Shown here piece by piece: positions 1 through 46,561 of a stretch of 46,561 nt of DNA. Below the pieces are notes generated by a model that was not told the DNA's origin, did no database searches, and was given only the letters and a program-made list of their open reading frames with translations. Where the stretch lies: contig JAFGFL010000073.1 in assembly GCA_016931055.1 (NCBI GenBank), forward strand, positions 1-46,561. The letters are read 5' to 3'. Positions within the stretch are counted from its first letter, which is position 1, and each line of letters opens with the position of its first letter. The DNA comes from Candidatus Omnitrophota bacterium (GTDB lineage: Bacteria > Omnitrophota > Gorgyraeia > Zapsychrales > Zapsychraceae). Made by a program: the position numbers and the translations under genes.

Positions 1-97
1 AAAATGGATCGAGCTTCAGTTTAAAATCATTCAATCAGTACAGTGTAATGGCTTTTAATTATCAACCAAATTTCCGTGTCATAACCATTTAAATAAC

Positions 98-125
98 TTT
101 ACAAAATATCGTTAACGTTTATAAT
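98..125 (+). promoter_or_regulatory. Predicted sigma70-type promoter
   Basis: TTTACA (98-103) and TATAAT (120-125) are separated by 16 bases. This is a near-consensus sigma70 promoter facing the zinc-ribbon gene. It would leave a leader of about 95 bases before the first possible start at 226. No other gene is visible in 1-225. Confidence 0.45.
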
Positions 126-225
126 TGGAAATGTCCAGCGAAGGAAACTTTGTAGTAAGCCGATCTTTAATCATTCTTTACGGTATTGCCACAGGGGCGG
201 ATCATTCTGATCCGGCAGATTCAGA

Positions 226-762
226 ATGAATAATTTTTATAATTTAGTCGATGCTCAAAAGAAAACGGTGCGGCGTGTTGCCCAACGCAAGGGGCAAACA
301 ATGTTGTGCCCGAAATGCCGCAAGCCTTTGGTTGTGACTTTTGAGCGGGATATCGTGGTGGATCTTTGCGAACAATGCCATGGCATTTGGGTTGGCCGTG
401 TTGATGAAAAAAGGCTGTTAAATGTCAAGGTTGAGTCGTTCTCCATGGATGAATTGAGTCAGTTCAGAAAGGCGTATCAGCCTTGGGGGCGGATGGAAAC
501 GTCCGGATATGTTCCCTGTCCTGTATGCCGGGAATTGATGTACAGGAAGAATTGGGGGTCGTATTCCGGCGTCATGGTCGATAAATGCAGCGAGCATGGT
601 ACTTGGTATGATGAGGGAAAATTTGAGAAGGTCAGGGAATATGTTTCTTTGGGCGGCATTGAGTATGAAAAATTGAGAGTGATGGAAAAAGGTTTGGAGG
701 AGCTGGATTCCAGATTATATAAAGAAGTAAAAAGTTTGGATGGCCGACTAAGAAATCGGTAA
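226..762 (+). CDS. Double zinc-ribbon (zf-TFIIB-like) protein
   Basis: A soluble protein of 178 residues carrying two cysteine zinc-ribbon units of the zf-TFIIB type. The first has CPKC (residues 28-31) followed by CEQC. The second has CPVC, then a Cys-x4-His pair (KCSEHGTWYDEG). The GIW and GTWYDEG turns after the second ligand pair are typical of the family. Its function is unknown; a nucleic-acid or protein-binding role is only inference. The start is uncertain. The ATG at 226 lies inside an inverted repeat (ATTCTGA 204-210 with TCAGAAT 221-227) and has no clear ribosome site. The ATG at 301, preceded by AAGGGG and encoding MLCPKC, matches the usual family start and would give 154 residues. 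A hairpin follows the gene at 783-810. Confidence 0.8.
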   Translation: MNNFYNLVDAQKKTVRRVAQRKGQTMLCPKCRKPLVVTFERDIVVDLCEQCHGIWVGRVDEKRLLNVKVESFSMDELSQFRKAYQPWGRMETSGYVPCPVCRELMYRKNWGSYSGVMVDKCSEHGTWYDEGKFEKVREYVSLGGIEYEKLRVMEKGLEELDSRLYKEVKSLDGRLRNR

Positions 763-782
763 ATCAAGAGAAGTGAGAAATG

Positions 783-814
783 GGGGACAGGTGCTTTAGC
801 GCCTGTCCCCTTTT
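783..814 (+). terminator. GGGGACAGG hairpin with T run (possible terminator, REP-like)
   Basis: Arms 783-794 and 799-810 pair over 12 bp with one G-T wobble around a TTTA loop, followed by TTTT (811-814). It can act as a Rho-independent terminator for the zinc-ribbon gene. Its core, GGGACAG with CTGTCCC, is shared with the hairpins at 10751-10791 and 30914-30937, so it may be one copy of a dispersed repeat family. Confidence 0.6.
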
Positions 815-815
815 A

Positions 816-1127
816 AGCATTCGGTTTTTCATCCCAACCGCTTCGAACATCACAAACAAGTTGAACATGGCCAAATTCCCGTTCGGGCCGCCGGTAAAAA
901 AGGAATTCTATTTAAGAGAAGGATTTGATGACCAGATCGATCTTTTCAAGCCCGTCCGTGAAGTCCTTGGGATCTGCGACGAGCTCAATATTCAATGCGT
1001 CAATCCGCTTGAGGAACTTAAGACCATGGGCTTAAACGCGATTATTGCCGGCGATGATCACCCTTCGGTGAAAGGCCATAGGATTATCTCAGAGGTGTTA
1101 TTGAAGAATATTTATCTGGAATCTTAA
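816..1127 (+). pseudogene. C-terminal remnant of an SGNH/GDSL hydrolase
   Basis: The frame carries the end of an SGNH-type esterase. It has a helix-rich stretch (FKPVREVLGICDELNIQCV) and then GDDHPSVKGHRIISEVL, which matches the block V Asp-x-x-His plus the following GH of the family. The catalytic Ser block (GDS), the Gly block and the Asn block are absent, and upstream sequence belongs to the hairpin and the zinc-ribbon gene. The open frame runs back into the hairpin at 783-810, which suggests chance extension rather than a true start. An internal ATG exists at 867, but a 86-residue product would lack the nucleophile. I read it as decayed. A small functional protein cannot be excluded. Confidence 0.55.
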
Positions 1128-1150
1128 CCAGAATTTGAAAGGAAGGGCAT

Positions 1151-1753
1151 ATGGAATCTTTCAATCCTGACTTGATCCTGCTGATCGTATTCGTTTGCGC
1201 GATACCTATCCTTATCGTGTTTCTGAAAAAAAGCAGCGCGATGTTTTCCGAGTTGGCGCTCCATTATAACGGGACGGTCTTTAAGCCTTATCTGGGGATC
1301 GCTTTTGGCGTGGAATTGCCCTTTGGCGAACATCCGGTGATATTCGATCCCTATGGTCAGGTCGTGACCCGAAGAAAAGACAATAGAAGAATGCGGTCTT
1401 CGCTTGTTTGGCAAATGCCCAAGCCTTTTGGCCCGCAGGCGATTTCTATCGAACGCAGCGGGTTCGGTATAAAGATCAGCGCGTTGGCCCTTGCCAAGAA
1501 AATCCGGACGAATGATACGATCTTTGACCAGGAATTCGATGTCATCTGCCGTGATGAGGCGGAGGCTCTGCAGTTCTTGACGACCCAACTGCGCGAACTA
1601 CTGATGGCCAAACGGGAGATCCTTTATGCGCTTGAGATTGAGGACGGTCATTTGATTGTCCGCCACAGGATTGTGCTGCGTGACAGCGAGCAATCCCGCC
1701 ATTTCATTGATGAAGGCATAGATCTCTTGAGCAGGATGAAAGGCGGGTTTTAG
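1151..1753 (+). CDS. Unknown protein with one N-terminal membrane segment
   Basis: Not recognised. The protein has 200 residues, with a hydrophobic helix at about residues 8-25 (LILLIVFVCAIPILIVFL) followed by a basic KK. This suggests an anchor with the remainder (about 170 residues, mixed alpha/beta) in the cytoplasm. A purine-rich site (GGAAGGGC, about 1139-1147) sits close upstream of the ATG and supports the start. The C-terminal part is rich in Arg, Glu and Ile with no cysteines apart from one mid-protein, and no enzymatic motif is visible. It lies 23 bases after the SGNH remnant and has no obvious partner; the following 227 bases hold a promoter for the next gene. Confidence 0.6.
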   Translation: MESFNPDLILLIVFVCAIPILIVFLKKSSAMFSELALHYNGTVFKPYLGIAFGVELPFGEHPVIFDPYGQVVTRRKDNRRMRSSLVWQMPKPFGPQAISIERSGFGIKISALALAKKIRTNDTIFDQEFDVICRDEAEALQFLTTQLRELLMAKREILYALEIEDGHLIVRHRIVLRDSEQSRHFIDEGIDLLSRMKGGF

Positions 1754-1829
1754 AAAAGCCCAAAATGGTATTGCCGTTTTGACCTGTCTGTAAGGCTATC
1801 AGAAATTTCTTAAACAATGATTAAATTAA

Positions 1830-1860
1830 TTGACATTTATTTTACTTTCAGAGTTATAAT
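1830..1860 (+). promoter_or_regulatory. Predicted sigma70-type promoter
   Basis: A perfect TTGACA (1830-1835) and perfect TATAAT (1855-1860) are 19 bases apart, slightly longer than ideal. They face the DUF502 gene at 1981, leaving a leader of about 115 bases. Confidence 0.5.
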
Positions 1861-1980
1861 AGGCGTCATTATTCATGTTTACCGGGAAACGGCGCATGAT
1901 GGAACGGCGGGAAGGAGTCGATTTTCTGTTGCCTTATGCAGGTTATTTAATCTTTCTTGTAAAAAGGGGTTAATCATTTT

Positions 1981-2580
1981 ATGAAACACTTCCGCGCTCA
2001 TTTTAAGCGGTATATGTTCAGGGGCCTTTTGGCTTTGATCCCCATAGGGCTGACGATCTTCACCGTAAGAGTCATTTACGTTTTTATCGATAAGCGGCTG
2101 ATGGGACTGATCGACCAGTATATTGGTTACCGGATCCCCGGCCTTGGGCTGCTGTTGTTTGTTGTTTTTTTATATTTTACGGGGATGATTGCCAGCAATG
2201 TTTTTGGACGAAAGCTGTTTGCTTTGATCGATAATATTACGAGCCGGATCCCGCTTATCAAGACAGCCTATCAGGTCGGGAAGCAGCTTTCAAATACCTT
2301 ATCTCTCCCGGAGAGACAAATATTCAAAAGAGTCGTGTTGGTCGAATATTTCAGACCGGACGCATGGGTCATCGGGTTTGTCGCCGGAGAATTAAGGGAC
2401 GAAAAAACAGGAAAGAGCCTTCTGAAAGTATTTATCCCTACTGTACCGAATCCCACTTCAGGCTTTTTGGTTATTTTAAAAGAATCTCAAGCTAAAGATA
2501 CCCCATGGAGCGTGGAAACGGCGATGAAAATGGTCATTTCCGGCGGCATCATCGGGCCGGATACGATTAGTAATATGTGA
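1981..2580 (+). CDS. DUF502 family membrane protein
   Basis: This 199-residue protein fits the DUF502 family (PF04367). Two membrane helices lie at about residues 14-34 (GLLALIPIGLTIFTVRVIYVF) and 48-70 (GLGLLLFVVFLYFTGMI). They are followed by the family's conserved SRIPLIKTAYQVGKQLSNTL stretch and a soluble domain with the VFIPTVPNPTSGFLVIL segment. The family has no firmly established biochemical role; plant members (LCV-like) are reported to act at membranes. AAAAAGGGG (1961-1969) precedes the ATG at a longer than usual distance. The gene appears to stand alone, with its own promoter at 1830-1860 and minus-strand genes downstream. Confidence 0.88.
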   Translation: MKHFRAHFKRYMFRGLLALIPIGLTIFTVRVIYVFIDKRLMGLIDQYIGYRIPGLGLLLFVVFLYFTGMIASNVFGRKLFALIDNITSRIPLIKTAYQVGKQLSNTLSLPERQIFKRVVLVEYFRPDAWVIGFVAGELRDEKTGKSLLKVFIPTVPNPTSGFLVILKESQAKDTPWSVETAMKMVISGGIIGPDTISNM

Positions 2581-2727
2581 TAAGGCTTACGAATACGCCA
2601 GGCCTTGATGGATGAAGAAAGGATCTGAAATCGATTCTTCTCTTGCCGTAAGGACGAACCCTTTTGACAGTAACGCGTGTGTCGAGGTGAAGTGAAAAGT
2701 CAGATCAATCTGATGGATGCGATAAGA

Positions 2728-3015
2728 TCAGGTTTCTGCCGGTTTGTTTTTCAGGCTAAACACCCACCAGCCGGCGTCTTTGCCCTTGCCTTTTGTCGGC
2801 TTTTGGAAATAAACTTTCATTGTTTTTCCTGACGCCGTCTCAATTTCATACCAGTGTTTGCGCAGGTACATCTCGCCGCTGCCGTGGCGGCACGGCCCCG
2901 CTGTCCGCCAATGACGGAGGACTTTCTTGACGGCGACCGTTTCCTTGCGCCAGGTAAATTCTTTAGGCAGGCCCGGCTCTCCGGCAGACATTCTTGAGGT
3001 GTCCAAAGAGGACAT
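2728..3015 (-). CDS. Small conserved cytoplasmic protein, function unknown
   Basis: A 95-residue basic protein without membrane segments. It contains FTWRKETVAVKKVLRHWR, then GPCRHGSGEMYLRKHWYEI and KVYFQK, and ends in WWVFSL. I recall small proteins of this pattern from several deltaproteobacterial genomes, where they are labelled only cytoplasmic protein; that recollection is the only family evidence. The tryptophan-rich beta-like layout suggests a small barrel. The start is uncertain: no good ribosome site is visible before 3015, and an in-frame ATG at 2991 is an alternative. It lies on the same strand as the permease, 96 bases downstream, and could be cotranscribed with it. Confidence 0.65.
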   Translation of the reverse strand: MSSLDTSRMSAGEPGLPKEFTWRKETVAVKKVLRHWRTAGPCRHGSGEMYLRKHWYEIETASGKTMKVYFQKPTKGKGKDAGWWVFSLKNKPAET

Positions 3016-3077
3016 AATGGGCGTGATCGGCTCGCTGATAAATTATTCGGTCATGGATGAGGTGAAAAGGCATCCCA

Positions 3078-3098
3078 CTTCAACACCGGGGGTTGAAG
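3078..3098 (-). other. Short inverted repeat between permease and small gene
   Basis: CTTCAAC and GTTGAAG form a 7 bp stem around a 7 base loop. Read on the minus strand it follows the permease stop by 14 bases but is not followed by a clean T run. It may be a weak terminator or processing site. Confidence 0.25.
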
Positions 3099-3111
3099 GG
3101 AGTTTTTATGG

Positions 3112-4470
3112 TCATTTTGTGAACACGAACCAATAACGGATTAAAAACAAAACAGAAAATATCGCGATGATGGGATGTATTTCCTTTGATCTACCGGTCA
3201 CGCCTTTGAGGATGGTATAGGAAATAAAGCCGAAAGCGATCCCCTCGGTTATGCTGAAGCCGCAAAACGGCATTACCGTGATCGTTAGAAATGCCGGGAT
3301 GGCCTCTGAATAATCTTCCCAGTCTATCTTTTTCACGCAGCCCATCATCATGCATCCCACCAGGATCAAGGCGGGTGCGATCACGGGATAAAGATAGGTC
3401 CCGTTGCCCATGTCGTATCCCGATCCGATGGTCGCGATCAGGGGCTTGAAGAATAAAGCGCACAACAGGAGAATTCCCGTTACGATGTTGGCAAGTCCGG
3501 TGCGTCCCCCTTGCGAGATGCCGGCGGCGCTTTCGACATAACTGGTGACCGTTGAGGTTCCCAGCAGGGAGCCTACGACGGTTGCGGATGCGTCGGAAAA
3601 GAGAGCCTCCTTTGCCCTGGGAAGCTGGTTATCCTTCATGAATCCGGCCTTTTCGCCAACGCCGATCAACGTGCCGACCGTATCAAATAGGTCGAGGAAG
3701 AAAAACACAAAAACGAGTTCCAAAAAACCGATGCTTAACGCCCCGGAGAAACTTAATTTCAGAAAGGTCGGTTTGAGGGACGGAATGGGACTGGTGAATC
3801 CGCTGAATGCCGCGATCCCCGTAACAATGCCGACAATGGCGGTTATGACCATCCCGATTAAAACGGCGCCAATGACATGACGGGCCATGAGACAGGAAAT
3901 GACCAGGAGCCCGAACAAAGAAAGGAGCACGGGAGGGCTATTGAGGTTCCCCATGGCGACATAAGTGGCCGGATTGGGAGCCGTTATTCCGGACCATTCG
4001 AATCCGACAAGGGCGATAAGCAACCCAATGCCAACGGCGATGGCGTTGCGCAGGGAAGCGGGGACCGCGGTTATGATTCTTTCACGCAATCCGAAGAACG
4101 AAAAGAAGATGAAGATCATTCCTGAGATGAAAATGGCCCCCAGGGCGACTTGCCATGGCTCAACGGGAGATTTGTCGCCGAGTATCGAAGCGACTATGGG
4201 GCAGGCGACGAAGGCAAAATAAACGTTATGGCCCATGCCCGGGGCCAGGGCAATCGGGTAGTTGGCCAAGATGGCCATAGTAAAACAGGCAATAGCGCTC
4301 GCGACACACGTGGCGACCATGACAGCGTCAAAATCCATTCCGCAATTGGAAAGGATGGCCGGCTGGACAAAGACGATATAGGCCATGGTCATAAAAGTGG
4401 TGATGCCGCCAATCATTTCTTTTTCGATCGAGGTATGATTCTCCTTAAGCTTGAATAGTTTTTCCAGCAT
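3112..4470 (-). CDS. AzgA-type purine (adenine/guanine/hypoxanthine) permease
   Basis: A nucleobase transporter of the NCS2/AzgA group, expected to bring purine bases across the inner membrane with protons. The 452 residues hold about 12-14 hydrophobic helices. Family hallmarks are clear: GGITTFMTMAYIVFVQP at the start, NYPIALAPGMGHNVYFAF in the third helix, LDLFDTVGTLIGVGEKAGF, and GTSTVTSYVESAAGISQGGRTGL. Two substitutions stand out against the usual AzgA sequence as I recall it: NP becomes QP in helix 1, and GMGLNAYF becomes GMGHNVYF in helix 3, near the substrate path. AGGAGA sits just upstream of the ATG and supports the start. No purine riboswitch was recognised in the 339 bases upstream. 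Confidence 0.92.
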   Translation of the reverse strand: MLEKLFKLKENHTSIEKEMIGGITTFMTMAYIVFVQPAILSNCGMDFDAVMVATCVASAIACFTMAILANYPIALAPGMGHNVYFAFVACPIVASILGDKSPVEPWQVALGAIFISGMIFIFFSFFGLRERIITAVPASLRNAIAVGIGLLIALVGFEWSGITAPNPATYVAMGNLNSPPVLLSLFGLLVISCLMARHVIGAVLIGMVITAIVGIVTGIAAFSGFTSPIPSLKPTFLKLSFSGALSIGFLELVFVFFFLDLFDTVGTLIGVGEKAGFMKDNQLPRAKEALFSDASATVVGSLLGTSTVTSYVESAAGISQGGRTGLANIVTGILLLCALFFKPLIATIGSGYDMGNGTYLYPVIAPALILVGCMMMGCVKKIDWEDYSEAIPAFLTITVMPFCGFSITEGIAFGFISYTILKGVTGRSKEIHPIIAIFSVLFLIRYWFVFTK

Positions 4471-4809
4471 AAAATCTCTCCTGTCATTTTATGAATAACT
4501 TTTGTAGGTGAACTGGTCATGCTCGCTATAAACTGTTATTTTTATAAGGCTTTATGGTGCAAACGTATGCTATAACAGCTTCTGCTTTAAATCAATACAT
4601 TTACAACCTAAACTGACCTTAAAGATTGAACTTACAAGATTGGCTCATATTTTGTATTTATGCATTAATTTACGAAGTGTAAAAAAATTAAATTCCACGT
4701 TACTGAAATCTCGTTTAATGGTATATTAAAACAGAATTTCAAGGAGGGACGAGACGGGTCTTTTTGACCATAAAGCTATTTTTATAAAATCTTAAAAAGG
4801 AGGCAATCA
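4471..4809. other. Divergent intergenic region, AT-rich
   Basis: These 339 bases separate the minus-strand permease from the plus-strand small membrane gene and should hold both promoters. On the plus strand TATATT (4722-4727) is a possible -10 without a good -35. At 4741-4749 an AAGGAGGGA ribosome-site-like stretch is not followed by a start codon, and GGTC-TTTTT-GACC can form a 4 bp hairpin near 4756-4769. No coding sequence or known riboswitch was seen. Confidence 0.5.
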
Positions 4810-5091
4810 ATGGGTATCTTGTACAGCATAACGGCTTCATCATGGAACATGATCTTCTGTATTTTAATATCATTCGGCTTTGTTATCGGTATTATTTTAA
4901 TGGTCGCTCCGGGAGCCTATGAAGCTTTTAATCAAGCCCTACAGAAAGAATACGGCATTAAAAAGAGGTTTATCCCGAAAATTGAGGACGGCAAAATAGA
5001 AGCGGTTGAGAATCTCTGCAAGAAAAACACAGTTATTACGGGCATGATCATCAGCATATTGTCTTTTATGCTTCTCTTGATTTTCAAATAA
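4810..5091 (+). CDS. Small two-helix membrane protein
   Basis: Not recognised. The 93 residues have two hydrophobic helices, at about 11-33 (WNMIFCILISFGFVIGIILM) and 74-92 (TVITGMIISILSFMLLLIF). Between them is a charged loop of about 40 residues containing two KKR/KK clusters. The hairpin topology would put the basic loop in the cytoplasm. AAAAAGGAGG lies 8 bases before the ATG, a strong ribosome site, so the gene is almost certainly translated. No partner is evident; it precedes the giant gene but is separated from it by that gene's own promoter. Confidence 0.7.
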   Translation: MGILYSITASSWNMIFCILISFGFVIGIILMVAPGAYEAFNQALQKEYGIKKRFIPKIEDGKIEAVENLCKKNTVITGMIISILSFMLLLIFK

Positions 5092-5202
5092 AAGATGGAT
5101 TCGCCGCAGGCTTTATGTCTTTCCCATAGGAAGTATCTTCCCGCCCAATCCCAAAAAGGCATGTCCGGCAGGGCCTAGGTCATGAGTTTGTATTTTCATG
5201 AG

Positions 5203-5215
5203 ATTCGGTCCGAAT
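5203..5215. promoter_or_regulatory. Palindrome upstream of the giant-gene promoter
   Basis: ATTCGG-T-CCGAAT is a perfect inverted repeat centred about 20 bases upstream of the -35 element at 5228. The position fits an activator site. No regulator can be assigned. Confidence 0.3.
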
Positions 5216-5227
5216 ACCGACAAAAAT

Positions 5228-5255
5228 TTGACATTTCCGGAAAATGTGGTATTTT
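5228..5255 (+). promoter_or_regulatory. Predicted promoter of the giant gene with operator-like spacer
   Basis: A perfect TTGACA (5228-5233) lies 16 bases from TATTTT (5250-5255). The spacer carries an imperfect palindrome, ACATTTCC next to GGAAAATGT (5231-5247). The right half, extended to CGGAAAATGTG (5238-5248), recurs exactly twice in front of the porin gene (13669-13679 and 13717-13727). The leader to the start at 5372 would be about 110 bases. Confidence 0.5.
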
Positions 5256-5371
5256 ATAAAAGTAATATTTGAAAATCGAACCAAACATTCCTTGAGTATT
5301 TCTCACGCCACGGAGGGAATCAGGGTTTAAACGGATTTTGTATGAATCCCTTAAACCAGGAGAATGATTCC

Positions 5372-8300
5372 ATGCGCGGCTTTTTTATTTCTCAAAAAAA
5401 GAATTTTGTCATACGTAGCGTCACCAACCTGATTGTTTATTTACTGACCGCCTCATTTGTCTTCGGCCCTGCTCCGGTTTACGCCCAAGGATTAATAAAC
5501 CTTCCTCAACCCGGCACGATGGTCACTTTAAGCGCCGGGTTCGCTCCCGCTGTCATTAAGGGGATCACGATTTTTCCCGATCAACCTCTGCGGTTTGATT
5601 TCATCGTTGACCCGGGCGACTCCGGGCTTAAAGGAAATAACCTTAAATATGAATCGCAGAAGCTCATCAAATACTTCCTAGCCTCGATCACGGTTCCCGA
5701 AGAAGACATGTGGGTCAATTTGTCTCCCTATGAAAAAGACCGGATCATTCCCGATGGTTTTGGAAAAACGGAAATGGGCCGCGACCTTTTAGCCCAGGAT
5801 TATCTTTTAAAGCAGATCACTGCCTCCTTGATGTATCCCGAAGAAGAGATCGGCAAGGCGTTTTGGGAGAAAGTTTATAAGAAAGCCAACACGATGTATG
5901 GCACGACCGAAGTACCGGTCAACACCTTCAACAAGGTCTGGATCGTTCCTGAAAAGGCGACCGTTTATGAGAACGGTGATACCGTATTTGTTGCCGAGAG
6001 CTATTTGAAGGTCATGCTCGCCGAAGATTATGAAAATCTTTGGCGAAGCCTCGCCACGCCAGAGCGTGGCGGGCTGGAAGAAGATTACATTGCCCTGGAA
6101 CACAATTCGCTGAATATCGATCCCAAAGACGCTAGACGTATGAGCGAGGTCTCCAAATTCATTATTAAGGAGATCATCATTCCTGAGCTGGAAAAGGAAG
6201 TCAACTATGGTGAGAATTTCGCCAACCTTCGGCAGATTTATAACTCTGTTATTCTGGCGGCCTGGTACAAGAAGAACCTTAAAGAGAGTTTGCTGGGCTC
6301 GGTTTACATGGATAAGAACAAGGTCGATGGGGTCGATATCAAAGATCCAAAAGTCAATGAAGAAATTTATCAGCAGTACCTCGAAGCCTTCAAGGTCGGC
6401 GCGTACAATTTTATTAAGGAAGAGTACGATCAGGTGAGCCAGCAGGTCATTCCCCGTAAGTATTTCTCGGGAGGGGCTATTGTGGACCCCTCCAAAGTCT
6501 ATGCCGAACGGCAAGGGAATCCAATTGTCAGTGCTGCAGCAGAGATCATGCGGACCAATCTGGACCCGATCTCCAATTCTTCGCCGGTTACCGTTGCGCA
6601 GGCCTCAAAAGCTATGATAGGCACTTTAAAGGATTTTTACAAAAAAGAAGGGAAAAAGCGTGACGATTATAATGTGAAGCCCATTGTTGCCCCCAATAAA
6701 ATGGGTGTTCTCAAGAATGGAGATATTTTTATCTGGATTAATCACAGAGGGGATAGATCTTTAGAGGTGCTGGAAGCATTTACAAATCCCAATTTTAATC
6801 AAAGCGGCACCAGATTTGATACGAAGCCGGATCTCAAGGTCGATTATGTGCCTTTTGCCACTTATGATCCAAAGGCGTACCAGCAAAGAGGGATCGTTCC
6901 TGCTTTTGCTTCAGATGCCCCCGAAGTAAAGACGGTGTCAGATATTTTGGTTGAGAATGATGTTGAGCAAGGTAGATTCGGAGAAACGGACAAAGGTTCT
7001 CACGTTACAAGTTTCTATGATGGACGCAAAGAGATCAGCATGGAGACATATGCATCGAAAGGAATATACGTTGATATCGTGAATTCGGAAGGGGTTAAGG
7101 ATAAGGACAAAAATCCCGGGATGCAATATAAGACGGTCGCTCAACACGCAGTTCAATATATGGAAAGAAAAAGAAATTCTCTCAAAAAACAGTCCGTCTT
7201 TATTAATTTGGCTGTTGATATTCAAGGGCACGTGCTGGATGGGAATAAGGATCGTGCGGTCGCTACTGTATTAGCGGCGGATGAGGCGCTTGGAATGATC
7301 CGTGAGAAGGTCAAGGAATTAGGCGGGGTTCTCATCGTTACATCGGATCACGGTAACGTGGAAGAAATGGCGCGGCTGGATGAAAACGGTATGCCCATTA
7401 CTGATGAATATGGCGTAATCCCGTCATTGGCGCATTCAAAGCTCAATCCGGTCCCATTTATTGTGGAAGGGGTGGATGATGTCGTATTAAAGGAGCGTCT
7501 TGGTATTGCCAGTGTTGAAGCGACAAAGTTGGATCTATTAGGAATTCCAATCCCAGCCGGCAAAGCGGAAAGTGTCTTAAAGAGTTATAAGAAAAGAGAG
7601 ATAAAGGGGCCCGTGGTGACGGTCGTTTTAGACGGCTGGGGGATCAATCGGTTCTCGAATCCAGAAGCCTTGCAATGGGATGCGATTCATCTTGCCCAGC
7701 CGGCTGTTTTTAATGATCTAAGGAAAGAGAATCCTATGACAACGTTAAAGCCGTATGGGGACGCTGTCGGCTTACCGGAAACCTCAAAACATGTTCAGAT
7801 GGGGGATTCGGATAATGGGCATGCGACCATGGGATATATGGAAATTGTCCCTACCTTATTCTCAAAGATCATGGGACAGATCGAGACCGGTGAATTCCTT
7901 GAAAACAAGATTTTAAGAGAAAAGATACAAAAGGCCATAGATCAGGGGAAAGATATCGCCATCGCGGGTCTTATTTCAGACGGCGGCGTTCATTCTCACT
8001 ATGAATATGTCATGGCACTTTTAGAATTATGTGCCGAGATGGGCGTACAGAACACAAATACCAAAATCAAGCTTTATGCCGCTTTAGACGGCCGGGACGT
8101 GCAGACCCGTGTTCCGACGGAGAACGGCGCTTATTATTTGAACAATTTAGAGCAAAAAGCTAAGGCGTTAGGGTTAGAGAATAATTTTCTTATTGCCATG
8201 ATCAACGGCCGCGGGGACATCATGGACCGGGACGCCATCCGCCGGGACAAATTGGGAAAATATAAAGAAGCGACTGAATTATGGAGCGCGCGCTTTAAAG

Positions 8301-10714
8301 TTGCCTATGACGCCATGGTTTATGGGATTGGCGAGCCGGCAATCGCCGCGTCGCCGGTTCAGAAGGAAGGCCCGAGGTATTCCCAGACCAATACATTTGA
8401 TAAATTCACGACCAGAGCGGCTGGGATTATCAGGAACGGAATTGTCGATGCTTATGCGACAGACCGGATCATGGTTATTGAGATGGCCGGCGGTTCAGAC
8501 TCGGGGGCCTCATTGCTTGAAATAGGCCGAAAGGTCAAGGATCTCATATCCTTCAAAGGGGAAAAGGCTGGAGTTTCGATGACCTTCTTACCTCATCAAA
8601 AAATCGATTTGCAGCTGATGATCGAAAGGATGGCGAATTATCAGCGGAAAAAGGGATACGGAATGGTCCTTGTTTCCGACCGTGTTGATCTGGATTATGA
8701 TAATCCCCAGAATAAGAAATTGATCGATGAAGCGATCAAAAGTGATAAGGTCGTAAAGACGGCTTTTAACGAATATTTATTAGGAAGAAAGGCTTTAAAT
8801 ACGCGTTATATTGGAAACATTATCGCGGCGGTTCTGAAAAAACATTTGAAAAACCAGGGACGAACCGGAGGCGCAATCGAAGTCAGTTTGGCCGGAGAGA
8901 TGAACCCGGATGTTCTTTCAGACGGCGCAAAAGATATTCCGGAGGGAATCGATATTACCGGGAAAGATAAACCGGCCTATATGGAAGCCAATCAGGCCCT
9001 TATGCCCGAAATAAAGGAAACGCGGAACCTGTTTCCGCTACTTAACGGAAAACCAAAGACGAAAAAGAGAATCGTTGTTTTAACCGGTGGCGGCCCCGCG
9101 TCAGGTCATAACAACGTCATCTACTCACTGGTCAAGAAAGCGGAAGAATATGGATATGAAGTCATCGGTATACGACAAGGATGGAAAGGATTATACGACG
9201 ACAACTTGCTTAAGGAAGCCTATATTCTCAATTCAAAAGACCTTGAGCAATATCGGCAACTAGGAGGGACTGTTCTCCAGACAGAGCGGTTCAATCCGTT
9301 TTCTGATGAGTCAAAAGATGGTAAGCCTAGCAATATTGAAGCCGGCGTTCCGGACGTCATTTGGCGAAATTTAACTGAAGTATTAGAGGCAGACCTGATA
9401 AGTCCTTTTGGCGGTGATGATACGACCGGTGTTGGCATGAAATTTCAAGTCAAGCATCATAAACCTTCGGCCCCTAAGATAATTGCCGTCCCTAAAACGA
9501 TGGATTATGACCTTCCTGTCCCAACCTACGGTTACAGCAGTTTTACTGAAGTTGTGGCGGCGTATCTTAATGAGGTAGCAGTTGATTATGCTCAAGAACA
9601 CGGAACCATTCTTGTTGATGAAACTTTCGGACGCAACGCAGGGTGGGCGCCTTTAAAGATTGGAATGCTTACTCCTGCGGCTAAAACGTTTATTCCAGAA
9701 AAAGGAGAAAGTTTACAGAAGATCATTGATGATGTGGGTAAATTTGCCAGTCGTGGAAAAGGCGGTCTGATCATCACCTCTGAGGGATTCAAGCTGAATA
9801 CGAAGGATGAAACGGACAGCCGGTTGTTCGACGAAGCCGCGGAGCATTATCCTGTCGTTAAGGCTGCGTTTGAAAACGCCGTTAATGCTGGCGTTGATCA
9901 GTTCGGTCATCCGAAACTGCAGTTTGCCGGCGACATTCTTGCGGCGGTTTTGGAATATCATATTAATAAAAACCGGAGCGGAGAAAACCGTATACCGGTC
10001 AAATTATTGGGTAAAGCAGATTATCTGTTCCGGTCAGACGATATATCAGAAACAGATTTGATGATGACAACGGCGTTAGGGGAAATGGTCGTTGAGAAAT
10101 TCCATAAGGGAGAGACAAATAAACTGTTGTATGTGGATGAAAACGGAACGCGCGGAGAAATGCCGTTGCTTGATGAAACGGTGCTTCGTATTGCCAAAAA
10201 GTTAAAATTTGGTGAAGCTGACAGCCTTGTAGTATACAAAGCATTAGCAAAAATATCGGGATTCATTAAGAGTGAGCGGGAGCGGCAAGGCATCTCTGAT
10301 GCCAATCTAGCTGAAGCGGTTGGTATTACAGAAGATGAATTGGCGAAAATTGAAGGAGGCGGTAAAGAAAGTAAAGATAATATTGTGAAGAAAATGCCGA
10401 CTAAAAAAGTTGATGCTGAAGGGGCCGATAAACAGGCGGTCATCCAGGCCAACCCGGCTTCTTACGTTTCAAGCCCGGTCAATGAGAAAGACGTCGGCGG
10501 GATCGACCTTAACGCGAACAATTGGGACATCGAATCGACCGGCCGCGGGATGGATTTTGACGTGGGGCCTTTTGATCCGGCCACTCTTAATATGCCGGTC
10601 AACGGTTTTACGCCTGTTATCTTTGAAATGGTTCCCATAACGAACGTCCCGATGTTTATGGGTACGTTAGAAAGTGAAGGAAGCGAAACGCACCAGCAGC
10701 TCGGGCGGCTTTAA
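5372..10714 (+). CDS. Giant exported fusion: permuted phosphoglycerate mutase plus PPi-type phosphofructokinase modules
   Basis: 1780 residues from the ATG at 5372 (AGGAGA 8 bases upstream; an earlier in-frame ATG at 5342 lacks a site). Residues 1-38 look like a signal peptide ending VYA/Q. About 40-400 is an alpha-rich domain I associate with giant Omnitrophota proteins. About 440-740 is the C-terminal half of iPGM (RGDR 459-462, K541, D616/H620, D659/H660, H688). About 750-1000 is the iPGM N-terminal half (DGWG 754, S813, DGGVHSH, DGRD 906, MDRD), so the order is swapped but all metal ligands remain. About 1010-1180 resembles a degenerate phosphofructokinase C-half. About 1230-1560 is a full phosphofructokinase-like unit with GGDD (1347-1350), PKT (1374-1376) and GRNAG, the PPi-dependent signature. 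About 1631-1665 looks like an XRE-type helix-turn-helix. Activity and location are unproven. Confidence 0.8.
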   Translation: MRGFFISQKKNFVIRSVTNLIVYLLTASFVFGPAPVYAQGLINLPQPGTMVTLSAGFAPAVIKGITIFPDQPLRFDFIVDPGDSGLKGNNLKYESQKLIKYFLASITVPEEDMWVNLSPYEKDRIIPDGFGKTEMGRDLLAQDYLLKQITASLMYPEEEIGKAFWEKVYKKANTMYGTTEVPVNTFNKVWIVPEKATVYENGDTVFVAESYLKVMLAEDYENLWRSLATPERGGLEEDYIALEHNSLNIDPKDARRMSEVSKFIIKEIIIPELEKEVNYGENFANLRQIYNSVILAAWYKKNLKESLLGSVYMDKNKVDGVDIKDPKVNEEIYQQYLEAFKVGAYNFIKEEYDQVSQQVIPRKYFSGGAIVDPSKVYAERQGNPIVSAAAEIMRTNLDPISNSSPVTVAQASKAMIGTLKDFYKKEGKKRDDYNVKPIVAPNKMGVLKNGDIFIWINHRGDRSLEVLEAFTNPNFNQSGTRFDTKPDLKVDYVPFATYDPKAYQQRGIVPAFASDAPEVKTVSDILVENDVEQGRFGETDKGSHVTSFYDGRKEISMETYASKGIYVDIVNSEGVKDKDKNPGMQYKTVAQHAVQYMERKRNSLKKQSVFINLAVDIQGHVLDGNKDRAVATVLAADEALGMIREKVKELGGVLIVTSDHGNVEEMARLDENGMPITDEYGVIPSLAHSKLNPVPFIVEGVDDVVLKERLGIASVEATKLDLLGIPIPAGKAESVLKSYKKREIKGPVVTVVLDGWGINRFSNPEALQWDAIHLAQPAVFNDLRKENPMTTLKPYGDAVGLPETSKHVQMGDSDNGHATMGYMEIVPTLFSKIMGQIETGEFLENKILREKIQKAIDQGKDIAIAGLISDGGVHSHYEYVMALLELCAEMGVQNTNTKIKLYAALDGRDVQTRVPTENGAYYLNNLEQKAKALGLENNFLIAMINGRGDIMDRDAIRRDKLGKYKEATELWSARFKVAYDAMVYGIGEPAIAASPVQKEGPRYSQTNTFDKFTTRAAGIIRNGIVDAYATDRIMVIEMAGGSDSGASLLEIGRKVKDLISFKGEKAGVSMTFLPHQKIDLQLMIERMANYQRKKGYGMVLVSDRVDLDYDNPQNKKLIDEAIKSDKVVKTAFNEYLLGRKALNTRYIGNIIAAVLKKHLKNQGRTGGAIEVSLAGEMNPDVLSDGAKDIPEGIDITGKDKPAYMEANQALMPEIKETRNLFPLLNGKPKTKKRIVVLTGGGPASGHNNVIYSLVKKAEEYGYEVIGIRQGWKGLYDDNLLKEAYILNSKDLEQYRQLGGTVLQTERFNPFSDESKDGKPSNIEAGVPDVIWRNLTEVLEADLISPFGGDDTTGVGMKFQVKHHKPSAPKIIAVPKTMDYDLPVPTYGYSSFTEVVAAYLNEVAVDYAQEHGTILVDETFGRNAGWAPLKIGMLTPAAKTFIPEKGESLQKIIDDVGKFASRGKGGLIITSEGFKLNTKDETDSRLFDEAAEHYPVVKAAFENAVNAGVDQFGHPKLQFAGDILAAVLEYHINKNRSGENRIPVKLLGKADYLFRSDDISETDLMMTTALGEMVVEKFHKGETNKLLYVDENGTRGEMPLLDETVLRIAKKLKFGEADSLVVYKALAKISGFIKSERERQGISDANLAEAVGITEDELAKIEGGGKESKDNIVKKMPTKKVDAEGADKQAVIQANPASYVSSPVNEKDVGGIDLNANNWDIESTGRGMDFDVGPFDPATLNMPVNGFTPVIFEMVPITNVPMFMGTLESEGSETHQQLGRL
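6047..6075. repeat. Palindromic element inserted in frame in the giant gene
   Basis: AGCC-t-CGCCACGC (6047-6059) and GCGTGGCG-GGCT (6064-6075) form a 12 bp stem with one bulged T and a CAGA loop. It is translated as part of RSLATPERGGL. The near-identical stretches encoding AEDY and EEDY flank the segment at about 6019-6031 and 6076-6088, as if a short element had entered with a flanking duplication. Confidence 0.5.
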
Positions 10715-10750
10715 TAAACAATTACATATTTGAAAGGGATTTTAAAAGAT

Positions 10751-10795
10751 AAGGGACAGCGAACTTTTTCCAAAAAAAGGCGCTGTCCCTTTTTA
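10751..10795 (+). terminator. GGGACAGCG hairpin terminator (REP-like core)
   Basis: AAGGGACAGCG (10751-10761) pairs perfectly over 11 bp with CGCTGTCCCTT (10781-10791). The loop itself can pair through CTTTTT and AAAAAG. TTTTT follows. It lies 36 bases after the giant gene's stop and is well placed as its terminator. The GGGACAG core links it to the hairpins at 783 and 30914. Confidence 0.7.
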
Positions 10796-10815
10796 CTTTC
10801 CATCAATCGTAAGGG

Positions 10816-10844
10816 TTGACAAGAATCGGTTAGTGCGATAAGAT
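10816..10844 (+). promoter_or_regulatory. Predicted sigma70-type promoter
   Basis: TTGACA (10816-10821), a 17 base spacer, then TAAGAT (10839-10844). It faces the PilZ gene at 10886. Confidence 0.45.
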
Positions 10845-10885
10845 TCATAACTAGCTTCGGGTCTTAAAGTTAGGGATACCACGCG

Positions 10886-12124
10886 ATGAAGAAAACATTT
10901 TTGGTTTTCATCTTGCTTTTGGCCTGCCGGATGGCACATGCGGATATCATCCTTTTAAAGAACGGCCAGGTCATAGAAGGAAAAGTAACTCAAGTGAGAG
11001 GTATATTCATCCGTGTCCAGCCTGATTATAAAAGTCCTTTCCGGGAATTCCTGATTGAAAATGTTGCCCACATCGAACAAACCAATCCCGATGAAGTTTC
11101 CCATCTTGCTGTAAGAAGGATTCACGAACGTGCTATCCAACATGCCCGTGAACAACGTTTTCAGGATATGGTCAATGAACGGGCGGTGGCTTTGATTGAA
11201 GAGGCCATCCTGGATTCGGAAGAGTTGACATCATTAAAGGGGGCCACTGATAAAGTCAAAGCGGTCGCCCAGGAAAAAGCGAGCGTGATTATCGGGGAGG
11301 CTGTCAAAAGCATTCAAACTCCACAATTGATCGATACGTCAACGGAAATCAAAAGCATCGCCCAAGAAAAAGCCAGCGGGGTCATTCAGCAGGCCGTTAA
11401 AGATGTTGAAGTGCAGCCTCTACAGAACGCGCCTGAGGATGTCCAAATAGCGGTCAAAAAAGCCGCGACTACGCTCATTAAGGGGGCTGTTAACGATGTC
11501 GAAACACAATCAAAAATTCAGCGGGAGGCGTCTGTCAAGACGGATCCTGTTGTCACGAAGCCAAGAAGGATTAATGGTTTAACGTGGATGAACCCGGCAG
11601 ACGCGAGCAGTTTCAGCAAAAAAGATGGGGTCATTGCCGGGTGTCTGATCCTCATGCTTCTGCTTTTGTTAAGAGAAAAAATGAGAAAACGAAAAGGGAT
11701 TGTTGAGGCCACAGAGGACACGAAACTCGCTTCCACATTAAAGGAAATTGATAGGGAACTGGAAGATATGGGAAAAGGTGCGGCGCAGGACAATCTTTCA
11801 GAACTCAAAGAAAAATGGATAGAGAAAAGGAAGTCCACGCGTACCAGAATGGAACTGCCTGTTTCCTTGATCCTCGAAAAATTCAGGCCGATTTCCGCAA
11901 CGATCAAGGATATCTCTTTGGGAGGGGCTTTCTGCCTGTGTAATGATGTCAAGCTGCTGAGACTGGGAGACCAATGCCAATTCAAATGCAGGTTTGTTGA
12001 TATGAATTCGGGTTTAAGTATTAAAGGCACCGCTGAAGTTGTCCGGATACAACCGAACCGCGGTTTAGGGCTGAAATTCCATGAATTGGATGAAAGAAGC
12101 ATGAATTATCTCCTGAAGGTTTAG
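10886..12124 (+). CDS. Membrane-spanning PilZ-domain protein (putative c-di-GMP receptor)
   Basis: 412 residues. A signal peptide (1-19, ending AHA/D) leads into an exported region that starts with DIILLKNGQVIEGKV, a small beta-barrel-like unit. Residues about 95-200 hold three related helical repeats built on IAQEKASGVIQQAVKDVE. A membrane helix follows at about 248-263 (VIAGCLILMLLLLL). The cytoplasmic tail has a coiled-coil stretch and then a PilZ domain (about 312-410). This domain contains RKSTR, matching the RxxxR c-di-GMP motif, and DISLGG, matching D/NxSxxG. The layout suggests that c-di-GMP bound inside is transmitted to the periplasmic part; that is inference. PilT and a PAS kinase lie 5-7 kb downstream, but no direct link is shown. 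The ribosome site is weak. Confidence 0.85.
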   Translation: MKKTFLVFILLLACRMAHADIILLKNGQVIEGKVTQVRGIFIRVQPDYKSPFREFLIENVAHIEQTNPDEVSHLAVRRIHERAIQHAREQRFQDMVNERAVALIEEAILDSEELTSLKGATDKVKAVAQEKASVIIGEAVKSIQTPQLIDTSTEIKSIAQEKASGVIQQAVKDVEVQPLQNAPEDVQIAVKKAATTLIKGAVNDVETQSKIQREASVKTDPVVTKPRRINGLTWMNPADASSFSKKDGVIAGCLILMLLLLLREKMRKRKGIVEATEDTKLASTLKEIDRELEDMGKGAAQDNLSELKEKWIEKRKSTRTRMELPVSLILEKFRPISATIKDISLGGAFCLCNDVKLLRLGDQCQFKCRFVDMNSGLSIKGTAEVVRIQPNRGLGLKFHELDERSMNYLLKV

Positions 12125-12253
12125 CGCCTGTTTATTGGCGTTATTTTTCCAATCCGAGATCTGCATTAACGATACATATTAAAACCCATTAGCGAATTTG
12201 TATGCACCGAGAGTCAACGCAAATGATCCCATTAGATTCGGCCTTGCGGAACA

Positions 12254-13006
12254 TTGTTTGTCTTGCCGAAGAATATGGACTGGATGAAAATGAACATAAA
12301 AGTTAAAAGACAATTGTTCTTTGCGGCCATCATGATTTGTCTAATCTTGACTTTTCCTTTGCGCGGCTATGCGGCACCTATCCAACTGTTTCTGGACACT
12401 TCATCCGAAGCGGTCTGCGGGCTTCCGCTTGAGATCGAAATCCTTGTTTTGAATGAGAACGGAGAAGTTGAAACCGCCTTTGAAGGAAAACACGAACTTC
12501 AAATATCCGGGCAAGAAAGCGGCATGCTGGATAAGAGTTGCTCTGTCCGTTCTCCGATAGCAAACTTTAAGAAAGGCAAGGCTTTTTTTGCAGTCGAAGA
12601 TAGCGAAGAAGAGACTGTCAATCTGGTCGTCACGATTGCCGAACCGCGCTTGTCCGGTCAAATAAATCTCTCTTTTCTGGATAAAGACATTTTTCCCCCC
12701 AAGATAGTCAACTTGTTCGAGGAATCCCCGGGCATCTTAAAACTGGAATTCAATGAAGAGCTTGAGGAGGAAAGCGCGCAGGAGGTAAAGAATTATAAGG
12801 CCATAACGAACCGGCGCGAGACATTCCCTTTAAGCATCGAATATCACAGGACTTATGTTTTTCTTAAGTTTGAAGAACATTTTTTTAAGGATGAAGAAGG
12901 ATATTTGGAACTGGAGGAGATAGAAGATATAAGCGGAAATGAAATATCTTCGGGGTTAAAGAGCCCCAATTTTAAAGGCACGTGCGAAGATGCGTGCCCG
13001 GATTGA
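12254..13006 (+). CDS. Exported protein with bacterial Ig-like (SbsA-type) domain
   Basis: 250 residues from the first possible start. In-frame ATGs at 12275, 12284 and 12290 are equally likely, since no clear ribosome site separates them. The hydrophobic stretch QLFFAAIMICLILTF ending GYAA is a signal peptide. An N-terminal beta-sandwich-like part (about 40-145) contains two cysteines. The second domain, beginning PPKIVNLFEESPGILKLEF, follows the SbsA-type Ig-like pattern: a LEFNEEL strand, SAQEVKNYKAI, and the closing IEDISGNEI, which matches the usual DxxGN turn. The end is cysteine-rich (GTCEDACPD). A structural or adhesive role at the cell surface is inferred. It stands between the PilZ gene and the ferritin-like gene, which has its own promoter. 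Confidence 0.7.
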   Translation: MFVLPKNMDWMKMNIKVKRQLFFAAIMICLILTFPLRGYAAPIQLFLDTSSEAVCGLPLEIEILVLNENGEVETAFEGKHELQISGQESGMLDKSCSVRSPIANFKKGKAFFAVEDSEEETVNLVVTIAEPRLSGQINLSFLDKDIFPPKIVNLFEESPGILKLEFNEELEEESAQEVKNYKAITNRRETFPLSIEYHRTYVFLKFEEHFFKDEEGYLELEEIEDISGNEISSGLKSPNFKGTCEDACPD

Positions 13007-13059
13007 ACCAATTCTTGGCCTTGTTTGGAAGAAATTGAATTTTGATAAAATAATATTTG

Positions 13060-13087
13060 TTGATTATTGCGGGATTATTTATATAAT
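13060..13087 (+). promoter_or_regulatory. Predicted promoter of the ferritin-like gene
   Basis: TTGATT (13060-13065), a 16 base spacer, then a perfect TATAAT (13082-13087). It places transcription start near 13094, downstream of the longest open frame's start at 13067, which supports the later ATG at 13139. Confidence 0.5.
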
Positions 13088-13138
13088 GTGGGTAATTCAT
13101 TTCAAGAGATTTTTCAGAGAAAAAGGAGGATGAATCTT

Positions 13139-13654
13139 ATGGGAACCAAAGGTCGTCAAATTATCGAGGCACGCGGCATTAAAATCCCGGAGTTGGTCAA
13201 ATTGTTAAACAAGGCGTTTGCGGACGAATGGCTCGCGTATTATCAGTATTGGCTGGGGGCAAAAGTGGCCATGGGGATACCGAAGGAAGCCGTTGTGGCC
13301 GAACTGCTTCAGCACGCGACGGACGAATTGCGCCATGCCGGGATGGTGGCCGACCGGATCATCCAGCTTGGCGGGACCCTGCTTCTTGAGCCGAAGGCAT
13401 GGTATGAATTCACAAATTGCGGTTATGAAAAACCGGATGATCCCGATGTGCGCGTTCTCCTCGAACAGAATATCAAAGGAGAGCAATGCGCCATTTCGGT
13501 GTATAAACACTTAATGGATTACACGAATGATAAAGATACCGTGACCTATGATATGGCCCTGCAGATCATGGAGGACGAAATCGAGCACGAAGAGGATTTG
13601 GAGAACATCAAAGACGATATTATTCTCATGTTGGGCAAGAAAAAGAAAAAATAA
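13139..13654 (+). CDS. Ferritin-like (bacterioferritin-type) iron protein
   Basis: 171 residues from the ATG at 13139, chosen because AAGGAGG (13123-13129) lies 9 bases upstream and the predicted promoter overlaps any earlier start. The four-helix ferritin-like pattern is clear. Helix A has FADEWLAYYQYW. Helix B has ATDELRHAGMVADRI (ExxH). Helix C has NIKGEQCAISVYKHL. Helix D has IMEDEIEHEEDLENI (ExxxH/ExxH). These Glu and His positions fit a di-iron ferroxidase centre. The role is likely iron storage or oxidative defence in the cytoplasm. The tail is lysine-rich (KKKKK). A heme-binding Met typical of classical Bfr could not be assigned, so it may be a Dps/ferritin-like relative rather than true Bfr. 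Confidence 0.85.
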   Translation: MGTKGRQIIEARGIKIPELVKLLNKAFADEWLAYYQYWLGAKVAMGIPKEAVVAELLQHATDELRHAGMVADRIIQLGGTLLLEPKAWYEFTNCGYEKPDDPDVRVLLEQNIKGEQCAISVYKHLMDYTNDKDTVTYDMALQIMEDEIEHEEDLENIKDDIILMLGKKKKK

Positions 13655-13668
13655 TTCAAAAAAAGTAG

Positions 13669-13727
13669 CGGAAAATGTGACGGACGCTTTTTCCAATTTC
13701 TAGCAAAGACAGAAAACGGAAAATGTG
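13669..13727. repeat. Two exact CGGAAAATGTG repeats before the porin gene
   Basis: CGGAAAATGTG occurs at 13669-13679 and 13717-13727, exactly 48 bases apart, about 30-90 bases before the porin start. The same 11-mer is in the promoter spacer of the giant gene (5238-5248). It may be a shared operator. Parts of the segment can also form weak hairpins (ACGG with CCGT followed by a T run, 13716-13741) that could terminate the ferritin transcript. Confidence 0.4.
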
Positions 13728-13756
13728 CCCGTCATTTTTTTGTGGAAAGGGAATCC

Positions 13757-14968
13757 ATGCACAAGTTGATCGCAACGGGGATGAGGATTGCTTTTGTATT
13801 GATGGTTTTTGGGGTTATAGGTGCCGATTTATTATTAGCACAAGAGACCGAAACATTGAAAAACGCGTTCAAAAAGGGGACATTCAGCGGGGCGATCGGT
13901 TCCTACTATGAATATACAGACAAAGACGCCGATGATTCGGATTTTGGCTGGGCGACAGGATATTTTACATTCAAATATGAGACTTTAAGTTGGCATGACT
14001 TGCAGTTGGGTGTTCGCTTTTTTAATCACAACCCTTTGTATAGCCATGATGATGGCGCGACCGACCCGTTTGATGTTGATGTCGAATCGCGCTACACCTT
14101 GCCGGAGCTATATCTTAATTACTCGTTCGCCGAACGTTCCCATTTGACCGTTGGCCGCTGGGAGCATTTGGCCATGACACACATCGATGATAACCAGAGT
14201 GAAGGGGGTTATGTTCAGTTCAAAGAGATTGAAGGGTTTGAACTGACCGCGGGAGCCATGCGGCGTTTCGCGGAGATTGATTATGATGACGGGGAAGATT
14301 TCGGCCGGAATAACGGCTCGCAAGACCTGGATTCGGAATCGACGTATGGCCCTGGTTCAGGCGCGCAATTGTATTTTCTCGAGGGCAAGTATAAAGGGAT
14401 AGATAGGCTCACATTAAATCCCTACATCATGTATCACAATGATTATGCCTCTGTTTATGGGATCGATACAAGGGTTGAGGGAAAAATAGAGGACCCCGAC
14501 CTTACGTTCGGCGGCGAGGCAAGTTATTATCGTGTCAACGCGGAAATAGCCGGCAGCGGAGATGCCAACAACTATATGGTCGCGCCGTTTGTGAAGGTGC
14601 AACCCGTGTATGTGAGCGTGGGGTATGCCAGGTTTGATGACGGCGATGCCCTGACAAAACCGGCTTGGCTCAGGGATTATTTTTTGCCAGTCGATCAGGT
14701 GGCCACCTATGGGACTCCGGACAGTGATGTGGTCTTTGGCAAGTTAAAATTGACGTTTGGTGATTTCTGGACGCATTTTATTCTTGCCGATACCAAGTAT
14801 GCGACAACAGCCGGAAGGGGTGACGGCTCTCAGGAATATGAACTGCAATTTGGGTATAAACTGTTCAAGAGATTGGATCCCAATTTGCGTTTATTTGACG
14901 TTCAGTTTGATAATATTGACAACAGGGATTATCAAAAGATCGAGACACACGTTTGCTTCAAGTTCTAG
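13757..14968 (+). CDS. Outer-membrane beta-barrel porin-like protein
   Basis: 403 residues from the ATG at 13757, which follows AAAGGGAATCC. A GTG five codons earlier is an alternative. A signal peptide (about 1-29, ending LLAQ/E) is followed by alternating strands rich in Tyr, Phe, Asp and Gly: FTFKYETLSWHDLQLGVRFF, LPELYLNYSF, LTVGRWEHLAM. The last residue is Phe within HVCFKF, the usual BAM-recognised C-terminal strand. Acidic loops are abundant (DKDADDSDFG, YDDGEDFGRN), suggesting binding of cations or exclusion of anions. The overall pattern recalls OprD/Opr-type barrels, but the family and substrate cannot be assigned. Paired 11-mer repeats lie directly upstream. Confidence 0.78.
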   Translation: MHKLIATGMRIAFVLMVFGVIGADLLLAQETETLKNAFKKGTFSGAIGSYYEYTDKDADDSDFGWATGYFTFKYETLSWHDLQLGVRFFNHNPLYSHDDGATDPFDVDVESRYTLPELYLNYSFAERSHLTVGRWEHLAMTHIDDNQSEGGYVQFKEIEGFELTAGAMRRFAEIDYDDGEDFGRNNGSQDLDSESTYGPGSGAQLYFLEGKYKGIDRLTLNPYIMYHNDYASVYGIDTRVEGKIEDPDLTFGGEASYYRVNAEIAGSGDANNYMVAPFVKVQPVYVSVGYARFDDGDALTKPAWLRDYFLPVDQVATYGTPDSDVVFGKLKLTFGDFWTHFILADTKYATTAGRGDGSQEYELQFGYKLFKRLDPNLRLFDVQFDNIDNRDYQKIETHVCFKF

Positions 14969-14998
14969 TGGATTTTTTGAGCCAAAAACAACAGAAGG

Positions 14999-15113
14999 CC
15001 CTCTGCAGCTAAATTCGTTGCAGTACTTGATTTCATTAAATGTATACTTAGAGGAAACAAGGACAGCCCCAGTTTCCTCTTAATAAAATATTATGGAAAA
15101 CCGGGGCAGAGGG
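14999..15113 (+). promoter_or_regulatory. Candidate structured RNA leader before the histidine kinase
   Basis: CCCTCTGC (14999-15006) pairs perfectly with GCAGAGGG (15106-15113). Inside, AGAGGAAAC (15050-15058) pairs with GTTTCCTCT (15072-15080). The hairpin loop holds GCCCC (15066-15070), which can pair with GGGGC (15103-15107), competing with the outer stem. GAGGAAAC can also pair with GTTTCTTC (15113-15120) through one wobble. Mutually exclusive pairings suggest an attenuator or a riboswitch-like element. No known class was recognised. Confidence 0.3.
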
Positions 15114-15174
15114 TTTCTTCTTTGTGTAAAATGCCATCAGCTTTGGCGGCTTAAGGCTGAAACGGGAGTCGGCA

Positions 15175-16947
15175 ATGGATTCTAAACCGGAATTTTCTAT
15201 CTTTCAGAATTTTGTCGAGATGTCCAGCGTCGGCCATGGATTGGCCCGTCTTGATGGAACGATCGTTTATGTCAATCTTGCTTTTTGCAATATCCTGGGA
15301 GAGAAATACCGCGAAGATGCTATTGGGAAAAAAGTTGAGACTTATTTTCCGAAGGAAGTCCGGGAAAAACTCATAAATGAAATCCTGCCGGCTGTCCGGC
15401 GCGAGGGCCATTGGAGCGGAGAACTTCTCTTTCAGACCGTCCAAGGGCGTCTTGTTCCCGCCATCCAGAACATTTCTTTGATCAAGGACGACGAAGGGAA
15501 TCCCCGTTATTTCAGCAATGTTGTTACAGACATCACCGAACGAAAAGGTTTTGAGAAAGAATTAAAAAGGGAAAAGGAAATTGCCGAGAAGTATCTGAAC
15601 ATGGTCAGGGTGATGATTGTCGGATTGAATGCGGAAAAAAAGGTTATTTTGATCAATGAAAGAGGATGTGAGATTTTAGGGTATCCGCGGCAGGACATTC
15701 TCGGCAAAAACTGGTTTGACCATTTTCTTCCCGTAAGATTGCGGAAGGATGTGAATGCTGTCGCGGATGCATTATTTAAAGGCGATATCAAGCCGGTGGA
15801 ATATTATGAGAATTCTGTCTTGACCAAGAGCGGCGAAGAACGCATGATCGCGTGGCATAATATTGTGGTGCAGGATGAGCAGGGCAAAATCTCCAGCATC
15901 CTCAGTTCCGGCGAAGATATCACCGAACGAAAGAAAGCGGAACAAAGGCTTTTGATGGAGCGGGATTTTTCCGATGCGATTTTAAATAGCCTTCCGGGAG
16001 TTTTTTATATGTTTAACAAAGAAATGAAAATTCTACGCTGGAATAAAAACTTTGAAAAAATCACCGAGTATTCGTGTGATGAAATCAGCCGGATGAGCCC
16101 GCTAGATTTTTTTGAAGGACAGGACAAAACCTTGATCGAGGAAAGGACCCGGGAGGTGTTCACAAAAGGCATCTCGGATGCGCAAGCGCAATTAAAAACA
16201 AAGAGCGGGAAGAAGATCCCCTATTATTTTAGCGGCCAGATGGTTGTCATCGAAGGAGAAACTTGTCTGATCGGAACAGGCATAGATATTACTGAGCAAA
16301 AGAAGGCGGAAGAAGGGCTCCGGTATGCCATGAAGGAAAAGGAAACATTGCTTCAGGAAGTTCATCACCGAGTGAAAAACAATCTGTTGACATTATATTC
16401 TCTCGTGAATCTTCAGCGCGAATCGTTGCGCGAGGGGCTTAGCGCGGAAATGGCCTTAGATGATACCAAACAGAGAATATCTGCCATGGGAAGGGTGCAT
16501 CGGATGCTCTATTCGACAAAGAATTTCTCGGAAATCGATTTTTCGGAATATATCCGTCTGCTGATGGATGACGTGAAGGCGACATGCGGCACGTCGAAAT
16601 GCCGGGTCAAAATCGAGTCAGACCTTGATTCCATTATGCTGGATATCGACCGGGCTGTCCCTTGCGGGCTGATCGTTAATGAGTTATTAGTGAATTCGTT
16701 CAGGCACGCATTTTCTGGCAGGGCCAGCGGATGTATCGGGATTTCTCTGAAAAAAAAGGGAGCGAACATTGAACTGAAGATCAAAGATGATGGTGCCGGC
16801 ATCCCGTTTCATCCGCTATCCAAAGAGAGTAAAACGCTGGGGTTGCGGCTCGTGTCGATGTTAAGTCAGCAATTGAAGGCAGATGTTTCCTATAAAGGGG
16901 GCCAAGGTTCATTGTTTACCATTACTTTGCGCGGTGATACAATATGA
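15175..16947 (+). CDS. Cytoplasmic PAS sensor histidine kinase (HisKA_2 type)
   Basis: 590 residues without membrane helices. Three PAS domains are visible: about 5-120, 135-255 and 262-385, each closing with a PAC-like segment such as ITERKGFEKEL, DITERKKAEQRL and DITEQKKAEEGL. The dimerisation/phosphoacceptor region reads LLQEVHHRVKNNL, the HisKA_2 signature, with His398 next to Arg as the likely phosphorylated residue. The ATPase domain has NELLVNSFRHAF (N box), DDGAGIP (G1) and TLGLRLV (G2). It would autophosphorylate in response to a cytosolic cue sensed by PAS; no heme or flavin ligand can be named. GGGAG lies 8 bases before the ATG. It pairs with the receiver gene 24 bases downstream and follows a possible structured leader. 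Confidence 0.9.
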   Translation: MDSKPEFSIFQNFVEMSSVGHGLARLDGTIVYVNLAFCNILGEKYREDAIGKKVETYFPKEVREKLINEILPAVRREGHWSGELLFQTVQGRLVPAIQNISLIKDDEGNPRYFSNVVTDITERKGFEKELKREKEIAEKYLNMVRVMIVGLNAEKKVILINERGCEILGYPRQDILGKNWFDHFLPVRLRKDVNAVADALFKGDIKPVEYYENSVLTKSGEERMIAWHNIVVQDEQGKISSILSSGEDITERKKAEQRLLMERDFSDAILNSLPGVFYMFNKEMKILRWNKNFEKITEYSCDEISRMSPLDFFEGQDKTLIEERTREVFTKGISDAQAQLKTKSGKKIPYYFSGQMVVIEGETCLIGTGIDITEQKKAEEGLRYAMKEKETLLQEVHHRVKNNLLTLYSLVNLQRESLREGLSAEMALDDTKQRISAMGRVHRMLYSTKNFSEIDFSEYIRLLMDDVKATCGTSKCRVKIESDLDSIMLDIDRAVPCGLIVNELLVNSFRHAFSGRASGCIGISLKKKGANIELKIKDDGAGIPFHPLSKESKTLGLRLVSMLSQQLKADVSYKGGQGSLFTITLRGDTI

Positions 16948-16971
16948 TCAAAAGGGATGCGCGGAGGCATC

Positions 16972-17325
16972 ATGAAAAGAAGAGTGCTCATTGCCGATGA
17001 TGATTATATCACGGCGGAAATGTTTAAAGAGACCATTGAGAATTTGGGCCATGAGGTCATTGCTGTCGCGCATAACAGTGAGGACGCGATAAACAGCGCG
17101 TTCGAATTGCACCCGGATTTCGCCTTTCTTGACATTAAAATGGATTACCGGATTGCGGGCATTCACGCGGCTAACTTGATTAAAGACAAATTCCCTCTAA
17201 CAAAAGTTTATTTTCTGACAGCCTATGCCAAGGATGTCTTTCATGCAGAATTGGTTAATGCCCAGTACGACGGGTATATTGACAAACTTAAATTCATGGA
17301 CACGATAGGCAAGATACTTCAATAA
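16972..17325 (+). CDS. Single-domain response regulator (receiver only)
   Basis: 117 residues from the ATG at 16972, with GGAGG (16963-16967) just upstream; an ATG at 16957 is less likely. A CheY-like receiver: acidic pair in VLIADDDY, phosphoacceptor Asp54 in FAFLDIKMD, Thr in FLTAYAKD, and Lys in the YIDKLKF segment, which lacks the usual following Pro. No output domain is present, so it would act by protein contact or as a phosphate relay. It is 24 bases after the PAS kinase, almost certainly its cognate partner in one transcript that ends at the strong terminator at 17361-17404. Confidence 0.9.
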   Translation: MKRRVLIADDDYITAEMFKETIENLGHEVIAVAHNSEDAINSAFELHPDFAFLDIKMDYRIAGIHAANLIKDKFPLTKVYFLTAYAKDVFHAELVNAQYDGYIDKLKFMDTIGKILQ

Positions 17326-17360
17326 TGAGATTTTTTTGTCGGGCGAAGGGCAATATTATA

Positions 17361-17404
17361 AATCTCTGCAAATTAAGAAGTTGCAGAGATTTTTTTTATT
17401 TTTT
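17361..17404 (+). terminator. Strong Rho-independent terminator
   Basis: AATCTCTGCAA (17361-17371) pairs perfectly over 11 bp with TTGCAGAGATT (17381-17391), followed by a long T-rich tail to 17404. It ends the kinase/receiver transcript. Confidence 0.9.
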
Positions 17405-17428
17405 CTTAGCCTTTAAGATGGAAAGCGT

Positions 17429-17434
17429 TATAAT
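17429..17434 (+). promoter_or_regulatory. Possible -10 element before pilT
   Basis: A perfect TATAAT sits within GCGTT-ATAAT-AAACGC, 80 bases before the pilT start. The -35 region at the expected distance is poor, so a promoter here would need an activator or a different sigma factor. Confidence 0.3.
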
Positions 17435-17513
17435 AAACGCGTATCATCACAATATAAAATGAAAGCAGTTCTTCCAGAACGATGTGTTTATTGTTAAAAG
17501 GAGGTATTTTGAT

Positions 17514-18563
17514 ATGAATATAAGCGATATCTTAAAGAATGCGGTTGAGAAGAAAGCTTCGGATGTCCACATAGCGACGGATTCAAAACCGATGGCGCGT
17601 ATCACCGGAGATATCGTTGCCCTTGATTTCCCGGTCTTAACGGCTGATGATGTTGAAAAGGCGATTAAGGAGATTATTCCGGCATCTTCGCGCGGGAAGT
17701 TTGATCAAGGGGATGAAGTGGACTGCGGCTATTCCATAAAGGGTATTGCTCGGTTCCGGGTCAATGTCTACAAAGAAAAAAGAGGGTGGGCGATCGCTTT
17801 TCGCGCCATTTCCGATAAGATTCCATCGGCGGAAGACATCGGCCTTTCGCAAGCTATTATTAATCTCACAAAGATCCCCAAGGGTTTGATTTTAGTGACC
17901 GGGCCAACCGGCAGCGGCAAAAGCACATTGATTGCCTGCCTGATCAATCTGATCAATAAGGAAAGGAAGTCCCATATTATTACGATGGAAGACCCGATCG
18001 AGTATCTGTTCGAGGACCGGAGCTGTATCGTCAGCCAAAGGGAAATTGGCAATCACAGTAAAACGTTTGCCAACGCCCTGAAATATTCCTTGCGGCAGGA
18101 CCCCGATATCGTGCTGGTTGGGGAAATGAGGGATTTGGAGACCATAGGAATGGCTCTGACGATGGCTGAAACCGGCCACTTGGTTTTCGCGACGTTGCAT
18201 ACGACCGATGCCGCCCAGACCGTGGACCGCATTATTGATGTCTTTCCTTCTTTCCAACAGCAACAAGTGCGGATGCAGCTTTCAGGGGCCTTGCGGGCGG
18301 TCATCAGCCAAGAGTTGCTTCCTAATATCGACGGGACCGGACGCGTCGCTGCCAGAGAAGTGATGATTGTTACGGCTGCAATCGCCAATTTGATCCGGGA
18401 AGGCCAGACGCACCAGATTTACAGCGCTATCCAGACGGGTAAAAGCGTTGGGATGCAGTCGATGGACAGCGCGTTGGCGGACCTATGCCGGGACGGATTG
18501 ATCAGTTATGAAATGGCTGAATCCAAGTCGGCAAATCCGGATGCTTTAAAGGCATACCTTTAA
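17514..18563 (+). CDS. pilT: Type IV pilus retraction ATPase PilT
   Basis: 349 residues, close to the usual PilT length. The start is the ATG at 17514, eight bases after AAAGGAGGT. Secretion-ATPase motifs are complete: Walker A GPTGSGKST (130-138), Asp box MEDPIEY (158-164), Walker B VLVGEMRDLET (200-210) and His box HLVFATLHTTDAAQTVDRI (from 222). The N-terminal part begins ILKNAVEKKASDVHIA, typical of PilT/PilU. It powers pilus retraction at the inner membrane base, giving twitching or DNA uptake. PilU or a second PilT paralogue cannot be excluded. No other pilus gene is in the window; the neighbours are regulators (PAS kinase/receiver upstream, cNMP/GAF protein 42 bases downstream), suggesting a motility-control operon. 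Confidence 0.93.
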   Translation: MNISDILKNAVEKKASDVHIATDSKPMARITGDIVALDFPVLTADDVEKAIKEIIPASSRGKFDQGDEVDCGYSIKGIARFRVNVYKEKRGWAIAFRAISDKIPSAEDIGLSQAIINLTKIPKGLILVTGPTGSGKSTLIACLINLINKERKSHIITMEDPIEYLFEDRSCIVSQREIGNHSKTFANALKYSLRQDPDIVLVGEMRDLETIGMALTMAETGHLVFATLHTTDAAQTVDRIIDVFPSFQQQQVRMQLSGALRAVISQELLPNIDGTGRVAAREVMIVTAAIANLIREGQTHQIYSAIQTGKSVGMQSMDSALADLCRDGLISYEMAESKSANPDALKAYL

Positions 18564-18605
18564 TGAATAATGTCCACGGCAACGTGTATTTGATGGAGGG
18601 TTTCT

Positions 18606-19562
18606 ATGTCAGATGTCTCGAAAGTCAAGCAGATCGGACTGTTTAAGAATATCGATGAAAAAATATTGGGTTCGTTTTCCTCTATGTTGAAGGAGGAGCA
18701 TTTTAGCGATGGACAGGCTGTTTTTAACGAAGATGACTCGGGCGAAGAGATGTATTTTATCCTTTCCGGCGAAGTTCAAATCGTTAAATTTGTCAACAAA
18801 GAGGATGGCGTTTCGCAGCTGCTTTCTTCGTTGACGCCCGGAGATTTTTTTGGGGAGATGGCTTTGTTCGACCAGAAGAAAAGGTCCGCAACGGCGAGGG
18901 CGAAAGGGGATGTGGCGGTATTGAAAATGAATTGCAAGGATTTCTACGCTTTTCTGGAAAACGACGTTTTTATGACCATCAATGTTTTGGGCGGCATGCT
19001 GGCGGAGACGATCAGGCGCCTTCGCGAGACAGATATCGGATTTGTGACCATTTATGAAACCGGAAGGCTTTTGGCTTCCGGAGAAAAAATCGAGAATCTT
19101 TTGCAAGGGATCCTTAGTAAAATCCTGGAAGTGGTCCCTTCAGCTGAGAGAGGGTTTGTCGCCTTATGGAACGAGTTCAGTGAGATGTTTGAGCTTCGGT
19201 CTTCCCATGGTTTTGATGATGCAACGATCGTCTTAAAGAAAGACGATTGTCTCATTAAATGGCTGAAGGAGAATAAAGACCGGTTGATTGCCAGCGATAC
19301 GGCGCAAATGTCTCTTTTCAACCGAAATCTTTTACCAAAATATTGCGGAGCCTCTTTTGTCCTGCAGCCATTTGTCCATCGCGGGGAACTATTGGGATTT
19401 TTGTTGATTTCCAATGGAACCCGGAAAATGGAAATCCGGCCCAACCAGGTCAATTTGCTTTCTGGAATTGCTGCCCAGGTTGCCCCTGTCATCGCAAACG
19501 CGAAAAAGATCACGGAGGAAGAAAACCGTAAAAGGCTTCAAAGGGCTAAAGCTTGGCAATAG
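18606..19562 (+). CDS. Cyclic-nucleotide-binding plus GAF domain protein
   Basis: 318 residues, soluble. Residues about 8-125 form a cNMP-binding fold: the phosphate-binding cassette reads PGDFFGEMALFDQKKRSATARA, where the Glu and Arg fit the family pattern. A helix follows (GGMLAETIRRLRET). Residues about 145-300 look like a GAF domain: TGRLLASGEKIENLLQGIL, GFVALWNEF, and FVLQPFVHRGELLGFLLIS. No helix-turn-helix is visible, so it is not a CRP-type activator; it probably works as a signalling adaptor. GGAGGG lies close before the ATG, and the gene follows pilT by 42 bases, likely in the same transcript. Whether it binds cAMP, cGMP or another ligand cannot be judged from sequence. Confidence 0.85.
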   Translation: MSDVSKVKQIGLFKNIDEKILGSFSSMLKEEHFSDGQAVFNEDDSGEEMYFILSGEVQIVKFVNKEDGVSQLLSSLTPGDFFGEMALFDQKKRSATARAKGDVAVLKMNCKDFYAFLENDVFMTINVLGGMLAETIRRLRETDIGFVTIYETGRLLASGEKIENLLQGILSKILEVVPSAERGFVALWNEFSEMFELRSSHGFDDATIVLKKDDCLIKWLKENKDRLIASDTAQMSLFNRNLLPKYCGASFVLQPFVHRGELLGFLLISNGTRKMEIRPNQVNLLSGIAAQVAPVIANAKKITEEENRKRLQRAKAWQ

Positions 19563-19641
19563 AATTGTTTTAGGATTTACAACCGAATATTTTCCTGCAG
19601 GCACCCGCCGGAAGCGTCCTTACCTGTGAAGCAACAAATGT

Positions 19642-21135
19642 TTATCCGCGTCTTTTGTTAATAGCGATATATTTGCGCGGCTCAATGGACGCGACATAGG
19701 CCGGGCGGATAATGCGGCCCTGGGTGATCTGCTCCAGCCGATGCGCGCACCAGCCGGATACGCGGGCCATGGCAAATAAGGGAGTGAACAGCTCTTTAGG
19801 AATCCCGATCATTTGGTAAATGAATCCGGAATAAAAATCGACATTCGGGCTGACGCGTTTACCTTTTTCTTCTTGGACAAGTTGACAAGCCAGGCGGGCG
19901 ACATTTCGATAAAGGGAAAGGACATGTTCCTGGCCGGTTGTCTTGGCCAATTCTTCCGCTTTTTCAAGAAGGATCACCGCCCGCGGGTCGGACAAGGTAT
20001 AAACGGCATGGCCGATGCCGTAGATTTTCCCCTTAAGGTCGTAGGCTTCACCAGCAAGAATTCTCTTCAGGTAAGAGGAAAGTTCATCATCATCGTTCCA
20101 GTCCCTGACGTTCTTTTGGATATCGGCCATCATATCAACGACCGCTTCGGCAGCGCCGCCGTGAAGGTATCCGCTGAGTGAGGCGATCCCCGAAGAAATA
20201 GCCATATAAGTATTGGCGCCGCTTGAAGTGACCGAGCGGACAGTGAAGGTAGAGTTGTTCCCGCCTCCATGCTCGGCATGAAGGACCATCAGGATATCAA
20301 GGAGTTTGGCGGCAAAACGTTCTGGTTTCTGGCCGTTAAGCATATGCATAAAATTCTCCATGGGAGACAAATGGGGATCCGAATTAATAAAGCCGTGCCC
20401 TTTTCCTTTGCGAAATAACATGGCATTGTAGTTATGCGCGATGATGGCCGGAAACTTTGCGATCAGATCGAGGCATTGGTCGATCTGATGACTCATGCTG
20501 TAGGTATTAGGATTTTTATCGACGAGGCTCATGGCCGCCACAGCGCGATGCAGGGCGCTCATCTGGTCGGGATTCTCTGATGCATAGGTAATGAAACGGG
20601 TTACGCGCATCGGGATACTTCGCCGATGGGTCATCTCATCATGGAACTTTTGAAGCTGAGAGGCTTTCGGCAGTTCTCCGGTAAGCAGCAAGTAGATAGT
20701 TTCATTGAAGCCTTCTTCCTCGCTGTCTTTACAGGCGTTGACGAGGTCCTTGACTGAGTACCCGCAATAATAAAGACGGCCTTCAGTCGGCCTAATATCG
20801 TATTGCGAGTAGTCCGACATGTGCGAAAGAAAGGCTTCCAGCGAACTGTGCGTTGGGCGATGGCCATTTAACAGAACGTAACAAGCCTCAGCGGGGGAAA
20901 GGTCCCCATCAAGCCCTGGGATCTGGATTGTAATATCTTCTCTGTCAAATAAAGGATTTGATTTCAGCGCTTTTTCATAACCGATGACGCAGCCTTTTGA
21001 TGTAAGGCCAACGACAACACCGCTGCCGTCCGCATTGCGCAGGCCCAATTTGATATTGTGTTTGCGGATCAGCTTTGGGTCCGGAACGTTGTGGACAGCG
21101 GCAAGTTTGCTGATTTGGTTGATAACAGAGGTCAT
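19642..21135 (-). CDS. gltA: Citrate synthase
   Basis: 497 residues; a Si-type citrate synthase condensing acetyl-CoA and oxaloacetate, the entry step of the TCA cycle, in the cytoplasm. Catalytic landmarks: HAEHGGGNNSTFTVR (about 286-300, supplying the first active-site His), KIYGIGHAVYTLSDPRA (second His about 376) and NVDFYSGFIYQMIG (Asp about 432). The C-terminal VSGWCAHRLEQ is also typical. It is longer than the 430-residue E. coli enzyme because of an N-terminal extension (about 60 residues) that resembles the long type seen in some anaerobes. Methylcitrate synthase activity is an alternative. The ribosome site is weak (AGGA). It is transcribed alone on the minus strand. Confidence 0.93.
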   Translation of the reverse strand: MTSVINQISKLAAVHNVPDPKLIRKHNIKLGLRNADGSGVVVGLTSKGCVIGYEKALKSNPLFDREDITIQIPGLDGDLSPAEACYVLLNGHRPTHSSLEAFLSHMSDYSQYDIRPTEGRLYYCGYSVKDLVNACKDSEEEGFNETIYLLLTGELPKASQLQKFHDEMTHRRSIPMRVTRFITYASENPDQMSALHRAVAAMSLVDKNPNTYSMSHQIDQCLDLIAKFPAIIAHNYNAMLFRKGKGHGFINSDPHLSPMENFMHMLNGQKPERFAAKLLDILMVLHAEHGGGNNSTFTVRSVTSSGANTYMAISSGIASLSGYLHGGAAEAVVDMMADIQKNVRDWNDDDELSSYLKRILAGEAYDLKGKIYGIGHAVYTLSDPRAVILLEKAEELAKTTGQEHVLSLYRNVARLACQLVQEEKGKRVSPNVDFYSGFIYQMIGIPKELFTPLFAMARVSGWCAHRLEQITQGRIIRPAYVASIEPRKYIAINKRRG

Positions 21136-21499
21136 AGACTTAGTCCTGTTTGGTTATATCGTTTAGGTGGAGTTCCGTTCCTTTTTGAGGATAGAATAAT
21201 ATCATCATTCCCCAAAAAATGCCACTGTTATTCGCAGGGTAAAAAAGAACTGCTAAAATAAGATTCTGCAAGTTGGCGTTTCGCTGTTTATTAGTCTTTC
21301 TGGGGCATTCTCCCGCGGAGTTATGGACAGCGGACATGCCCTTTAGGGCCTATTCCATGAACGAGAGGGTGTCCTAAACGACTTTTGTCTGAAAGTCATT
21401 GCATTTTTATCGTGTTATTCTATATTAATCGGTAGAAGACAAGGGCCTTATGGCTGGGGCTGGGCATTCAGTTTGGATAATTGGTTTTTGGGATAAACA
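21136..21499. other. Divergent intergenic region between citrate synthase and a membrane protein
   Basis: These 364 bases separate two divergent genes and carry no convincing coding sequence. A promoter for the plus-strand gene is described separately at 21399-21426. GCCC-TTTA-GGGC (21338-21349) is a small hairpin. No clear citrate synthase promoter could be picked on the minus strand, although AT-rich stretches exist at 21195-21215 and 21250-21270. Confidence 0.4.
21399..21426 (+). promoter_or_regulatory. Predicted promoter for the 21500 gene
   Basis: TTGCAT (21399-21404), 16 bases, TATATT (21421-21426). The leader would be about 65 bases. Confidence 0.35.
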
Positions 21500-22129
21500 T
21501 TGTCAAAATATCGGAAAAATAAAGATCGAAACAAAGCGAAGCACCATCGGCAGTTATGGAAACAACGCCAACGGAAACTGGCACGTGAGGAGAGGATCTA
21601 TTCCCCTGCGGACGCTGATTTCGGAGTCATCTTAAAAACGCACAAAAGGGAAGTGTTTCTTTTTGTCCTTATGGCCGTAGGGGTGATGGGTATTATTTTA
21701 TCGGGCCCGGATAAGGATTCCATGAATAAAATGAGCGCTTCAGTCAGTTCTGAGATTGAACAGAAATCTCTATATTGGGAAGAGGCCTATCCTTTTGGTT
21801 TTAAAGTGATCGCTTTTATGGGCACGGATATCGTCCAAACGGATTTTGACACGCTTCCGGAAGATCTGAAGATCAACTGGAAGAATTTATCTGTCGTGCG
21901 TATCCAGACCAGGCAGGATGACCGTACGGTTGAAAAGATCAAGATCAGCATAAGCGGCATCCAATATGAGCCGGCCAATGTTTCAGATGTGACAATTACG
22001 ACTACTCTAGTAAGAAACAGAGGGGCTTCCGCTTTAATGACGCGGTTTAATGATCTTGAATTTGTCGCTGAGATTATCGAGGATAAAGATGATCAGGTAT
22101 ATTGTTTATTTGGCCTGCGGGAGGGATAA
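21500..22129 (+). CDS. Unknown single-pass membrane protein, probable TTG start
   Basis: Not recognised. 209 residues. The frame has a stop codon just two codons upstream, and no ATG until the membrane segment, so the TTG at 21500 (preceded by GGGAT) is the most likely start. The first 45 residues are extremely basic (KYRKNKDRNKAKHHRQLWKQ and so on) and should lie in the cytoplasm. One helix follows at about 53-68 (VFLFVLMAVGVMGIIL). The remaining 140 residues, beta-rich with no cysteines until the last strand, would be periplasmic. The basic N-terminus could touch nucleic acid or the ribosome; that is speculation. It has its own predicted promoter. Confidence 0.6.
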   Translation: MSKYRKNKDRNKAKHHRQLWKQRQRKLAREERIYSPADADFGVILKTHKREVFLFVLMAVGVMGIILSGPDKDSMNKMSASVSSEIEQKSLYWEEAYPFGFKVIAFMGTDIVQTDFDTLPEDLKINWKNLSVVRIQTRQDDRTVEKIKISISGIQYEPANVSDVTITTTLVRNRGASALMTRFNDLEFVAEIIEDKDDQVYCLFGLREG

Positions 22130-22162
22130 ACGGATTGAGCAAGATAGATATATTTTCGCCTA

Positions 22163-22190
22163 TTGCGTCAATGGCATATTTGAGTATAAT
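22163..22190 (+). promoter_or_regulatory. Predicted promoter for the TPR/AsmA-like pair
   Basis: TTGCGT (22163-22168), 16 bases, then a perfect TATAAT (22185-22190). It faces the gene starting at 22248. Confidence 0.4.
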
Positions 22191-22247
22191 CAAAGATGTT
22201 AAATACGGGCAGGAGGTTAGTTGCGGGAAAAGGAGGGAATTATTTCT

Positions 22248-22787
22248 GTGAAGAAGAAAAAAGGCGGCTTATCCGTGAGGAATCTTGGTGTTTGGTTATT
22301 GCTGATTTTGGGAAGTCTGGGATTGACGTCCGATGTCGCTCAACTTTATTCAAGGGCATTTGAGTTTGCCGAAACCGGGAAAAAGGATTTTGCCTTTATG
22401 CATTTCAATGAATTGCAGAGGGATTATCCGACCTCAGGATATCGGGAGAAAGCGCTTTTTGCTGTCGGGGAATATTATTTCTTGATTTCCGGCTTTCAGG
22501 ATGCGGAAAAGACCTTCCGGTCGTTTTTGGATGAATATCCGAACTCAAAACAGAGGTTATACGCTCTTGCCTATCTGTTCAATATGGCCCAAAGAAACAA
22601 TAAGGGAGATGTCGCCCGGGAATTGGAAAAACAGATCGTTGATGTACATCGAGTCAGCTTTGTCTTCAGAGAAACAAAAGAAATCGCCTATCGCTCGCCG
22701 CTGCGCCAAAACTACAGGACTGATATCTATATCGATCATATAGAATTTTATGTAGAAGGAAAACTCTTTGCGAAAGTTTCTTACTAA
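22248..22787 (+). CDS. Exported TPR protein (BamD/YbgF-like repeats)
   Basis: 179 residues if started at the GTG at 22248, which follows AGGAGG (22231-22236); a TTG at 22221 with its own AGGAGG is an alternative. A basic N-terminus and a hydrophobic helix (GVWLLLILGSLGLTS) form a signal anchor. The rest contains two or three TPR units: QLYSRAFEFAETGKKDFAFMH, YREKALFAVGEYYFLISGF and FRSFLDEYPNSKQRLYALAY, the spacing and YPNS turns being typical of BamD and YbgF/CpoB repeats. There is no lipobox cysteine. A scaffolding role in envelope assembly is inferred. The last 20 bases overlap the next gene, suggesting translational coupling to the AsmA-like protein. Confidence 0.72.
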   Translation: MKKKKGGLSVRNLGVWLLLILGSLGLTSDVAQLYSRAFEFAETGKKDFAFMHFNELQRDYPTSGYREKALFAVGEYYFLISGFQDAEKTFRSFLDEYPNSKQRLYALAYLFNMAQRNNKGDVARELEKQIVDVHRVSFVFRETKEIAYRSPLRQNYRTDIYIDHIEFYVEGKLFAKVSY

Positions 22788-24789
22788 GGCGAAGAAGCAA
22801 TTGTTGATTCTCGGACTTATCATCGCCTGCATGATCACGATTGCCGGGAATGTGTCTTTGGCCGTGAATAAAACCGCCATTGAAAGGGAAGTGGACAATT
22901 GTTTCAACCATGATGTATCGATCGGTCCCGTCTTCTACATCTTTCCGAACTACCTCATACTTCATCATATCGTCATAAGCAAGGCCGATGATCCGTTAAA
23001 GGCCTCGTCGTTTACCTTACCAAAAACGGTCATGAGTTTTTCTTTTGTGGACATGATCTTCAACGGGTTCCTGAATGTCTCCAAAGTGACCCTGTATCCT
23101 TCCACAGTGAGTTACTATGCCCTGAGCCGGTTTCTGGAAGATAATTTCCAGGAAATCCTTGAAATTATAAAAAACTCGCCGGACAAGAACATCGTGATCC
23201 GCATTAAAGAGACCCTTTTGGATTTTGACCAGCAGGGCCAGCCGGATTATATCGCCATGGAGCTTCTTTTAAAAATACGGAATAATTTGATGGAGGGGAC
23301 AGGCTTTTTCCGTGCGGATCAATACCGCTATTCAAAAAGCCAGGGGGAGGAAACCCAACGTACGGCACAAGGCTGGCCGCTTTGGTACAAACTGAAGAGC
23401 CGTCTAAGACCCAATGGCCTGGAGGTTGACCATTTGATCTTAAGAAGCCAAGTCCTCCATTCAAAACTACGGGGCGGCATTCGAGGCGGCATGATCAATG
23501 TCAATGGCTTTGTATTTATGAATTCGGCAAAGAAAGATTTTGATCAGGAAAAATATTCGACCGTAAGATATTTTAGGCATTTCCCTGAGGAAGAGGCCTT
23601 GTCCAATGTGGACACATTTATTCTTGATATTGACGGCAAGGCGGCATTGATGTTCCCTGATATCAATATCGAGAAATTTGATTTTACGCTGAACAACATT
23701 CCTGTTGCCCTGCAAGGGGTTATTTCCATTCAGCAGCCTCTTTCGGTCAACGCCAGTTTGTCTTTTGACGGTATCCCGGCTTCTGCAGGAAAAGGAACGT
23801 TTTTCGAGAAGGCAGGCGTAAAAATATCCGGCACATTGGAAAATCAGGCATTCCATGCGAATGGGGAAGGGTTTATTGATTTTATCGACCACAAAGGATT
23901 AAGCCTGTCGCCGGAGGCTGCCCAGGCCGACTTCCAAGGGCTTCTCTTATATTTTGATCAACATCAACGCCCGAGTATCGATCTTGCTCATGGAAATATT
24001 TTTTATTGGGTGAATAAAAATGAACATAAGGTTTCCGTTAGAGATGTAGAAGTGAGGGGTAATATAAAAATGGAAGCCATTAAGCTAATTGAAATAACTG
24101 CCCCGTTTTATGAGGGGCAGCTTAAAGGAAGGATGTGGATTGATTCCACCCAGAGGCCCTCAAAAATCACATCGCGCGTTGAGTTGACGGATGTGGATAC
24201 GGATGCGATGGAGGAATTATTGATCCACTTTGCCAAGTTCAATGGCCGGATGTTCAGCACGATGAATTTCACGAATATCCCGAGACTTGCCTTAAGCGGA
24301 GATGTCATTGTTCATGATGGGACGTTGACCGATCTGGCATTTTTCAATTGGCTCAGCGATACATTCCAACTGCCTGATCTTAAAGCTATTGATTTCAGAA
24401 AAGCTTCAGCACAATTTTTTATCGACAGTGAACATATCCAATTGCGTGATATCCGCTTAAGGGCAAAGGATGTCCGTGTCGGGGGGTATTATGATATGGA
24501 CAAAGAGAATTTGGTTTCAAGCAAGTTGGGCCTATCTCTTTCCCAGGGCCTCTTGGGTAAGTCTCCCAAGTTTAAACCGATCCTTAAGATATTTAAGGAT
24601 GACGATCCCTATTTGGGTTTTGATTTCCAGCTTTCGGGCAATATGAATACCATGAACTTTCAATGGTTACCATCGGAAGTCAAACGCAGAATACAGACTA
24701 GGATCCCCGATTTTATAGAACGGCTGATCGAAAAGGATGTTGACGCCATGATGGATGCGGGCTCAAAAAAGTCACGCAAAGCCGACTAA
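22768..24789 (+). CDS. AsmA/TamB-like envelope protein
   Basis: 673 residues from a TTG at 22768 (GAAGGA upstream; start inside the preceding gene). An N-terminal helix at about 11-32 (LLILGLIIACMITIAGNVSLAV) anchors a long periplasmic part. This part has many beta-strands in the style of AsmA-like proteins: the early segment about the fold of the first repeat (VSIGPVFYIFPNYLILHHIVI), ISGTLENQAFHANGEGFIDF, and a C-terminal stretch LRDIRLRAKDVRVGGYYDMD with LGFDFQLSGNM. Such proteins are thought to form grooves carrying phospholipids between the membranes. The second AsmA-type gene at 43923 is separate. Coupling to the TPR gene suggests joint action. The assignment is by overall pattern, so the family name is moderately certain. 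Confidence 0.68.
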   Translation: MRKFLTKAKKQLLILGLIIACMITIAGNVSLAVNKTAIEREVDNCFNHDVSIGPVFYIFPNYLILHHIVISKADDPLKASSFTLPKTVMSFSFVDMIFNGFLNVSKVTLYPSTVSYYALSRFLEDNFQEILEIIKNSPDKNIVIRIKETLLDFDQQGQPDYIAMELLLKIRNNLMEGTGFFRADQYRYSKSQGEETQRTAQGWPLWYKLKSRLRPNGLEVDHLILRSQVLHSKLRGGIRGGMINVNGFVFMNSAKKDFDQEKYSTVRYFRHFPEEEALSNVDTFILDIDGKAALMFPDINIEKFDFTLNNIPVALQGVISIQQPLSVNASLSFDGIPASAGKGTFFEKAGVKISGTLENQAFHANGEGFIDFIDHKGLSLSPEAAQADFQGLLLYFDQHQRPSIDLAHGNIFYWVNKNEHKVSVRDVEVRGNIKMEAIKLIEITAPFYEGQLKGRMWIDSTQRPSKITSRVELTDVDTDAMEELLIHFAKFNGRMFSTMNFTNIPRLALSGDVIVHDGTLTDLAFFNWLSDTFQLPDLKAIDFRKASAQFFIDSEHIQLRDIRLRAKDVRVGGYYDMDKENLVSSKLGLSLSQGLLGKSPKFKPILKIFKDDDPYLGFDFQLSGNMNTMNFQWLPSEVKRRIQTRIPDFIERLIEKDVDAMMDAGSKKSRKAD

Positions 24790-24854
24790 CATGCAGCGGC
24801 GGGCAACGATACGGGTTGTGATAAAAATTACATAAAAATGGACAAAATTTTAAT

Positions 24855-24882
24855 TTGCCTGGATAGATATATGTGATAGACT
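24855..24882 (+). promoter_or_regulatory. Predicted extended -10 promoter
   Basis: TTGCCT (24855-24860), 16 bases, then TAGACT (24877-24882) preceded by TGA, an extended -10. It precedes the small gene at 24904 by 22 bases. Confidence 0.35.
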
Positions 24883-24903
24883 CAAATTCTGAAAGGTTGA
24901 CTG

Positions 24904-25131
24904 ATGAGAAGTAAAAACGTCAAAACCTTGGAAAACCTGAGTTTATTCTGTCATTTTTCCGGGATCATCACGGTATTTTTGGGAATCGTCGTTGTTCTTT
25001 TGGACTTAAACAACAAAGATTATGGGCACATCCAAATCGGATTTTTTGTTCTTACGGTTGGATATGCCTTTGTCAAGATAGCATCAAAAGTAATGCGGGT
25101 CGTGTGCGAAGAGGAAAATCGGGGCTTGTAG
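24904..25131 (+). CDS. Small two-helix membrane protein
   Basis: Not recognised. 75 residues, with helices at about 16-34 (FCHFSGIITVFLGIVVVLL) and 43-60 (IQIGFFVLTVGYAFVKIA). The short loop contains DLNNKDYG, and the tail is charged (EEENRGL). AAGG lies 8 bases before the ATG. It is the first of four closely spaced genes (24904-26666) that encode small membrane proteins and lipoproteins, and could belong to the same transcript as the holin-like gene 56 bases downstream. Confidence 0.62.
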   Translation: MRSKNVKTLENLSLFCHFSGIITVFLGIVVVLLDLNNKDYGHIQIGFFVLTVGYAFVKIASKVMRVVCEEENRGL

Positions 25132-25187
25132 GAATTGCTTTCCTAAGATGGCTTTGAATGGCCGCAGGACAAAAATGGTGAAGGAAC

Positions 25188-25436
25188 ATGACAAGGGTGG
25201 ACGTACGGGCATTCGGCCTTTTGTTAGGATGTGTTTGGGGCATCGGAGTTTTTGGCTTAGGGATTGCTTCAATGATGTTGAACCGTTGGGGTAATTTTGT
25301 CAAACTGCTGTCATCGGTTTATATCGGATATCAAGCGACATGGTTAGGAAGCATCCGTGGGGCTGTTTGGGGCTTTATTGATGGGCTTATCAGCGGCGTT
25401 GTGATTGCCTGGATCTATAACAGATTTGCTATTTAG
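25188..25436 (+). CDS. Small holin-like membrane protein
   Basis: 82 residues with two or three helices: GLLLGCVWGIGVFGLGIASMML, then a Trp-containing stretch and IRGAVWGFIDGLISGVVIAWIYNRF. The closing GAVWGFIDG...AWIYNRF pattern is one I recall from small bacterial proteins labelled bacteriophage holin in genome annotations, usually without any phage nearby. The Gly-rich helices favour oligomer formation. No phage genes surround it here, so lysis is not implied; a role in envelope homeostasis is an open guess. GAAGGA lies just before the ATG. The next gene's true start (25453) is 16 bases after its stop, pointing to one operon. Confidence 0.65.
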   Translation: MTRVDVRAFGLLLGCVWGIGVFGLGIASMMLNRWGNFVKLLSSVYIGYQATWLGSIRGAVWGFIDGLISGVVIAWIYNRFAI

Positions 25437-25452
25437 AGGTTTTGAGTGTTTT

Positions 25453-26157
25453 ATGAAAAAAGTTCTGGTTGTTTTAGTTATTGGTTTTTTGTTTTCCGGA
25501 TGTGCAACTTTACGGAAAGTTTCTGCGCCCAAGGGTGCCTCGCAAGAAGTTGAGACCAAGGAAGAAGAAATCGCAGAGGACATTTACGGCCCTCCTGATC
25601 TGTCTCCTGAGCTGCAAAACATCAAAAAAGAAGAGTTGGAAGGGTATGTCCAGAAAAAAGGGGTCATCTTCGCCAAGACCGATTTTAAAGGGCTTCTGGA
25701 AACCCGTTATGTGAGTTTTCTATTTGAGGATTTAGAGAAACCGGAACATAAATTCCAGTTGCACATCGGCGAAAATTTAGATCAACAGGGTTTTCCGTGG
25801 GAGATTAAAACGATCAGGCCCGGTTATTTTTTTGTTGAGCTGCCCGCTGGAAGCTATAAGATCGCATCGGTTTCCATTCCGGTTGGTTCGACGTTAGCGA
25901 CTGAAAAAATGGATGTGACGCTTGAAGTTATTCCGAATAAGGTTTGTTATGTCGGGACGCTGAAGATGAACGGGACGAAAGAAAAAATTAAATTAGGCGG
26001 CCTGCCGGTCATCAAGCCCGGCTTTGAATACACGGTGGAAGTGTTGGATGAGCGCGAAGAAGGGATGAAAGCCTTTCGCCAAAACTATCCAAACTTTCTC
26101 GAAGATATTTCGATAGGACTCATGCACGTTAACGCTGTATCCCCAGGAAGCATTTGA
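25453..26157 (+). CDS. Lipoprotein of unknown function
   Basis: 234 residues from the ATG at 25453; the open frame extends upstream but the signal peptide dictates this start. It begins MKKVLVVLVIGFLFSGC, a canonical lipobox with Cys17. The mature part opens with a charged linker (KEEEIAEDIYGPPDLSPELQ) and then a beta-rich domain: VSFLFEDLEKPEHKFQLHIG, GYFFVELPAGSYKIASVSIPVG, VIPNKVCYVGTLKM. PAGSYKI strands of this sort occur in DUF2846-like and other cell-envelope lipoproteins with carbohydrate-binding-like sandwiches, but no family is certain. No Asp at +2 (residue after Cys is Ala), so outer-membrane sorting is expected by the E. coli rule. It overlaps the next gene's longest open frame by four bases. 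Confidence 0.75.
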   Translation: MKKVLVVLVIGFLFSGCATLRKVSAPKGASQEVETKEEEIAEDIYGPPDLSPELQNIKKEELEGYVQKKGVIFAKTDFKGLLETRYVSFLFEDLEKPEHKFQLHIGENLDQQGFPWEIKTIRPGYFFVELPAGSYKIASVSIPVGSTLATEKMDVTLEVIPNKVCYVGTLKMNGTKEKIKLGGLPVIKPGFEYTVEVLDEREEGMKAFRQNYPNFLEDISIGLMHVNAVSPGSI

Positions 26158-26189
26158 TGAGGGGGCAGAAAAACTTTAAGGAGGTGTAT

Positions 26190-26666
26190 ATGTTGTTGAG
26201 ATTAGTTGCAGGGATTGTCATGATCGGTCTTTTAGCAGGTTGCGCTACGGCTCAAAAGCCAACGTCGGTCAATCAATTGCAGATTCGAATGGCGCAGGTT
26301 GAAAACCGGTTAGATGAAAGCGATCAAAATATTTCGGAAATGAAATATGCCGTTGAAGAACTTGTTACGGATGTGGCAAGGCTGTCCAATTCAATGGGGT
26401 CGCCCGGCCTATCTCCAAGAAAGATTTCGGTTTCTTCGACAAAGGGAACAATATCCGACTCCCAAGAGATCTTGCGGGTTCCGGTGACGCCGCAGGAAGT
26501 TCAAACAGCTTTAAAGAATGCGGGGTATTACCAAGGGTCTATTGATGGGAAATTAGGCTCTGGTTCGCAAGCGGCCATTAAAGCTTTCCAAAAGGATCAT
26601 GACCTTCAAAGTGATGGGATTGTCGGAAAGAAGACCTGGATGCAGCTGAAAAGTTACCTCGAGTAA
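26190..26666 (+). CDS. Lipoprotein with peptidoglycan-binding (PG_binding_1) domain
   Basis: 158 residues from the ATG at 26190, chosen because AAGGAGGT (26178-26185) is correctly placed. The lipobox is LLAGC with Cys17. A coiled-coil stretch follows (about 27-65: LQIRMAQVENRLDESDQNIS), like the Lpp-type trimeric tether. After a Ser/Gly linker comes a PG_binding_1 domain (about 105-157): VQTALKNAGYYQGSIDGKLG, SQAAIKAFQKDHDLQSDGIVG and KTWMQLK, matching the family very closely. It probably fastens the outer membrane to the cell wall or places a partner there. It is the last gene of the 24904-26666 group. Confidence 0.88.
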   Translation: MLLRLVAGIVMIGLLAGCATAQKPTSVNQLQIRMAQVENRLDESDQNISEMKYAVEELVTDVARLSNSMGSPGLSPRKISVSSTKGTISDSQEILRVPVTPQEVQTALKNAGYYQGSIDGKLGSGSQAAIKAFQKDHDLQSDGIVGKKTWMQLKSYLE

Positions 26667-26683
26667 TCCATGCAGATCGGTGG

Positions 26684-26704
26684 TCGGTCGAGATATTTGA
26701 CCGA
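26684..26704 (+). other. Inverted repeat after the PG-binding lipoprotein gene
   Basis: TCGGTC and GACCGA form a 6 bp stem with a 9 base loop, 18 bases after the stop. There is no T run. It may be a weak terminator or a processing site. The rest of 26667-26837 shows no gene. Confidence 0.25.
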
Positions 26705-26837
26705 AGGACGTTGATATCATAATGGATCTCTCTCCAGAAGGATAAACCGCATCATTTCCAATAACAATTGATCCACGGTCGATAAGGGGAACGTGTGAAA
26801 TGTTTCGATCATTTTCTTAAAGAAAGGAGGGGTTTTC

Positions 26838-27485
26838 ATGCATTCTTTTGAGAAATTGAGCGGCCTGGAAAAAGAACACGCCGCAGATGCAATCGGCGGG
26901 ATATTAAGAAAAAGGGTTCTCGATTATTCGAAAAACTTTAAAACCTCTTGGGTGAATCTAGGGCAGGCTTTGTATAGCGTCTGGCAGGATAAGCTGTATT
27001 CTGCTTGGGGGTATGATAAATTCGAATATTATACGGAACAGGAAGTCGGCCTTCCGAAACAAATTTCCTTGAGGTTGTTAAAGACATACGCCTTTTTGGA
27101 GTCGGAAGAACCAGCTTACCTGAAAAAGGAATTCCGTGAGACCCGCGAAGCCGCTAAAGTGCCGGGTTATGAAGCGGTGAATGTCCTCCGGTTGGCAAGA
27201 CAGAAGAGAGAGTTGTTAAAGGACGATTATATGAAGCTTCGAAAAGACGTATTTGATAAGGGCAAAGAGGCTTCAGCCGTCCGCAAGGATCTTCTGGCCC
27301 TTATGAAAGAAAGAAAACCTGTCGATCCTGAAAAAGAGCGTCATAAGCGCAGTGAAATGACCATCCGAAGGCTTTATCATGCGCTTGATTCTTTCAAAAA
27401 AGATATGGAAGTGTTGAAAATAATTCCGGATCATATTATCCATGATGCCAAAGATCTTATGGATAAACTTAAAGACCTGATTTAG
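26838..27485 (+). CDS. Helical protein of unknown function, first gene of the metallopeptidase/ATP-grasp cassette
   Basis: Not recognised. 215 residues, mostly alpha-helical, highly charged, without signal or membrane segment. The middle segment WQDKLYSAWGYDKFEYYTEQ followed by VGLPKQISLRLLKTYAFLE looks like a helix-turn-helix similar to those in DUF3102-like or plasmid partition proteins, so DNA binding is possible. The C-terminal half (KRELLKDDYMKLRKDVFDKG and on) is coiled-coil-like. AAAGAAAGGAGGGG just before the ATG is a very strong ribosome site. The gene ends eight bases before the metallopeptidase gene, which is in turn fused by overlap to the ATP-grasp gene; the three are almost surely one operon. 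It could be a regulator or a substrate; neither is shown. Confidence 0.68.
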   Translation: MHSFEKLSGLEKEHAADAIGGILRKRVLDYSKNFKTSWVNLGQALYSVWQDKLYSAWGYDKFEYYTEQEVGLPKQISLRLLKTYAFLESEEPAYLKKEFRETREAAKVPGYEAVNVLRLARQKRELLKDDYMKLRKDVFDKGKEASAVRKDLLALMKERKPVDPEKERHKRSEMTIRRLYHALDSFKKDMEVLKIIPDHIIHDAKDLMDKLKDLI

Positions 27486-27493
27486 GGACTCTT

Positions 27494-28540
27494 ATGACTC
27501 AAAAGCAGAATAAACAAATGAATTTGGATGCCATCCCTGAAGGAGAGTTGCTTGATGCCCGCATTTGTGAGCTGCCCATAAAGATCGAAGGGACGTGGCT
27601 TGCCGAATGCATTGATCAGCTTTATAAAGAACTGGAAGATAAAAGGATTTCTTTTAGGCCCGAATGCTATTTGGCTGACGAATGGCTTACTCCTGAGGGA
27701 GAGACTTGTATCGGAATTCCTTTTTATCTGGCCCATCCGGCTTTGATAAAGCTTGAGAAGAAAATCATGATCGATGCCGAGGGTGAAACAAAGCATTGGT
27801 GCATGAAGCTCCTTCGGCATGAAACCGGCCATGCGGTCTGCTATGCCTACCGTTTCCACAAGCGGAAACGGTGGCAAACTGTATTCGGCTTCACAACACA
27901 AGAATACGCGGACACGTATAAATATCGGCCTTATAGCAAAAATTTTGTCCGTCATTTGGACGGATATTATGCCCAGTATCATCCCGATGAGGACTTTGTG
28001 GAAACGTTTGCTGTATGGTTAACGCCTGGCCTGGATTGGCAAAGTCAATATAAGGGGTGGAAAGCCCTTCAAAAACTAAAATATGTCGATAGGTTAATGT
28101 CGGAGATACGGGGTAAGGAGCCGCCTGTAAAGAATAATGAGAAGCACTGGCGCAAGTCATCCCTGAGGATAAAACTCAAAGATTATTACAGAAAAAAACG
28201 CCATTTTTGGGCTGAAGAGTTCCCTGATTTTCATGACGCGTTCCTGCATAAGAATTTTATCGAAGCTGGCCCTGAACATAAAGATTTGCCATTGGCATCC
28301 GAGATCATCCATAAATACCGGCCCAATATTCTCAACTGCATTTCGAGGCATTCTGGTGAAAGAAAATTTGTTGTCAATGATCTTTTAAAAGACATACAAA
28401 AACGCAGCCGTGAGCTCAATCTGGTTGTCGCTGAAGATGAGGCCATCATGACATTGAATTTATCGACTTATATCACGTCTCTGATTATGAATTATCTTTA
28501 TACAGGACGGTTCCGGGGAGAAAAAGAAAGGCGGAAATGA
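27494..28540 (+). CDS. Putative zinc-binding metallopeptidase
   Basis: 348 residues, cytoplasmic (no signal). HETGH (109-113) is the zincin HExxH motif, in MKLLRHETGHAVCYAYRF; Glu170 in PDEDFVETFAVWL, about 57 residues on, is a likely third zinc ligand of gluzincin type. This arrangement is like the family labelled putative zinc-binding metallo-peptidase (PF15887), as I recall it. The C-terminal 150 residues are basic and helical with no known fold. Substrate unknown. The gene follows the helical protein by 8 bases, and its stop overlaps the ATP-grasp start (ATGA), so translation is coupled. The neighbourhood suggests a pathway in which a peptide bond is made by the ligase and cut or checked by the peptidase; that is inference. 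Confidence 0.82.
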   Translation: MTQKQNKQMNLDAIPEGELLDARICELPIKIEGTWLAECIDQLYKELEDKRISFRPECYLADEWLTPEGETCIGIPFYLAHPALIKLEKKIMIDAEGETKHWCMKLLRHETGHAVCYAYRFHKRKRWQTVFGFTTQEYADTYKYRPYSKNFVRHLDGYYAQYHPDEDFVETFAVWLTPGLDWQSQYKGWKALQKLKYVDRLMSEIRGKEPPVKNNEKHWRKSSLRIKLKDYYRKKRHFWAEEFPDFHDAFLHKNFIEAGPEHKDLPLASEIIHKYRPNILNCISRHSGERKFVVNDLLKDIQKRSRELNLVVAEDEAIMTLNLSTYITSLIMNYLYTGRFRGEKERRK

Positions 28541-29559
28541 TCATGAAAAAGCCGCTGAAAGTCCTGCTGCTGTTCAGCAGCCCGTACAATAAACCGCGCG
28601 GGTATGACTATCAGGAAGAGTTCGCCGATCCCGAAAATATGTACACGGAGAACGATGTTTTTCAGGCCTTGATGGCCAATGGTTTTTCTGTGAGCATCCT
28701 CGGGTTGCATAATACGGTTGCCCCTCTTTTTGAGGAGATTCAGGAAAACAGACCTGATGTTATTTTTAATCTCGTTGAGGTGTTTGACGACAGATCGCAT
28801 CTGGAAAAAAACATGGCGGCCTTTCTTGAGATGCTGGGGATCCCTTACACGGGGGCAACATCCGATGATATTTTTATCTGCAACAATAAGGGGCTTTGTA
28901 AAAAGATCTTGAAATTCCATAAGATCAAGACCCCGTGGTTTTACACATTCTATCGTAACCGTCGCGTCTGGCTGCCCAAAAGACTTAAGCTCCCTACGAT
29001 TGTCAAGCCGTTGTGCGAGGAGGCTTCGCGCGGCATTTCCCAGGCGTCCATTGTGGACAATGAAGAGGCTTTTTTGGAACGCGTGAGATTCATCCACCAG
29101 AATATGGACATGGATGCGATCGCGGAAGAATATATTGAAGGGCGGGAATTATACGTAAGCGTGATGGGACAGAAAAAGTTGATCGTCTTGCCTGCGCGGG
29201 AGATGAAATTCGGCGAACTAGCCGAAGACGCGCGCGTGGCGACCTATAAAGCCAAATGGGACGAGAAGTACCGGGAAAAATGGGGGATCAAGAGCGTTTT
29301 TGCTGGGAAGTTAGCTAACGGCGTGGAAGAAGAAATTGCCGATGTCTGTAAACGGGCTTACCGTGCGTTGAACATCAGCAGTTATTTGCGTTTTGATATC
29401 CGCATCACGCCGGACGGGAAGGTGTATATCATCGAACCGAATGCCAACCCCTGCATCGCCAAGATCGATGAAGTGGCCCAGTCGGCCATGAAAATGGGCA
29501 TCAGTTATGAGCAATTGATAAAAAAGATTGTTATGCTTGCCTTAACCAAGAATACATAA
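28537..29559 (+). CDS. ATP-grasp ligase (D-Ala-D-Ala ligase-like)
   Basis: 340 residues. The N-terminal part (VLLLFSSPYNKPRGYDYQEE, then VIFNLVEVFDDRSHLEKNMA and LGIPYTGATSDD) follows the pre-ATP-grasp domain of D-alanine-D-alanine ligases. The ATP-grasp part has LPTIVKPLCEEASRGIS (Lys for ATP), AEEYIEGRELYVSVMG, and metal ligands in RFDIRITPDGKVYIIEPNANP, where Asp, Glu and Asn are conserved. Ddl enzymes normally contain SVG and ExxxR segments that differ here, so the acceptor is probably another amine or peptide. It is translationally coupled to the metallopeptidase through ATGA. Likely role: ATP-driven peptide or amide bond formation in a dedicated cassette. A hairpin with a T run follows at 29610. 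Confidence 0.85.
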   Translation: MIMKKPLKVLLLFSSPYNKPRGYDYQEEFADPENMYTENDVFQALMANGFSVSILGLHNTVAPLFEEIQENRPDVIFNLVEVFDDRSHLEKNMAAFLEMLGIPYTGATSDDIFICNNKGLCKKILKFHKIKTPWFYTFYRNRRVWLPKRLKLPTIVKPLCEEASRGISQASIVDNEEAFLERVRFIHQNMDMDAIAEEYIEGRELYVSVMGQKKLIVLPAREMKFGELAEDARVATYKAKWDEKYREKWGIKSVFAGKLANGVEEEIADVCKRAYRALNISSYLRFDIRITPDGKVYIIEPNANPCIAKIDEVAQSAMKMGISYEQLIKKIVMLALTKNT

Positions 29560-29609
29560 TATAAAAATACGTGGGATTCAGGCAAGGATAACAGATGGAC
29601 ATGTTCGCG

Positions 29610-29653
29610 GCAGCCCGAAAGAATGATTACTGATGGCGGCCCGGGTTGCTTTT
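29610..29653 (+). terminator. Predicted Rho-independent terminator
   Basis: GCAGCCCG (29610-29617) pairs with CGGGTTGC (29642-29649) over 8 bp including one wobble, with a 24 base loop, followed by TTTT. It would end the metallopeptidase/ATP-grasp transcript before the SirB1-like gene. Confidence 0.5.
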
Positions 29654-29677
29654 ATTGGCGAATAATGAGAAGAAAAT

Positions 29678-30895
29678 ATGACTGACCCTAAAGAGATACC
29701 GCATCTTATTTCCCTTCTTGATGATGAGTCGTCGGATGTACGTAAGACGGTGGCCAAGGAACTCGAAGCCTTTGGCCCGACCTTAAAAGAAGAATTGAAG
29801 AAATTAACTTTGGCGCTTTCTTCCGCCCAAGAAAAATGTATTAGCGAAATCCTGAATGAACATAAAAGGGCTTGGCTGAGACACGTCTGGCCGAACTGGC
29901 TGAGTTCGATCGATGAACCCGCGGGCCTGTTTGAAGACTATACAAAATTGGAAAGTGCACTGGCGTTCTTTTCCAAGTTTTTGAATAAAGCCGACGATAC
30001 CCTTCCTCTGAAAGATTTATTGGATGAACTCGCGAACAGGTATAAGGCCAAATTCAGGTTCAAGGATCCTGTCCGTTTGGCTCGATTTTTGTTCAAAGAA
30101 CAGAAAATGCGCGGTGATGAGAACGATTATTATAATCCGCAAAATAATAATCTTATTTACGTCATCACGGAGAAAAAGGGGGTTCCGATCAGCCTATGCG
30201 CGGTCTATATGCTTGTCGGATGGCGGTTGGATATACAGATCGAAGGCTGTCATTTCCCCGGGCATTTCCTGTCACGGATAAATTTAGACGGCAGAAAGGT
30301 ATTCGTGGATTGTTTTAACGGCGGGCAGGTCATTGACCAAAAAGACCTATTAAATATGAGAGGAGACGTGTTTGAGGGGATGGAAAATGTTTTGAAGGAA
30401 ACGGCTGATGCACAAACCATTGTACGCTGTTTCCTGGCCAATTTGATCCGTTCCTACCAAATTAAAGATGATAAAGCTAACAGCGAATTAATAATCAAAC
30501 TGTTTCGCGATTTGGATGCGCATGTTAGCGATAGAACGATTTCCAGCCTGACACCGGAAGATATTATCCATTTCGGCAAACCAGCTTTCGAGCCGGGACA
30601 ATGCGTGTCTCATGTGCGATATGGGTACCGCGGGATTATCGTCGAAGTGGATCATGAGTGTAAGGCAACAGATGATTGGTATTACGGCAATCAGACCCAG
30701 CCCAACCGCCACCAGCCTTGGTATCATATCCTTGTCCATGGTTCAGACCAGGTAACCTATGTTGCGGAGGGCAACTTAGTCAAAGACCCTTCGAATGAAA
30801 AGCTGACCCATTCCTTGTTGTCCTATTTTTTCATGAAAAACAAAAAGGGCGATTATATTCGGAATGACAATCCCTGGCCGGAAACGGACTTCTGA
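29678..30895 (+). CDS. HEAT - SirB1-type transglutaminase-like - YccV/HspQ-like fusion
   Basis: 405 residues, cytoplasmic. Residues 1-45 resemble one HEAT repeat (IPHLISLLDDESSDVRKTVA). About 75-250 is a SirB1-type Transglut_core2 domain, with YYNPQNNNLIYVITEKKGVP, ISLCAVYMLVGWRL and EGCHFPGHFLSRI, very close to the family consensus. About 300-390 is a YccV-like (HspQ) domain: FEPGQCVSHVRYGYRGIIVEVD, HQPWYHILVHGSDQVTYVAEGNL. The same pairing of SirB1-like and YccV-like domains occurs in the eukaryotic F-box protein FBXO21, as far as I recall. HspQ stimulates Lon and binds hemimethylated DNA in E. coli, so a proteostasis role is plausible. No ribosome site is obvious. A palindrome follows at 30914. 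Confidence 0.85.
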   Translation: MTDPKEIPHLISLLDDESSDVRKTVAKELEAFGPTLKEELKKLTLALSSAQEKCISEILNEHKRAWLRHVWPNWLSSIDEPAGLFEDYTKLESALAFFSKFLNKADDTLPLKDLLDELANRYKAKFRFKDPVRLARFLFKEQKMRGDENDYYNPQNNNLIYVITEKKGVPISLCAVYMLVGWRLDIQIEGCHFPGHFLSRINLDGRKVFVDCFNGGQVIDQKDLLNMRGDVFEGMENVLKETADAQTIVRCFLANLIRSYQIKDDKANSELIIKLFRDLDAHVSDRTISSLTPEDIIHFGKPAFEPGQCVSHVRYGYRGIIVEVDHECKATDDWYYGNQTQPNRHQPWYHILVHGSDQVTYVAEGNLVKDPSNEKLTHSLLSYFFMKNKKGDYIRNDNPWPETDF

Positions 30896-30913
30896 TATTA
30901 GGAGCCTTTTGGA

Positions 30914-30937
30914 AGGGACAGGTCTAGACCTGTCCCT
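30914..30937. repeat. Perfect 24 base palindrome with GGGACAG core
   Basis: AGGGACAGGTC (30914-30924), TA, GACCTGTCCCT (30927-30937): 11 bp arms with no mismatch. Unlike the copies at 783 and 10751 there is no T run, so it is unlikely to be a simple terminator. It shares GGGACAG...CTGTCCC with those two. Confidence 0.6.
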
Positions 30938-30971
30938 GCATTAAGTCAATATCGGAAAACGCTATTTCCTA

Positions 30972-31001
30972 TTGACAGCCACACAAGCGTGTGGTAATAA
31001 T
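30972..31001 (+). promoter_or_regulatory. lexA promoter with inverted-repeat operator (candidate SOS box)
   Basis: TTGACA (30972-30977) and AATAAT (30996-31001) are 18 bases apart. The spacer is filled by CCACAC-AAGC-GTGTGG (30979-30994), a perfect 6 bp inverted repeat. LexA normally represses its own gene, so this is the natural candidate for its binding site. It differs from the E. coli CTGT-N8-ACAG and Bacillus GAAC-N4-GTTC boxes. Predicted transcription start is near 31008. Confidence 0.5.
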
Positions 31002-31008
31002 GGAAACT

Positions 31009-31608
31009 ATGGCAGAGAAACAAAAACTGACCTCGAAACAAAAAAACGTCCTTAAGTTTATTTACGAGAAGATCAAGACGAAAAACCTTCCGCCAACCGT
31101 TAGGGAGATTGCAGGCCACTTTCATTTTTCATCGACTGGGACTGTCAGGGATTATCTGAAAGCATTAGTTAACAAAGGATATATCAAGGTTTCAGCCAAT
31201 AAATCCCGCGCCATTGAGCTGATTCGCGAGAACTTGTTTTCTATTCCGATCTTGGGAAAGGTTCAGGCGGGATTGCCTGCCCTTGCTGTTGAGGAAATTG
31301 AAGGGTATCTCAATTTGGACAGCCTGGTTTTTTCCGGTGACAACACTTTTGCCCTGCGCGTGCGGGGAGACAGCATGATTGACGCTGGCATTATGCCGGA
31401 TGATTTGGTTCTGGTCAAAAGGCAGAGTATGGCCCAAACCGGCGAAACCGTGGTTGCCTTGATCGAAGATGAAGCGACTGTAAAAACCCTTCAGCGCCGC
31501 GGGAAAGATTATTATTTGGAACCGGCCAATGCCAAGTATGTCTCGATCTTGGTGGATAAAAGCGTCTCAATCATTGGCAAGGTTATCAGTGTTATCAGAA
31601 GGTTTTAA
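31009..31608 (+). CDS. lexA: LexA repressor
   Basis: 199 residues from the ATG at 31009. Earlier in-frame starts (GTG 30991, ATG 31000) lie within the promoter, so a transcript from it would be leaderless or nearly so. The N-terminal winged helix has LTSKQKNVLKFIYEKI, PPTVREIAGHF and TGTVRDYLKALVNKGYI. The autocleavage site is Ala87-Gly88 in GKVQAGLPA. The catalytic dyad is Ser122 in RGDSMIDAGI and Lys159 in EATVKTL, exactly three residues beyond E. coli S119/K156. It represses SOS genes until RecA filaments trigger self-cleavage. The promoter-embedded inverted repeat at 30979-30994 is the likely autoregulatory site. A strong terminator follows at 31636. Confidence 0.95.
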   Translation: MAEKQKLTSKQKNVLKFIYEKIKTKNLPPTVREIAGHFHFSSTGTVRDYLKALVNKGYIKVSANKSRAIELIRENLFSIPILGKVQAGLPALAVEEIEGYLNLDSLVFSGDNTFALRVRGDSMIDAGIMPDDLVLVKRQSMAQTGETVVALIEDEATVKTLQRRGKDYYLEPANAKYVSILVDKSVSIIGKVISVIRRF

Positions 31609-31635
31609 CAATATCTGAAAAACTATGACGTTAGA

Positions 31636-31664
31636 AAGGCCGGAAGCACGTTCCGGCCTTTTTT
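31636..31664 (+). terminator. Strong Rho-independent terminator after lexA
   Basis: AAGGCCGGAA (31636-31645) pairs perfectly over 10 bp with TTCCGGCCTT (31651-31660), loop of 5, followed by TTTT. Confidence 0.9.
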
Positions 31665-31759
31665 GTCTACGCATTTATTGACTTTAGATGTATTTGCCTT
31701 TAAGATAAGACACCCTTTATCGATAAAGAGGCCATAAATGGGATGTAGGAAGCGATATT

Positions 31760-33043
31760 ATGGATGAAACATATTTGGGCAGGGTGATAAATTTCTTAAG
31801 CGGCCATTTTGAGCTGGTCATTGCTATTAACGGCGCTATTTTATTTTCGTATTTAGCTGTCATGATTTTTGTAAGGATGAGGGAAATTAATTTTTTGGCT
31901 ATTTGGCGATTGGTTTTTAGAAAGATCCCGTTTGTGATCGTTGTTGGCGGCCAATGTGTTTTGTTTATCATTTATGGCCAACTTTACTGGGCGAACTATA
32001 AGAAACCCGCTCCAGAATTGCATCTGGAACAGCATGTTGCCGCTACGACGCAATGGGTCAAAGACGATACGTGGCTTTATTTTGTTGATGGACATATGTT
32101 GAGGGCCATCAGGATTAATGATCGAGATGTCCAAGATGTTTTTTCAGCCAGCGACCCTGTTAAAGAGTACCATTTCTCGCCGGATGGGAAATATATAGCT
32201 GTCCTGACGCAGAAAGATTTATTTCTTTTAGAGGGACAGACGAAGCGCAGCGAACAGATCGATTCTTTGAAGGATTATGTTGACGCGAAAGCGCCGAAAG
32301 AAGACGCAACGGTTAAGGGAACTATCAGCGGTATTCGATGGGCTCCGGACAGCCGGAAATTTATCTACGAAAAAGCCTGGTGGTCTCAATTTTCCTCGCA
32401 GGATAATGTTTATCTTTACGACCTTCGGGAGAAAAAGAAAAAAATGATTCAAAGCCCGACACGGCGGATTTCTTCGCTTTATTGGGACGTGCAAAGCCAA
32501 AATCTTTATTATTTATACCATGAATCAAAAGATCCGTCTGATCGTTTGCCGGCTTATGAAGTGGCAGTCTTTCGCGTCCCGCTGGCCACCGATGTCCCTG
32601 AATTAATTGTGCGCATTCCTTCTGAAGAGGCATCTGTTCCTATTGAGAATCTGAATCTGAGGGGCATCGATCTATATTTGAACGGCAATAGGCTTTCTTT
32701 CGGGGTCCCGGGTAAGGAGAATGATCTTGTCTCGGAAAAGGGCTCTTCCTTGGGAATTGACGAAGAAGACTATTTGTATTATGTAAATTCAGAATGGTTC
32801 CGCAAGCGGTTATATAAAATCCCGCGTGATGTGGGCGTTGCGGATATGTCTCGATACCAATATAAGGGCGGAGATTTGGTGATCGATCATATCCGCTGGA
32901 TTCCAGGAGGCCGCTATGCGGTTATGGAACATCGGTATTGGGGGATCCTTATTCTTGAGCCTGCGACCGGCAAAATCGGCTTGTTGATCCGCGCCAACGG
33001 CCATTCGTTCGGCTGGTATCGGAAACCTGCTTTGAAAACGTAA
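31760..33043 (+). CDS. Membrane-anchored WD40/TolB-like propeller protein
   Basis: 427 residues. Two membrane helices near the N-terminus: about 17-38 (ELVIAINGAILFSYLAVMIFV) and 56-75 (IPFVIVVGGQCVLFIIYGQL). The remainder, probably exported, shows repeated strand motifs of a beta-propeller: VKEYHFSPDGKYIAVLTQ, ISGIRWAPDSRKFIYEKAW, ISSLYWDVQSQNLYYLYHE, IDHIRWIPGGRYAVMEHRYW. The F/W-SPDGKYIA style is that of TolB/PD40 repeats. Function unknown; such proteins often bind polymers or partner proteins in the envelope. A GGA-containing site about 12 bases before the ATG is weak. It is separated from the SPOR gene by 102 bases with a promoter. Confidence 0.7.
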   Translation: MDETYLGRVINFLSGHFELVIAINGAILFSYLAVMIFVRMREINFLAIWRLVFRKIPFVIVVGGQCVLFIIYGQLYWANYKKPAPELHLEQHVAATTQWVKDDTWLYFVDGHMLRAIRINDRDVQDVFSASDPVKEYHFSPDGKYIAVLTQKDLFLLEGQTKRSEQIDSLKDYVDAKAPKEDATVKGTISGIRWAPDSRKFIYEKAWWSQFSSQDNVYLYDLREKKKKMIQSPTRRISSLYWDVQSQNLYYLYHESKDPSDRLPAYEVAVFRVPLATDVPELIVRIPSEEASVPIENLNLRGIDLYLNGNRLSFGVPGKENDLVSEKGSSLGIDEEDYLYYVNSEWFRKRLYKIPRDVGVADMSRYQYKGGDLVIDHIRWIPGGRYAVMEHRYWGILILEPATGKIGLLIRANGHSFGWYRKPALKT

Positions 33044-33062
33044 GATTTTTATTGTTGTTTCA

Positions 33063-33090
33063 TTGAACAGAATCTTGTAAGTGATATAAT
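33063..33090 (+). promoter_or_regulatory. Predicted extended -10 promoter of the SPOR gene
   Basis: TTGAAC (33063-33068), 16 bases, then a perfect TATAAT (33085-33090) preceded by TGA. The leader to 33146 is about 50 bases. Confidence 0.5.
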
Positions 33091-33145
33091 AACCGGTAGA
33101 ATTTGTTGAAAAAAGCACATTACGTGGCGAAGGGAAATTCAAGAA

Positions 33146-33784
33146 ATGAGTAAAATAACTGATGCGTTAAAGAAAGCTGATGAGGAAAGATTTCATGTCG
33201 TCTCACCTACGAGAGAAAGTGACAGATTTTTAAACAATAATAGAACGGAGGGAAAAATGCTCAAATCATGGTTAACTTGGGGTTTTATTGTTGCGGTTGT
33301 GGCGGTTTTTGTTGTCTTGAATTATCAAGGAGGTAAGGACGCTGTTTCTTTAAGCGAAATATTTCCCGAAGATGATGTTGCCACTGCTGATCTCGAATAT
33401 GAGTTTGTGGAGGATAAGGTTGTTGCGAATAAGCCAAAGGAACCTGTAAAACCGGTTGCCGAACAAGTCAATATTGAAGCACTAAAGGAGCCCGCAAAAC
33501 AGACTTTGGCGGTGGCGACTCCTCAAACGCTCAAAGAAACGGCTGCTTATACGATTCAGATTGCGTCTTTTAAGGATAAAAAACGCGCTGAAGAAGCTTT
33601 GGCAACCATCCGCACGAAAGTCCCATCGGCTTATCTGGTTTCACGTGATCTCGGGGACAATGGGATTTGGTATCGAATCTACGCCGGCCAATTTGACCAG
33701 CGCAGCGACGCTGAAGTGTCCTTGAATAATATTAGGCAAAATTATGACAGCAGCTTCATTATTTCTCCAAAGGGCACTAAATAG
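33146..33784 (+). CDS. SPOR-domain inner-membrane protein
   Basis: 212 residues. The start MSKITDALKKADEER matches the short amphipathic motif (MSKIxxALKKAxxxR) found at the N-terminus of polysaccharide-export and GspB-like proteins. One membrane helix is at about 41-58 (WLTWGFIVAVVAVFVVLN). A Pro/Lys/Glu-rich periplasmic linker follows (about 70-130). A SPOR domain ends the protein: AAYTIQIASFKDKKRAEEAL, then GIWYRIYAGQFDQRSDAEVS. SPOR domains bind denuded septal peptidoglycan, so cell-division or wall remodelling is the likely site of action. It is the first gene of a probable operon with the glycosyltransferases that follow after 54 bases. Confidence 0.85.
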   Translation: MSKITDALKKADEERFHVVSPTRESDRFLNNNRTEGKMLKSWLTWGFIVAVVAVFVVLNYQGGKDAVSLSEIFPEDDVATADLEYEFVEDKVVANKPKEPVKPVAEQVNIEALKEPAKQTLAVATPQTLKETAAYTIQIASFKDKKRAEEALATIRTKVPSAYLVSRDLGDNGIWYRIYAGQFDQRSDAEVSLNNIRQNYDSSFIISPKGTK

Positions 33785-33838
33785 TCTCCATTAGAACTTC
33801 TGTCCATTGAGAAAGCCTAAAGCCGCAGTGATCCATTC

Positions 33839-35629
33839 ATGTTCCGATCTCGTTCAGATATCGTTATCTGCATCTTTTTATTCTTCTTAAGCCTTGTCGT
33901 CTTTTCCAGGGGATTGAGTATCCATGGCCTGGAATACAGGGACGACGAGATATTCTATTTTCAAAGCACTCAGGAAATGGTCGCGACCGGTGATATTTTC
34001 TCGCCGAAATATTTCGGGGAAAACAGGTTCCAAAAGCCGATCCTCTATTATTGGATGGTCCTGGTTGCCTATAAAATATTCGGCGTGAATTGGCCTGCGG
34101 CGAGGAGCGTCGCTGTCCTCTTTTCCGGATTGACGGTCTGTGTCACATGGCTTATAGGGAAAATTCTCTTTGACCGAAAAACGGCCACATTGAGCGCGCT
34201 CATCCTGATATCGGTGCCTTTGTTCTTCCGGCATGCCAAGAATGTGGTTCCGGACATGCCTTTGAATTTCTTTATTGTTTGGGCGATGTATTGCGCAATC
34301 CGTTTCATGCAGATTTCTTCCGGGGCTTTTGGCTCATCAGACGAAAACTTAAAGGCGACAACATGGAGCGTTTTTTTCTTTATCGCATGCGCCTTGGGGT
34401 TCATGATTAAGGGATTTGCTGCGCTGATCGTTCCTCTTTTGACAGTGATCTTGTTTAGCTTCTGGATAAGGAAGCCTGGTCTCCTTTCAGAGATGCGTTT
34501 TGGACGCGGCACAGCGATCATGGTTTTCATCATAGCCCCGTGGTTTCTCTATATGATTAGAACGCATGGCCAAACTTACCTGGATTACATGCTTGTCGAC
34601 GAAACGAAAAACCGATTAGTAAACATTGGAGCCAGCAATGTTCTGCTGAATATTATGATGACGTTTTTCAGACATTGCGCATTCTATCTAAAGGTTATCG
34701 GATCGTATTTTGCGCCTTGGTCTGTTTTTTTGGTGATGGCCCTGCCTTTGGCTATTGCCAGGATCCATTCAAAAGATGAGAAAAACAGGGGTTTGCTTTT
34801 CCTGTTAACCTGGTTTTGTGTTGTTTATTTCTTATTTTCAACCATGTATTTTGCCATCAACCATTATATGCTTGTTCTGACAACGCCATTTGCGCTGATG
34901 ACAGGTTATTTTTTAGTTACGGAGTTGAATAAGGAAATATTTATTGGAAAAGCCGTCTCATTTCTGCGAAAATATCTTATTCTGTTCATGTTGACGGCCG
35001 GATGTTTGGCGTTTGGATTCTTGTTCGTTTTCTTAGCAGGGGGGGCTCAATGGTGGTTGTTCGTTTTGGCCGCGGTCTATGTTTTTGTGGTTGGAAGAAT
35101 CCTTAGAAATCCTGAGCCAGTAATTGCGCCGTTGGTGTTGAGTGTGTTCATGATATTTGTTTTTGCTCAATCTTCCCTTATGGAAAAGGCCGGGATCACG
35201 GCTCATGCGACCTTGCAGAAATTCGCGGCTACGGTAAATCAAGATTTAGAGGTGAACACTTCCAGTGGGACCATGATCGGGGTTGGAAGCCACGATATCC
35301 ATGAAAAGGAATTCCAAGTTTATTTTAACCAGAGAATTGTCAAGGCCGCCGGCAGCGAAGAAGAGGAAACCAGGACAAAATTGGGTCGTCTTTTTGCCAA
35401 TGATAAAATGGTTTATTGCCTGATGACGGAAAAAGATTACGATGGTTATTTGAAGGAATATTTTCCCGAGACCCTTGAAATTGTTCAAGAGGAATATATC
35501 TTTCGACGGAGAATGCACCTTGATCGGGGGTTTTTTCTTGCCTTGTTGAGATTGGATCAGGCGGTTGTCCGAGATTATTTAAAAGAAAAAATAATTTTAG
35601 TAAGAAAGGGGCGGCATGTCCGAACGTAA
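33839..35629 (+). CDS. ArnT-like/PMT-family glycosyltransferase (GT39/GT83 type)
   Basis: 596 residues with about 11-13 membrane helices. The first periplasmic loop holds the acidic pair of GT-C enzymes in GLEYRDDEIFYFQSTQEMV, followed by the KPILYYWMVLVAYKIFG motif typical of ArnT and dolichyl-phosphate-mannose-type transferases. A second acidic site is in VVPDMPLNFFIVW. It would transfer a sugar from a polyprenyl phosphate to an envelope acceptor such as lipid A, on the outer face of the inner membrane. The adjacent GT2 and LAB_N genes fit supply of the polyprenyl-linked sugar. The ATG at 33839 has no clear ribosome site. The end overlaps the GT2 gene by 14 bases. Acceptor and sugar remain unknown. 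Confidence 0.85.
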   Translation: MFRSRSDIVICIFLFFLSLVVFSRGLSIHGLEYRDDEIFYFQSTQEMVATGDIFSPKYFGENRFQKPILYYWMVLVAYKIFGVNWPAARSVAVLFSGLTVCVTWLIGKILFDRKTATLSALILISVPLFFRHAKNVVPDMPLNFFIVWAMYCAIRFMQISSGAFGSSDENLKATTWSVFFFIACALGFMIKGFAALIVPLLTVILFSFWIRKPGLLSEMRFGRGTAIMVFIIAPWFLYMIRTHGQTYLDYMLVDETKNRLVNIGASNVLLNIMMTFFRHCAFYLKVIGSYFAPWSVFLVMALPLAIARIHSKDEKNRGLLFLLTWFCVVYFLFSTMYFAINHYMLVLTTPFALMTGYFLVTELNKEIFIGKAVSFLRKYLILFMLTAGCLAFGFLFVFLAGGAQWWLFVLAAVYVFVVGRILRNPEPVIAPLVLSVFMIFVFAQSSLMEKAGITAHATLQKFAATVNQDLEVNTSSGTMIGVGSHDIHEKEFQVYFNQRIVKAAGSEEEETRTKLGRLFANDKMVYCLMTEKDYDGYLKEYFPETLEIVQEEYIFRRRMHLDRGFFLALLRLDQAVVRDYLKEKIILVRKGRHVRT

Positions 35630-36320
35630 GGTGGACCACAGCATTATTGTGCCCGTTTATAATGAAGAAGAGTCGCTCAAACCGCTTTTCGAAGAGATCT
35701 TGAAGGTCATGACGCCGTTAAATCGGCCATACGAGATTGTTTTTATCAACGATTGCTCTTCAGACCGGTCCCCTCAGATCATGGAAGGTTTTCGAAAAGA
35801 GCTGCCCGAGGTCGTTCGCATTGTTCATTTGCCAAAACGCAGCGGCCAGACGTTTGCGTTGCGCGAGGGATTGGATGCTTCCAGGGGAAGCATTGCCGTG
35901 ACTCTGGACGCCGACCTTCAGAATGACCCGGCGGATATCCCTAAAATGTTGGAGAAAATGATAGAGGGGAAGTATGACTGTGTTTGCGGTTGGCGTCGGT
36001 TGCGTCAAGATACCCCGCTGAAGGCAGGGCTGTCGAAATTGGGAAATATTTTTCAACGATTATTTACCGGGATGAACATTCATGATGTTTCCTGCACGTT
36101 GCGGGTCTATAAGAGGGAGTGTGTCGGTAAGATTGCGCTTAATTGGGAAGGGCAGCACCGTTTTATCCCGTTAAGCTTATCGCTCCAGGGATTTCGTATC
36201 GGAGAAATTGTTTCCAATCATCGATTGCGGAAATATGGGACAACGAAATATAGCCATAAAAGGATTTTTCGCGTCATGGTGGACTTTTTTAGGGTCCTTA
36301 AGACGGGAGGCAGGAAATGA
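35616..36320 (+). CDS. GT2 glycosyltransferase (DPM1/ArnC-like)
   Basis: 234 residues, cytoplasmic face. GT-A fold markers: HSIIVPVYNEEESLKPLFEE at the start, FINDCSSDRS, and the DXD-like LDADLQNDPADIP, which is the hallmark of dolichyl/undecaprenyl-phosphate sugar transferases. Later comes the GWRRLRQDTPLKAG segment, which also recurs in DPM-type enzymes. Unlike ArnC, it lacks C-terminal membrane helices. It probably makes polyprenyl-phosphate sugar for the ArnT-like enzyme just upstream. AAGGGGCGGC lies before the ATG. It overlaps the previous gene by 14 bases and the next by ATGA, so the three are translationally coupled. Confidence 0.9.
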   Translation: MSERKVDHSIIVPVYNEEESLKPLFEEILKVMTPLNRPYEIVFINDCSSDRSPQIMEGFRKELPEVVRIVHLPKRSGQTFALREGLDASRGSIAVTLDADLQNDPADIPKMLEKMIEGKYDCVCGWRRLRQDTPLKAGLSKLGNIFQRLFTGMNIHDVSCTLRVYKRECVGKIALNWEGQHRFIPLSLSLQGFRIGEIVSNHRLRKYGTTKYSHKRIFRVMVDFFRVLKTGGRK

Positions 36321-36595
36321 ACGCAACCATATGGCTTGTGATCGGTTTTGCGGGGCAATTGTTATTTGCTTTACGGTTCTTGGTTCAATGGATCTGCTCT
36401 GAGGTCAAGCAGGAGAGCCATATCCCTGTTGTCTTTTGGTATTTTAGCATCTCAGGAGGGGCAATTCTTTTGACCTATGCGATCCATAAACAGGATCCTG
36501 TTTTTATCGTCGGGCAGGCAACGGGGCTTGTGGTGTATTTGCGGAATCTGATGCTGATTTACAAAAAGGAACAGAAGGCGAAAGCAGAGAGATAG
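36317..36595 (+). CDS. LAB_N domain membrane protein (lipid-A-disaccharide synthase N-terminal-like)
   Basis: 92 residues with three helices. The sequence follows the LAB_N family (PF07578): FAGQLLFALRFLVQWICSEV, ESHIPVVFWYFSISGGAILL, TYAIHKQDPVFIVGQATGLV, VYLRNLMLIYKKE. The domain is sometimes fused to LpxB but also occurs alone beside GT2/GT39 genes. As a stand-alone membrane protein it may help flip or retain the polyprenyl-linked sugar. It starts within the GT2 stop codon (ATGA), showing coupling. It is the last gene of the operon; 152 bases without a gene follow. Confidence 0.9.
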   Translation: MNATIWLVIGFAGQLLFALRFLVQWICSEVKQESHIPVVFWYFSISGGAILLTYAIHKQDPVFIVGQATGLVVYLRNLMLIYKKEQKAKAER

Positions 36596-36765
36596 GGGGA
36601 ATTTTATGAAGCAGCACATAATAATAAATTAGGAAGCGGCATTCTTCATCTTGGAGTTTTCGATAACAAGGTGTACGGCAACGCAAAAAACGGCGAATGC
36701 CAACTGGTTTAAGGCGTAATTAACAGCAGCTTATTGTCAAAGAGGTTGTGAAAAGGGGAAGTAAA

Positions 36766-37143
36766 ATGAAAATACTCATTGTTGACGATTCGATGTTGGA
36801 TCGCAAACTTCTCATTCGGACCCTCCAAAAGGCCGGCGTTGAGAATGAAATTCTTGAGGCAGGCGATGGTCAGACGGCTTTAGATATCCTGGATAAAGAG
36901 CATGACAACATCTGCTTAATGTTCCTGGACTGGCAGTTGCCGAAAATCGATGGATTGGAAATCTTAAAAAGAGTTGCCCGAAATCCTAAAACGGCTGCTC
37001 TTGCGGTGATTATGTCTACCTCAACCAATTCGGAAGAAGATGAAGAAATCGCCCGATTATTAAATCCAAATCTAGCCGCATTTGTTGTCAAACCTTTAGA
37101 TCCCAAGAAGATCACGGACATTGCTTTATCTTATATTAAGTGA
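36766..37143 (+). CDS. Single-domain response regulator (CheY-like)
   Basis: 125 residues from the ATG at 36766; AAAGGGGAAG just upstream supports it over a GTG at 36748. A receiver domain: acidic pair in ILIVDDSMLDR, phosphoacceptor Asp in LMFLDWQLPKIDG, Thr/Ser in VIMSTSTNS and the Lys-Pro in FVVKPLDPKK, all as in CheY. There is no output domain. The opening VDDSMLDRKLLIRTLQKAG resembles CheY-type and adaptor receivers of chemotaxis-like pathways. No kinase lies beside it, so the partner is unknown. Confidence 0.92.
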   Translation: MKILIVDDSMLDRKLLIRTLQKAGVENEILEAGDGQTALDILDKEHDNICLMFLDWQLPKIDGLEILKRVARNPKTAALAVIMSTSTNSEEDEEIARLLNPNLAAFVVKPLDPKKITDIALSYIK

Positions 37144-37287
37144 TGTTATTTTGCATAAGTGTAATACTCAAAAAGGTCACTCAGAAGCGGGGCTCTTTTT
37201 TAATTGGATAAGGTTATTCTATGATAGAATGAATTTTAATGTAAGTCGCAATGCACATTCATTTATTAACATCACTCTCTTTGCGCC

Positions 37288-37914
37288 ATGAAAAAAGTCT
37301 CGAGAAAAACAGCCGCGTTCCTGATCATTATTGCCGGTGTTATGGCTGTTAATACGACGAAATTTGTCATTCAAACAGTCAGAAGAAATGGCGCGTTGCG
37401 GACCTTTGCTAAAACAAAAGGAAGCGACAACGCCCCTATAAAGGTCGTTGAGTTCATAGATTTTCAATGCCCTGCCTGCGCGCACGGGGCTGCCTATTTA
37501 AAGGGCAAGATCGATAAATATCCGGAAGCCATCCGGCTTGAAGTCAAGCATTATCCTCTGCAGATGCACCGGCATGGATATCAAAGCTCACGGTACGTGG
37601 AATGCGCGGCAAGGCAGGAAAAATTCTGGCCCTTTCAGGATTTATTGCTGGCCCGCCAAAGCAACTGGCAACGGCTTGTTGATGCGACTCCGGCTTTTGA
37701 GAAGATTGCGGAGGAGAGTCATCTTGACAAACAAAAGCTGAAAGCCTGTCTGGACCGTGACGTTGTCGATGGAATTATTAAACAAAATAAAGAGGAAGGG
37801 ACGGCATTGGGGCTTCGCAGTACGCCGACCTATTTTGTGAATGGGGAAATGGTTGTCGGATCAAAATCTTTGGAAGAAAAAATCGAAAAACTGTTAAAAG
37901 ACAATGGTTATTAA
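37288..37914 (+). CDS. DsbA-like thiol oxidoreductase, membrane-anchored
   Basis: 208 residues. An uncleaved or cleavable N-terminal helix (about 9-22, AAFLIIIAGVMAVN) exports a thioredoxin-fold domain of the DsbA/Thioredoxin_4 type. The active site is CPAC (61-64) in VVEFIDFQCPACAHG, and the cis-Pro loop is STPTYFVNGEMVVG. The inserted helical part carries ECAARQEKFWPFQDLL, typical of DsbA-like proteins. It would make or reshuffle disulfides in the periplasm. It overlaps the MauE-like gene by 11 bases; the pair is a common arrangement in which the membrane partner renews the oxidoreductase. No ribosome site is visible before the ATG. Confidence 0.88.
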   Translation: MKKVSRKTAAFLIIIAGVMAVNTTKFVIQTVRRNGALRTFAKTKGSDNAPIKVVEFIDFQCPACAHGAAYLKGKIDKYPEAIRLEVKHYPLQMHRHGYQSSRYVECAARQEKFWPFQDLLLARQSNWQRLVDATPAFEKIAEESHLDKQKLKACLDRDVVDGIIKQNKEEGTALGLRSTPTYFVNGEMVVGSKSLEEKIEKLLKDNGY

Positions 37915-38350
37915 TCTATTCGTTATCGTTAGAGTTATCATCGGCGGTGTTTTCGTGTTCTCGGGATTCGAAAAATTGATCAGCCCATACCAGAACTTTT
38001 TGTATGTGGTGCAGGGATATGAAATGTTCCCATCTTGGCTGGAGAATATGGCGGCGCATATTATGCCATGGTGTGAATTTTTTCTGGGGGTCTTTCTCTT
38101 GCTCGGCCTTTGGCTGAGATGGGTTTTACGGGCGGTCTTCATCATAACATTTATGTTTGTCCTGATCGTGGCCCAAGCGATCATTCGGAACCTTCCGATT
38201 GCTGAATGCGGGTGTTTTGGCGGTTTGATTTCGATCCCGTTGCCAGCGATTCTATCATTTGACACCATCATGCTGTTTGTGGTAAATTCCCTCATGGGGA
38301 AAGAAGAACGTACAAGGATTCTCAGTTTAGATCTTTACCTGTCCAATTAG
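37904..38350 (+). CDS. MauE/DoxX-type membrane redox partner
   Basis: 148 residues, four membrane helices. The first helix is followed by FSGFEKLISPYQNF, the characteristic signature of DoxX/MauE proteins. MPWCEFFLGVFLLLGLW follows in helix 2. The motif ECGCFGGLI, with a CxC pair between helices 3 and 4, is the hallmark of the MauE group, whose member in methylotrophs is needed for disulfide formation in methylamine dehydrogenase. Here it overlaps the DsbA-like gene, so it likely passes electrons from that protein to the quinone pool, in the way DsbB or VKOR does. This function is inferred from family and context. Confidence 0.88.
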   Translation: MVINLFVIVRVIIGGVFVFSGFEKLISPYQNFLYVVQGYEMFPSWLENMAAHIMPWCEFFLGVFLLLGLWLRWVLRAVFIITFMFVLIVAQAIIRNLPIAECGCFGGLISIPLPAILSFDTIMLFVVNSLMGKEERTRILSLDLYLSN

Positions 38351-38390
38351 GAGATGACCGACAGCTGGTTTTGAGTCTAAGGTATACAAC

Positions 38391-39929
38391 GTGTGTCTGA
38401 GAAAACAAAAAAACGATGCGACTTGTATTTATATAAAATCAATTATTGTTGCTGGATTGATCATAATGGCCGTGTCCAGATCTGCATTTGGAAATCCTAA
38501 AATCAAGCAGCCCAATGTCAGCGGGCAGTTTTATGATGCGAACCCGCAGCGGTTGTCCTCGACGATCGATGGCTTTTTTGCCGAGGCTTCGATCACGCCT
38601 TCCCAAAGAAATATCAGTATCGTTATAGCTCCGCATGCCGGGTATGTTTATTCCGGCGGAGTGGCGGCCTATGGTTTTAAGGCTGCCAGCCGTAATCAAT
38701 ATAAGACAATCATTGTTATGGCTCCAAGTCATCATGTCGGTTTTGATGGCATCTCTATTTGGGATGAAGGAGGCTTTCAAACCCCGCTGGGGGTTGTGGA
38801 TGTCGATGAAGAGTTCGCGAAGAAATTGATCGCTGCTCATGAAGATTTTTATTTTGAGCCAAGGGCATTTCAGGCCGAGCATGCCTTGGAAGTCGAAATT
38901 CCCTTCATTCAAAAAACATTTCAAGGCGTTAAAATCGTCCCGATTGTTATGGGGCAGCCCAGTTTTCAGCTCTTGGAAGATTTTGCGGCAGCACTTGAGA
39001 ATATTATTGGTTCTCGTAAGGACGTGTTGTTGGTCGTGAGCACGGATTTGTCTCACTATCATGACGATAGCACCGCCCGCAATATGGACAGGCGCACCAT
39101 AGAAGCCGTTAAGAATCTTAACATCGAACAGCTTTGGAAAGAATGCCAAATGCGCACGATGGAAATGTGCGGATTTGTGCCTGTCACGGCTGCTTTGTTG
39201 TATGCCAGAAAGAAAGGGTTAACGGATGTGGATGTTCTTCATTATGCGAATTCCGGCGATATCAGCGGGGACAGGGACCGAGTGGTTGGCTATACATCGA
39301 TCGTTGTTTATGGGGATGGGAATAAGCAAGAAAATCCCGTTGCAGATGAAGAAGTCATGAATGGAATAAACAATCTTACCGTACAGCAAAAAAAGCGGCT
39401 TGTTGATATTGCGCGAAAGACAATTGAAGAATTTGTTAATAAGGGAAAGAAACTGGACTTTAAAGAGAACGATGCGCGTTTACTGGAAGAAGAAGGGGCT
39501 TTTGTAACGATCCATAGAAAAAGTTATTTGCGCGGATGCATAGGCAATATCATCGGAAATAAGCCGCTCTACTTGACGGTGCGTGATATGGCTGTCGCTG
39601 CCGCATCGCAGGATCCGCGCTTTCCGCCTGTCCAACCCGACGAGCTCAAAGAGATCGAGATTGAGATATCGGTTCTTTCCAAGCCAAGGGTCATCAAAGA
39701 TGTCAGCGAAATCAAATTAGGGACACATGGTGTTATTGTCAGCCAAGGGCCTTGGCACCAGGGAGTATTTTTGCCTCAGGTTGCTACTGAAACCAAATGG
39801 TCAAAAGAAGAGTTCATGTCCCAGTTATGTTCCCAGAAAGCACATCTCCCAAGAGATGCATGGAAAGATCCAAAAACAAAGATTGAAATTTTTTCAGCTG
39901 ACGTTTTTTCCGAAAAAGACATCCGTTGA
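38391..39929 (+). CDS. Exported AmmB-AmmA (MEMO1-AMMECR1) fusion protein
   Basis: 512 residues from a GTG at 38391. A signal-like helix at about 14-30 (KSIIVAGLIIMAVSRSAFG/N) precedes the MEMO-type domain (about 34-310). This domain carries APHAGYVYSGG, APSHHVGFDG, STDLSHYHDD and CGFVPVTAAL, holding the His and Cys metal-site residues. A linker leads to an AMMECR1 domain (about 325-500) with YLRGCIGNI, DPRFPPVQPDEL and SVLSKP. Both are components of the AmmeMemoRadiSam trio. The third, a radical SAM protein, is absent here. Known members are usually cytoplasmic, so an exported form is unusual. The thiol-redox pair directly upstream could keep its cysteines in a proper state. Confidence 0.88.
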   Translation: MCLRKQKNDATCIYIKSIIVAGLIIMAVSRSAFGNPKIKQPNVSGQFYDANPQRLSSTIDGFFAEASITPSQRNISIVIAPHAGYVYSGGVAAYGFKAASRNQYKTIIVMAPSHHVGFDGISIWDEGGFQTPLGVVDVDEEFAKKLIAAHEDFYFEPRAFQAEHALEVEIPFIQKTFQGVKIVPIVMGQPSFQLLEDFAAALENIIGSRKDVLLVVSTDLSHYHDDSTARNMDRRTIEAVKNLNIEQLWKECQMRTMEMCGFVPVTAALLYARKKGLTDVDVLHYANSGDISGDRDRVVGYTSIVVYGDGNKQENPVADEEVMNGINNLTVQQKKRLVDIARKTIEEFVNKGKKLDFKENDARLLEEEGAFVTIHRKSYLRGCIGNIIGNKPLYLTVRDMAVAAASQDPRFPPVQPDELKEIEIEISVLSKPRVIKDVSEIKLGTHGVIVSQGPWHQGVFLPQVATETKWSKEEFMSQLCSQKAHLPRDAWKDPKTKIEIFSADVFSEKDIR

Positions 39930-40050
39930 AAATAACGCGACAACCCTTTTAGTTTTCCTACCCAAAAACCCTATCATTGGTCAAAAATTTCTGAAATATT
40001 AGTGGAAGTTCCCTAATTCGTTGTGTTACAATACGTTAAAAGCTCTAATA

Positions 40051-40070
40051 TTAATATATTTTAATATATT
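40051..40070. repeat. Tandem AT-only decamer
   Basis: TTAATATATT is repeated exactly twice head to tail, preceded by the related TAATATTAATATATT context. It ends 10 bases before the TATACT at 40081. It may be an UP-type element or a protein-binding site for the promoter of the repeat-protein gene. Confidence 0.4.
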
Positions 40071-40080
40071 CGGATTACTA

Positions 40081-40086
40081 TATACT
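40081..40086 (+). promoter_or_regulatory. Possible -10 element, short leader
   Basis: TATACT would start transcription near 40093, only about 9 bases before the ATG at 40102. No -35 consensus exists at the usual distance; the tandem decamer occupies that place. No Shine-Dalgarno site is seen. Confidence 0.3.
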
Positions 40087-40101
40087 TTAAACTGAATAAT
40101 A

Positions 40102-43100
40102 ATGTTTAGAAATTTACTGACATTCCTCTGTATTTTGTTGGCATTGATAATGTTGTGGACACCTGCCTCTGCAAATATCTTGTCTTTTATATCCGGCCAA
40201 GAGCAACAGTCCAGTCTGGACCCAAATAATGAGAAACAAGTTAGCACTTATAACGAACAAGCAATTCAGTTGTTTGAACAGGGACGGTTTGAGGAAGCCC
40301 AGGATTTTTGGGAAAAAGCCCTGGAGATTTTGGAGCGTCCTGGCGCTTTTGGCCAGGAGTATCCAGAATTGACAGGTTCCGTTGAATCTGAAGATGTTCT
40401 TCTTCTTGAAAGTGGAGGGGAGTTAGATAATGATCGTGTCAGCCAATTATATGACACTGCGGTTTCTATGTTTAAGAAGGAGAAATATGTTGCGTCCAAG
40501 AAAATTTTTGAGCGGATTGAGGCCACGATACCCGATTATAAGGCTACGCGCAACTACCTGATTATTCTTGACCACAAGATCAGGAGGGCACAGCAGAATT
40601 TAAGCGAAAAGAGTTTTGAGAAAAATGCCATTGCTCGCCGTGAAGAAAGAGCGGAATGGGGGCGTATTCTTGAGGAAAGCCGCATGGAGCTGGAAAATAA
40701 GCTGGCTGAACAGGCGGAACCGCTTTATCAAGAGGCGGTTGAATATTATAAATCAAGAGAATTCCAGCTGGCGAAGGACTACTTTATGGAGGTCAACAAC
40801 ATTCTTCCGCAGTATAAAGATACGGACAAGTATCTTTCCCGGATCGACAGAGATATCAAAGAGGAAGAAAAGCTGTTGATGGAGAGTAAACGGAAAAGAG
40901 AGCTTTTGGCGCGAAAAAAAGAAAAAGAAGAATGGAAACGCATCCTCCAGGAAAGCGAGCAGGAACTCCAGAAGAAACTTATTCAACAGGTTGATGCTGT
41001 CTATCAAGAAGCGCAGTATTACTATAAAAAACGCGAATTTGAACTGGCAAAAGAGCGTTTTGAAGAGGCGCAACTCATTGTCCCTAATTATAAATCCACC
41101 CTACAGTATTTAGGCCGCATTGACCGTGATCTGCAGGAAGAGATCCGGCTTCGCCAAGAACAACGCGCGCGCGGGTTGGAAAGAGAAAAGAGGGAACAGG
41201 AATTAGCCAGAAGGCGCCAAGAAGAACGCCTGGAAGAATTGCGCGAGGCCAAAGAAAACCAACGGCTTGCGCAGTTTGAAATGGAAGTGGCTCAACGCCG
41301 AAAAGAACGCCAAGAGTGGTTAAAGACGCTTGAAGAAAGCGAGAAAGAACGGCAGAAGAGACTAGAGGAACAGGCGCAATATATATATCAAGAAGCCATT
41401 AAGTATTATAAGCAAAGGCATTTTGAGCAAGCGAAAGAGGATTTCCTGGAAGTTCAGCGGATTTATCCCAATTACAAATCGACGGGGAATTATTTGGCGC
41501 GCATTGACCGGGATATCGAAGGAGAGCAAAAACAACGGATGGAAGAACGGCAGCGGCTTTTTCAGTTGAAACTGAGGGAAAAGAAATTATTTGAACAAAA
41601 GAAATGGGAAGAAGACCAGAAGATCCGCGCTGCCGAAGAGCAAGATCGGATGAGAGAATTCCAGGAAAAGGCCCTTGCCCGCGAAAAACAACGCAAAGAA
41701 TGGGAGCGCATCCTGCAAGAAAATGAAAAAGAACGGCAAAAGAAGCTGGAAGAAGAAGCGGAGTTTATTTACCAGGAAGCCCTGAAATCTTATCAAGTCA
41801 AACGGTTTGAAGAGGCCAAGGCCGCCTTTCTTGAAGTTGAACAAGTCGTTCCTGGCTATAAGCTGACAAAAAAGTATTTGGCGGGTATAGATAATGATAT
41901 ATGGAACATAGAACAGGAGCGCCGGAGAGTGGCCAGAGAAGAGTCTGTTCAACGCAAACAAGGGGAGATGTTAAAAATCGAACAGGAAGAAAAACGGCAA
42001 ATGGCGCTATTTAAGGCGAGGGAGAAAAAGGACCTAGAAAGAAAAGAAGCTCAAGCGGAGGCTGTTTATCAGTTTGCCGAATCGTTGTATAAGCGCGGCG
42101 ATTACGAGCAAGCAAAAAACAAGTTTCTTGAAGTTGAACAAATCCTGGCCGGATATAAATCAACGCCGAAATACTTGAATCGAATCGATCAGGATATTCA
42201 AAATGCGGAAGAACAGCGTCTGAAGGATCAGCGGCTTGCGTTTGAGCAGCAGATCCGGCAACAGAGGTTGTCGCAAAAGCTCGAAGAGGAACGTGTCGAA
42301 CGTTTGCGGGCGGCTGAAGAAGAGCAGAAAATCCTCAAGTTGAGGGAAGAAGCGCTGTTACGGGAACAGGAACGCAAGGCATGGGAGCGAACAATCAAGG
42401 ATATTGAGAAGGAACATCGGAAACGGCTGCAACAACAAGCAGATTCCGTTTATGAAGAGGCCATGCGTTATTACAAAGCCGGCTGGCTTGAGCAGGCCAA
42501 AGAAACTTTAGAGGAAGTAGAAGTCATGTGGCCGGGATATAAATCAACCGCAAAATATCTTGCGAAAATCGATTCAGAAATAAGAAAGAATCGAAGGCTT
42601 CGTCAAGAGAATGAAGAAGAGATTGTCAAAAGGCAGCAATGGCAGGAAGAACTGGCCAGAGAGAAGAGGGATACGCTGCAACAGAGCCGACAAAAGGCCG
42701 AAGAGCAGGAACGTCTGACGAAGTTGAAAGTGGAAACGTTAGCGCGAAAAGAAGAGAAGGAACGGTTGAAGGAATCGATGGATCGGATTGAAAGGGAATA
42801 CGAGAAACAGGCAAATCGGAAGGCGGAATCATTATATCGCGAGGCTCTCAAATATTATAAAGATAAAGATTTCGAGAAAGCGAAGGTCGCATTCATCGAT
42901 GTTGAAAGAACGTCTCCCGGTTATAAATCAGCGTCAAAATATCTTTCACGGATTGATGAGGATATCAGAAGCGAAAGACTCACAATGGAGCGAGATAACG
43001 TGCAAAGCCGCGGGAGGTATATGGAAACACCGGAAACCTATGCGCTTGAAAGAAACGGGTCAAAAGTTGTTCAGAAAGCATCGCAGGAACGTCAGGAACA

Positions 43101-43779
43101 ATTTTTGGAGGAAGCGGAAGCAAAGTACCGCGAAGCGCTCGCTTTGTATAAAGCCAAAGAGTTTATTCGGGCAAAGCTGAAATTTATTGAGGTTGAATCC
43201 CTTTATCCGGGATATAAGAAAACGCTCAATTATCTTGGACGGATTGATGAGGACATCAGTGAGAACCAGAAAATGTGGATAGAGGATCAACCGCGCGGAA
43301 TGTCTGAGGGCCAAGAATTGGATGTCTTAACGAGCAAGCTGGAAATTGTTGAACAGGCATTGTTGCAGGCGGAAGGCCGCTCTCAGGGGTTTGTGCCACA
43401 GAAGACCAAACGTCTTTTAGTTAAGAGACAAGAAGATGGACAAACGGCAGATTGGGAAAAACAGATCCAAGAGCGCCGCGAAGAATTGAGGGCTGAGCGC
43501 CGAAGATTTCAGCAGGAATACGAAAGACAATTCCAGCAATTATACTCCAGGGCCGTTACATTATATCGAAATCAGTCCTATGAAGAAGCAAAGGCGTTGT
43601 TTTTACAGATTGAACAGATGAAACCCGGATACAAAAAGGCTGCATCCTACCTCAAGAAGGCTGAAGCGTACATGCGCAAGGGTTTGCAGAAGAAAAGTCA
43701 CAACAATGTTGTCTATCAGCCGCAGGAGATCAAACCGCGCAAAGCCATTGTCGAGGATGCCTTAGACATATTTGAATAA
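40102..43779 (+). CDS. Exported repeat protein with about ten TPR-like units and charged coiled coils
   Basis: 1225 residues; a signal peptide (1-25, ending ASA/N). Ten to eleven copies of a 46-residue unit follow the pattern YxEAxxYYKxxxFExAKxxF and then EVExxxPxYKSTxKYLxRID. Clear copies start near residues 113, 207, 299, 426, 554, 653, 782, 906, 1006 and 1147. Between them lie linkers of about 45-95 residues made almost entirely of Arg, Lys, Glu and Gln, predicted as long single helices or coiled coils. The layout suggests a fibrous or spring-like periplasmic scaffold. No enzymatic motif is visible. It is not a known family beyond the TPR-like unit. The start lacks a ribosome site; a -10 lies 16 bases upstream. 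Confidence 0.75.
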   Translation: MFRNLLTFLCILLALIMLWTPASANILSFISGQEQQSSLDPNNEKQVSTYNEQAIQLFEQGRFEEAQDFWEKALEILERPGAFGQEYPELTGSVESEDVLLLESGGELDNDRVSQLYDTAVSMFKKEKYVASKKIFERIEATIPDYKATRNYLIILDHKIRRAQQNLSEKSFEKNAIARREERAEWGRILEESRMELENKLAEQAEPLYQEAVEYYKSREFQLAKDYFMEVNNILPQYKDTDKYLSRIDRDIKEEEKLLMESKRKRELLARKKEKEEWKRILQESEQELQKKLIQQVDAVYQEAQYYYKKREFELAKERFEEAQLIVPNYKSTLQYLGRIDRDLQEEIRLRQEQRARGLEREKREQELARRRQEERLEELREAKENQRLAQFEMEVAQRRKERQEWLKTLEESEKERQKRLEEQAQYIYQEAIKYYKQRHFEQAKEDFLEVQRIYPNYKSTGNYLARIDRDIEGEQKQRMEERQRLFQLKLREKKLFEQKKWEEDQKIRAAEEQDRMREFQEKALAREKQRKEWERILQENEKERQKKLEEEAEFIYQEALKSYQVKRFEEAKAAFLEVEQVVPGYKLTKKYLAGIDNDIWNIEQERRRVAREESVQRKQGEMLKIEQEEKRQMALFKAREKKDLERKEAQAEAVYQFAESLYKRGDYEQAKNKFLEVEQILAGYKSTPKYLNRIDQDIQNAEEQRLKDQRLAFEQQIRQQRLSQKLEEERVERLRAAEEEQKILKLREEALLREQERKAWERTIKDIEKEHRKRLQQQADSVYEEAMRYYKAGWLEQAKETLEEVEVMWPGYKSTAKYLAKIDSEIRKNRRLRQENEEEIVKRQQWQEELAREKRDTLQQSRQKAEEQERLTKLKVETLARKEEKERLKESMDRIEREYEKQANRKAESLYREALKYYKDKDFEKAKVAFIDVERTSPGYKSASKYLSRIDEDIRSERLTMERDNVQSRGRYMETPETYALERNGSKVVQKASQERQEQFLEEAEAKYREALALYKAKEFIRAKLKFIEVESLYPGYKKTLNYLGRIDEDISENQKMWIEDQPRGMSEGQELDVLTSKLEIVEQALLQAEGRSQGFVPQKTKRLLVKRQEDGQTADWEKQIQERREELRAERRRFQQEYERQFQQLYSRAVTLYRNQSYEEAKALFLQIEQMKPGYKKAASYLKKAEAYMRKGLQKKSHNNVVYQPQEIKPRKAIVEDALDIFE

Positions 43780-43814
43780 AAGCTTTAGCTCAATGGTTGT
43801 GTCAAGCGTCTCTT

Positions 43815-43841
43815 CTTTTTAAGATGATTCTCATCAAAAAG
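43815..43841. other. Hairpin after the repeat-protein gene
   Basis: CTTTTT-aa-GATGA and TCATC-AAAAAG pair over 11 bp with a two-base bulge and a TTC loop, 36 bases after the stop. The T run is on the 5' arm, so on the plus strand it is at best an unusual terminator. Confidence 0.3.
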
Positions 43842-43922
43842 GCACAGGAAATATCGGCCGTCATGCGCGTGTCTATTTTTAGTTTCCGTTTTTTATAGAT
43901 TATTGAAACTCAAAGGAACACG

Positions 43923-45836
43923 ATGCGTATTATAAAAATTATTGTTTTGACCATGTTGGCGATTGTGGCCTTGTTTTTTATGGGGATTTACGTTTTTCTT
44001 AAGACGGTGGATATCAACCGTTTTAAGGCGCAAATTACTGGGAAGATCAGTAGTGCCATTAACCGCCCTGTTAACGTGCGGCATGTTTCTTTCAGCTTTT
44101 CGATTGTCCGTGGGATCACATTGGGTATCAGCGGCTTGTCTGTCATGGACCATCCCGATTTCTCAAGTGACCCCATGCTTGTCATCGATACCGCCCGCCT
44201 GGATCTTGATATCCTGTCCTTTCTATTAAGACGCCAAATTTTAGCCTCAGGCATCGAATTAGATTCGTTAAGGATTAACCTTATCCGCAATAGTAAGGGC
44301 GTGCTTAACTTCCAAGAACTTGGTCAAAAGGGAAATAATAAGTCGGTGGATGACGAGGTCGCGCCTTTGTCTTTGGCAGAAGATATCGTCAAAGATGTTG
44401 TGAATGAAAAATCAAGGGATTTTGGTTTTGATGAGGTTTTGATCAGGTCAATACACGTGCGAGACGGGACTTTTTCCTTTTCGGATTATACGACCAATCC
44501 TTCCGTCAAGATCCCGATCAAGGAGGTCGATTTTCAAATCTCGAATTTCTCCTTTGACGTGCCGTTCCCGTTTAAGCTCAGCGCCTCATTATTCAGTGAC
44601 CGGAAGAATATCAGTCTTGGCAGTTTGGCGCTGATAAACGCCCAAAACCGGCAGTTGCGGATCGATGACCTTAAAACACAAATAGATCTGGCAAGTTTTT
44701 CAATGAACGATCTTTATGAAGGGATACCGGCATTGCAGGAGATCGGCCTTCAGGGCAGGATCGATGGCACATTGGTCTTGGACGTTCATCAAATGATTGT
44801 AAGCCAGGACGGGCTGCTGGTCCTTTCATCTGAAGGCCGCCTGACGGATCTGAACGTGCCATTGAAGAACTCTCCCGTTCCCATTGAGGGATTGGATATG
44901 CGCTATTCGCTGACGGAATCCGATATGGAAGTTGTTGAGTTGACGATGCCTGTGGCATCCGGAGAGATCAAAGTTGCGGGCAAGCTTATTGAATATCTCT
45001 CTGACCGTAAATTCTCAGCGGATTTGACCATAACAAACGCTCAGCTAAATGAACTTGCCGGGAGGATAGGCCTTCCGGTAAAACTCGATGGGCAGCTTTT
45101 TGCCAAATACAAATTAAATGGACTTGGCATAGACCGGCAAGCCCTGCAATCGTTTTTGTCAGGAGAAGGGACGGTTGAAATCAAAAACGGCCGAATCGTT
45201 GACATGAATCTGTTGAAACTTATGTTGAGCAAGATTTCATTTATTCCAGATCTGGTTAGTCAGATTGAATCCAATTTACCGGAAAAGTACAAAGAGAAAC
45301 TGCAAGTTAAGGATACGATTCTTAAAAAAGCGGAAATGGACACAAAAATCCATGAAGGGCTCTTAAGGATCAATAGGGCAGAATTGAATGCCGATGGATT
45401 TTTATTGGCGGCAAATGGCGATATAGATTTCGATCAGAATCTCCGCTTAAATGCAGATTTTTATATACCTTCTGATCTGTCCTCCAGCATGGTCGCGGTT
45501 TCAAAAGAGCTGAAATATTTCTTTGATGAGAAACAACAGATCCATATCCCATTAAAGCCTTTCAATGGCAAAGCAGCCCAATTCCGAACGTACCCTGATA
45601 TTGAAGACTTGGGTAAGAAAGTCATCAGTAATCGGGGCAAAGAAGAGCTTAAAAAGGTTATCTTTAAAGCTCTTGATTTGGATGATGATAAACCGCAAGA
45701 GGCAACTTCAATTGGCGCTGAATCGCCGACTCAAGCTACGGAAGATGTAAAAGAAAAACCTGCACAAGAAAGTGAACCCAGTCCCGAAGAGAAAATGATT
45801 GATAATATTTTTGATATGATCCCAATTTTCAAATAA
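43923..45836 (+). CDS. AsmA family protein
   Basis: 637 residues. The N-terminal helix (about 4-28, IKIIVLTMLAIVALFFMGIYVFL) is followed by the typical AsmA opening KTVDINRFKAQITGKISSAI with RPVNVRHVSFSFS. VMDHPDFSSDPMLVIDTARL is the conserved region next to it. The C-terminal AsmA_2-like part contains DGTLVLDVHQM, GEIKVAGKLIEYLSDRKFSA, and LSGEGTVEIKNGRIVDMNLL. A low-complexity acidic tail (about 590-637) follows. AsmA proteins are anchored in the inner membrane and are thought to move phospholipids to the outer membrane. AAAGGA precedes the ATG. The tail ends FDMIPIFK, possibly membrane-touching. It has no operon partner upstream; a 161 base gap precedes the next gene. Confidence 0.88.
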   Translation: MRIIKIIVLTMLAIVALFFMGIYVFLKTVDINRFKAQITGKISSAINRPVNVRHVSFSFSIVRGITLGISGLSVMDHPDFSSDPMLVIDTARLDLDILSFLLRRQILASGIELDSLRINLIRNSKGVLNFQELGQKGNNKSVDDEVAPLSLAEDIVKDVVNEKSRDFGFDEVLIRSIHVRDGTFSFSDYTTNPSVKIPIKEVDFQISNFSFDVPFPFKLSASLFSDRKNISLGSLALINAQNRQLRIDDLKTQIDLASFSMNDLYEGIPALQEIGLQGRIDGTLVLDVHQMIVSQDGLLVLSSEGRLTDLNVPLKNSPVPIEGLDMRYSLTESDMEVVELTMPVASGEIKVAGKLIEYLSDRKFSADLTITNAQLNELAGRIGLPVKLDGQLFAKYKLNGLGIDRQALQSFLSGEGTVEIKNGRIVDMNLLKLMLSKISFIPDLVSQIESNLPEKYKEKLQVKDTILKKAEMDTKIHEGLLRINRAELNADGFLLAANGDIDFDQNLRLNADFYIPSDLSSSMVAVSKELKYFFDEKQQIHIPLKPFNGKAAQFRTYPDIEDLGKKVISNRGKEELKKVIFKALDLDDDKPQEATSIGAESPTQATEDVKEKPAQESEPSPEEKMIDNIFDMIPIFK

Positions 45837-45982
45837 AATCCGCAATATCTATCAAGGCGCACCCGAAAAATTTCAATTGTACCAGAGTATCATTCGGGTT
45901 TTCCCCAAATTGCGGCGGAATCTTGATCTTAAGAAATACCCCGGCCCATTAAGAAATCCATAGATTTTAAAATAAAACTCGA

Positions 45983-45988
45983 TATAAT
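45983..45988 (+). promoter_or_regulatory. -10 element close to the phosphatase start
   Basis: A perfect TATAAT would start transcription near 45995, leaving at most 6 bases before the ATG at 46001. The -35 region is weak. Together with no Shine-Dalgarno site this suggests a nearly leaderless transcript. Confidence 0.35.
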
Positions 45989-46000
45989 TAATCCATCGTG

Positions 46001-46447
46001 ATGGACATATCTAAAGTGACCGATTACTTATACATGGGCTCCAGGGTTGGGAAAGAGCATGCCGATGAATTGAAGGGGCTTAATTTTAATTTGATCATTT
46101 CTATGATTGGGCAAATGCCCCCCGATGAAATCTATACCCTCCCTCCCTTTACGACATTATGGATTAAAACCTATGATACATTTCTGACTCCCATCTCGGT
46201 TAAAAAACTGCTGGTGGGGGTTGAAGCCGCCTTGCCGATCATTCAAAACAAAGGCAAGGTCTTGGTTTTTTGCCTGCAAGGCAGGCGCCGAAGCATTGCG
46301 ATGGCCGCCGCCATTCTTATCAGCATGGGACATACCAGCGAGCAGGCCATCGCCTTATTGACCACGGCCCGCAAGGTCGCTGATCCCAGAAGGTGGTATA
46401 TCCGAACTCAAATCAAGGCCTTTGAAAAATATTGGGGGAAAAGATAA
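46001..46447 (+). CDS. Dual-specificity-like phosphatase with atypical P-loop
   Basis: 148 residues from the ATG at 46001 (GTG at 45998 directly before it is possible). The opening ISKVTDYLYMGSRVGKEHAD matches dual-specificity phosphatases. The P-loop reads VFCLQGRRRSIAMAAAILI: the nucleophile Cys91 and Arg97 of the CX5R motif are present, followed by Ser, but the normally invariant His before Cys is Phe. A general acid is uncertain; DTFLTP lies at the equivalent loop, where Asp may serve. The substrate could be a phosphoprotein or, given the coupled lipid-kinase-like gene next door, a phospholipid such as phosphatidylglycerophosphate. That is inference. The stop codon overlaps the next start (TAATG). 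Confidence 0.78.
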   Translation: MDISKVTDYLYMGSRVGKEHADELKGLNFNLIISMIGQMPPDEIYTLPPFTTLWIKTYDTFLTPISVKKLLVGVEAALPIIQNKGKVLVFCLQGRRRSIAMAAAILISMGHTSEQAIALLTTARKVADPRRWYIRTQIKAFEKYWGKR

Positions 46448-46561
46448 TGGTTATGGAAAAGAAAATAAAAAATATCCGCATCATTATTAATCCCGCCTCC
46501 GGAAAAGGAGAATCCATCTTACCTATTATCAATGCGTCCCTGAAAGAAGCCGGCATCAAAT
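46447..46561 (+). CDS. Diacylglycerol kinase-like protein, N-terminal part (cut by window end)
   Basis: Only 38 codons are in the window. After a basic start (MVMEKKIKN) comes IRIIINPASGKGES, the opening strand and nucleotide-binding NPxSGKG motif of the DAGK_cat family (YegS/DgkB-like lipid kinases), and then a helix (ILPIINASLKEAGIK). The ATG at 46447 shares its A with the TAA of the phosphatase gene, so the two are coupled; an ATG at 46453 is an alternative. The length, lipid specificity and remaining domains cannot be judged. Confidence 0.75.
   Translation, partial: MVMEKKIKNIRIIINPASGKGESILPIINASLKEAGIK

Follow-up and report, generated by a model that had tools for sequence, protein, structure and literature searches.

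Profile comparisons and a predicted structure support the reading of residues ~427-1010 of a 1,790-aa protein encoded in the window (the whole stretch of Candidatus Omnitrophota DNA that was analysed, 46,561 nt) as a cofactor-independent phosphoglycerate mutase (iPGM) that has truly undergone circular permutation. The best explanation, to which we assign a probability of about 0.7, is an active, exported, permuted iPGM, of which we infer the activity, the export and the extracytoplasmic metabolic role. An earlier note on this DNA had proposed a true permutation with its catalytic residues kept, and that proposal now stands on the recurrence of the form in ten genomes of the phylum and in Clostridia, on 13 invariant positions, on dN/dS values and on a confident predicted fold. 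The features of the protein are listed in Table 1.

Table 1. Features of the window protein, with their positions in the window and the evidence for each.
Feature	Position	Strand	Evidence
Whole-protein ORF P0001, 1790 aa	5342..10714	+	ORF listing and translation
Putative Sec-type signal peptide, residues 1-48, KKNFVIRSVTNLIVYLLTASFVFGPAPVYA|QG	5342..5485	+	Hydropathy scan; relatives alike
Shared N domain, ~340 aa, residues 49-391	5483..6514	+	A3 profile
iPGM C-terminal part, residues ~427-748, canonical ~215-510	6620..7585	+	Profiles, PDB matches, alignment
Junction of native C-terminus and native N-terminus, VLKSYKKRE region	7586..7603	+	Alignment
iPGM N-terminal part, residues ~755-1010, canonical ~3-215	7604..8371	+	Profiles, PDB matches, alignment
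Extra degenerate PFK C-half, 5' of the complete PFK	8405..9040	+	blastp; weak Pfam match
Complete PFK domain, PFK_mixed/PPi-type-like, residues 1243-1603	9068..10150	+	PF00365, NCBIfam, motifs
C-terminal tail 'GGIDL...GFTPVIFEMVPITNVPMFMG', from residue 1719	10496..10678	+	Motif located; common to exported set

A phmmer comparison with the PDB matched residues 442-748 to the C-halves of solved iPGMs (7tl8 230-505; 1ejj 246-501) and residues 755-973 to iPGM N-halves (3-200). The same inversion was found with TIGR01307, which aligned in two stretches (E 4e-73), and with Pfam, where Metalloenzyme (432-735) precedes iPGM_N (845-966). In a comparison with a reference profile (533 positions) derived from 19 canonical-order iPGMs found in this phylum, the first part corresponded to positions 230-528 and the second to positions 5-194, with zero overlap; the second part extends further, to the conserved helix W..RF..AY..VYG.G, with which the N part of a canonical iPGM closes. 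The enzyme is complete: no region has been lost and the two halves cover it once. With VLKSYKKRE as the linker between them, the native C-terminus is in effect joined straight to the native N-terminus. Since the C part precedes the N part, and the canonical order (N part, then C part) fails in the window protein, its iPGM is, on sequence, a permuted variant and not a standard TIGR01307 member.

Each of these comparisons bears out the earlier note, which had placed the second group of iPGM motifs before the first and a short linker between them; the profile alignment that it proposed as a check gave two non-overlapping stretches in swapped order. Two incomplete copies in canonical order, which it named as a finding that would speak against a permutation, are excluded by the zero overlap.

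All seven metal ligands were located, five in the first part (D626, H630, D669, H670 and H698) and two in the second (D764 and the nucleophile S823). The other catalytic residues are likewise present, R469, R472 and K551 in the first part and H884, D916, R918, D919, R957 and R963 in the second, so that none of the 16 residues that bind metal or substrate or act as nucleophile has been lost. The canonical substrate residues H123, R153, D154, R185, R191, R261, R264 and K336 correspond to H884, R918, D919, R957, R963, R469, R472 and K551, respectively. The earlier claim that every metal ligand has an equivalent therefore holds and the residues were rightly named; the numbers given for them were 10 too low, having been counted from Met11 instead of M1 at nt 5342.

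In an alignment of 18 permuted sequences (mean column identity 38%), 13 catalytic columns were invariant in 18/18: D12, H123, D151, R153, R185, R261, R264, K336, D403, H407, D444, H445 and H462. Position S62 is Ser in the permuted forms, the exception being the clade of G140/G149/G216/G250 with Thr, and D154 is replaced by Ser in G233 and in the Clostridial permuted forms. The permuted clade with the Ser-to-Thr change at the nucleophile (L038, L039, L040, L041) also carries an insertion of ~50 aa before the DHGA motif. The related pairs with unsaturated dS gave dN/dS values of 0.14 (G149/G216) and 0.17 (L058/L091), and the permuted iPGM is under purifying selection in these pairs.

It is improbable that the segment is a former iPGM in decay, or one that serves purely as a structural unit of giant surface proteins. 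Such a reading would accommodate the score of the window protein against TIGR01307 (246.6 bits, below the curated cut-off of 330.65), the Thr found for S62 in one clade and the degenerate state of the neighbouring PFK half, but it has to contend with the invariant catalytic residues, the dN/dS of 0.14-0.17 and a fold that is predicted to be complete and confident. Decay was accordingly not favoured, and the point made in the earlier note, that survival of the catalytic residues argues against it, is strengthened by the invariant columns and the dN/dS values. Among the permuted relatives, the domain of genome G011 (362.9 bits) and three tested Clostridial proteins (466-496 bits) score above the TIGR01307 cut-off. 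The permuted form escapes standard annotation, since the profile score adds up the two halves.

The structure prediction proposed in the earlier note was carried out with AlphaFold2, with the window segment and 17 permuted relatives as input. The permuted segment was modelled as a single fold with a pLDDT of 89.6 and a pTM of 0.88, confidence being low only at the two tails. Foldseek returned 22 matches with E<0.001, all of them iPGMs, each over ~250-360 columns; this is roughly half of the model, because a permutation is being aligned sequentially. When the permuted-sequence profile was compared with the PDB, 11/11 distinct solved iPGM sequences matched in two stretches (E down to 4e-172), which means that none of these 11 is permuted.

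In the canonical Bacillus iPGM the phosphatase domain carries the phosphotransferase domain (about 77-310) as an insertion. The first part of the window iPGM comprises the end of the phosphotransferase domain and most of the phosphatase domain; the second comprises the start of the phosphatase domain and most of the phosphotransferase domain. With the cut near canonical residue 215 the phosphatase domain therefore becomes continuous and the transferase domain is split. In the proposed scheme, the native C- and N-termini would have been fused and new termini created near that residue, in a phosphotransferase-domain loop, so that a continuous phosphatase domain would now be inserted into the phosphotransferase domain, guest and host having been exchanged. 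The active site would be expected to match that of the usual iPGM despite this exchange. The enzyme would most likely convert 3-phosphoglycerate to 2-phosphoglycerate and back by the two-metal phospho-serine mechanism usual for iPGMs, with S823 as nucleophile.

The permuted form is not unique to the window protein. Among 285 genomes searched in this phylum, ten have it in long ORFs (G000, G011, G036, G092, G140, G149, G216, G223, G233 and G250), with a constant cut point and half order and with linkers of 4-16 aa. Free-standing canonical iPGM was found in about 40 of the 285 genomes, and iPGM in canonical order also occurs inside giant ORFs of 2,813 to 29,111 aa in four (G150, G162, G170 and G232); the loci concerned are L043 (G170:C26), L044, L045 and L046, one ORF alone reaching 29,111 aa. 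A scan of GTDB contigs yielded ten loci in Clostridia MAGs that encode a free-standing permuted iPGM of ~525 aa (L052, L054, L058, L059, L061, L064, L091, L099, L103 and L110). The protein of L052 covers positions 228-526 of the iPGM profile and then 9-225, and the permutation therefore loses and repeats almost nothing.

In the Clostridial proteins SSHG and DGRST replace DGGVHS and DGRD, and their function may differ. Their genomes often encode a canonical iPGM as well, and they would be annotated as ordinary iPGM, because they exceed the TIGR01307 cut-off (three tested). The free-standing permuted form is rare (2/149 genomes of one family, 1/291 of the class), and the idea that it is a common Clostridial enzyme was rejected on these counts.

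These recurrences bear directly on whether the permutation is only apparent, being the product of an assembly chimera or of two incomplete tandem copies. The window does come from a draft genome in 94 contigs, but ten genomes of the phylum share the order and the cut point with ten loci in Clostridia that come from other assemblies, and the halves cover the enzyme once without overlap; we give this explanation next to no weight and regard it as refuted by the independent recurrences.

In a tree of rotated sequences, which has long branches, G233 grouped with the Clostridial forms (100/100) and the others formed separate clades. Monophyly of all permuted forms gave a p-AU of 0.148 in the AU test, a value at which a single origin is neither shown nor rejected. 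The probable origin of the permutation is a tandem duplication with fusion, after which the outer parts were lost.

The same chain carries phosphofructokinase (PFK). PF00365 matched residues 1243-1502 with 137.4 bits, above the gathering score of 30.9, and the motifs GGDDT, KTMDYD, ETFGR and TSEGF were located; the putative counterpart of the downstream RG motif reads, by eye, FGHPKLQFAG. The region upstream of this domain matched a PFK C-half with 26% identity over 227 columns (E 4e-11, blastp). A second permutation was considered for PFK and rejected: an extra degenerate C-half precedes a complete PFK in normal order. This extra half looks like a duplication stopped half way, and is a possible parallel to the origin of the iPGM permutation. 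Near the C-terminus, residues ~1637-1673 (10250-10370) gave a weak helix-turn-helix match of the HipB/XRE-like type (E 0.001). Another gene of the window encodes a TPR-repeat protein of 1,225 aa (40102-43779).

The putative signal peptide is the only hydrophobic segment found by the hydropathy scan of the 1,790-aa protein. Relatives with intact starts have similar N-termini, in which an n-region containing Lys/Arg and a single h-region lead to an A-x-A|Q-like site directly before the N domain, and these agree with the suggestion in the earlier note that the protein is exported. Matches to the N domain family were found in 37/145 genomes, often with at least 13 copies per genome; in parts of the phylum the domain stands at the head of dozens of large exported proteins in a single genome. 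In the sampled proteins each N domain follows a signal-peptide-like stretch, and nearly all scanned family members have no second hydrophobic segment.

The N domain (5483-6514) had no Pfam match, and its AF2 model (pLDDT 82) had no fold match in the PDB (Foldseek, E<0.001). Most of the sampled N-domain proteins end in a GGIDL...GF.PVII..P...LP.LLG tail, the motif being located in 16 of those sampled. The family defined by N domain and tail (the window and loci L127-L159) seems to be a modular family, so far undescribed, for export or assembly. Its cargo also includes a protein kinase with a PP2C phosphatase (L145, G132) and response-regulator domains (L151, G136).

The N-terminal stretch could instead be a membrane anchor, or go unused, with the modules forming a tethered cytoplasmic multi-enzyme chain. 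The substrates are cytoplasmic, and the signal peptide was assigned from a hydropathy scan, both of which fit that arrangement; it is made distinctly unlikely by the recurrence of n-region, h-region and A-x-A|Q-like site in the sampled family members, by the lack of any other hydrophobic segment in nearly all those scanned and by the existence of separate cytosolic paralogues.

On domain content, the window protein appears to belong with other exported fusion proteins of glycolysis. Across the phylum the cargo includes glucose-6-phosphate isomerase (PGI), triosephosphate isomerase (TIM), phosphoglycerate kinase (PGK), enolase and pyruvate phosphate dikinase (PPDK), all of which keep their catalytic motifs or pass equivalog cut-offs. 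In the genome of the window itself, an exported PGI (L141, 1-5931) scored 677 bits against a cut-off of 492, matched a solved glucose-6-phosphate isomerase with E 4e-169 and keeps the catalytic Glu, His and Lys motifs; a phosphoglucomutase/phosphomannomutase family domain (L140) and a starch-synthase-like domain (L142) are also found in exported proteins. The exported PGI is of the PRK00179 type, and L173, the free-standing PGI of this genome, falls in a different subfamily, PRK14097.

Three adjacent genes of genome G036 (L143:402-15607) encode an aldolase-like protein (GatZ/KbaZ), TIM with enolase, and PGK with PPDK, each with a signal peptide and an N domain; PPDK (1237 vs 843 bits), enolase (324 vs 300) and TIM (143 vs 131) exceed their cut-offs. 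Another contig of this genome encodes the permuted iPGM together with a phosphoglucomutase domain. A single exported protein of G011 (L034:2-8212) combines PEP synthase, PGK, permuted iPGM and enolase, the last being the only enolase found in that genome, which is 84% complete. The exported cargo includes consecutive steps of lower glycolysis or gluconeogenesis.

The genome of the window also encodes an ordinary cofactor-dependent PGM (PRK14115, 441.9 bits against a cut-off of 305), an ordinary PGI, three PFKs and two enolases. The exported set thus comes on top of these enzymes, and the exported iPGM is not needed for cytosolic glycolysis, since the cofactor-dependent PGM is present. Another PGM-like gene of this genome was rejected as a second iPGM, because it is of the ApgM/proposed homoserine kinase type and adjoins aspartokinase.

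The iPGM reaction would probably take place after Sec export, with the enzyme acting as one module of the exported glycolytic fusion set, PFK being on the same chain. Against this reading stand the ordinary cofactor-dependent PGM of the genome and the lack of any known source of 3-phosphoglycerate outside the cytoplasm. A broader proposal, which we put forward tentatively and at less than even odds, is that the phylum exports a near-complete glycolytic or gluconeogenic pathway as modular proteins and runs it extracytoplasmically, whether in the periplasm, within an internal compartment or inside a prey or host cell. Each protein would consist of a signal peptide, an N domain of new fold, cargo and a GGIDL tail, and the set would include an iPGM whose permutation suits insertion into a chain.

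The main rival explanation is that the exported glycolytic modules are moonlighting factors for attachment or predation, their fold being kept mainly for binding. Purified, natively folded GAPDH and PGK of Myxococcus xanthus inhibit the growth of E. coli (PMC10141889) and offer a precedent; a study of Omnitrophota describes lifestyles of predation or symbiosis, and giant ORFs to which no function is assigned (PMC10066038); and separate ordinary glycolytic enzymes are encoded in the genome. We nevertheless consider moonlighting unlikely: the clade of the window protein keeps all catalytic residues, beyond those needed for the fold, the exported PGI, TIM, PGK, enolase and PPDK retain catalytic motifs or pass equivalog cut-offs, and the cargo takes in consecutive pathway steps. 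An exported and active permuted iPGM is the reading that we retain.

The earlier note knew of no permuted iPGM, and we found no description of one, or of extracytoplasmic glycolysis, in the open-access papers searched; a 2010 survey of bacterial PGMs (PMC2964296) does not mention permutation. The natural permutation of a textbook glycolytic enzyme in two settings is a ready experiment on domain nesting, and bears on how metal-site enzymes tolerate new termini. The larger question is why bacteria with ordinary glycolytic enzymes also export fusions of PGI, PFK, TIM, PGK, PGM, enolase and PPDK; its answer would bear on the use of phosphorylated metabolites by host-dependent or predatory bacteria.

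Natural permutation of a metabolic enzyme with its function kept has a precedent in glutathione synthetase, as cited in PMC2876114, although fold and enzyme are different and the likeness ends there. The Omnitrophota giant ORFs resemble the window protein in being long exported or surface proteins of unknown function, but they are reported to have few annotated domains, and neither exported glycolytic enzymes nor the N domain and GGIDL tail are described in the consulted portion of that account (PMC10066038). The iPGMs of G150, G162, G170 and G232 also lie in very long ORFs, but with their halves in the usual order. Bacterial GpmI (TIGR01307; PDB 1ejj, 4my4, 3igy) shares both domains, the metal ligands, the nucleophile and the substrate-binding residues with the window iPGM, which differs in its swapped halves and in being embedded in a 1790-aa exported fusion. 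The free-standing Clostridial iPGM has the same permutation and the same cut point; it differs in its length of ~525 aa, in having no fusion partner and in its SSHG and DGRST motifs.
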